From assembly GCA_945787285.1 (NCBI GenBank), contig CALZIC010000001.1, positions 1 through 34,630 of the forward strand: a DNA stretch of 34,630 nucleotides, in the 5' to 3' direction. The notes under the pieces were generated by a model. That model was not told the origin of the DNA, did no database searches, and saw only the letters and a list, made by a program, of their open reading frames with translations. The DNA is from an uncultured Desulfuromonadales bacterium (GTDB taxonomy: Bacteria; Desulfobacterota; Desulfuromonadia; Desulfuromonadales; Trichloromonadaceae). The first letter of the stretch is position 1; the number at the start of each line of letters is the position of its first letter. The position numbers and the translations under genes were made by a program. Below are positions 1 through 34,630 of this stretch, one piece after another.

Positions 1-1500
1 CTCTTCGCCGTGCTGCTGACCGGCTTTCTGGTCGAAGGGGCGCGCATGGCCGCGACCGAACTGCCGCACAACATGGAGCTGGCCTCCTGGTCGCCTGTCG
101 GTCTGCTCTTTGCCAAGGGGTTTTACGGCATGGCTGAAGCCGATTTGCGTTCTCTGCATACCGGCCTGTGGTGGGGGCATTTTGCCCTGGTGCTCGCTTT
201 CTTCGTTTCCATCCCCTATACCCGCTTCCGGCATCTGGTCACCACCAGCGCCAACTACTTCTTCGTCGACCGCGGGCCGAGCGGGAACCTGAAGACCGTC
301 GATCTCGAGGACGAGTCGGCCGAGAGCTTCGGGGCCTCCAGGGTCGAGGACCTCACCTGGAAAGACCTGTTCGACGCCGATGCCTGCACCCTCTGCCGCC
401 GCTGCCAGGACCGCTGCCCGGCCTACAATACCGAAAAACCGCTGTCGCCGATGAAGATCGTCAACACCATCGGCGATGTCGCCTTCGGCAAGCAGACGGC
501 CCCGCTGATCGAAGCGGCCGATCCCGATGCTCTGTGGGCCTGTACCACCTGCCGCGCCTGCCAGGAGACCTGTCCGGCCTCGATCGAGCATGTCGGCAAG
601 ATTGTCGAAATGCGCCGCAACCTGGTGCTGATGGAAGGGGAGTTCCCCGGCGAGGAGGTGGTCACGGCCGCCGAGAACATCGAGGTCAACGCCAACCCGC
701 TGGGGATGGCCTATGCCTCCCGCGGCGACTGGGCCGAGGAGTTGGGGGTCAAGCCCCTGTCAGAGAAGAGCGACGTCGACATCCTCTATTTTGTCGGCTG
801 CTACGCCTCCTTCGACAAGCGCAACATCCAGGTGGCCAAGAGCTTTATCCAGCTCTGCCAGGCCGCCGGCGTCAAGGTTGGCATTCTCGGCAAGGAGGAG
901 AAGTGCTGCGGCGATCCGGTGCGCAAGCTCGGCAACGAATACCTCTACCAGGTGCAGGCCAGTGAAAATATCGAAGCGATCAAGGGGTACGGCATTAAGC
1001 AGGTGGTCACCAGCTGTCCGCACTGCTTCAACACCCTGGCCAAGGACTACCGCGATCTCGACTTCGATGTGCCGGTGGAGCATTACACGGTCTTCCTCGA
1101 GCGTCTCCTCGCAGACGGCAAGCTTAAAATTAATCGGGAATCGTTCGATTGCACCTATCACGATTCCTGCTACCTGGGCCGCTACAACGACATCTACCAG
1201 GCGCCGCGAACCCTGCTGCAGGCCGCCGGGGCTGAAATCGCCGAGATGGACAAGAGCCGGGTCGAGTCGTTCTGCTGTGGCGCCGGCGGTGGGCGGATTC
1301 TTGCTGAAGAGAAGCTCGGCACCCGCATCAGCGAGACCCGGGCCAAAATGGCTGCCGAAACCGGAGCGCCGATGCTCGTTTCCAACTGCCCCTTCTGCCT
1401 GACCATGTTCGAAGACGGCATCAAGGGGGCGGACCTCGAAGGGCAGATGGCGCCGAAGGATCTGGCGGAGTTGCTGGTCGAGCGGGTGGTTGTTGATTGA
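1..1500 (+). CDS. Membrane-bound Fe-S oxidoreductase (EtfAB:quinone oxidoreductase type), 5' end cut by window
   Basis: The reading frame is open from base 1, so the true start lies upstream; the GTG at 10 is internal. The visible N-terminal part is membrane-embedded (a segment around 1-60 and another around 178-240, preceded by a Trp-Trp-Gly-His), resembling the cytochrome b-like NarI/HdrE domain, where the His could bind haem. Next come two [4Fe-4S] motifs, CTLCRRCQDRCP (from 385) and CTTCRACQETCP (from 541). Two CCG-type cysteine-rich domains follow, marked by KCCGDP (about 904), SCPHC (about 1015), DSCYLG (about 1165), FCCGAGGG (about 1270) and NCPFC (about 1384). Proteins of this architecture next to etfBA carry electrons between ETF and menaquinone. 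The etfB gene begins 167 bp downstream on the same strand. The family assignment is firm; the direction of electron flow is inferred. Confidence 0.9.
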   Translation, partial: LFAVLLTGFLVEGARMAATELPHNMELASWSPVGLLFAKGFYGMAEADLRSLHTGLWWGHFALVLAFFVSIPYTRFRHLVTTSANYFFVDRGPSGNLKTVDLEDESAESFGASRVEDLTWKDLFDADACTLCRRCQDRCPAYNTEKPLSPMKIVNTIGDVAFGKQTAPLIEAADPDALWACTTCRACQETCPASIEHVGKIVEMRRNLVLMEGEFPGEEVVTAAENIEVNANPLGMAYASRGDWAEELGVKPLSEKSDVDILYFVGCYASFDKRNIQVAKSFIQLCQAAGVKVGILGKEEKCCGDPVRKLGNEYLYQVQASENIEAIKGYGIKQVVTSCPHCFNTLAKDYRDLDFDVPVEHYTVFLERLLADGKLKINRESFDCTYHDSCYLGRYNDIYQAPRTLLQAAGAEIAEMDKSRVESFCCGAGGGRILAEEKLGTRISETRAKMAAETGAPMLVSNCPFCLTMFEDGIKGADLEGQMAPKDLAELLVERVVVD

Positions 1501-1517
1501 TGGAAAAGCTCTACCAC

Positions 1518-1587
1518 AGAGGCACTGAGACACAGAGAAAATCAAGGGATAAGGATTTAAAGCTTTTCTCGGTGTCTCTGTGCCTCG
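1518..1587. repeat. Imperfect palindromic intergenic element
   Basis: Arms of 24 nt (1518-1541 and 1564-1587) are complementary at 21 positions and separated by 22 nt. The text (ACAGAGGCACTGAGACACAG on the left arm) belongs to a style of short dispersed palindrome common between genes in environmental bacteria. A 10-bp direct repeat, CGGGTGGTTG, lies on either side at 1483-1492 and 1603-1612, though not touching the arms. There is no T-run, so it is not a standard intrinsic terminator. It lies between the Fe-S oxidoreductase gene and etfB. Confidence 0.7.
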
Positions 1588-1667
1588 AGTGAGCGAAGCG
1601 AACGGGTGGTTGCAGACAGGTTTGATTCTAGACTGGACGTAATACATAAACAAACGGGAGGTCCAAT

Positions 1668-2435
1668 ATGAAAATTCTCGTATGCATCAAGCAGGTTCCG
1701 GATATGGAATCGCGGTTCAAGATCAACGCCGAGGGGACCTGGTTCGACGAAGCGGATCTGGCCTTCCGCATGAACGAGTACGACGAGTATGCCGTGGAGC
1801 AGGCGGTGCAGCTCAAGGAACAGCTCGGCGACGCCGATGTGACCGTTCTGTCCATCGGACCGAAACGGGTCAGCGAGGCTCTCAAAAAGGCGTTGGCCAT
1901 GGGCTGCGACCGGGGCGTGCACGTCCAGGACGATGTCGCCTGGAAAATGGACCCGGCGCAGATTGCCGATGTGATTGCCGCCTTTGCCAAAGACAAGGGA
2001 TTCGACCTGCTTTTCACCGGCATGCAGTCCCAGGACCGTGGCTCGGCCCAGGTCGGGGTGCTGGTGGCTGAAAAACTTCAGCTGGCCTGTGCAACCACCC
2101 TGGTCGGTTTCGATTTCGCCGATGGGGTGGTGACGGCCAAGCGGGAACTCGAGGGGGGCATCAAGGGGGTGGTCAAGCTGCGGCTGCCGGCTCTGGTGAC
2201 CTGTCAGCTGGGGCTCAACACCCCGCGTTATCCGACCCTGCCCAACATCATGAAGGCGAAGAAGAAAGAGGTGCTGGCCTTTCCCGTGGCGGATTTCCTT
2301 TCTGCCGAGGAGGCTGCGGCCACCACCAGCATGTATCCGCCTCAGAAAAAAGGGACCGGGCTGGTTCTCGAAGGGGATGTCGGCGAGCTGGCCGACAAGT
2401 TGGTGGCGATTTTCAAAGATAAGCGGGTTGCTTAA
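1668..2435 (+). CDS. etfB: Electron transfer flavoprotein beta subunit
   Basis: This 255-aa protein has the normal length for EtfB. It forms a soluble heterodimer with EtfA; the beta subunit carries AMP (or a second FAD in bifurcating types) and receives electrons from acyl-CoA dehydrogenases. It opens with MKILVCIKQVPD, typical of the family, and has the ETF-beta signature region near residues 160-200, including KLRLPALVTCQLGLN and PRYPTLPNIMKAKKKE. The ATG at 1668 follows a good ribosome binding site (GGGAGG, about 1656). The etfA gene starts 13 bp after its stop. I cannot tell from sequence alone whether this ETF bifurcates; the adjacent quinone-type oxidoreductase suggests a respiratory role. 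Confidence 0.95.
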   Translation: MKILVCIKQVPDMESRFKINAEGTWFDEADLAFRMNEYDEYAVEQAVQLKEQLGDADVTVLSIGPKRVSEALKKALAMGCDRGVHVQDDVAWKMDPAQIADVIAAFAKDKGFDLLFTGMQSQDRGSAQVGVLVAEKLQLACATTLVGFDFADGVVTAKRELEGGIKGVVKLRLPALVTCQLGLNTPRYPTLPNIMKAKKKEVLAFPVADFLSAEEAAATTSMYPPQKKGTGLVLEGDVGELADKLVAIFKDKRVA

Positions 2436-2448
2436 GAGGAGGGATAGG

Positions 2449-3375
2449 ATGAAAGCACTACTTGTTGCGGAATATCGTGAAGGACAGCTCCTCGAGTCCA
2501 CCTATGAGCTGGTGGCTTTTGCCCAGAAGCTAGGGGCCGAGGCTTCCATGGTTCTGATCGGTTCTGAATCGGCCGTCCCCTCTTTTTCCGGGAAGGTCTA
2601 TCTGGCCGAGGCTTCAGCGTGCGGGGAGTACAATCCCGACCTGCATAAAAAGATCGTCGCCGCGGCGGTCGAAAAAGAGAACCCGGACGTCGTTGTCTTG
2701 TCCCATTCTTCCTACGGCTGGGATCTCGCACCGCGGCTGGCGGCAACCCTCGGTGCCGGGCAGATCTCCGAAGTGGTCGGGCTGGTCGACGGCGGGTACG
2801 AAGTCCCCTGCTGCAACGCCAAGATGCGCCGCGCCGTAGCCCCCAAGACTCCCCGGGCGGTAGTGACCCTTCAGGCCGGGGCCTTTTCCCTCGAAGGAGA
2901 GCCTTCAGGAAGCGCCCAGGTCGAAAAGATCGAGGTTACGGCAGACGGCTCCGGGATCGAGTTTATCGGATACGAACCGGCCGAGGCCAAGGAGGTCGAC
3001 CTCTCCCGCGCCGAGGTGATCGTCTCAGCCGGGCGGGGCGTGGGCAAGAAGGATAATGTGGCTGCTATTCAGGCGCTGGCCAAGGCCCTTGGCGGCGAAC
3101 TCGGGGCCAGCCGTCCGGTGGTCGACGCCGACTGGGTCGAGCACAGCCACCAGGTCGGTACCACCGGCCAGACCGTGTCGCCGAAGCTGTACGTGGCCTG
3201 CGGCATCTCCGGGGCCATCCAGCACCTGGCCGGCATGAAGAAGTCCGACTTCGTGGTGGCCATCAACAAGGACAAGGACGCCCCCATCGGCGAGGTGGCC
3301 GATGTGCTGGTGGTGGCCGATGTCATGCAGCTGGTTCCCGCCCTGACCGAGAGGCTGGCCTCTTTAAAAAAATAA
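2449..3375 (+). CDS. etfA: Electron transfer flavoprotein alpha subunit
   Basis: This 308-aa protein is the FAD-binding partner of EtfB. The start chosen is the ATG at 2449, behind GAGGAGGGATAGG; an in-frame upstream start at 2377 would overlap etfB and add 24 atypical residues. The N-terminal half is the ETF alpha/beta fold. The C-terminal FAD domain begins around residue 193 (SAGRGVGKKDN) and holds HQVGTTGQTVSPKLY and CGISGAIQHLAGM (about residue 250), followed by INKDKDAPI and the ADVLVVAD end. There is no N-terminal ferredoxin extension. It is translated with etfB and ends 54 bp before a strong terminator, so the etf unit stops here. Confidence 0.95.
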   Translation: MKALLVAEYREGQLLESTYELVAFAQKLGAEASMVLIGSESAVPSFSGKVYLAEASACGEYNPDLHKKIVAAAVEKENPDVVVLSHSSYGWDLAPRLAATLGAGQISEVVGLVDGGYEVPCCNAKMRRAVAPKTPRAVVTLQAGAFSLEGEPSGSAQVEKIEVTADGSGIEFIGYEPAEAKEVDLSRAEVIVSAGRGVGKKDNVAAIQALAKALGGELGASRPVVDADWVEHSHQVGTTGQTVSPKLYVACGISGAIQHLAGMKKSDFVVAINKDKDAPIGEVADVLVVADVMQLVPALTERLASLKK

Positions 3376-3428
3376 CAGGCGGCATGGTCGTGCCGCTCCT
3401 ACTCCGTTGAACTGATGGCCTGATATCG

Positions 3429-3471
3429 GGCTGTGCGCCTCAGAGGGATGAGTCGCACAGCCTTTTTTTTT
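3429..3471 (+). terminator. Intrinsic terminator after etfA
   Basis: A perfect 9-bp stem, GGCTGTGCG (3429-3437) with CGCACAGCC (3454-3462), has a 16-nt loop and is followed by nine T residues (3463-3471). It closes the Fe-S oxidoreductase/etfBA unit. Confidence 0.92.
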
Positions 3472-3500
3472 ACAGCGAAGTGAAGTAATGAGAATATCGC

Positions 3501-3529
3501 TTGTCAAAGTTCGGGGCATTGGGTAGCCT
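3501..3529 (+). promoter_or_regulatory. Possible sigma-70 promoter for the C_GCAxxG_C_C gene
   Basis: TTGTCA (3501-3506) and TAGCCT (3524-3529) are separated by 17 bp. The site lies after the etfA terminator and about 58 bp before the next start codon, so some promoter is needed in this stretch. The -10 box is only a moderate match. Confidence 0.4.
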
Positions 3530-3586
3530 AATGAGAGACATGAGCCCCCAGTCCGGGGACAACAGTACTTTCAGAGGGAGCTTTTC

Positions 3587-4003
3587 ATGTTAGGAAAGCT
3601 GATTCGGCTCAAACCGAAGGTAGAGATTGCCGAAGACGACAGTGTGCGGGAGAGGGCGGGAAAGCTCTTTGCTTCGGGGCTGAACTGCACCCAGGCGGTT
3701 CTGCAGGCCGCCGGAAGCATCGACGATCCGAAAATGATGGAAATGGCCAAGGCCTTCGGGGGTGGCATCGGCGGTTGCAAATGCCTGTGCGGCGCCGTTT
3801 CCGGCGGCGTGATGGTCCTCGGGCTCAAAGGCAAATCGCACCAGGCCGACCGGTTGGTCAAGGCCTTTAAGGCAAAATACAAGGTGACCTGCTGTTCGGC
3901 CCTTACGCGCTCCCATAAATGGAAAAGTCGAGAGCACCTGGCCAATTGCCGGAGTATTACCGAAGAGACCGCTGCGATGGTGGAAAAAATCCTTAAGGGA
4001 TAG
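3587..4003 (+). CDS. C_GCAxxG_C_C family cysteine-rich redox protein
   Basis: This 138-aa protein has seven cysteines: C34 (LNCTQAV), a cluster C64/C66/C68 within GGCKCLCGAVSGG, the pair C102-C103 (VTCCSAL) and C121 (ANCRS). That spacing matches the C_GCAxxG_C_C family, described as putative redox-active or metal-binding proteins and frequent in anaerobes; no biochemical activity is established. The family is usually soluble, and no signal peptide or membrane segment is visible. The ATG at 3587 follows GAGGGAG (3573-3579). The gene is enclosed by terminators (3429-3471 and 4024-4059) and so is probably transcribed alone. The family call is strong; the substrate is unknown. Confidence 0.85.
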   Translation: MLGKLIRLKPKVEIAEDDSVRERAGKLFASGLNCTQAVLQAAGSIDDPKMMEMAKAFGGGIGGCKCLCGAVSGGVMVLGLKGKSHQADRLVKAFKAKYKVTCCSALTRSHKWKSREHLANCRSITEETAAMVEKILKG

Positions 4004-4023
4004 ATTTCGTATTACGAAGCAGT

Positions 4024-4059
4024 AAAAAGCGCATGGGCCACAGGCTCATGCGCTTTTTT
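4024..4059. terminator. Bidirectional intrinsic terminator between convergent genes
   Basis: A 12-bp stem (4028-4039 with 4043-4054, one G:U pair) closes a 3-nt loop. It has an A-run on the left (4024-4028) and a T-run on the right (4054-4059), so it can end transcription of the cysteine-rich protein gene from the left and of the histidine kinase gene from the right. Confidence 0.9.
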
Positions 4060-4085
4060 CATGGGGGTGATCCGGGGGGCAGGCT

Positions 4086-5777
4086 CTATTCAACGTGCCT
4101 CGGCAGCAACACGGTGACCGTCGTGCCTTCGCCCTGGGTGCTGTCGATTTTGATCTGGCCTTCATGCCGTTCGACGATGTGCCGGGCGATGCTCAGGCCG
4201 AGCCCAAGCCCTTGCACCGCAGTATCAGACGCATCTGCCCGGAAGAATTTCTGAAAGACCCGCTGCAGCTGGCTGGGCGTCATGCCGATACCCTGGTCGC
4301 GGATGGTGAGACGATAGGTTTCTGAGGTCGCTTCCCCGCGGATGGTAATGGTTGTGCCATGGGGCGAGTATTTAACGGCATTGCTGATCAGGTTGTTCAC
4401 CACCTGGGCCATTTTTTCGCGGTCAAGGAGCAGGGTGCATCCCGGGGGGCCGGCCAGCGCAGTGTCGAACTGGTGCCGGGAGGATACTTTTCGGTAGCTG
4501 GAAACAATGTCGGTGACGATCTGGTCAAAATTGCACAGGGTCTTTTCGATCGAAAGAGGCTGACCGGTTTCCATGCGGTTCAGATCGAGCAGGTCATCGA
4601 CGATTTCGCTCAGGGTCTCCGACTTCTGGTAGATTTCTTTGGCAAACTCCACCTGCTGACCGTTGATCAGCGGACATGGACCGTCTTTCGACAGCAGGAG
4701 TTCGGCATAGCCCATGATGATGGTCAGCGGGGTCTGCAGTTCGTGGGCTGCCGTCGAGATGAACTCTGTCTTCATCTGCTCGCTCTGGCGAAGGACTTCT
4801 TCGGCCTCCCGGCGAGTCGTGATGTCCTGAACCAGGGCCAGATAATAATCGAGGGTGCCGCCTTTCGAGAAGATCGGAGTGACGGTCGCCAGCCCCCACA
4901 TGACGGAACCGTCCTTTCGCAGGTAGCGTTTTTCGTAGTCGAAGGTCTTTGCCGTGGGGGACTGCAGGTTCTGGTAAAAGTCCTGGGTTTTCTGCCGGTC
5001 AAGGGGGTGGGTCAGCGATTCAACGGTTCGGCCGGTCAGCTCGTTCTGGGACATCTGCATCTGGGCTGCTGCTGCGTTGTTGGATTGCAGCACCTTTCCG
5101 CTGGCCGATATGATAAACATTCCGGTCGCAGCCGACTCAAAAAAGGTGCGGAAACGCTTTTCACTGTCGATCAGACGTTGTTGATTATGCAGGCGATCGA
5201 GTTCGGCGGAAGCGCGGGAGGCGAAAATCTTCAGCAGGGTTTGGGCCAGTTCAGGACGTTCGAACGGTTTTCGTTTCATGACCACAAGAATGCCGAAGGG
5301 GTTTCCGTTGGGCCCGAGCAGAGGAGAGCCGACGTAGCCCTCCACGTCCATGTCGGCCAGCATAGTGTCTTGGGGGAATTGCTGTTGCACCCCGGAGGGG
5401 TAGATGCATACCCCGTGGTTGAAGACCTGATGACAGGGGGTGCCGTCGAGAAAGTAGGTGAAGTTGTCCGACAACTTGTCGCCGGCCCAGGCGGCGACAG
5501 TTTGCACCCGCTGGGATGAGGTCGGACCGAGTTCGCCGACCAGGGCATAGTCGGCCTGCAGGTTTTTGGTCAGATGGGCCAGAAGGGCTTCGAAGAAGGG
5601 GAGGCCGGTTTTGGCTGCCAGTCCGTGGGTGAGATTGTAGACGATTTCGACGTTTTCGCGCAGAACCGCCTCGGTCTGCGCGTTGCGGGCGAACAGTTCT
5701 TCGAGTTCGCGGTTACGCTGGCGCAGCCTTTCCAGTTCACCGGGGACATGGTTTTTTGCTGGCGCCTGGCGGTTCAT
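4086..5777 (-). CDS. Soluble sensor histidine kinase (GAF-PAS-HisKA-HATPase)
   Basis: With the ATG at 5777 (GGAG seven bases upstream) the protein has 563 aa; a GTG at 5825 would add 16 residues without a ribosome binding site. The order is a short coiled coil (about 12-40), a GAF-type domain (about 45-195), a PAS domain (about 205-325) with a PAC-like end, then a HisKA H-box STAAHELQTPLT with the phosphorylated His at 345. The ATPase follows, with N-box NNLISNAVKYSP (about 461), G1 DQGIGM (about 494) and G2 GLGLGLSIA (about 523). No membrane segment is visible, so it should sense a cytoplasmic signal. No response regulator is adjacent, which makes it an orphan kinase here. It lies 112 bp downstream of the CDF transporter gene on the same strand; any functional link is unproven. 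Confidence 0.9.
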   Translation of the reverse strand: MNRQAPAKNHVPGELERLRQRNRELEELFARNAQTEAVLRENVEIVYNLTHGLAAKTGLPFFEALLAHLTKNLQADYALVGELGPTSSQRVQTVAAWAGDKLSDNFTYFLDGTPCHQVFNHGVCIYPSGVQQQFPQDTMLADMDVEGYVGSPLLGPNGNPFGILVVMKRKPFERPELAQTLLKIFASRASAELDRLHNQQRLIDSEKRFRTFFESAATGMFIISASGKVLQSNNAAAAQMQMSQNELTGRTVESLTHPLDRQKTQDFYQNLQSPTAKTFDYEKRYLRKDGSVMWGLATVTPIFSKGGTLDYYLALVQDITTRREAEEVLRQSEQMKTEFISTAAHELQTPLTIIMGYAELLLSKDGPCPLINGQQVEFAKEIYQKSETLSEIVDDLLDLNRMETGQPLSIEKTLCNFDQIVTDIVSSYRKVSSRHQFDTALAGPPGCTLLLDREKMAQVVNNLISNAVKYSPHGTTITIRGEATSETYRLTIRDQGIGMTPSQLQRVFQKFFRADASDTAVQGLGLGLSIARHIVERHEGQIKIDSTQGEGTTVTVLLPRHVE

Positions 5778-5808
5778 GGTGTCTCCGAGGGGCAGACCTG
5801 AACAAATC

Positions 5809-5831
5809 TGGCCAGCCCTGGCCACGCGTGG
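5809..5831. promoter_or_regulatory. Overlapping inverted repeats upstream of the histidine kinase
   Basis: TGGCCA-gccc-TGGCCA (5809-5824) overlaps the 10-bp palindrome CCACGCGTGG (5822-5831). They sit 32-54 bp upstream of the kinase ATG, where an operator could lie. No regulator is suggested by the sequence, and the repeats could be chance. Confidence 0.25.
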
Positions 5832-5889
5832 AGACGTGGGCCCGTGCTCTTGCCGGGTGATGTTGTATCTGACAGCATATTAGTGTTTT

Positions 5890-6801
5890 CTATTCTTGCA
5901 CATCCGGCTCGATAAAGCACCAGGCAATTTCAGGAAAGCTCTGCTTGAGGTATTGCTCCAACCGGTTGATTTTTTCACAGGCCGCGTCCAGGTTCAGATC
6001 TTCACGCATCCTGATTTTTGCGGCCAGCATGACATCGGTCCCCATCTGCATGGTGATGACGTTGAACAACTCGAGGATGTCCTCGTCCCCGGAGATCGCT
6101 TTCTCGATGGCGGCTGTCAGCTTGGGGTCGGCCGAGCGGCCGATAAGCAGATCCTTGACGCGGATGGCGACGAAGACGGCGATGGTGATCAGCAGTATGC
6201 CGATGCAGATCGACCCGTAGGCGTCGAAGCGGCTGTCGCCCGTCAGCCAGGCGATGGCCAGGAAGGCGAAGGCCAGAACGAGGCCGAGCAGGGCGGCCAG
6301 GTCTTCACCGAAGACCACCAGCAGCTCCGAACTGCGCGATTGCTTGAACCATTGCCACAGGGAGCGGTCGCCGCGAACCTTGTTCACCTCCGTCAGGCAG
6401 CCGTACATGCTGAACGCCTCCAGTCCAATAGAGAAGGCCAGCACCAGCAGGGCCACCCACACGTATTCGAGGGGATCAGTGCTGTGCAGTTTATGCCACC
6501 CCTCGTAGACTGAAAAGAGACCGCCCAGACTGAAGAGCATGATAGCGACGATGAAGCTCCAGAAGTAGGTCACCTTGCCGTAGCCCAGGGGGTGTTCGCG
6601 GTCGGCGGGGCGTTTTGCCCGGTGCATGCCGAGAAGGAGCAGAAGCTGGTTGCCTGTATCGGCGTAAGAATGGATCGATTCGGCCACCATGCTGCTCGAT
6701 CCGGTGAAAAAAGCGGCAATCGTTTTGCAAATGGCGATGCCGAAGTTGGCAAAAAACGCATAAAGGATGGCTTTAACCGGAGAGCCGTGTCCAGCTGACA
6801 T
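5890..6801 (-). CDS. Cation diffusion facilitator (CDF) transporter
   Basis: This 303-aa integral membrane protein of the CDF family exports divalent metals (zinc, iron, manganese, cobalt) by proton antiport. Five or six hydrophobic segments are visible, the first around residues 8-33. The TM2 metal site is SIHSYAD (H44, D48). The TM5 site reads FGEDLAALLG (E166, D167) rather than the classical HxxxD, resembling the SLC30A9/ZnT9-like branch. A cytosolic C-terminal domain of about 80 aa follows. AGAGAGGGG precedes the ATG at 6801; part of it can pair with an upstream CTCTC, so the site may be weakly masked. Metal specificity cannot be called. Confidence 0.9.
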   Translation of the reverse strand: MSAGHGSPVKAILYAFFANFGIAICKTIAAFFTGSSSMVAESIHSYADTGNQLLLLLGMHRAKRPADREHPLGYGKVTYFWSFIVAIMLFSLGGLFSVYEGWHKLHSTDPLEYVWVALLVLAFSIGLEAFSMYGCLTEVNKVRGDRSLWQWFKQSRSSELLVVFGEDLAALLGLVLAFAFLAIAWLTGDSRFDAYGSICIGILLITIAVFVAIRVKDLLIGRSADPKLTAAIEKAISGDEDILELFNVITMQMGTDVMLAAKIRMREDLNLDAACEKINRLEQYLKQSFPEIAWCFIEPDVQE

Positions 6802-6918
6802 GTCGTGTGTTCCCCTCTCTTAATAGGAGAGCACATATTACATTAATCTTATTCGGCAGGGTATAGGAAAAATGGATAGAGATGTGCGGGGCTTCTTGAA
6901 GAGGACGAGGGAGGAATG

Positions 6919-6944
6919 AAAAAAGGCCGGCGGTGGCGCCGGCC
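6919..6944 (-). terminator. Intrinsic terminator after the first DUF294 gene
   Basis: On the minus strand, GGCCGGC pairs with GCCGGCC (6925-6931 with 6938-6944) around a 6-nt loop and is followed by six T residues (6924-6919). It lies 28 bp past the stop codon and closes cassette A. Confidence 0.92.
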
Positions 6945-6971
6945 TGTGGTGACGGGAAAAAGAGGAATGGC

Positions 6972-8885
6972 TCAGAAGGGGGTGCGGCCGAAGTGGCGCT
7001 TGGTCGCTTCCTGCAGCTTGCTGACCGCGTGAAATGCCTCCTTGAGCAGGTCCTGCTCTGTTTTCGAGAGGTCATGCGGGTTGAGGTAGTGGGTCGGTTC
7101 TTTGCCGGCGTCGAGGCAGCCGATTTCGTTGCGCAGTCGAAGAAAGGTCAGGGCTTCAAAGGCGGCGCGAATATGCTCGGCGGTTTCGGGTGCGAAGACG
7201 TTGCGTTCGACCAGGGTTTTGAGGCGGTCGAGGGTGGTCAGTTCGTGCAGCCCTTTTTCGAGGGCGAACATGCGGATGCAGTCGACGATGTAGATGCTGC
7301 CCCCCTGTTTCAGGGACAGCTGTCCCTTGTGGTCCCCGGACTTCTCCAGAGTGAAGCGGCCAAGCAACCCGACCGGAACCTTGTAGCGCAGGTCCAGGGA
7401 CATCATGTGATAGAGAAAGGCCTGGAATTCACGAATTTCGCGGTCGACGATAAGCTTCAGGTCGTGCGAGAGGGAGGCATCGCCGTCGAGGGGGGTGAAA
7501 TCGAAGAAGATGGACGAATAGCGCACCTTCTGCGGTTCGGGGTTGTTGACCCAGTCGCTGATGCGTTCTTTCCAGTCTTTGAGGCGCCCCCGCCAGGCGG
7601 GGTTGTTGGCCATGACCTTGCCGGTGCAGAGGGGGTAGCCGATGCGCTCGAGGGCGGCAACGATCTTTTCGGAAAAGGGGGCGAAAAAGGCCTCGACCTC
7701 CTCCATCTGCTCATCCGGTACATCTTCGTAGATGAAACCGTTGTCCTGGTCCGGTCCGAGCAGCATCTCGCGGCGTCCGCCGCTCCCCATAATGAGGAAA
7801 CAATAGCGGATATCGGGGGGCGTTTTCCCCTCGGCCTTCATCTGCTCCATGCAGATATCGTAGGCCTGCTTGATGATGCCATGGTGGATATAGGAGATGA
7901 TCTCCATGACTTCGGGGGTGCTTCGGGTCTCGGAAAGGAGGGTGCGGGCAACGTTGACGATCTGGTTGCGAATGGTGGCCAGACCCTCGATGGTCTTTTC
8001 CTCACGGATGTTGCCGACCAGCAGCATCGCCTTGTGGCTGCGGAAGCGCATCAGGTCGCGAACAGTGACGATGCCGACCACTTCGCCCCGGTCGACCACC
8101 GGCAGGTGGCGGATCTGGTGCCCAAGCATGAAGGACATGGCTTCGTACATGTAAGTGGAGGGGGGGAGGGAGTGCAGGTGCTTCTCCATGATCTCTTCGG
8201 CGAGCATCAGGTCGGGGTCGCCCCCTTTGGCCGCCATCACTTTGGCGACCATGTCACGCTCGGTGAGAATGCCGCGCAAGACATTCTGTTCATCGACCAC
8301 GATGATGGCGCTGATATTCTTCTGGGTCATGCGCTTGGCCACGTGGCGGACCGTGTCATGCGGCAGGCAGGTCTCGACCGGCGATGTCATGATCTCCGAG
8401 AGGCGCTTTTTAAACGGGAAGGCCTCCATATGGGTGAGGGCCTGCTGGTTATGGTCGGCGACGATTTCCGAATAGAGCTTGCGCACCCGGGAATGGACAA
8501 TACGGGTGAAGAATTCGCCGAGCTGGGGATAGTCTTTTTCGGCTCGTTTCAGGATCTCGTTCGGAATCAGGTAGCATTCGGTGGTTTTGACCGTCCGGGC
8601 GCCTCCGGTGTACGGCTCACCGGTGAAGACCGGGGTCCCGCCGAAAAAGCACCCTTCGTTGCGGTAGTCGACCACCATCTCTTCGCCCCCCGGGGCCAGG
8701 ACGGTGATTTCGACAAGCCCTTCCTTGATCACGTACAGGTAGCCGGTAGGCGGGGCGTTCTGTTTGAAAAGGTAGACGCCGGAGGGGAATCTTTTCAGCT
8801 GGGCGCTTGAGCGGATTTCCTGGTAAAGGTCATCGGGCAAGTGGTTGAACGGCTCGGTTTCCTGGAGATGCTTGATAAGGGGCAT
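6972..8885 (-). CDS. Cassette A cNMP-binding-like/CBS/DUF294 nucleotidyltransferase-like protein
   Basis: This 637-aa protein starts at the ATG at 8885 behind AGGGAAC; the in-frame extension to 8975 reads through a strong hairpin and is absent from the paralogue. Domains in order: cyclic-nucleotide-binding-like (about 8-130), two CBS domains (about 165-220 and 230-285), a DUF294 GlnD-type nucleotidyltransferase with GSGGRREMLLGPDQDNG (about 367-383, GS plus DxD), and a C-terminal DUF294 domain (about 450-625). The cNMP cassette reads FGGTPVF...PYTGGARTV, lacking the usual FGE Glu and PRxA Arg, so cyclic nucleotide binding is doubtful. The family commonly sits next to acetate-type SSS symporters and is thought to be regulatory. 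It aligns with the paralogue at 11795-13702 without gaps for at least the first 440 residues. Confidence 0.9.
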   Translation of the reverse strand: MPLIKHLQETEPFNHLPDDLYQEIRSSAQLKRFPSGVYLFKQNAPPTGYLYVIKEGLVEITVLAPGGEEMVVDYRNEGCFFGGTPVFTGEPYTGGARTVKTTECYLIPNEILKRAEKDYPQLGEFFTRIVHSRVRKLYSEIVADHNQQALTHMEAFPFKKRLSEIMTSPVETCLPHDTVRHVAKRMTQKNISAIIVVDEQNVLRGILTERDMVAKVMAAKGGDPDLMLAEEIMEKHLHSLPPSTYMYEAMSFMLGHQIRHLPVVDRGEVVGIVTVRDLMRFRSHKAMLLVGNIREEKTIEGLATIRNQIVNVARTLLSETRSTPEVMEIISYIHHGIIKQAYDICMEQMKAEGKTPPDIRYCFLIMGSGGRREMLLGPDQDNGFIYEDVPDEQMEEVEAFFAPFSEKIVAALERIGYPLCTGKVMANNPAWRGRLKDWKERISDWVNNPEPQKVRYSSIFFDFTPLDGDASLSHDLKLIVDREIREFQAFLYHMMSLDLRYKVPVGLLGRFTLEKSGDHKGQLSLKQGGSIYIVDCIRMFALEKGLHELTTLDRLKTLVERNVFAPETAEHIRAAFEALTFLRLRNEIGCLDAGKEPTHYLNPHDLSKTEQDLLKEAFHAVSKLQEATKRHFGRTPF

Positions 8886-8918
8886 GGAATTGTTCCCTGT
8901 GTAGAGAGGCGCGTTTGT

Positions 8919-8955
8919 GGGGCAGCTCCCGAAGCCCCCCTCTTCGGGAGGCCCC
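8919..8955. other. Strong GC-rich hairpin upstream of the cassette A DUF294 gene
   Basis: GGGGC (8919-8923) pairs with GCCCC (8951-8955), and CTCCCGAAG (8926-8934) with CTTCGGGAG (8942-8950), with a 2-nt bulge and a 7-nt loop: 14 bp in all. It lies 34-70 bp before the DUF294 start codon on the transcribed strand. There is no T-run on either side, so an RNA-stabilising, processing or pausing role is as likely as termination. Confidence 0.7.
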
Positions 8956-9057
8956 AAGCCATCAATAATCGGCACATTCTACCGGCATGGCCTATTCCGG
9001 GCAACCCTTTTTAGATGGTTTTGCCCTGCTTCGCGGGATGTTGGGGATATTCTTCTG

Positions 9058-9218
9058 GGAGGCTGTCGGACTTGATGGGCCAGAACGAAAAATCGGATGG
9101 TCGAGCCCAGGTTTTCGAGGATTTGAGAGCGAATAGCAGGGCTATTTGTCGAAAATCGTCGGAGATATGGGCCGATCAGTCGATTTTGCAGTCGGTCATG
9201 TCAAGTCCGACAGCCTCC
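9058..9218. mobile_element. MITE-like element with 18-bp terminal inverted repeats (copy 1)
   Basis: The ends are perfect inverted repeats, GGAGGCTGTCGGACTTGA (9058-9075) and its complement (9201-9218). The 161-bp element has no coding capacity that I trust and fills most of the 332-bp gap between two cassette A genes. A second copy lies inverted at 23687-23840; for example a 21-bp block is identical (9159-9179 and 23727-23747). Size, ends and dispersal fit a MITE or a REP-like repeat. I see no clear target-site duplication. Its right end touches the stop codon of the neighbouring small gene. Confidence 0.8.
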
Positions 9219-9412
9219 TAGGTGGATTTCTCGGCTCCCTTGGGGGTGCGGTCAAGCACGATGGCCAACACAAAGCAGATGATGCTTGCGGCCATCAGCT
9301 CGCCGATGTGGGTGAAGAAATTGCGGGTCATCATCAGGTCGACGCCCATCAGGGCAATGCCGAGGACACCGAACCCCATGGCCAGACGCTTGCGGGGGAA
9401 GAGTTTTTTCAT
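9218..9412 (-). CDS. Small two-helix membrane protein in cassette A, unknown function
   Basis: This 64-aa protein starts at the ATG at 9412, preceded by AGAGAGG; an in-frame ATG at 9469 has no ribosome binding site. A basic start (MKKLFPRKR) leads into two hydrophobic helices, LAMGFGVLGIALMGVDLMM and IGELMAASIICFVLAIVL, and a charged tail. I do not recognise the family. It lies 97 bp downstream of the symporter gene and upstream of the DUF294 gene, the same slot that holds a three-helix protein in cassette B. The stop codon (9220-9218) overlaps the end of the inverted-repeat element, so the last residues may have been set by that insertion. Confidence 0.6.
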   Translation of the reverse strand: MKKLFPRKRLAMGFGVLGIALMGVDLMMTRNFFTHIGELMAASIICFVLAIVLDRTPKGAEKST

Positions 9413-9509
9413 TTTAGCGGCCTCTCTTTCGAAAAAAGGTCCGGGCTGGGGCGCCGGGCAGGTGGGCATTGCCAGCTGCGGTGGCTGCAGAGGAGAGAAG
9501 GGTTTGCGG

Positions 9510-11222
9510 TCAGTGGGAAAGTGCGCTCCCTTTGCCTGAATTCTCCTCTTCCACGTAGCCGGGGAGGTTGTGGAGTTTGCGCAGGATGTTGTCTCCGCGG
9601 ACAGCCGATTCGTCAGGAAGCCTGTCCGCCATGATCTTGGAGACGATGATGTTGAGGAGAAAAGCGATCGGGCAGACGATCAGCGCCGAGGAGGTGGCGG
9701 GCAACAGGCCGGTGGGGCCGAAAAAGTCGACCTGGGCAATCCATCCCAGCATAGCGATCAGGGTCATGCCGAGGCCCCATATCATCCCGGCCAGCGCCCC
9801 GTACTTGTTCGACCCTGAGTACCAGATGCCGAGAACGACCACCGGGAAGATCGTATTGCCGGCAATGGCGAAGGCCATGGCGACAATCTGGGCGATGAGG
9901 GCCGGCGGATTCAGGGCGGTGATGACGACCACCCCGCAGAGAATCGCGGTAAAGACGCGGCCGACCGCCAGTGCCTCGGAGTCAGTGCAGTTCGGTTTGA
10001 AGACGGTGGAGTACCAGTCGTGAGCAATGGCAGAGGCTCCGGCGACCAGCAGGCCGGCCACCGTGGAGAGGCCGGCGGCCATGGCGCCTGAGGCGAGGTA
10101 GCCGATGAAGGCGATTCCGAGTCCGGCCTTCTCTGGAGCGGAGAGGATGATGACGTCGGCAACCGCTTTGCCGCCGAGGGGGTTCCAGAACTTGCCCATG
10201 GCTGCATAAACCGGGGAGGACCAGTAGAGCAGGCCGATGAAGAAGAGCCCCCAGAGCACCGATTTGCGGGCGACATCCTCGTTTTTGACGGTGTAGAAGC
10301 GGATCATGATGTGGGGGAGTCCGGCGGTGCCGACCATCAGGGTGAAGACCAGGGCGATAAAGTGGTAAAAGCCCCCCACCCCCCAGGGGAGGTAGATTTT
10401 GCGGACATCGTCCAGGGCCTCGCCGGTCAGCACGCCACCCGCCTCGGCGGCGACCTTGCCATCGAGGAGCCCGGAGAGGATGTGTCCGTATTCGAGCTGG
10501 GGCAAAATACCGGAGCCTCCGGCCTTCTGGATCAGTATCCACAGGGGGATTATGAAGGCCGAGATCAGAACCACGTACTGAATCTGCTGATTGCGGGTCA
10601 CCCCGGCCATTCCGGAAAGGAGCATGTAGGCGCAGACGACGCCGGCGGCGAAGAAAACCGAGCCGGTGTAGCTGAAGCCGAAGATCCAGCCGCAGATCAG
10701 GCCGATCCCTTTGAACTGGGCGGTGGAGTAGGTGATGGCGATGATGACGGTCACCGAGGCGGCGATCAGGCGCACCGCATGGCAGTCGTAGCGGTCGCCG
10801 AGGAACTCGGGGATGGTGTATTTGCCGAAGCGGCGGATCTGGGCGGCGATCAGGCAGAGGAGCAGAACATAGCCGCCGGTCCAGCCGATGATGTAGCCGA
10901 GGCCGAACCAGCCCTTGAGGTAGAGCAGGCCGGCGACCCCCATGAAAGAGGCGGCCGACATCCAGTCCGAGGCGATGGCAGCGCCGTTGCCGAATTTGCC
11001 GATCCCCTGGCCGGCGACCCAGTAGCCGGAGGTGTCGGAAACCATCGACAGAAAGCCGACGCCGATATAGACGCACAGCAGGGAGACCATGATGACCGCT
11101 GGAATCAGCTTGAAGCCCTGTTCGACCTGGAAGATCTCATCCCCGGCGGCGGCATGCAGATTGCCGGCGGTGCAGAGGAGGGCGCCCAGAATCAGTCCAA
11201 GACGGATGGCCTTTGTGCTCAT
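9510..11222 (-). CDS. Cassette A sodium:solute symporter (SSS family, acetate permease-like)
   Basis: This 570-aa protein starts at the ATG at 11222, two bases after the stop of the small-subunit gene and behind GGGGGGA. It belongs to the SSS family (LeuT fold), whose ActP-like branch imports acetate and other short monocarboxylates with Na+. The N-terminus (residues 5-25) looks like a signal peptide or first helix. Family marks include SDWMSAASF (about 85), RFGKYTIPEFLGDRY (about 131), GTAGLPHIMIRF (about 298) and GLSTVAGLLVAGASAIAHD (about 384), which should hold the Na2-site residues. About 13 hydrophobic segments are visible. It lacks the long loop insertion seen in the cassette B homologue. 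The substrate is inferred from family and organism type, not shown. Confidence 0.9.
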   Translation of the reverse strand: MSTKAIRLGLILGALLCTAGNLHAAAGDEIFQVEQGFKLIPAVIMVSLLCVYIGVGFLSMVSDTSGYWVAGQGIGKFGNGAAIASDWMSAASFMGVAGLLYLKGWFGLGYIIGWTGGYVLLLCLIAAQIRRFGKYTIPEFLGDRYDCHAVRLIAASVTVIIAITYSTAQFKGIGLICGWIFGFSYTGSVFFAAGVVCAYMLLSGMAGVTRNQQIQYVVLISAFIIPLWILIQKAGGSGILPQLEYGHILSGLLDGKVAAEAGGVLTGEALDDVRKIYLPWGVGGFYHFIALVFTLMVGTAGLPHIMIRFYTVKNEDVARKSVLWGLFFIGLLYWSSPVYAAMGKFWNPLGGKAVADVIILSAPEKAGLGIAFIGYLASGAMAAGLSTVAGLLVAGASAIAHDWYSTVFKPNCTDSEALAVGRVFTAILCGVVVITALNPPALIAQIVAMAFAIAGNTIFPVVVLGIWYSGSNKYGALAGMIWGLGMTLIAMLGWIAQVDFFGPTGLLPATSSALIVCPIAFLLNIIVSKIMADRLPDESAVRGDNILRKLHNLPGYVEEENSGKGSALSH

Positions 11223-11224
11223 AT

Positions 11225-11551
11225 CTAGAATCCCCCCTGTTTTTTCCGTTTTGCCGAGACGTTCTTGTCCCACAGGACGCAGTAAAGCTTGCAGAGCAGA
11301 ATATAGCCGATGGTGCATCCCTGGGCGATCAGCCAGTAGTGCAGAGGAAAACCGAGGAAACGGGCGTTGGTAATGAACGATTCGCCAAGGCCGCTGGGGT
11401 CTCCGAGTCCGGCGAGGAAGATAACGATCGGAATTCCGTAGCTGAGCAGAAACCAGCAGATGATCACAGTGGTGGCAATCCCTACTTCAGCCCTCATGCT
11501 TTCCGTCGAGGGCCTGAAAAAGTTGACATCCACTCGCTCTTTGCCGGCCAT
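11225..11551 (-). CDS. Cassette A symporter small subunit (DUF4212)
   Basis: This 108-aa protein has two transmembrane segments (about 24-47 and 69-90) joined by a loop and ends in a basic tail. The sequence GFPLHYWLIAQG matches the pattern G-x-P-L-x-(Y/F)-W-x3-Q-G shared with the cassette B small subunit and typical of DUF4212, the putative small subunit of a class of Na+/solute symporters. The ATG at 11551 has GGGAGG upstream. It is the first gene of cassette A and is nearly fused to the symporter gene. The 243-bp region upstream must hold the promoter, but I found no convincing -35/-10 pair; it contains a direct repeat GAATTCGT (11737 and 11751). Confidence 0.88.
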   Translation of the reverse strand: MAGKERVDVNFFRPSTESMRAEVGIATTVIICWFLLSYGIPIVIFLAGLGDPSGLGESFITNARFLGFPLHYWLIAQGCTIGYILLCKLYCVLWDKNVSAKRKKQGGF

Positions 11552-11794
11552 GTTTCAACCTCCCTTTTCGCTGCGTTTTTCCTCCGAACCTGCATCCGCA
11601 AGGTCCCAACGGTAAATCCTGCGGCCACAAACAATGTAGAACAGGTGTTCACGTTTACGTTATTTTAGGATGATACAGTGTTTGGTTTTTATTTCAACAG
11701 AATATTGAGGAAAGTCCGGGCTGTGTAAAAACTTGTGAATTCGTGCGGTTGAATTCGTTCCAGGGTTTGTTTTATGTTGAACTGGCGAATGGCA

Positions 11795-13702
11795 TCATCC
11801 GACATTGAAGTGTCGTTTGGCCGAGTCCTGCAGTTTGCTGGCAGCGCGAAAGGCTTCCTTGAGAAGGTCCTGTTCATTTTTGCTCAGGGCATAGGGGTCG
11901 AGATAGTGGGAAGGGGGCTTGTCCTTCTCGACCAGGGAGATCTCATGGCGAAGCCGTAAGAAGGTGAAGGCTTCGAATGCCGCTTTGATATGCTCGGCCG
12001 TTTCCTGGTTGAAGACGTTCAGTTTGACGAGCTGTTCAATGCGCTCGATGGTGGTCGTTGCATCGATCTGCTTTTGGAGAAGAAACATCCGGACGCAGTC
12101 CACGATAAAAACGCTGCCGGCCTGCTTGATGGAGAGTTTCCCTCGGTGGTCCTTGTCTTTTTCAAGGGTGAAGCGGCCGAGAAGGCCAAGGGGAACCTTG
12201 TGCTTAAAGTCAAGGGCCATCAGGTGGTAAAGGAACAGGGGAAATTTTTTGATCAGTTGATGAACAATGTCGCGCAGGTTCAGACAAAGAGAAGCATCCC
12301 CGACCAGGGGCATGAAGTCGAAAAAGATGTTGGAGTACATGACCTTCTTAGGTTCCGGAACGAGAATCCAGTCGGAAATACGCTCCTGCCACTCCTTAAG
12401 CCGGCCGCGCCAGAGGGGGTTGTTCGCCATGACGTTGCCGTTGCAGAGGGGGTAGCCGATTCGGGCGTAGGCCACCACAAGTTTTTCGGCGAAGGGGATA
12501 AAAAAGGCGTCGACTTCTTCGGCGAGTTCGTCAGGATAGTCTTCAAAGACGAGGCCGTTGTCCTGATCGGGACCGAGCAGCATTTCCTTGCGCCCGCCGC
12601 TGCCCATGATGATGAAGCAGAAGCGGACATCGGGGGGGGCAAGCCCCTGTTGCACCATCTGTTCAAAGACGATCTCGAAGCCGCGCTGCAGGATGCAGTG
12701 GTGGATATAGGAGATGATCTCCATCGTCTCTACGGGGGAGCGGGTTTCGTTCATCAGGGCGCTTGCCACCTTGACGATTTCGCCCTTCGCCGTTACCAGG
12801 TCTTCGATGGTCCGGGATTCTTTGATGTTGCCGACCAAAATCATCGATTTCTGGCTGCGGTATTTCATCAGGTCCTGCAGGGTGACGATTCCGACGACAC
12901 CGTTCTGGTCGAGAATCGGCATGTGCCGGATTTTGCGCCCCATCATAAACGCCGCGGCTTCGTACATGTAGGTGTCCGGGCTCATCGTGTAGGGGTTGGG
13001 CGTCATGACATCGGAAGCGGCCATGGTTGTGCCATCGACCATGTCCCTGGCGAGAACCTTGGAGACCAGGTCGCGTTCGGTAATGATGCCGGCCGGGCAT
13101 TGGGTTTCGTCGCAGACCAGCATGGCGTCGATCCCCCGTTGAGTCATTCTTTGTGCGACCTCCCTGATGGGGGTAGCGGGGGGGCAGGTTTCAACAGGCG
13201 AACTCATGATCTCGGAGAGACGTTTCTGAAACGGGAAGGCCTCCATCTGGGTGAGGGCCTTCTGACTGTGGTCGGTGACCATGTCGGAATATAGGCTGCG
13301 AACCCGGGAAAATACAGCCCTGGTGAAGTACTCGGTGACCTGCGGGCATCGGGAGGCCGCCTTGGCCAACAGTTCTTCGGGGATGAGATAGCACTCGGTT
13401 TCGCCGACGGTGCGGGCCCCGGCGGTGTAGGCCTCATTGGAGAAGACCGGTGTGCCGCCAAAGGAAGATCCTTCCTTGCGGTAATCGACCACCATGTCGA
13501 CCCCCCCCGGCGTCTGGGCTACAATTTCCACCAACCCTTCCTTGATTATGTAGAGATAGCCTGTGGGCGGGGCGTGCTGACTGAAAATATAAGTGTGGGG
13601 CGGGAATTTTTTGAGGACGGCGGCCTGATTGAATTCGTCAAAAATATCTTCAGGAAGATGCCGGAACGGTTCCGTATCTCTTAACTGGCTGATCAAACCC
13701 AT
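11795..13702 (-). CDS. Cassette B cNMP-binding-like/CBS/DUF294 nucleotidyltransferase-like protein
   Basis: This 635-aa paralogue of the protein at 6972-8885 has the same domain order: cNMP-like (about 8-130), CBS pair (about 165-285), nucleotidyltransferase with GSGGRKEMLLGPDQDNG (about 367-383), and DUF294 C-terminal domain to the end. The ATG at 13702 follows a GGGGG stretch. As in the paralogue, the phosphate-binding cassette reads FGGTPVF...AYTAGARTV, without the canonical Glu and Arg. The catalytic DxD of the transferase is kept. A terminator lies between it and the preceding 122-aa gene, so it may have its own promoter; a GATAAT-like -10 overlaps the palindrome CTGATTATCAG (13719-13729). 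Its target is unknown; the adjacent symporter is the obvious candidate. Confidence 0.9.
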   Translation of the reverse strand: MGLISQLRDTEPFRHLPEDIFDEFNQAAVLKKFPPHTYIFSQHAPPTGYLYIIKEGLVEIVAQTPGGVDMVVDYRKEGSSFGGTPVFSNEAYTAGARTVGETECYLIPEELLAKAASRCPQVTEYFTRAVFSRVRSLYSDMVTDHSQKALTQMEAFPFQKRLSEIMSSPVETCPPATPIREVAQRMTQRGIDAMLVCDETQCPAGIITERDLVSKVLARDMVDGTTMAASDVMTPNPYTMSPDTYMYEAAAFMMGRKIRHMPILDQNGVVGIVTLQDLMKYRSQKSMILVGNIKESRTIEDLVTAKGEIVKVASALMNETRSPVETMEIISYIHHCILQRGFEIVFEQMVQQGLAPPDVRFCFIIMGSGGRKEMLLGPDQDNGLVFEDYPDELAEEVDAFFIPFAEKLVVAYARIGYPLCNGNVMANNPLWRGRLKEWQERISDWILVPEPKKVMYSNIFFDFMPLVGDASLCLNLRDIVHQLIKKFPLFLYHLMALDFKHKVPLGLLGRFTLEKDKDHRGKLSIKQAGSVFIVDCVRMFLLQKQIDATTTIERIEQLVKLNVFNQETAEHIKAAFEAFTFLRLRHEISLVEKDKPPSHYLDPYALSKNEQDLLKEAFRAASKLQDSAKRHFNVG

Positions 13703-13745
13703 CGTGTGCCCCCGAGCCCTGATTATCAGAAATTCTGCCCAGACG

Positions 13746-13770
13746 AAAAAGGCCTCCGCAAAGGAAGCCT
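13746..13770 (-). terminator. Intrinsic terminator inside cassette B (after the 122-aa gene)
   Basis: On the minus strand AGGCTTCC pairs with GGAGGCCT (one G:U) around a short loop and is followed by five T residues (13750-13746). It separates the three-helix protein gene from the DUF294 gene. Confidence 0.8.
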
Positions 13771-13866
13771 CAGTCGTATCTGAACTGATCGATATTACTT
13801 GGTTGGTGTGTCAATGCGTTTGGAATGCTGGATCTTTGATCATGCTCTGCAGTATATAACAAAAAC

Positions 13867-14235
13867 TCAGCTGGCTTCACTGACTTTTTTTTTGCCGAAA
13901 GTAAAAGGATGGGCCTGGCGACTGACGATGAAGTCCGCAAAAATTTTGCTCCAGATGGTTATTCCGGCCATGGCACTCCATGTTTCGTAGGGCAGGTGTC
14001 CCATCACGACGCCGATGATTATCCACACAGCCATGCCGCCTGCCGCCACGTTGAGTATGCCGGTAATGGGGGCCCATTTTGCAGGATTGGTGGGCGATTC
14101 CCCGCGCTTGAGGGCGACCTCGGAATAGTTGCGCTTGATGAAGATTTTCCAGGCGCGCCGCAACCAGAAGAACGCCATGGGAAAGAGCGCCAGAAACAGA
14201 ATCCATGTCATTGCGACACTAACGTCAAATACCAT
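13867..14235 (-). CDS. Three-helix membrane protein in cassette B, unknown function
   Basis: This 122-aa protein is read from the ATG at 14235, with GGAG twelve bases upstream. Hydrophobic helices lie at about residues 5-25 (VAMTWILFLALFPMAFFWL), 55-78 (ITGILNVAAGGMAVWIIIGV) and, more weakly, 85-103. A basic stretch follows helix 1 (RRAWKIFIKR) and a Lys-rich end follows helix 3. I do not recognise a named family. It lies between the symporter and DUF294 genes, the same position as the unrelated-looking 64-aa protein of cassette A, and is bracketed by two terminators (14334-14362 upstream, 13746-13770 downstream). It could be an accessory subunit linking transporter and regulator; that is inference. 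Confidence 0.75.
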   Translation of the reverse strand: MVFDVSVAMTWILFLALFPMAFFWLRRAWKIFIKRNYSEVALKRGESPTNPAKWAPITGILNVAAGGMAVWIIIGVVMGHLPYETWSAMAGITIWSKIFADFIVSRQAHPFTFGKKKVSEAS

Positions 14236-14333
14236 TTAAAAGACTCCTATTCTGCACGATTGTTTGGGTGGAGGTGCTACGTTAGGTTTTCTTTGTACCC
14301 GAGGAGGGTAGGGTGATCAATAGAAATGTTTTG

Positions 14334-14362
14334 AAAAAACCCCGCCAGCACAACTGGCGGGG
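14334..14362 (-). terminator. Intrinsic terminator after the cassette B symporter gene
   Basis: A perfect 9-bp stem, CCCCGCCAG with CTGGCGGGG (14340-14348 and 14354-14362), has a 5-nt loop. On the minus strand it is followed by six T residues (14339-14334). It lies 47 bp after the symporter stop and should limit read-through into the 122-aa gene. Confidence 0.93.
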
Positions 14363-14408
14363 TTCAATTGTCAGGCCGAAAACTCAGTTTGGCCTTTTTA
14401 CTTCAGGA

Positions 14409-16214
14409 TCAGTGCCCGCCAACCGACTCTTTGGAACCGCGGGGGATACGGACATCTTCGACCATGGCAGCAATGTGCTCAGGTACAGGAGCGGTCATGT
14501 TCTTGACAGCGAAGGCCGCTGCGAAGTTGACGATGGCGCCGATGGCCCCGAAGGCGTTCGGCGAGATGCCGAAGAAGAAGTTCGGTCCGCCGATGGCGTT
14601 AACAAACTCGGTCCCCTTGATGAAGAAGATACCTTTGTGGGCAAAGACGTAGAACATGGTGACGCCGAGACCGGCCAGCATACCTGCGATGGCGCCTTCG
14701 CGGTTCATGGTCTTGCTGAAGATACCCATCATCAGGCAGGGGAAGAGGGAGCTGCCGGCCAGACCGAAGGCGATGGCCACGGTGCCGGCGGCGAAGCCCG
14801 GAGGATTGAGTCCGAGGTAGCCGGCGACGCAGATGGAGCCGGCCATGGCGATCTTGCCCGCCATCAGTTCGTTCTTCTCGGAGAGTTCGGGCATCCAGAT
14901 TTCCTTGAGCAGGTCATGAGAGATGGCCGAAGAGATGGCCAGCAGCAGGCCGGCAGCGGTCGAGAGGGCAGCAGCCAGACCACCTGCGGCTACCAGGGCG
15001 ATTACCCAGTTGGGCAGCATGGCGATTTCCGGGTTGGCCAGAACGATGATGTCGCGGTTGACGTTCAGCTCGCTCCCTTTCCAGCCGGCAGCGGCAGCCT
15101 TGGCGATGACTTCAGGATCCTTGGTCTTGTCGTTGTAGTACTGGATGCGGCCGTCGCCGTTCTTGTCCTCGAACTTGAGCAGCCCGGTAACTTCCCAGCG
15201 CTTCATCCAGTCGGGACGCTGCTCGTACACGATGTTGTTGTTGTTATCGAACATGTCGCCACCGCTCATGACGGCGGTGTTGACGGTGCTGTGCAGGTTC
15301 AGGCGAGCCATGGCGGCAACGGCAGGGGCGGTGGTGTAGAGGATGGCGATGAAAACCAGGGCCCAACCGGCGGAGGAACGTGCACCCTTAACGTTGGGCA
15401 CGGTGAAGAAGCGGACGATAACGTGGGGCAGGCCCGCGGTACCGATCATCAGCGATACGGTGTAGACGAACATGTTCAGTGTACTGCCTGGAACCGATGT
15501 TGTGTACTTGCCGAAACCGAGGTCGGTAACAACCTGGTCGAGCTTGGTCAGCAGGGACAGGTCGGTGCCGGCCAGGTCGGAACCGAGGCCAAGCTGGGGC
15601 AGCGGGTTGCCGGTGAGCTGCATCGAAATGAAGATGGCCGGAACGGTGTAGGCCAGGATCAGAACGCAGTACTGGGCGACCTGGGTGTAGGTGATCCCTT
15701 TCATGCCGCCGAAAACCGCGTACATGAAAACGATGGCCATACCGATGTAGATACCGGTTGCGTTGGAGACGCCGAGGAAGCGGGAGAAGGCGACGCCGAC
15801 GCCGGTCATCTGACCGATGATGTAGGTGATCGAAGCCGACAGCAGGCAGATAACCGCCACGGTGCTGGCTTTCTTCGAGTAGAAGCGGTCACCGACGAAC
15901 TGGGGCACGGTGAACTTGCCGAACTTACGCAGGTAAGGCGCAAGCAGCATGGCCAGAAGAACGTAGCCGCCGGTCCAGCCCATGAGGAAGAGGCCGCCGC
16001 CGTAGCCCATGTTGGCGATCAGGCCGGCCATGGAGATAAAGGATGCCGCGGACATCCAGTCGGCACCGGTCGCCATCCCGTTCAGGACAGGGTGAACGCC
16101 GCCGCCGGCAACGTAAAATTCTTTGGTACTTCCCGCACGCGCCCACAGGGCGATGCCGATGTAAATCGCAAAGGTGAAACCAACAAAAACATAAGTAATA
16201 GTTTGAAGATCCAT
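14409..16214 (-). CDS. Cassette B sodium:solute symporter with EF-hand-like loop insertion
   Basis: This 601-aa SSS-family permease is probably for acetate or a related monocarboxylate. The ATG at 16214 has a very strong ribosome binding site (AAGGAGGGG). Shared family marks are ADWMSAASFI (about 51), KFGKFTVPQFVGDRFY (about 97), GTAGLPHVIVRFF (about 258) and LSTAAGLLLAISSAISHDL (about 417). Unlike cassette A it carries a hydrophilic insertion of about 80 residues (about 310-395) between two membrane helices. The insertion has an Asn run (DNNNN) and a calcium-loop-like DKNGDGRIQYYN (350-361; nt 15132-15167), with ligands at loop positions 1, 3 and 5 and the usual Gly and Ile, but Asn where Glu is usual at position 12. 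It is followed by a terminator, so it and the small subunit can form their own mRNA. Confidence 0.92.
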   Translation of the reverse strand: MDLQTITYVFVGFTFAIYIGIALWARAGSTKEFYVAGGGVHPVLNGMATGADWMSAASFISMAGLIANMGYGGGLFLMGWTGGYVLLAMLLAPYLRKFGKFTVPQFVGDRFYSKKASTVAVICLLSASITYIIGQMTGVGVAFSRFLGVSNATGIYIGMAIVFMYAVFGGMKGITYTQVAQYCVLILAYTVPAIFISMQLTGNPLPQLGLGSDLAGTDLSLLTKLDQVVTDLGFGKYTTSVPGSTLNMFVYTVSLMIGTAGLPHVIVRFFTVPNVKGARSSAGWALVFIAILYTTAPAVAAMARLNLHSTVNTAVMSGGDMFDNNNNIVYEQRPDWMKRWEVTGLLKFEDKNGDGRIQYYNDKTKDPEVIAKAAAAGWKGSELNVNRDIIVLANPEIAMLPNWVIALVAAGGLAAALSTAAGLLLAISSAISHDLLKEIWMPELSEKNELMAGKIAMAGSICVAGYLGLNPPGFAAGTVAIAFGLAGSSLFPCLMMGIFSKTMNREGAIAGMLAGLGVTMFYVFAHKGIFFIKGTEFVNAIGGPNFFFGISPNAFGAIGAIVNFAAAFAVKNMTAPVPEHIAAMVEDVRIPRGSKESVGGH

Positions 16215-16227
16215 TTATATCCCCTCC

Positions 16228-16482
16228 TTACTGCTCGTGAACGTCAAATTCTTCGTCGATCTGTCCCATTTTCTTGGCATAGTAGAAAATGAGTATCACG
16301 AACACGTAAATCGAACCCTGGTGTGCAAACCAGAAGCCCAGCGGATAGCCACCGAGATGAATGTTGTTGAGTACCGGCGCCAGGATGATGCCGAAGCCGT
16401 AAGAAACCACGGCCCAGACAATCAAAACTTTTGTTAGCAGCCTCAGTACTGTCGACCAGTAAGCTTGTGCACTCTTGTCCAT
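16228..16482 (-). CDS. Cassette B symporter small subunit (DUF4212)
   Basis: This 84-aa protein has two transmembrane helices (about 13-36 and 48-68) and an acidic tail (DEEFDVHEQ). GYPLGFWFAHQG fits the DUF4212 pattern shared with the cassette A protein, although this one lacks that protein's N-terminal 20 residues. The ATG at 16482 follows GGGAGGT. The symporter gene starts 13 bp after its stop, so the two are co-translated. The family is a predicted partner needed by, or stabilising, the large symporter subunit; that role is not proven by anything in the sequence. Confidence 0.88.
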   Translation of the reverse strand: MDKSAQAYWSTVLRLLTKVLIVWAVVSYGFGIILAPVLNNIHLGGYPLGFWFAHQGSIYVFVILIFYYAKKMGQIDEEFDVHEQ

Positions 16483-16532
16483 GAATACCTCCCATTAAAT
16501 AGTGAATCTTTGCAATGCCTGAACGCGAATGT

Positions 16533-16559
16533 TTGGCCCCCGCGTTTGTTGAGGGCCAA
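16533..16559. terminator. Hairpin between the IclR gene and cassette B, weak terminator candidate
   Basis: TTGGCCC (16533-16539) and GGGCCAA (16553-16559) form a perfect 7-bp stem with a 13-nt loop. No T-run follows on the minus strand, so termination would be weak. It could instead act as an operator or attenuating structure in the leader of cassette B. Confidence 0.4.
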
Positions 16560-16616
16560 GGGGTTGAGTCATTCGGGTGTCCCTTTGTTCCTCCTTTCGA
16601 AAGAATTGTTTGTTTA

Positions 16617-17384
16617 CTATCTGTAGATTTCCTTGTTGATGAAATGGCCGACGTAGCCAAGCTTGGATGAAATAACCATCCCGGCTTCGGCCAGGCTGGG
16701 GAGTAACTCCCCGTCAATTTTTTCCGGGGTCAGGCGAAACTCCGGTCCCACCATGCAGAGGCTGCCGAGTTTTTCGCCGGAACCGTCCATGAGCGCTACC
16801 GCAATGCTGGTGATTCCTTCGCCAAGGGCCCCGCAATCGGTATCTGTTTCTTGCTGCCCATTTGCGTTGATTTCAGCATTGTTTGACAGGACCCGTCCGG
16901 CCGATGTCGACATGAAGGGATATCTATTGCCGATCAGGGTCACGATCTTGACCTGTTGCGGCGTGTCGACCGCGTCGAGGAACAGGACATCTTCCCCGCG
17001 GCGAACGGCGATATAGACCGCCTCGTTGCATTCCCTGACAAGCTTTCCCATAACCGGTCTGGCCTTTTTGAGCAGATCCATTTTGGAAAGAAACTTTTGT
17101 CCCATTTCATAGGCGGAAAGTCCCAGCTTGTACTTTCCCGAGTCCTTTTCGCGTTCGACGTAACCGCGATTTTCAAGCGTAGCCAGCAGGCGGAAAACGC
17201 TTGTTTTATTCATGTCCAGTTTTTCGCTCAGGCGAGAGATCCGGACCTCGTTCTCTTCATCACACAGTGCCTCGAGGACATTGAGGGCATTCTCCACGGA
17301 CTGAATGGAGTATGAATCTTTTCCCCGAGTTGGCAACTGGCAGCTCCTTGTCTCTGGCCTGTCGATCAGGCCGGTCTTTTTCAT
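16617..17384 (-). CDS. IclR-family transcriptional regulator with a shortened effector domain
   Basis: This 255-aa protein has a 23-residue leader, then an IclR winged-helix domain (about 24-88: YSIQSVENALNVLEALCDE, NKTSVFRLLATLENRGYV) and an IclR effector-binding domain (about 95-245). IclR proteins are ligand-controlled repressors or activators of catabolic and transport genes. The segment between STSAGRVL (about 160) and GALGEGITSIAVALMD (about 185) is about 40 residues shorter than in typical members, removing part of the ligand-pocket lid. The ATG at 17384 has a poor ribosome binding site. The gene lies just upstream of cassette B on the same strand, so control of that symporter is likely but inferred. 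Its own promoter is at 17458-17486. Confidence 0.88.
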   Translation of the reverse strand: MKKTGLIDRPETRSCQLPTRGKDSYSIQSVENALNVLEALCDEENEVRISRLSEKLDMNKTSVFRLLATLENRGYVEREKDSGKYKLGLSAYEMGQKFLSKMDLLKKARPVMGKLVRECNEAVYIAVRRGEDVLFLDAVDTPQQVKIVTLIGNRYPFMSTSAGRVLSNNAEINANGQQETDTDCGALGEGITSIAVALMDGSGEKLGSLCMVGPEFRLTPEKIDGELLPSLAEAGMVISSKLGYVGHFINKEIYR

Positions 17385-17400
17385 TTTCAGGCTGAACCCG

Positions 17401-17429
17401 AGGGCGTAACCGAATTCCCGGTTCGCCCT
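17401..17429. promoter_or_regulatory. Inverted repeat in the IclR leader, operator candidate
   Basis: AGGGCGTAACCG and CGGTTCGCCCT form an 11-bp dyad with one bulged T. It is centred about 30 bp upstream of the IclR start codon and just downstream of its predicted promoter. The position suits an autoregulatory site or an mRNA hairpin affecting translation. Confidence 0.4.
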
Positions 17430-17457
17430 GTAACGCTATCGGCGCAAGGTGTATAAA

Positions 17458-17486
17458 AAAATAATACAGCGTTTTATTTATGTCAA
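17458..17486 (-). promoter_or_regulatory. Sigma-70 promoter for the IclR gene
   Basis: On the minus strand TTGACA (17486-17481) is followed after 17 bp by TATTTT (17463-17458). The region is AT-rich. AGCGTT in the spacer (17468-17473) is matched by AACGCT at 17432-17437, giving a second dyad that spans the expected transcription start. Confidence 0.65.
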
Positions 17487-17862
17487 CCATAATTTTTTAC
17501 CAAACCTAAAAAAAATAAAACGTGCTCAAGTTGTCGAAATTATATGAAAATACGAAGTTCATGGTAGCTTTTACCGCTTTTCAGTGAGTGATAAAATCAC
17601 ATATCTAGAACACTGTTTTTGTGTTTTTGGGGTCTTTTGTGTGTTTTGATAAAAAATACCGTTTTATGTCTATTGCCGGTTCAGCCGTTCATTGCAGAGG
17701 ATCTGGGGGAAAACGATCTCCCCTGTGACGGTGTTTCGCCTGGAGAAACGCTTCCAATTTTACCATAAATCTCTGGCTGTTCTTGAATCTGGGGAATTAA
17801 TTTTAGAAAGGGGGTTTTGGCTGGGTCTTGTCGGAGAGGGGGGTTGGAAAAGTTGTTTTAGC
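17487..17862. other. AT-rich gene-free stretch between the NUDIX and IclR genes
   Basis: This 376-bp stretch is the 3' side of the NUDIX gene and the upstream side of the IclR gene. No credible reading frame was found. It is much richer in A and T than its surroundings, with T/G-rich text around 17610-17650. It contains the dyad GTGAT-AAA-ATCAC (17588-17600), which has the half-site style of CRP/FNR operators but a non-standard spacing. No terminator with a T-run was seen for the NUDIX gene. Confidence 0.5.
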
Positions 17863-18267
17863 TCAGGTACCAGTCGATTGCTTTGTTACAGAGAGTTTTT
17901 CGATGATCGGCCGGTCGGCCGGGAGAATGTCGAAGTCTTTCAGGTTTTGCAGGGGAACCCATTGGTGGGCGTCGACCTCGATGTGGCGGATTTTACCGCT
18001 GAGGTGCAGGCATTCGTAGGCGAGAACCAGGACGGGGCCCCGATCGTAGCGGAAATAGACAACATCGAAAACCTTGCCCACCTCGACATCGATGGAGATT
18101 TCCTCCTTGATTTCGCGGCGCAGCCCTTCTTCGGGAGATTCATCGGGGTCGAGTTTTCCGCCGGGGAATTCCCACATACCGCCATGGCGGGTATGTGGCG
18201 GGCGGCGGGTAAGGAGTACGGTGTCGTTGTGTCGAATGATGGCGGCGGTGACGATAAGGGGCAGCAT
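17863..18267 (-). CDS. NUDIX hydrolase, MutT-like
   Basis: This 134-aa protein starts at the ATG at 18267, with GAGGAAG upstream; the longer in-frame version to 18507 would run across the ubiE promoter region. The NUDIX box is GGKLDPDESPEEGLRREIKE followed by EISID (about 39-63), matching Gx5Ex7REUxEExGU except that the last Gly is Ser. RRPPHTRHGGMWEFPGGK is typical of MutT, which removes 8-oxo-dGTP; other NUDIX substrates are possible. The gene is divergent from ubiE. An internal 12-bp-arm palindrome (18172-18198) lies over the HTRHGGMWE codons. Confidence 0.88.
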   Translation of the reverse strand: MLPLIVTAAIIRHNDTVLLTRRPPHTRHGGMWEFPGGKLDPDESPEEGLRREIKEEISIDVEVGKVFDVVYFRYDRGPVLVLAYECLHLSGKIRHIEVDAHQWVPLQNLKDFDILPADRPIIEKLSVTKQSTGT

Positions 18268-18454
18268 GAAGTCTTCCTCGCAAAGATTGATGGGGAGGCA
18301 GTATATGTCGGTTGGCACGGTTGGAAAAGGGCTTTTTTTTACTGACAGTTTGCAGGAGGGTGTGCTAAAAATTGGCCCCCTGGTTAATGCACATTCGGAA
18401 ACGGCCTCTTTCGGATGAAAAACCAGTTTAATCCTGAGAAGATGGAGAGCTTCA

Positions 18455-19168
18455 ATGATGTTTAATCTTTCAGAAAAAGGGCGCGGCATTCGTGAAATGT
18501 TCGACAATATTGCCCCGCGTTACGATCTCCTCAATCGTCTTCTGTCTCTCGGTATAGACCGTCGCTGGCGGACCTTTGCCGTGGGGCTGCTTCAGGTTCC
18601 CCCCGGAGGAAAAGTACTCGATGTCGCCACCGGCACGGGGGATGTGGCACTGGAGATCGCCCGACAGACGCCCGACTCGGTCACCATTGTCGGAGAAGAT
18701 TTTACCCAGGGGATGCTCCGCCACGGCAAGACCAAGGTGGCCGAATCCCCTTTTAAGAATCGGATCCGGCTGGTAAATGCCCCCTGTGAATCGATGCCTC
18801 ACCCCTCCGGTGTCTTCGACGGGGTGACCATCGCTTTTGGCATCCGCAACGTGGTTGATCGGTTGGCCGGTCTCAAGGAGATGCACCGGGTTCTCAAGCC
18901 GGGGGGGCGGGCTGTTATTCTTGAGTTTTCCAACCCCCGCAGCCGCTTCTTCAAAGAGCTCTACTATTTTTATTTCCGCCGGGTCCTCCCCTTTGTCGGC
19001 GGGCTGATCTCGAAACGCAGCGCCTACCAGTATCTGCCCGACTCGGTCCTGGAATTTCCGGACCAGGAGTCGTTCAAGGGGTTGATGGCTGAGGCCGGTT
19101 TTTCCGACCTGCAGCATTACGATCGGACCTTCGGCATCGCCACGGTCTATGTCGGGGTCCGCCGGTAG
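18455..19168 (+). CDS. ubiE: Demethylmenaquinone/ubiquinone methyltransferase
   Basis: This 237-aa S-adenosylmethionine-dependent C-methyltransferase performs the last step of menaquinone synthesis (MenG/UbiE). The N-terminal signature reads IREMFDNIAPRYDLLNRLLS (12-31). SAM motif I is VLDVATGTGDVALE (about 54-67), and the C-terminal UbiE region includes RVLKPGGRAVILEFS and YQYLPDSVLEFPDQ. The ATG at 18455 follows GGAGAG; an ATG three bases later is equally possible. In an anaerobe with an ETF:quinone oxidoreductase upstream in the window, menaquinone is the likely product. It is divergent from the NUDIX gene and convergent with the AsmA-like gene. Confidence 0.95.
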   Translation: MMFNLSEKGRGIREMFDNIAPRYDLLNRLLSLGIDRRWRTFAVGLLQVPPGGKVLDVATGTGDVALEIARQTPDSVTIVGEDFTQGMLRHGKTKVAESPFKNRIRLVNAPCESMPHPSGVFDGVTIAFGIRNVVDRLAGLKEMHRVLKPGGRAVILEFSNPRSRFFKELYYFYFRRVLPFVGGLISKRSAYQYLPDSVLEFPDQESFKGLMAEAGFSDLQHYDRTFGIATVYVGVRR

Positions 19169-19183
19169 CTGATAGATACTAAC

Positions 19184-19214
19184 GCGGCGCCTTCTCTGCA
19201 GAGAAAGGGGCCGC
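19184..19214 (+). other. Hairpin just after ubiE
   Basis: GCGGC/GCCGC and an inner CCTTCTCT/AGAGAAAGG stem with one bulge form a hairpin 15 bp past the ubiE stop. There is no T-run of note. It may protect the mRNA end or act together with the next hairpin. Confidence 0.45.
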
Positions 19215-19257
19215 ACTGGCTTTTCGTAGGGAGTTTGTGGCCTGCGAGTGTCTTTGC

Positions 19258-19293
19258 AAAGGGTCGACCGTCAGGTCGGCCCTTTAGCGTTTT
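19258..19293 (+). terminator. Probable terminator downstream of ubiE
   Basis: AAAGGGTCGACC (19258-19269) and GGTCGGCCCTTT (19274-19285) form a 12-bp stem with one G:U pair and a 4-nt loop. It is followed by AGCG and TTTT (19290-19293). The stem is strong and the T-run is short. Confidence 0.65.
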
Positions 19294-19331
19294 AACCTGA
19301 TTCCGTGAGATCGGGGCGGGAAAAGAGTGTT

Positions 19332-19424
19332 AAGTGCTTGGCCTGAATAAGTGATTCAAAAAATCTGAGGCGCACCCATAGGTTCGTCGGTGATTTTTTG
19401 AACGTTTAGGCAGGTCAATGACTT
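19332..19424. repeat. Long imperfect palindrome between convergent genes
   Basis: The core is a perfect 11-bp inverted repeat, TTCAAAAAATC (19355-19365) with GATTTTTTGAA (19392-19402). Similarity between the arms continues outward to about 19332 and 19424, giving arms of roughly 34 nt. It sits just before the 3' end of the AsmA-like gene and after ubiE. It could be a bidirectional terminator of unusual form or a dispersed palindromic repeat. Confidence 0.65.
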
Positions 19425-19445
19425 GCGCTATTACCTGGTCAGAGC

Positions 19446-22400
19446 TCACGGAGTCAGGTTTAAGGCCTCGCCGGTGTCGGCGATGACCTTGGCGGGCAGC
19501 TCGAGTACGCGCCGGAAGATGCCCAAAACTTTTTCGGATATCGAGGTAATGGGGATGGGGGTGACCGTGGGGGAACCGGGTTTTCCCTCGATCTGGAAAT
19601 GGGCCGTGATCAGCGCTTTTTCTTCGCCGGCGAGAATCCATCCGGCCACGGGAATGTGGGTAATGATCCGGTCGACCGTGCCGAGCGGTTTGACGCCCAG
19701 GGTCATGTCGAGGGTCTCTTCTTTCAGGGAGAGGTCGCCGATCAGCGACAGGTTCATTGCATTGCTGTCGATAAACAGATCTTTGGTCGAAAGGGTCCCC
19801 TGGTGCAGGGTCGCATTGGCTTTGAGCAAGCTGAAGGGCATCCCGTGCGAGTCCATGTCGGGCAGTTTGAGGGTGAGGAGCTGGGATACGTTCAAGACCG
19901 AAAAGACCTTGGACATGAAGGGGAATTTGCGCAGCACCCCATCGGACACCGAAAAATTAAAGGCGCCCTGAGAGGTGTCAAGGAAGCTCGATCCGGCTTT
20001 GCCTTCGAGGTAGAAGTCGCCCGCGAGGGTTCCTGAGACAAGGCCCTGGCGCTTGAGCAGTTCGGTGTAGATGGAGTAGGCGTCGAAGTTCTCCAGGTGG
20101 CCGGAAATTTTCAACAGGGCGGGGGAGCCCTGGGTCGTGTCAACGGCGACCTGGCCCTGGCAGAAACCGGTTCCTGAGGTGAACTTGAGGGGCAGGATGG
20201 TCAGAACCCCGTCGCGCAGGGTGATGTCCCCCTTGGCGTCGGTGAAGTTGAGGTTCCAGAGCTTTCCCCGGTGGGCATTGACTGCGATAAAGAGGGTCGC
20301 TTTGGCTTTCTTTTTCACTTTTGCTTGTTCGGGTTTTGATGGTGCGCTTTGCGGCCGACTCCACAGGGCGATGACTTCATCGATGTTGCCGAAGCCTGCT
20401 TCGATATCGAGATCGGTGTGCGGAGCCTTGAAGTTGGTGACCGAACCGGTGACCTTGGCATCGGTGCCTCCATCGAGCCTGACTTGAACCGGGTCGAAAA
20501 AGATTCCTCTGGCATTGATGAGCAGGTGACCGTCGACGTCGCGCAGGTAGGCCGTATCCGAGCGGAAGATCAGTTCGTCGGCGCGTATCGAGGGCCCCTT
20601 TACGTGCAGGTCGAGTTCCGGTTTGTTGAAATCGGCAATGGCGGCATCGACGCTGAGGGGGGAATCCCCGAGCTTCAGGGAGAGTCCGGTTGCTTTGAGG
20701 TCGGTGGTCGAAAGCCGGACGGTACCGGTGGCGTCGTTGATGTCGGCGATCACCCTTGTCAGGTGGGCTCCGACTTTGTTGAGAAAAAGATCGCCCTGGT
20801 GGTCCAGGATTTTAGAGCCCGATCCCCGCAGATTGTGCGTCAGGGAGAGCTGCCCCCTGGCATCGAGGCGCTCCAGCAGGGGGAGCATGGAGCGCCCGGC
20901 GGCGAGGTCGAAGTCGATAAGCTGCAGCTCGGCTGAAAAGGCTCGGCCTTCATCGAACGACAGATTCCCGGTCGCCTTCAGATCTATGGGGCCTGCCTGC
21001 AACTGGCCGCTGGAGATCGCCAGGTGTTCTGGAGTCAGGCCGGCAGAAAGGAAGAGGCGGCCCTTTTGGCCGGCCGGCTTGTGGAAGTGGTCTGCGAAAT
21101 GGGCCGAAACCTCCTCGAGGTCGGCCTGCAGGTTGACCTGCAGATCTTGCAGGGGGCCATCGAGGGTCAGGGTGACGGGAGCCTGACCCGCTACGGTGAG
21201 TCCTTTCGGGGGCGCCGGCAGCAGTTGCGTAAGCAGCTGGCCCGAAGGCAGGCGTCCCTCGAGCCTGAGCGCGCCCCGGGCTGCGCTGTTGTAAGGGGCG
21301 CTCAGCTGTCCGCTGAGCGAAACCGGGGCGCCTAAAGCCTGCAGGCTGCCATTCTTGATTTCGAGGCGGTTGTCCTGCAGACAGAGCTGTCCTTGAATGT
21401 TTTTCACATCTCCGAACCGGGTGTGTTGCCATGCCGCGTTTTTCAGAGAGAGGCACCCTTGGGTGCGGGCCAGGGCTTCATCGGGGTGGCGAAGGGTCTT
21501 TGCCGGGCCGGAAAAGGAGAGCTTCTCAAGGCGAATCGTCCCGTCGGAGACGGTCTTTTCGATCTCGGCGATAGCCGGTGCTGCGGCATCGGGAACCCAT
21601 GTCAGCAGATTGTTCAGAGCCATCGGGTTGCTGGTGACGCTCGCTTCGATCCAGGGCGATCCGGCCCGTTCTTCCTGGAATATTTTGCCGGTGATCTCTT
21701 TGTCATCGATCTGGACCAGGAGGTTGTCGAGGCTTTTGAGGTTGTCTTTTTCCTGCCAGGTCCCAGCGAGGCGGAGGGTCTCGATAGGGAGGGGGCGGGT
21801 GTAGAGCGTCGGGCTGGACACTTTAAGGGCGCTGCCTCTGCCTTCGACCGAAAATTGAACCCCTGTCTCGATGTCCCCCTTGATTTTCAGGGCGAGGCTT
21901 AAGAGGCCCGATGTATCGAGTTTCAGGTGGTCTGGAGCGTAATGCCGCAACAGGGGGGACGGCAAAAGGTTCTCCATGCTCAGGTCCAGATCGAGACGTT
22001 CCTTTTTCCAGTCGCCCGTTTTGCCTCCAGGAAGGAGGCTGGCCCTGAGTTGGAATGGCGAACCCTGTTTTTTCTGTTCCATGTTTGCCGAAACGCTCAG
22101 GTGCAGTTCATGCGCGGGGGCCAGCCCCTGCAGGTGGGCCTTGATGCCGGAGACGCTATGCCGGTACGGGGCCCCGGGGTGGCGGTTGTCGACCAAGTTG
22201 AGAGTTCCGCCATCGATGCTGAGGTCGCTGATCTGGATGCGCTGAAGTTTCTGCAGGAAAAGCTCGCCTGGCCCTGCATCGGAAGTTGATGCGGACCCTT
22301 GAGGAGGGTCGAGTTGAAGGCTGATGGTGGGGGCTTCGATATGGATTTCGCTGAAGACGATGCGCCCGTTGAGCAGCGCGGAGAGCTCAAGCTTGACCAG

Positions 22401-22661
22401 CAGGCGGCTGGCGCTGAGGGTTCCTTTCTGGTCTTTTGCTGAACCGATCTGAATTTCGGAAAAGTCGAATGCCGGGCCGTGGCTGATGGAGAGGCTTGTC
22501 TTCCCCAGGGTGACCGGCCGCGCCAGGGCCGCGCTCAGCGATTCCTGCAGCTGGCTCCGGTAGCGGTCAAGGTCGAAGGTGGCGATAAAGAGTGCAAGGG
22601 CGGCCGCCCCTGCCAGAAACAGGGCAAAAAGGGTGAGCAGGATCGGGTGTCGGCGAGGCAT
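19446..22661 (-). CDS. AsmA-like inner-membrane-anchored protein
   Basis: This protein of 1071 aa is read from the ATG at 22661 (MPRRHPILLTLFALFLAG); an in-frame start at 22778 would overlap the RluA gene and put 39 extra residues ahead of the membrane anchor. One N-terminal transmembrane helix (about 6-28) is followed by FDLDRYRSQLQESLSAALAR, typical of AsmA, and then a long beta-rich periplasmic region of repeating short strands. The C-terminal part (about 780-1060), including a GTVDRIITHIPVAGWILAG motif, resembles the AsmA C-terminal domain. AsmA/TamB-type proteins are implicated in lipid transport to, or assembly of, the outer membrane. The gene lies 92 bp downstream of the RluA gene and is probably in one unit with it. 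The ribosome binding site is weak, so the exact start is uncertain. Confidence 0.85.
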   Translation of the reverse strand: MPRRHPILLTLFALFLAGAAALALFIATFDLDRYRSQLQESLSAALARPVTLGKTSLSISHGPAFDFSEIQIGSAKDQKGTLSASRLLVKLELSALLNGRIVFSEIHIEAPTISLQLDPPQGSASTSDAGPGELFLQKLQRIQISDLSIDGGTLNLVDNRHPGAPYRHSVSGIKAHLQGLAPAHELHLSVSANMEQKKQGSPFQLRASLLPGGKTGDWKKERLDLDLSMENLLPSPLLRHYAPDHLKLDTSGLLSLALKIKGDIETGVQFSVEGRGSALKVSSPTLYTRPLPIETLRLAGTWQEKDNLKSLDNLLVQIDDKEITGKIFQEERAGSPWIEASVTSNPMALNNLLTWVPDAAAPAIAEIEKTVSDGTIRLEKLSFSGPAKTLRHPDEALARTQGCLSLKNAAWQHTRFGDVKNIQGQLCLQDNRLEIKNGSLQALGAPVSLSGQLSAPYNSAARGALRLEGRLPSGQLLTQLLPAPPKGLTVAGQAPVTLTLDGPLQDLQVNLQADLEEVSAHFADHFHKPAGQKGRLFLSAGLTPEHLAISSGQLQAGPIDLKATGNLSFDEGRAFSAELQLIDFDLAAGRSMLPLLERLDARGQLSLTHNLRGSGSKILDHQGDLFLNKVGAHLTRVIADINDATGTVRLSTTDLKATGLSLKLGDSPLSVDAAIADFNKPELDLHVKGPSIRADELIFRSDTAYLRDVDGHLLINARGIFFDPVQVRLDGGTDAKVTGSVTNFKAPHTDLDIEAGFGNIDEVIALWSRPQSAPSKPEQAKVKKKAKATLFIAVNAHRGKLWNLNFTDAKGDITLRDGVLTILPLKFTSGTGFCQGQVAVDTTQGSPALLKISGHLENFDAYSIYTELLKRQGLVSGTLAGDFYLEGKAGSSFLDTSQGAFNFSVSDGVLRKFPFMSKVFSVLNVSQLLTLKLPDMDSHGMPFSLLKANATLHQGTLSTKDLFIDSNAMNLSLIGDLSLKEETLDMTLGVKPLGTVDRIITHIPVAGWILAGEEKALITAHFQIEGKPGSPTVTPIPITSISEKVLGIFRRVLELPAKVIADTGEALNLTP

Positions 22662-22752
22662 CGTGAGTCTTATCTGTTGGTGATGAGGAGCAGCTGGGCG
22701 AATGAATTTCAGTCTACTCCCAAATGGCGCAGAGGGGAACCTGTTTTGTCGC

Positions 22753-23637
22753 TCAGCCGGGTTCGGCGCGGCCGTCATTCGGCAGGACCCGGTTCAGCAC
22801 CCTTTCGAGGTCGCTGTCCAGCGGGCAGTCAATGCGAATCGGGGTGTTGTCGAAGGGGGATAAAAAGCCGAGGTGACGGCAGTGCAGAAAGGTTCGCTGC
22901 AGGCCGGCGATGGTCGGGCCGCCATAGCGTCGATCCCCGGCCAGGGGGTGCCCCGCGTCTGCCAGCTGCTGGCGGATCTGGTGAGTGCGTCCGCTGTGAA
23001 GTTCCAGTTCGACCAGTGAATAGCGCCCGGAGCTTGTGATGGAGCGATAGCCGGTGGCCGCTTCCTTGACCTTTCCCTTGGCGCTCACCGGCGTGTTCAA
23101 GGTGCCGCTTCCCTCGAGTTTTCCGGCGACCAGGGCGAGATAGACCTTGCGGGTGTCCCCTTCGATGAAGAGTTTGCCCAACGCCGAGACCGCGGCCCGG
23201 CCTTTTCCGAAAAGGACCGGGCCGGACGTCTCCAGGTCGAGGCGGTGGATCGGGGCGACCATGCACGGCAGGCGACGCTCTTTCAGGAGTTTGCGCACCC
23301 TCAGCAGCAGGTTGTCATTTTCGTGGCCAAGGCTCTCGTGTATGGCGAGTCCGGCTGGTTTCAATGCGATCAGAATGTTTCTGTCCTCAAAGAGGATTGT
23401 GACCTTTGGCGGGGGAGGAGCGTCAAGAAGTTCCCTCACCCGGGCACTTTCCGGAAGCGCCAGGGTGTCGCCGGGGCTGAGCAGTGAGGACTCCTCGGCC
23501 GGTCGGCGGTTGAGGAGGACCTTGTTTTTCCGCAGCAGCTGCCTCAGGTAGGCCGCCGGGGCGGCGGGGATTCTTCGCTGGAGCAATTCGACAGGCGTCA
23601 AGCCTTCTTCGTGGTGGCTGATTTGCAGTTCGATCAT
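22753..23637 (-). CDS. RluA-family 23S rRNA/tRNA pseudouridine synthase
   Basis: This 294-aa protein from the ATG at 23637 (MIELQISHHEEGL) has an N-terminal S4-like RNA-binding domain (about 10-70) and a pseudouridine synthase domain. The catalytic motif is HRLDLETSG (about 131), with the nucleophilic Asp, followed by motif III text ELHSGRTHQIRQQLADAGHPLAGDRRYGG split over about 210-240. These fit RluA/RluC/RluD-type enzymes; the modified position cannot be predicted. There is no clear ribosome binding site, and a TTG at 23673 is the only longer alternative. It is divergent from smc, with the second inverted-repeat element in between. Confidence 0.9.
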   Translation of the reverse strand: MIELQISHHEEGLTPVELLQRRIPAAPAAYLRQLLRKNKVLLNRRPAEESSLLSPGDTLALPESARVRELLDAPPPPKVTILFEDRNILIALKPAGLAIHESLGHENDNLLLRVRKLLKERRLPCMVAPIHRLDLETSGPVLFGKGRAAVSALGKLFIEGDTRKVYLALVAGKLEGSGTLNTPVSAKGKVKEAATGYRSITSSGRYSLVELELHSGRTHQIRQQLADAGHPLAGDRRYGGPTIAGLQRTFLHCRHLGFLSPFDNTPIRIDCPLDSDLERVLNRVLPNDGRAEPG

Positions 23638-23686
23638 GTTCGCGATGGTACTATCAGTAACGCCGGCAGGCAAGAAAGAAGGTTCC

Positions 23687-23840
23687 GGAGGCTGTAGGAC
23701 TTAACATGAACCGACTGCAAAATCGGCTGATCGGCCCATATCTCCGATAGTTCTCAACAAATGGCCCTGCTATTCGCTCTCGAATTCCCGAAAATCCGGT
23801 CTTGTACATCCGATTTTTAGCAACGCTATAAGTCCTTTAC
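23687..23840. mobile_element. Diverged second copy of the MITE-like element
   Basis: This copy is in the opposite orientation to the one at 9058-9218 and matches it along nearly its whole length by eye, with identical blocks such as 23727-23747. The left terminal repeat is recognisable (GGAGGCTGTAGGACTTAA); the right end keeps only TAAGTCCT and is decayed. It fills most of the 289-bp gap between the divergent RluA and smc genes, so it may separate or contribute to their promoters. Confidence 0.75.
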
Positions 23841-23926
23841 ATGATTTGTCGACCTTGTTAACATGCGCCGTTATCCCTTTTTGCCAGCCGTGCAGCACGG
23901 CCGAGAACTGACGCTTTCCGCCATCG

Positions 23927-26900
23927 ATGAAGATTAAACGGGTCGAAATTCACGGTTTCAAATCGTTTGTGGAACGGACATCCCTTGACTTTGAGCAGGG
24001 GATCACCGCCGTTCTCGGACCGAACGGCTGTGGTAAAAGCAATATCGTCGATGCGATCCGCTGGGTGATGGGAGAGCAGAACGCCAAGCATTTGCGCGGC
24101 CGGTCGATGGAGGATGTCATATTCGGCGGAAGCGAATCGCGCAAGCCGCTGGGGATGGCCGAGGTGACCATGATCTTTGCCAATGAGGATGGGCTGGCGC
24201 CGGCGGCTTTTCGTGACTACTCCGAAATTATGGTCTCGCGCCGACTGTACCGCAACGGCGACAGTGAATACCGGCTTAACAAGACCCCCTGCCGACTGAA
24301 GGATATCACCGAACTGTTCATGGATACCGGGATCGGCGCCCGCGCCTACTCGATTATCGAGCAGGGCAAGATCGGCATGATCCTCAATGCCAAGCCCGAA
24401 GAGCGGCGGTCGCTGATCGAAGAGGCGGCCGGGGTAACCAAGTACAAAGCGCGCAAAAAGACCGCCTTGCGCAAGATCGAGGCGACCCGGCAGAATCTCC
24501 TGCGCCTGGGCGACATTGTCGGCGAGGTGCGTCGGCAGACCAACAGCCTCAAGCGCCAGGCCCAGAAGGCTGAGCGTTACAGAGAATACCGCAATGAGCT
24601 GAAGACCCTCGAGGTCGGCATCGCCTGCCAGCGTTTCGTCGAACTGCAGGAGGAGCTCGGCCGGACCGCCGACCTGGAAGACCGGCAGAAGCAGTTGGTG
24701 GTCACAGCCACCGCCGCCATGGACCAGGGTGAGGTTCGCTTGGAAGAGCTGCGGCTCCAGCAGGCTGCCGCAGAGCAGGAGGTCGCTCGCCAGCAGGAGC
24801 AGGTCTTTCACCTGACCGGAGAGATTCAGCGGGTCGAAGGACGCATCGGTTTCGGCATCCGCGAGCTCGAAGGCCTTGCCCGCCGCAAAGAGCAGCTGGC
24901 CGATGAGGTGACGGAGGTTGCGGCCCGCCTTGCCGAGGCGCAAGCCGAAGAGCGGCGGCTCAAAGAGGGGAATGTCTCCCTTGGCGCCGACCTCGAAAGT
25001 GAAACCCGCCGCCTTGCCGAGGCCGGCATGGCCCTCGAGGAGCTGACCGCCGACGAGCAGGATCTTGGCAGCGCTCTGGAGGAGGCCCGGCGAATCCTTT
25101 ACTCCCTGTTGACCGAGCTCTCCCAGCTCGGGGCGCGCTGTGATGAGGGCCAGAAGCGCTTGTCTCTGCTTGAGGACCGTTGCAGCCGGAACCGAAATGA
25201 GGCGCTGACGGTTCGGGAACAGTCCGCCGAAACCGAGCTGCAGGCCGATGCGCTGTCCGGAGGGCTGGCCGAAATAAGGGGCACCCGCGAAACGCTGCAG
25301 CAGGAACGTGATGAATTGAGTGAATCCCTCGCCAGCCTGCGCGGGCGGGTTGAGGAAAACGAAGTGGTGCTGCTCAAGCGCCGGGAAGAGCTGAATCGGT
25401 TCCGGTCACGACTTGAATCCCTCGAGCAGCTTGAAAAAGACCTCGAGGGGTACGGCAGCGGCGTCAAGACCCTTTTGGCAGAGGAGTCTTTCAAGGCTCA
25501 ATTTACCGAGGTCGCCGCCGATCTGTTCGAGGCGCCGCCCCGTTACGAAGTGGCCCTCGAGTCGATACTCGGAGAGCGCCTGCAGGCGCTGGTGGCCGCG
25601 GGCGGCAGGGAGGCGCTCGATGCGCTGGCGTTTTTGCGCGGAAAGCAAGGGCGCTGCACCCTGCTGTTGCCTATTGCCTCTCTGGAAATTCCTGTTGCCC
25701 TTCCCGGCGCGGCGCCGCTGGCCGATCTGGTCAAGGCGCATCCGGGCAACGAAAAGCGGGTCGCGGCGCTTCTGGCGGGTTGCTACTTTGCCGAAAGCAT
25801 CGAACCGTTTCTCGATCAGAGACTCCCCCCGGGGTTGTCGGTTGTCAGCGCCGGGGGGGACATCCTGAGTTTTCGCGGCGAGTTGACTGGCGGGGGAAAG
25901 CAGGGGTTGGGCCAGGGGCTGCTGCATAAAAAACGCGAGATGAAGGAGCTGTCCCTGCAGGTTGAGAGCCTCTCCGCCGAGGTCGACGGTCTGCAGCAGA
26001 TGCGGGAAGACCTCCGCGGGCAACTGCTCGACTGCGAGGAGCGTCTGCGCGAGGTGGAGACGGCCCTGCATCGCCAGGAGCTGAAAGTGATCGATCGCGA
26101 GAAGGACCTGGCCCGGTCGCGTGAGAACCTGGAGCGGCTGCAGGATCGCCTCGAGGTCCTGAGCCTCGAAGAAGACCAGCTCCATGATGAACGGGAAGAG
26201 GTCTCCCGGTTTGTGGAACAGGCCGGAAGCGAACGCACTGAGAAGGAATTGCGAAAGCAGCAGCAGGAAGAAGTGGTGGCCCGCATGCAGGAGGAGCTCC
26301 AGGTTCAGCGCCGGGGGCTCGAGGTGCTGCGGGAGCAGGTTACCGCCATGAAGGTTTCGGTGGCCAGCATCCGCGAGCGCGAAGAGGGCAGCCGCAGCGA
26401 ACTTTCCCGCCTGGCCAGGTTGCAGGAGGACCTGCGCGCCCGCCAGCTGCTGCTGGCCGGTCGCCAACAGGAAGACGGAACCGAAGACCAACGTCTTGTT
26501 GCTGAGGGGGAGCGTCTGCGGACCGAGCTCGATGTCTTGTTTCGCAGGCGGGAAGAGGAGAAGGAGCGCCTTGACCGGCTTCGCGAGCGTTTCGATGAGG
26601 GGCAGCGGACCATCGAGACCCAAGAAGGCTCACTCAAGGAGATGCGGGGGCGGCAGACGCGGTCCCAGGAGGAATTGTCCACCCTGCAGCTTGCTCTGCG
26701 CGAGCTCGCTCTCGAGGCCGAACATCTGCAGCAGGTGATCTACGACCGGTACCATATCGATCTGACCGAAGCCGGGCCCCCTTCTGCAGAGCTTCCCGAG
26801 CGGGAACAGGTCGAGATGCGCCTTAAGGAACTGCGCCGCCTGATCGAGGCGATGGGGGAGGTCAGCCTGACGGCTATCGAGGAATTTCGGGAGCTCGAGG

Positions 26901-27457
26901 AACGGGGGGAATTCCTCGCCCGCCAGCAGGAAGACCTGAGGCAGTCGCTTGACGGATTGCAGGCGGCCATCAGCAAGATCAACCGGACGACCCGCAGGCG
27001 ATTTCGTGAAACCTTCGATCTCGTCAATGAGAAGTTCCAGGAAATCTTCCCCCGCCTCTTCAGAGGGGGAAAGGCGGAATTGAAGCTCACCGATGAGGAT
27101 GATCTGCTCGAGACGGGGATCGACATCATTGTTCAACCTCCTGGCAAGAAGCTGCAGAGTGTGAACCTCCTCTCCGGGGGAGAGAAGGCGTTGACTGCGG
27201 TTGCGCTGGTTTTTTCCATCTTTCTGATCAAGCCGTCCCCCTTCTGCATGCTCGATGAAGTCGATGCACCGCTTGACGAGGCCAATATCGGGCGGTTTAA
27301 CGAGATGGTTAGAGAGATGTCGGACATCTCCCAATTTATAATCATTACCCATAACAAGCGGACCATGGAAATCGCCGATACCCTTTATGGGGTCACCATG
27401 GAGGAGCCCGGCGTTTCCAAGCTCGTTTCGGTCCGGTTCAACGATTATCAGGTTTAA
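23927..27457 (+). CDS. smc: Chromosome partition protein SMC
   Basis: This 1176-aa protein has the usual length for bacterial SMC. It is an ATPase that dimerises and, with ScpA and ScpB, loads on DNA to compact and separate chromosomes. Walker A is GPNGCGKSN (31-39). Long coiled coils flank a hinge at about 500-650. The C-terminal head has the ABC signature LLSGGEKALTAVAL (about 1081) and Walker B FCMLDEVDAPLDEAN (about 1105). The ATG at 23927 lacks a good ribosome binding site. No scpA or scpB gene is present in the window. The roadblock gene starts 4 bp after its stop. Several long minus-strand frames inside it are shadows. Confidence 0.97.
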   Translation: MKIKRVEIHGFKSFVERTSLDFEQGITAVLGPNGCGKSNIVDAIRWVMGEQNAKHLRGRSMEDVIFGGSESRKPLGMAEVTMIFANEDGLAPAAFRDYSEIMVSRRLYRNGDSEYRLNKTPCRLKDITELFMDTGIGARAYSIIEQGKIGMILNAKPEERRSLIEEAAGVTKYKARKKTALRKIEATRQNLLRLGDIVGEVRRQTNSLKRQAQKAERYREYRNELKTLEVGIACQRFVELQEELGRTADLEDRQKQLVVTATAAMDQGEVRLEELRLQQAAAEQEVARQQEQVFHLTGEIQRVEGRIGFGIRELEGLARRKEQLADEVTEVAARLAEAQAEERRLKEGNVSLGADLESETRRLAEAGMALEELTADEQDLGSALEEARRILYSLLTELSQLGARCDEGQKRLSLLEDRCSRNRNEALTVREQSAETELQADALSGGLAEIRGTRETLQQERDELSESLASLRGRVEENEVVLLKRREELNRFRSRLESLEQLEKDLEGYGSGVKTLLAEESFKAQFTEVAADLFEAPPRYEVALESILGERLQALVAAGGREALDALAFLRGKQGRCTLLLPIASLEIPVALPGAAPLADLVKAHPGNEKRVAALLAGCYFAESIEPFLDQRLPPGLSVVSAGGDILSFRGELTGGGKQGLGQGLLHKKREMKELSLQVESLSAEVDGLQQMREDLRGQLLDCEERLREVETALHRQELKVIDREKDLARSRENLERLQDRLEVLSLEEDQLHDEREEVSRFVEQAGSERTEKELRKQQQEEVVARMQEELQVQRRGLEVLREQVTAMKVSVASIREREEGSRSELSRLARLQEDLRARQLLLAGRQQEDGTEDQRLVAEGERLRTELDVLFRRREEEKERLDRLRERFDEGQRTIETQEGSLKEMRGRQTRSQEELSTLQLALRELALEAEHLQQVIYDRYHIDLTEAGPPSAELPEREQVEMRLKELRRLIEAMGEVSLTAIEEFRELEERGEFLARQQEDLRQSLDGLQAAISKINRTTRRRFRETFDLVNEKFQEIFPRLFRGGKAELKLTDEDDLLETGIDIIVQPPGKKLQSVNLLSGGEKALTAVALVFSIFLIKPSPFCMLDEVDAPLDEANIGRFNEMVREMSDISQFIIITHNKRTMEIADTLYGVTMEEPGVSKLVSVRFNDYQV

Positions 27458-27461
27458 CACC

Positions 27462-27821
27462 ATGGCATTTAAGAAAATATTGGGTGAGCTGGTCGAAAGA
27501 GTTCCGGGGGCTCGGGGAGCCATCCTCGCCGACTGGGAGGGGGAGGCTGTCGACCAGGTGGCCCGGATGGATGATTATGAGCTCAAGGTGATCGGGGCCC
27601 ACAAGGGGGTCATTCTGACCAACCTTCGCGATGCCGTCAGGCGCCTCGAGGGGAGCGATTTGACCGAACTGGTCGTCACCACCGAAAAATCGCAAACCCT
27701 GGTTATGCCGATTACCCATGACTATTTTCTGGTCCTTACCCTGGGGCGGGGTGATGTTCTCGGCCGGGCGATATTTGAAGCAAGAAGATGTCTTCCCCGC
27801 CTGAGGGCTGAAATAATTTGA
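27462..27821 (+). CDS. Roadblock/LC7-domain protein
   Basis: This 119-aa protein from the ATG at 27462 (MAFKKILGELVERVPG) is the length of a single roadblock/LC7 domain. The fold is suggested by the opening helix, GARGAILADWEGEAVDQVA, an amphipathic middle helix, ELVVTTEKSQTLVMPI and the strand pair around YFLVLTLGRGDVLGRA. Such proteins (MglB type) act as dimers that bind or activate small GTPases. It starts 4 bp after smc and lies 56 bp before ftsY, so translation is probably coupled to smc. No MglA-type GTPase is nearby; FtsY is the only GTPase in the unit, and a link would be speculative. Confidence 0.75.
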   Translation: MAFKKILGELVERVPGARGAILADWEGEAVDQVARMDDYELKVIGAHKGVILTNLRDAVRRLEGSDLTELVVTTEKSQTLVMPITHDYFLVLTLGRGDVLGRAIFEARRCLPRLRAEII

Positions 27822-27877
27822 ATTGAAATGCGGCGGCGGTCGAAGAAAAGACCGGCGCCCCAACGAGGAGCGGTGTT

Positions 27878-29152
27878 TTGAACGAAGAAACGATGCAGAA
27901 ATTGCAGGAATATATAAACCAATATTCGACCCTGTTCGTGCAATGGCTCGGCCGGCTGCTTGAAACCCTGGCTGTCCTGCTCGGAACCTGGGGGGTTCCG
28001 GAACCCTACCGTCAGCCCGGGGCGCTTGCTCTTCTTTTTGTGGCCGTTTCGCTTCTGGTGGGGCTTTTCATCGCCCTGCTGCTGAAGCTCAAGCGGGGCA
28101 GGGGCGTCCGGCCGTCGGAGCCTCCGGTTGAGCCGTCGGCTCCCGAAGAGGTTTGCGAAGAAGAGGCCGAAGTACCGCTCGAAAAGGCCCCCGAAGAAGA
28201 GGCCAAACCGGCTGCGGTGCCGGAAGTTCCCGTCCCGAGCCTGTTCGAGCGGATGCGGAGCGGCCTTTCAAAAACCCAGTCCGCCCTGGTGGGGCGCATC
28301 GACACCCTGCTCAAGGGCAGTCGCGCCGTTGACGACGATCTGCTCGAAGAACTCGAGGAAATCCTGATAACGGCAGATTTTGGGATGCAGACCACTCAGG
28401 AGCTGATTCAGGCCATCGAGGCCCGTTTTGCCAGAGGAACGGAGGCGAGTCCCGAGGCTGTACGTGACGCGCTGCAGGAAGAAATACGCAACCGGCTGAA
28501 ACTTCAGGCATCGCCACTTGATCTCGAGAAGGCCGTGCCGTATGTCATCATGGTGGTGGGAGTCAATGGTGTCGGCAAGACAACCACCATCGGCAAGATT
28601 GCCCGTCAGTTGGTCGATCAAGGAAAGAATGTTATTCTTGGTGCAGGTGACACCTTCAGGGCCGCTGCTGCAGATCAGTTGGCGGTCTGGGGCGAGCGCT
28701 CCGGCGTCGAGGTTATCCGCAATGTTGAAGGGGCCGACCCCGCTGCTGTGGCTTTCGACGCGGCCAAAGCCGCCGTGGCACGAAAGGCCGACGTTCTGAT
28801 CCTCGATACCGCAGGCCGGCTGCATACCAAGGTCAACCTGATGGAGGAGATGAAGAAAATCCGCCGGGTTCTGGCCCGTGAAATTCCTGGGGCGCCTCAC
28901 GAAACCCTGCTCGTTCTTGATGCCACTACCGGTCAGAACGCCCTGATTCAGGCGCGGCTTTTCAAGGAGGCGGTTGAGGTGACCGGCATTGCCCTGACCA
29001 AGCTCGATGGCACGGCCAAGGGAGGAATGGTTGTCGCCATCGGTGCCGACCTGCAGCTTCCCGTGCGCTATGTCGGTATTGGCGAAGGGGTCGAGGATCT
29101 CCGTCCTTTTGACCCGGACCTGTTTGTCGAGGCTCTTTTTCAAAGGGATTGA
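27878..29152 (+). CDS. ftsY: Signal recognition particle receptor FtsY, with N-terminal membrane helix
   Basis: This 424-aa SRP receptor GTPase docks ribosome-SRP complexes at the membrane. The start is TTG at 27878, with GAGGAG seven bases upstream; an ATG at 27893 has none. Unusually, a hydrophobic helix (about 49-70) lies near the N-terminus. It is followed by an acidic, Pro/Glu-rich A region (80-118), the N domain (about 120-205) and the G domain: GVNGVGKTTT (228-237), GDTFRAAAADQL (257-268), DTAGR (310-314) and TKLDGTAKGG (374-383). All GTPase motifs are intact. It follows the roadblock gene. Confidence 0.96.
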   Translation: MNEETMQKLQEYINQYSTLFVQWLGRLLETLAVLLGTWGVPEPYRQPGALALLFVAVSLLVGLFIALLLKLKRGRGVRPSEPPVEPSAPEEVCEEEAEVPLEKAPEEEAKPAAVPEVPVPSLFERMRSGLSKTQSALVGRIDTLLKGSRAVDDDLLEELEEILITADFGMQTTQELIQAIEARFARGTEASPEAVRDALQEEIRNRLKLQASPLDLEKAVPYVIMVVGVNGVGKTTTIGKIARQLVDQGKNVILGAGDTFRAAAADQLAVWGERSGVEVIRNVEGADPAAVAFDAAKAAVARKADVLILDTAGRLHTKVNLMEEMKKIRRVLAREIPGAPHETLLVLDATTGQNALIQARLFKEAVEVTGIALTKLDGTAKGGMVVAIGADLQLPVRYVGIGEGVEDLRPFDPDLFVEALFQRD

Positions 29153-29158
29153 AATCCC

Positions 29159-29187
29159 TTGACTTTGGCCCTCCATTTTTCTACTAT
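29159..29187 (+). promoter_or_regulatory. Sigma-70 promoter for zapB-zapA
   Basis: TTGACT (29159-29164), a 17-bp spacer and TACTAT (29182-29187) form a near-consensus promoter directly after ftsY. The expected transcription start is about 20 bp before the zapB ATG. A small hairpin, AAGGGA-ttgaaa-TCCCTT, just upstream (29143-29160) overlaps the ftsY stop codon. Confidence 0.65.
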
Positions 29188-29214
29188 TTTCCATCACGCT
29201 GGGGTGATTAGATA

Positions 29215-29406
29215 ATGGATCTGGAAATCGTTCTGCGTCTGGAAAGTCGAGTCGACCGGCTGATTGAGCTCAAAGACAGCCTGGAGGCCGAATGTCAGCG
29301 ACTTCGCGAGGAAAACAAGGACCTGCTCGCAGAGCGGTCCCGGGTCCGGTCGGAGCTTGACAGGATCATCGGCAAGTTAGACGAGGTCGGCGAGGAGGTC
29401 CCTTGA
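29215..29406 (+). CDS. zapB: ZapB-like short coiled-coil cell division protein
   Basis: This 63-aa protein is almost entirely one predicted coiled coil (heptads through LRLESRVDRLIELKDSLEAE and RLREENKDLLAERSRVRSEL). ZapB bridges the FtsZ-ring factor ZapA to the chromosome terminus region. Its position directly before zapA and its size support the name; sequence alone would only say short coiled coil. The stop TGA (29404-29406) overlaps the TTG start of zapA, so the two are translationally coupled. Confidence 0.7.
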   Translation: MDLEIVLRLESRVDRLIELKDSLEAECQRLREENKDLLAERSRVRSELDRIIGKLDEVGEEVP

Positions 29407-29711
29407 AACATGCCGTTCAGGTGACGATTCTGGGCCAGCAATACACCATCAAGAGTCAGGCTCTGCCTTCTGAGGTACGGAGGGTGGCCGATTTCGTCAA
29501 CCAGAAGCTGGCTGAAATCGGCGGGGGCGGCCGGACCGCGGACACTCTCGACGGCGCCGTCCTGACACTGATGAACATTGCCGGAGCGTACCTGAATCTT
29601 CGTGACGAGGTTTCGGCCACGGAGGAGGCCAGCGAGCGACTCCAGCTTCTTGTCCAGCGTCTCGAAGAGGCCGAGGCGGCAACAGGCGATAACAACCATG
29701 TTTCTTCCTGA
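29403..29711 (+). CDS. zapA: Cell division protein ZapA
   Basis: This 102-aa protein stabilises the FtsZ ring by cross-linking protofilaments. The start is TTG at 29403 behind GAGGAGG; it overlaps the zapB stop in a TTGA arrangement. The N-terminal domain reads VQVTILGQQYTIKSQ, then SEVRRVADFVNQKLAEI, and the C-terminal half is a long helix or coiled coil (LVQRLEEAEAA), matching ZapA. The zapA - 6S RNA - fau order that follows is widely conserved in proteobacteria and supports the call. Confidence 0.88.
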   Translation: MKHAVQVTILGQQYTIKSQALPSEVRRVADFVNQKLAEIGGGGRTADTLDGAVLTLMNIAGAYLNLRDEVSATEEASERLQLLVQRLEEAEAATGDNNHVSS

Positions 29712-29730
29712 CGGACTACCTGGTCAGGAA
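29705..29730 (+). other. Hairpin overlapping the zapA stop codon
   Basis: TTCCTGAC (29705-29712) pairs perfectly with GTCAGGAA (29723-29730) across a 10-nt loop; the first arm contains the stop codon. No T-run follows. It may mark the mRNA end or a processing site before the 6S RNA. Confidence 0.45.
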
Positions 29731-29789
29731 CTGTTTGTGGGAAACAAAGAATCCGTAGGCAGTCTTTGCGCGGAATTTTGGATAGATTG

Positions 29790-29983
29790 ACAGATTGTAC
29801 CGACCGTGTCTGAGCCCGGTTCAGGCATTTAAGGTTCCGGTCAGCAGCTCTGTTTGTATAGATTCGTTTGGTGTTTCCGGTCCTTAGCGGGCCTGGATGT
29901 TGTGCTAAAAGATGGTGTTGTCCGTCGAAATTACAGTCTCAGCAAAAGGTTTGCCGGAATCCCCGAAAACCTGATCGGTCTGT
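29790..29983 (+). ncRNA. ssrS: Probable 6S RNA (SsrS), ends approximate
   Basis: The 397-bp gap between zapA and fau has no credible gene, and in many proteobacteria this exact slot encodes 6S RNA, which binds the sigma-70 RNA polymerase holoenzyme in stationary phase. Ends that can pair include ACAG..ACCGA (29790-29803) with TCGGTCTGT (29975-29983), and CTGAG (29810-29814) with CTCAG (29938-29942), giving about 194 nt, a normal length. Short stretches such as CTGAGCC, GCTAAAAG with TGTTGTCC, and TTACAG occur in the same order as similar motifs in the E. coli RNA. The fold was checked by eye only, so ends and structure are uncertain. Confidence 0.55.
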
Positions 29984-30078
29984 AAAGCGACAGCACTGAT
30001 TCTTCACCCACGAACTGAACGCGCAGGGCCGACATCGAGCCTGTCCTTACCATCCTGTCCCTTTCTGTCCCTTCCACG

Positions 30079-30105
30079 CAGAGACCGCAAGAGCGAGGGT
30101 CTCTG
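30079..30105 (+). promoter_or_regulatory. Hairpin covering the fau ribosome binding site
   Basis: CAGAGACC (30079-30086) pairs perfectly with GGTCTCTG (30098-30105) around an 11-nt loop. The only ribosome-binding-like text, GAGGGT (30095-30100), overlaps the 3' arm, and the ATG is at 30109. Translation of fau could therefore depend on opening of this stem. Confidence 0.5.
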
Positions 30106-30108
30106 GCC

Positions 30109-30663
30109 ATGCCCAAAAAGTCCATCAGGGAGAGGATTCTCTTCCGGCGTAAAAACCTGGACGACGCGACCTGTCTGGCTCATAGCCTCTCCATTCAGAA
30201 CCGCCTGCTCGATACGATCGAGTATTCCGAAGCCGCGGCAATCGCCCTGTACAGCCCGATACACAACGAAGTCTGCACCGAGGCCGTTTTGCATGCGGCG
30301 CACGTCAGCGGCAAAAAGGTGGCTTACCCCCGGGTTCGCGGAGATCACCTCGACTTTATCGAGGTCGATGAACTCTCTGACCTTCAGCCCGGAGCCTTTG
30401 GAGTACTCGAGCCGGTAGGCAGCACCTGTGTGTCGGCATCCGACCTCGACATGCTCGTCGTTCCCGGCGTCGCTTTTGATCTCGAAGGCTACCGGCTCGG
30501 GTACGGCAAAGGCTTTTACGACCGGGCCCTGCACTGCGGCCTTTCACGCGGCACTCTTGTCGGTCTCTGTTACGAGTTTCAGCTGGTTGCTGAGCTGCCG
30601 ATCGAAACCCACGATATCGGCATGGACCTGCTGATTACCGAAGAACGTCTGTTTAGATTCTGA
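30109..30663 (+). CDS. fau: 5-formyltetrahydrofolate cyclo-ligase
   Basis: This 184-aa enzyme converts 5-formyl-THF to 5,10-methenyl-THF using ATP. Family marks are the basic N-terminal helix (KKSIRERILFRRKNL), ALYSPIHNEV (about 46), DMLVVPGVAFDLEGYRLGYG (about 114-133) and GKGFYDR (about 133-139), which forms the ATP-binding loop, and the end MDLLITEE. The length is normal. It follows the probable 6S RNA, as in E. coli (ygfA). The ATG at 30109 is preceded by a possibly masked ribosome binding site. Confidence 0.93.
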   Translation: MPKKSIRERILFRRKNLDDATCLAHSLSIQNRLLDTIEYSEAAAIALYSPIHNEVCTEAVLHAAHVSGKKVAYPRVRGDHLDFIEVDELSDLQPGAFGVLEPVGSTCVSASDLDMLVVPGVAFDLEGYRLGYGKGFYDRALHCGLSRGTLVGLCYEFQLVAELPIETHDIGMDLLITEERLFRF

Positions 30664-30730
30664 ATCCTGTCATCCGGCAAAGATGCTGTGACAGATAACC
30701 ATATTTGCAGAAATTGAGGAGGATCCCGAC

Positions 30731-32293
30731 TTGAGTATAGAAATAGGATTTTTTCTAATTGTCGTCGCCCTTGGGGCCGGGGCTTTTATTGGGGTGGCGA
30801 TGCGCCGCAAGATGGACGCCACCCAGGTTTCCAATGCCGAGAAAGCTTCGGCCCAGATTGTCGAGGATGCCAAAAAGGAAGCCGATACCATCCGCAAGGA
30901 AGCGGTGATTCAGGGTAAAGATGCCGTTTTGGAGGCAAAGTCCGAATGGGAGAAGGAAGCGCGCGAGTTGAGGCGCGAAATTCAGTCCCAGGAGAAGCGT
31001 CTGCTGCAGCGAGAGGAACACCTTGATCGCAAAACGACACAGCTTGATAGTCGCGAGGGGGATCTCTCCCAGCGGGAGAAGGCACTGCCTCAGTTGGAGG
31101 AGCAGGTAAGGGCACGGCAGCAGGAAGCCGACCAGCTGGTTTCTCAGCAGACCGAAGTGCTGGAGCGGATTTCCGGCATGACCTCCGAAGATGCCAAGAA
31201 CCAACTGATCGCGACCATGGAGAGCGAAGCCAAGCACGACGGCGCCAAGCGCATCAAGCAGATCGAAGATGAGGCCCGCGAAACGGCAGACAAAAAGGCC
31301 AAGGAGATTCTGGCCCTGGCCATTCAGCGGTATGCCGGCGATTTTGTCGCCGAAAAGGCCGTCAGCGTTGTGCCTCTGCCGTCCGATGAGATGAAAGGAC
31401 GCATCATCGGTCGCGAGGGCCGCAACATCCGCGCCATCGAGGCGGCGACCGGTATCGACCTGATTATTGACGATACCCCCGAGGCGGTGATTATCTCCGG
31501 TTTCAACCCGGTTCGCCGCGAGGTGGCCCGACTGACGCTGGAGCGACTGGTCGCTGACGGGCGGATCCATCCGGCCCGTATCGAGGAGGTTGTCAACAAG
31601 GCCGCCCAGGAGGTCGATGAGGCCATCCGCGAGGCGGGCGAGCAGGCTACCTTCGATGTCGGGGTTCATGGTATTCACCCGGAAATCATCAAGCTCATCG
31701 GCCGCCTCAAGTACCGCACCTCTTACGGGCAGAACGTTTTGCAGCATTCCCTCGAGGTCGCCTTTTTGTGCGGGATCATGGCTTCGGAGCTTGGCATCAA
31801 TGTCAAGCAGGCCAAGCGCGCCGGCCTGCTTCACGATATCGGCAAGGCCGTCGACCACGAAATCGAAGGGTCGCACGCGGTCATCGGTGCGGATCTGGCC
31901 CGCAAGCATGGCGAGGCTCCGAAAATCGTACATGCTCTCGCTGCTCACCATGAGGACGAGAAGCCGGAAACTATCCTGGCGGTGCTGGTTCAGGCGGCCG
32001 ACGCCCTTTCCGGGGCCCGTCCTGGGGCCCGGCGCGAAATGCTCGAGACCTATGTCAAGCGTCTTCAGGATCTTGAGCGCATCGGTACCTCGGTTCACGG
32101 GGTAACCAGTTGTTACGCGATTCAGGCCGGCCGGGAGATCCGTGTCATGGTATCGAGTGAGGATGTCTCCGATGCTCAGTCCCACATCGTCGCACGTGAC
32201 ATTGCTCGCAAAATTGAAGACGAGATGACCTATCCCGGTCAGATCAAGGTCAATGTCATTCGCGAAACACGCGCGACCGAATACGCAAAGTAA
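30731..32293 (+). CDS. rny: Ribonuclease Y
   Basis: This 520-aa membrane-anchored endoribonuclease initiates mRNA decay. The start is TTG at 30731, with GAGGAGGAT eight bases upstream. One N-terminal transmembrane helix (about 5-24) is followed by a long coiled coil (about 35-180), a KH domain ([17 protein letters not shown], about 219) and an HD phosphodiesterase domain with [10 protein letters not shown] (H368, D369). The layout matches RNase Y along its whole length. It is followed by a strong terminator and then ymdB, a neighbour pairing also seen in Bacillus. Confidence 0.96.
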
Positions 32294-32310
32294 CCACAAT
32301 CGCAGCAAAT

Positions 32311-32362
32311 ACAGATAAAGACTGAAGGTCTCGGACCTTCAGTCTTTATCTGTTTTCTTTTA
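32311..32362 (+). terminator. Very strong intrinsic terminator between rny and ymdB
   Basis: A perfect 20-bp stem, 32311-32330 with 32334-32353, closes a 3-nt loop (TCG) and is followed by a T-rich run (TTTTCTTTT, 32354-32362). It directly abuts the ribosome binding site of ymdB (AGGGAG from about 32363), so the hairpin lies in the ymdB leader. Confidence 0.9.
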
Positions 32363-32377
32363 GGGAGTCGCAGTCGT

Positions 32378-33160
32378 TTGAATATTCTGTTTGTCGGAGA
32401 TGTTGTCGGTCGTACCGGCCGCCTTGCCCTTTCGAGCCGCCTGGGGCGGGTCATTGACCGTCACTTTATCGACCTGGTGGTCGTCAACGGCGAGAACGCC
32501 GCGGCCGGATTCGGGTTGACGGTCGATATCGCCAGGGACCTTTTTGACATGGGGGTCGATGTCATTACTTCCGGAAATCACATCTGGGACAAAAAGGAGA
32601 TTTACGATTACCTCGACCGGGAAAAACGCCTGCTCCGGCCGGCCAATTATCCCTCCGGATGTGCGGGTCGGGGGAGTGGGGTTTATGCCACCAGCGCCGG
32701 CATCAAGGTGGGGGTTGCCAATATCGAGGGGCGGGTCTTCATGAACAATCTGGAGTGCCCGTTCCGCACCGCCGATGCCCTGATCGAAGAGCTGCGGCAG
32801 GAGACCCCTGTGATTCTGGTCGATTTTCACGCCGAGGCCACAAGTGAGAAAATGGCTCTCGGGCACTATCTGGACGGCCGCGTGTCGGCGGTGGTCGGTA
32901 CCCACACCCATGTGCAGACGGCCGATGAGCATATTCTGCCCGGCGGAACGGCGTATATCACCGATGCCGGAATGACCGGCAGTCGCGATGCGGTTATCGG
33001 TATTCGAAAGGAATTGGCCGTCGAGAAGTTTCTCACCCAACTCCCGGTCCGGTTCGATGTGGCTAAAAAAGATCCGATTCTTAACGGGGTGGTTTTCTCG
33101 GTCGATGAAGAGACGGGGCGTGCCACCGGGGTTCAGCGGATTCTTGAAGTTGTCGATTGA
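32378..33160 (+). CDS. ymdB: YmdB-family metallophosphoesterase (TIGR00282)
   Basis: This 260-aa calcineurin-like phosphoesterase has reported cyclic-nucleotide phosphodiesterase activity in Bacillus, where it affects biofilm and motility choices. The metal ligands are all present: D8 (FVGDVVG), E39-N40 (NGEN), N67-H68 (GNHIWD), H151 (DFHAE), H176 and H178 (GTHTHVQT). The start is TTG at 32378 with AGGGAG about 10 bases upstream; no ATG lies nearby in frame. It follows rny after an 84-bp gap filled by a terminator, so it may be transcribed only by read-through or from a promoter I could not see. Confidence 0.92.
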   Translation: MNILFVGDVVGRTGRLALSSRLGRVIDRHFIDLVVVNGENAAAGFGLTVDIARDLFDMGVDVITSGNHIWDKKEIYDYLDREKRLLRPANYPSGCAGRGSGVYATSAGIKVGVANIEGRVFMNNLECPFRTADALIEELRQETPVILVDFHAEATSEKMALGHYLDGRVSAVVGTHTHVQTADEHILPGGTAYITDAGMTGSRDAVIGIRKELAVEKFLTQLPVRFDVAKKDPILNGVVFSVDEETGRATGVQRILEVVD

Positions 33161-33175
33161 TCAAAGTTATAGAGG

Positions 33176-33199
33176 GGGGTGCAGGCGCCCCTTCGTTTT
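33176..33199 (+). terminator. Weak terminator-like hairpin between ymdB and tyrS
   Basis: GGGGTG and CGCCCC (33176-33181 and 33186-33191) form a 6-bp stem with one G:U pair, followed by TTCGTTTT. It is short, and much weaker than the other terminators in the window. Confidence 0.35.
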
Positions 33200-33216
33200 A
33201 AAAGGATGTTGAGAGC

Positions 33217-34434
<1,218 letters not shown>

Positions 34435-34454
34435 AAATTTAATGAAAAGAGTGG

Positions 34455-34483
34455 TTGACAGGGTCGGATCATTTGCGTATAGT
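34455..34483 (+). promoter_or_regulatory. Promoter P1 of a downstream (probably stable RNA) operon
   Basis: TTGACA (34455-34460), 17 bp, TATAGT (34478-34483), followed by a GC-rich discriminator (CCGGCC). It points out of the window and lies about 20 bp after the tyrS stop codon. Confidence 0.75.
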
Positions 34484-34545
34484 CCGGCCTCGTTGAACGG
34501 CAAGCCCTGACCTGAACAGTTTTGGACAGCCAGTTCCGCGGGGTC

Positions 34546-34596
34546 GAAAAAAAAGTTAAAAAAGGCGTTGACAAGCAGAGAGCGATTCGGTAGAGT
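34546..34596 (+). promoter_or_regulatory. Promoter P2 with an A-rich UP-like element
   Basis: TTGACA (34568-34573), 17 bp, TAGAGT (34591-34596). An A-rich tract with runs of eight and six A residues (about 34546-34563) lies directly upstream of the -35 box, as in UP elements of rRNA promoters. With P1 it forms a tandem pair, the usual arrangement for an rRNA operon. The transcribed gene lies beyond the window. Confidence 0.75.
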
Positions 34597-34630
34597 TCGC
34601 CTCCGCTGCAGGGCAACGCAGCAAAGCAGC

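Follow-up and report, generated by a model that had tools for sequence, protein, structure and literature searches.

A palindromic hairpin MITE of Desulfuromonadales and Proteobacteria with the terminal repeats of IS1182-family insertion sequences

The window, a stretch of 34,630 bp from an uncultured Desulfuromonadales bacterium, carries two copies of a repeat that is a genuine mobile element, and that is probably a non-autonomous, palindromic hairpin MITE moved by IS1182-family DDE transposases, its interior being conserved as a strand-preferring structure. The initial annotation had called the repeat MITE-like, and the name was borne out: it is short and non-coding, with inverted terminal repeats, dispersed copies, empty orthologous sites and the ends of an autonomous element, whose transposase family was found. 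In the mechanism that we propose, IS1182-family DDE transposases would recognise the MITE ends in trans, and the MITE would be inserted at CTAG, a tetramer that is probably duplicated. The element would have passed between Desulfuromonadales and several proteobacterial classes, with repeated amplification inside genomes, and copies whose single strand folds correctly would spread better than misfolding ones.

Window copies, dispersal and insertion sites

Copy 1 occupies positions 9058-9218 on the + strand, which is the better-folding strand across the family, at its full length of 161 bp (covariance model, 157.9 bits, model positions 1-162). The palindromy first described for its ends extends to the entire element, which forms one long hairpin. 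The terminal inverted repeats (9058-9075, + strand, and 9201-9218, - strand) are perfect over exactly 18 bp (GGAGGCTGTCGGACTTGA), as had been annotated, and the left one is common to IS1182 elements. The 161-bp extent also held, with the outer G and C forming part of the flanking tetramers as well; these are CTGG on the left (9055-9058), a variant of the CTAG target inferred from other copies, and CTAG on the right (9218-9221). On the - strand, the TAG of this right CTAG is the stop codon of an adjoining small gene, an 83-aa ORF (9218-9469, - strand) that lies outside the element and is given as context only. Copy 1 is situated between two - strand genes, and no plausible gene was found within the 161 bp.

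The diverged inverted copy reported earlier was recovered, its arm at 23710-23818 being 85% complementary over 109 nt to 9088-9196, and the longest block common to both window copies was indeed the identical one of 21 bp (9159-9179, + strand). Copy 2 (23687-23840, - strand) is older and has eroded ends, so that the model match, at 23697-23835 (80.5 bits), is shorter than the extent first annotated. Its neighbours, named by inspection, are a divergent pseudouridine-synthase-like gene on one side and an SMC-like gene on the other. The window also contains a tandem duplicated gene set (6972-8975 and 11795-13702, with 9510-11318 and 14409-16214, all on the - strand), which by inspection encodes CBS/nucleotidyltransferase-like and sodium/solute-symporter-like proteins, at a DNA identity of ~70-75% and a spacing of ~4.8-4.9 kb.

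Dispersed copies were detected in the own genome and in its relatives, both by BLAST and with a covariance model. The 58 BLAST rows in the own genome (G000) comprised ~41 forward copies, the rest being palindromic reverse self-matches, and 45 copies were found there with covariance model R1 (E<=1e-4). Among the 58 genomes searched, own included, 23 had matches by BLAST (E<=1e-6) and 30 by model R1 (E<=1e-4), which had been trained on some of the genomes later searched with it. The site of copy 1 was empty in G001, G003 and G013, the three relatives whose joined flanks align through; in other relatives with matches the flank alignment stops short of crossing the site. The site of copy 2 was likewise empty, the gap between the two genes being shorter in the five relatives fetched (5/5). 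Empty counterparts were thus found for both window copies, as well as for recent copies in a relative, and neither of the outcomes named initially as refuting mobility was seen, namely a lack of further copies or a confinement to orthologous positions with vertical inheritance only.

The relative with recent copies, G017, carries near-identical elements (39 copies that differ on average at 2.8 of 163 bp). Three of its insertions were compared with G033 and G052, two of which showed a net gain of the element plus 2 bp. One of these two interrupts another repeat that reads CCTAGCC in the four distinct G052 copies listed, with a net insertion of 165 bp (163 + 2); the third site was also empty, with a gapped alignment. 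The repeat that served as target belongs to a second palindromic family of the same genus, present at ~11913-12255 of L117 in G017 and at several loci of G033 and G052 (L120-L148). In a 70-bp class (11/55 copies in G017), the central part between two CGGGCC repeats is missing, and deletion derivatives of 60-89 bp accounted for 14 of 56 copies, so movement does not strictly depend on the full fold. Truncated MITE halves joined to gggattgcta occur three times in G017 (L231 3700-4700 and 10250-10420; L233 2990-3110), one of them ~80 bp from a RAYT-like ORF. In G047, a tiny palindrome made of MITE ends only (CTAGGAGTCTGTCGACAGACTCCTAG; L065 591-620) directly adjoins a full copy and is an extreme deletion derivative.

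Insertions fit either a CTAG target duplicated over 4 bp, with an element of 161 bp, or a TA target duplicated over 2 bp. CTAG flanked both sides in 36/55 G017 copies, and the same non-CTAG tetramer was found twice in one; the remaining 18 had unlike left and right tetramers, 17 of them keeping one CTAG, a mismatch that exceeds the prediction from the 1.7% body divergence. CTAG was present on both sides in 19/20 copies of Pseudomaricurvus, the youngest set seen (0.5 differences per copy), and in 14/20 copies of Extensimonas, 16/20 of Sulfuricella and 9/20 of G051. CTAG is most likely the duplicated target; an exact 4-bp duplication falls short of proof, because the tetramers differ in those 18/55 G017 copies and also in copy 1 (CTGG left, CTAG right). 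According to crude home-made gene calls, none of the 81 copies in G017 and G000 lay inside a predicted gene, and in 10/81 the neighbouring gene end obtained a TAG stop from the CTAG.

IS1182-family insertion sequences with the same ends

The MITE ends, CTAG followed by SAGNYTGTCGGACTT, are also borne by insertion sequences of the IS1182 family, which answers the search for a transposase with matching ends suggested in the initial annotation. A contig scan for this end gave at least 117 stretches; CTAG was part of the pattern, so the flanks of these matches are no evidence on the target. In two of the at least 117 stretches, paired ends lay ~1.6 kb apart around a transposase, and a third such element was found by protein comparison. 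The transposases of these elements are members of the IS1182 family: of three that were scored, one passes the NF033551 cut-off, and two are fragments that fall short of it. A Verrucomicrobiia copy scored 291 on NF033551.

A search of 58 genomes with the G051 protein detected six IS1182 loci in five genomes (G006, G029, G042, G051 and G057), and a MITE-type end was present beside the transposase gene in 6/6 IS1182 loci of the order. The insertion sequence of G042 is intact: it measures 1590 bp, has CTAG at each end and contains an ORF of 468 aa whose product reached 366 bits on NF033551 (cut-off 270). As a control, 30 DDE_Tnp_1 loci from 10 of 12 genomes searched were inspected, and an end was found in only one of them, itself the same IS1182, so a general DDE_Tnp_1 transposase was rejected as mobiliser. 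The insertion sequence at L231 12771-14153 in G017 was also discarded, its ends being unrelated by inspection. Judging from these shared terminal sequences, the likely mobiliser is an IS1182-family transposase.

No transposase-spanning pair was detected in the own genome, where none of 54 end matches were 1-2.5 kb apart. With the G051 query (E<=1e-15), a related IS1182 transposase was not found in G000 (own assembly ~92% complete), G001, G017 or G047; the insertion sequence being absent at this sensitivity, the MITEs in these four genomes appear orphaned. Copies of the IS1182 family (NF033551, with IS1272 as a member), in the order and beyond, carry terminal inverted repeats and CTAG flanks that match those of the MITE, but the MITE has no transposase gene. 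When the MITE interior was compared with the 250-bp ends of the insertion sequences, there was no similarity above shuffles, save nominal scores on one largely N-masked end. Because of this result the interior is taken not to be IS-derived, and the MITE is not called an internal-deletion derivative of IS1182. Another transposase class was abundant in G042, whose contigs C1 and C2 gave 26 Y1 transposase matches; the scores of many of these were identical, which suggests that IS200/IS605-type elements expanded there recently.

A conserved hairpin and its preferred strand

Folded as RNA, copy 1 reached -100.4 kcal/mol, compared with -49.2 +/- 3.8 for shuffled sequences (z -13.4), with almost the whole element in one hairpin. 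Conservation of this fold was examined in an alignment (A1) of 54 elements hand-picked for diversity, 53 from a 90-element set plus the window copy, itself listed first in that set as L001. RNAalifold gave 54 pairs for A1, and 44 of these show one or more double changes. In the named structure 92.3% of cells were paired vs 73.4% when shuffled, and double-changed cells numbered 543 vs 185; for both measures, 0/500 shuffles and no slide reached the observed value. Nearly invariant loop bases were G33 (54/54), A34 and A142 (53/54 each), A100 (52) and G52, A56 and G120 (51/54 each). In copy 1, the nearly invariant GA of alignment columns 33-34, whose G is the one present in 54/54, is at 9087-9088 (+ strand) in a conserved internal loop, opposite a conserved GCAG at 9188-9191 (+ strand) that consists of the loop bases G-C-A and a pairing G; GA opposite GCA could form sheared G.A pairs. 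The earlier suggestion of a constrained core, or of an RNA or protein-binding function, holds only as far as this conserved single-strand fold.

The aligned strand was more stable than its complement in 53/54 A1 sequences (-85.9 vs -68.8 kcal/mol), and likewise in 54/54 with DNA parameters, so that RNA and single-stranded DNA cannot be told apart. Losses of Watson-Crick pairs were placed on a tree to allow for kinship, and parsimony counted 106 changes to G.U vs 52 to A.C over pairs predicted from either strand, 54 vs 26 over pairs predicted from both strands, and 60 vs 35 over those predicted from the complementary strand. Copies occur in both orientations, and therefore a mutational strand bias should average out. 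From these sequence comparisons, selection appears to act on a folded single strand, either RNA or ssDNA. Singleton mutations in G017 were about equal (9 G.U vs 12 A.C), tentatively suggesting, on 21 events, that the fold is maintained in lineages still spreading and not in settled copies. In four further genomes the G.U/A.C singletons were 3/3, 6/2, 7/4 and 4/0, among top-scoring model hits, which are biased to good folds.

Such a fold could also be kept for the host, as an RNA element in which a co-transcribed hairpin stabilises or trims the mRNAs of neighbouring genes and is preserved by selection at many sites. This would be consistent with the strand-specific conservation of the fold and with the location of 81/81 copies between predicted genes, several of them directly at stop codons. 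Such a role has been proposed for YPAL of Yersinia, which reportedly raises transcript levels. According to a review, YPAL might influence RNA stability. A role for the host is nevertheless unlikely, since the G017 singletons have no G.U preference, the insertion sites are not common to relatives, and the 81 copies in G017 and G000 showed no orientation bias relative to flanking genes (by crude gene calls, 20 sense and 26 antisense to tandem gene pairs, 15 in convergent and 13 in divergent settings, 7 undetermined). Orientation by replichore was also considered, and the GC skew from the G017 fragments was too noisy for origin placement.

It is similarly improbable that the fold is unselected, its arms having been kept complementary by template switching or conversion and its cross-phylum spread reflecting recent horizontal transfer. 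Conversion between arms would also yield paired changes, many within-genome copies are nearly identical, and the interior unpaired columns of A1 were on average no more conserved than the paired ones (entropy 1.02 vs 1.06). Against this, conversion would erase mismatched loops, yet G33, A34 and A142 are among the most conserved positions; it would not favour G.U over A.C at 106:52, and the length of the element stays at 160-164 bp despite the divergence of the interiors. The least probable alternative is that a RAYT (Y1) transposase moves the repeat, in the form of single-stranded DNA, as an element of the REP/BIME type. This would account for a strand-specific hairpin and would agree with Y1 genes in 52/58 relatives and with the one G017 end fragment near a RAYT-like ORF. 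Such an origin was rejected: almost every genome of the order has Y1 genes, and genomes that lack the element commonly have them too, yet 0/30 Y1 loci had ends within 1.5 kb (<=1 mismatch), and the same ends bound IS1182 elements.

We favour a MITE that is moved by an IS1182 transposase and whose fold would serve the spread of the element and not a host gene. The hairpin might be used in a structure-dependent step of IS1182-type transposition, or a transcript of the element might have to fold. The IS1182 member IS1272 reportedly chooses stem-loops as targets and replaces them with no target duplication (PMC5678879), whereas MITE insertion at CTAG adds sequence. Given this choice of stem-loops, a structure-reading transposase family is, by analogy, a plausible reason for the conserved hairpin of the MITE; the cruciform model of IS1272, as described there, treats both strands alike, so the strand preference is unexplained by that model alone.

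A bolder and tentative reading, to which we give somewhat less than even weight, is that of a widespread parasitic, mobile, structured nucleic acid, conserved in at least two phyla. Selection would act on its strand-specific folded single strand (RNA or ssDNA), in which internal-loop bases are invariant; it would spread in trans on IS1182 transposases, with folding as one step of its propagation. If true, IS1182-type DDE transposition, or its control, would have a structure-reading step that is exploited by MITEs. MITEs are usually viewed as passive leftovers with a drifting interior; here, Desulfuromonadales, Beta-, Gamma- and Zetaproteobacteria all keep the length and fold of the interior, with strong covariation and a preferred strand, and the ends point to IS1182. 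Whether hairpin or single-strand structure is read by a family of DDE transposons thus becomes a question that can be tested.

Related repeat families and spread across bacteria

A literature search of article texts found no description of this repeat family. Plasmid and phage collections had no match to the window copy, and Rfam gave no match in the window at gathering and none around copy 1 at E<=10; covariance model R1 offers an annotation probe for this high-copy repeat absent from Rfam. Several known repeats resemble it, as far as the available parts of their descriptions go. YPAL / RU-2 of Yersinia is also an intergenic hairpin (~168 bp) with a conserved stem-loop, and mobile as judged by empty sites (PMC2229807, PMC2267715), but it has its own target duplications of 3-26 bp in place of the CTAG target, its printed terminal sequence differs as judged by inspection, and in those texts it is reported in Yersinia and Erwinia with no tie to an insertion sequence. 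Correia/NEMIS, ERIC and RUP are likewise short intergenic palindromes with terminal repeats, and RUP has been attributed to IS630 through shared ends, as the MITE is here to IS1182; they are described with a TA target and other ends, and homology to them was assessed through Rfam, which gave no match.

Closer relatives of the host harbor comparable repeats, two of which were compared by description only. The Chunjie MITE of Geobacter uraniireducens, probably from the same order, has conserved terminal and direct repeats and a length of 178-235 bp in the excerpts available. The multicopy palindromes of Geobacter and Pelobacter are dispersed intergenic families like the MITE, with no transposase link in the available text of their reports (PMC2700814, PMC2996986, PMC3543383). 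This MITE family may be among those palindromes, and some copies may already have been catalogued without the present analysis.

Desulfuromonadales share a homologous interior of 160-164 bp with Beta-, Gamma- and Zetaproteobacteria. In 38 of the at least 117 stretches listed, elements bounded by both ends measured 157-168 bp, and the taxa among the matches listed included Nitrosomonas, Extensimonas, Sulfuricella, Rhodoferax, Ideonella, Halomonas, Saccharospirillum, Pseudomonas, Pseudomaricurvus and Zetaproteobacteria, a spread that is a lower bound (80 titles among the at least 117 stretches). G039, a genome of the kinship set, and the Geothermobacter genome gave matches at the same coordinates; therefore, the order of the window is the one holding Geothermobacter, which we take to be Desulfuromonadales.

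Eighteen genomes outside the kinship set were reached via the listed loci, and 14 of them matched model R1. Matches were most numerous in Extensimonas perlucida (144), Sulfuricella (103), Nitrosomonas OFTM37 (65) and Pseudomaricurvus alcaniphilus (64), followed by Endozoicomonas ascidiicola (30), Thioalkalivibrio denitrificans (28), Geothermobacter hydrogeniphilus (22), Saccharospirillum (20), Ideonella (17), a Pseudomonas MAG (17), a zetaproteobacterium (12), Nitrosomonas OFTM190 (8), Halomonas (6) and Pseudomonas N040 (4). The four genomes with no model match were those of Anaeromyxobacter, Parahaliea, Methylomonas and a Verrucomicrobiia MAG. The Anaeromyxobacter MAG carries a 160-bp element with exact ends and a poorly aligning interior (L289 3695-3854), which is possibly an unrelated interior on the same ends.
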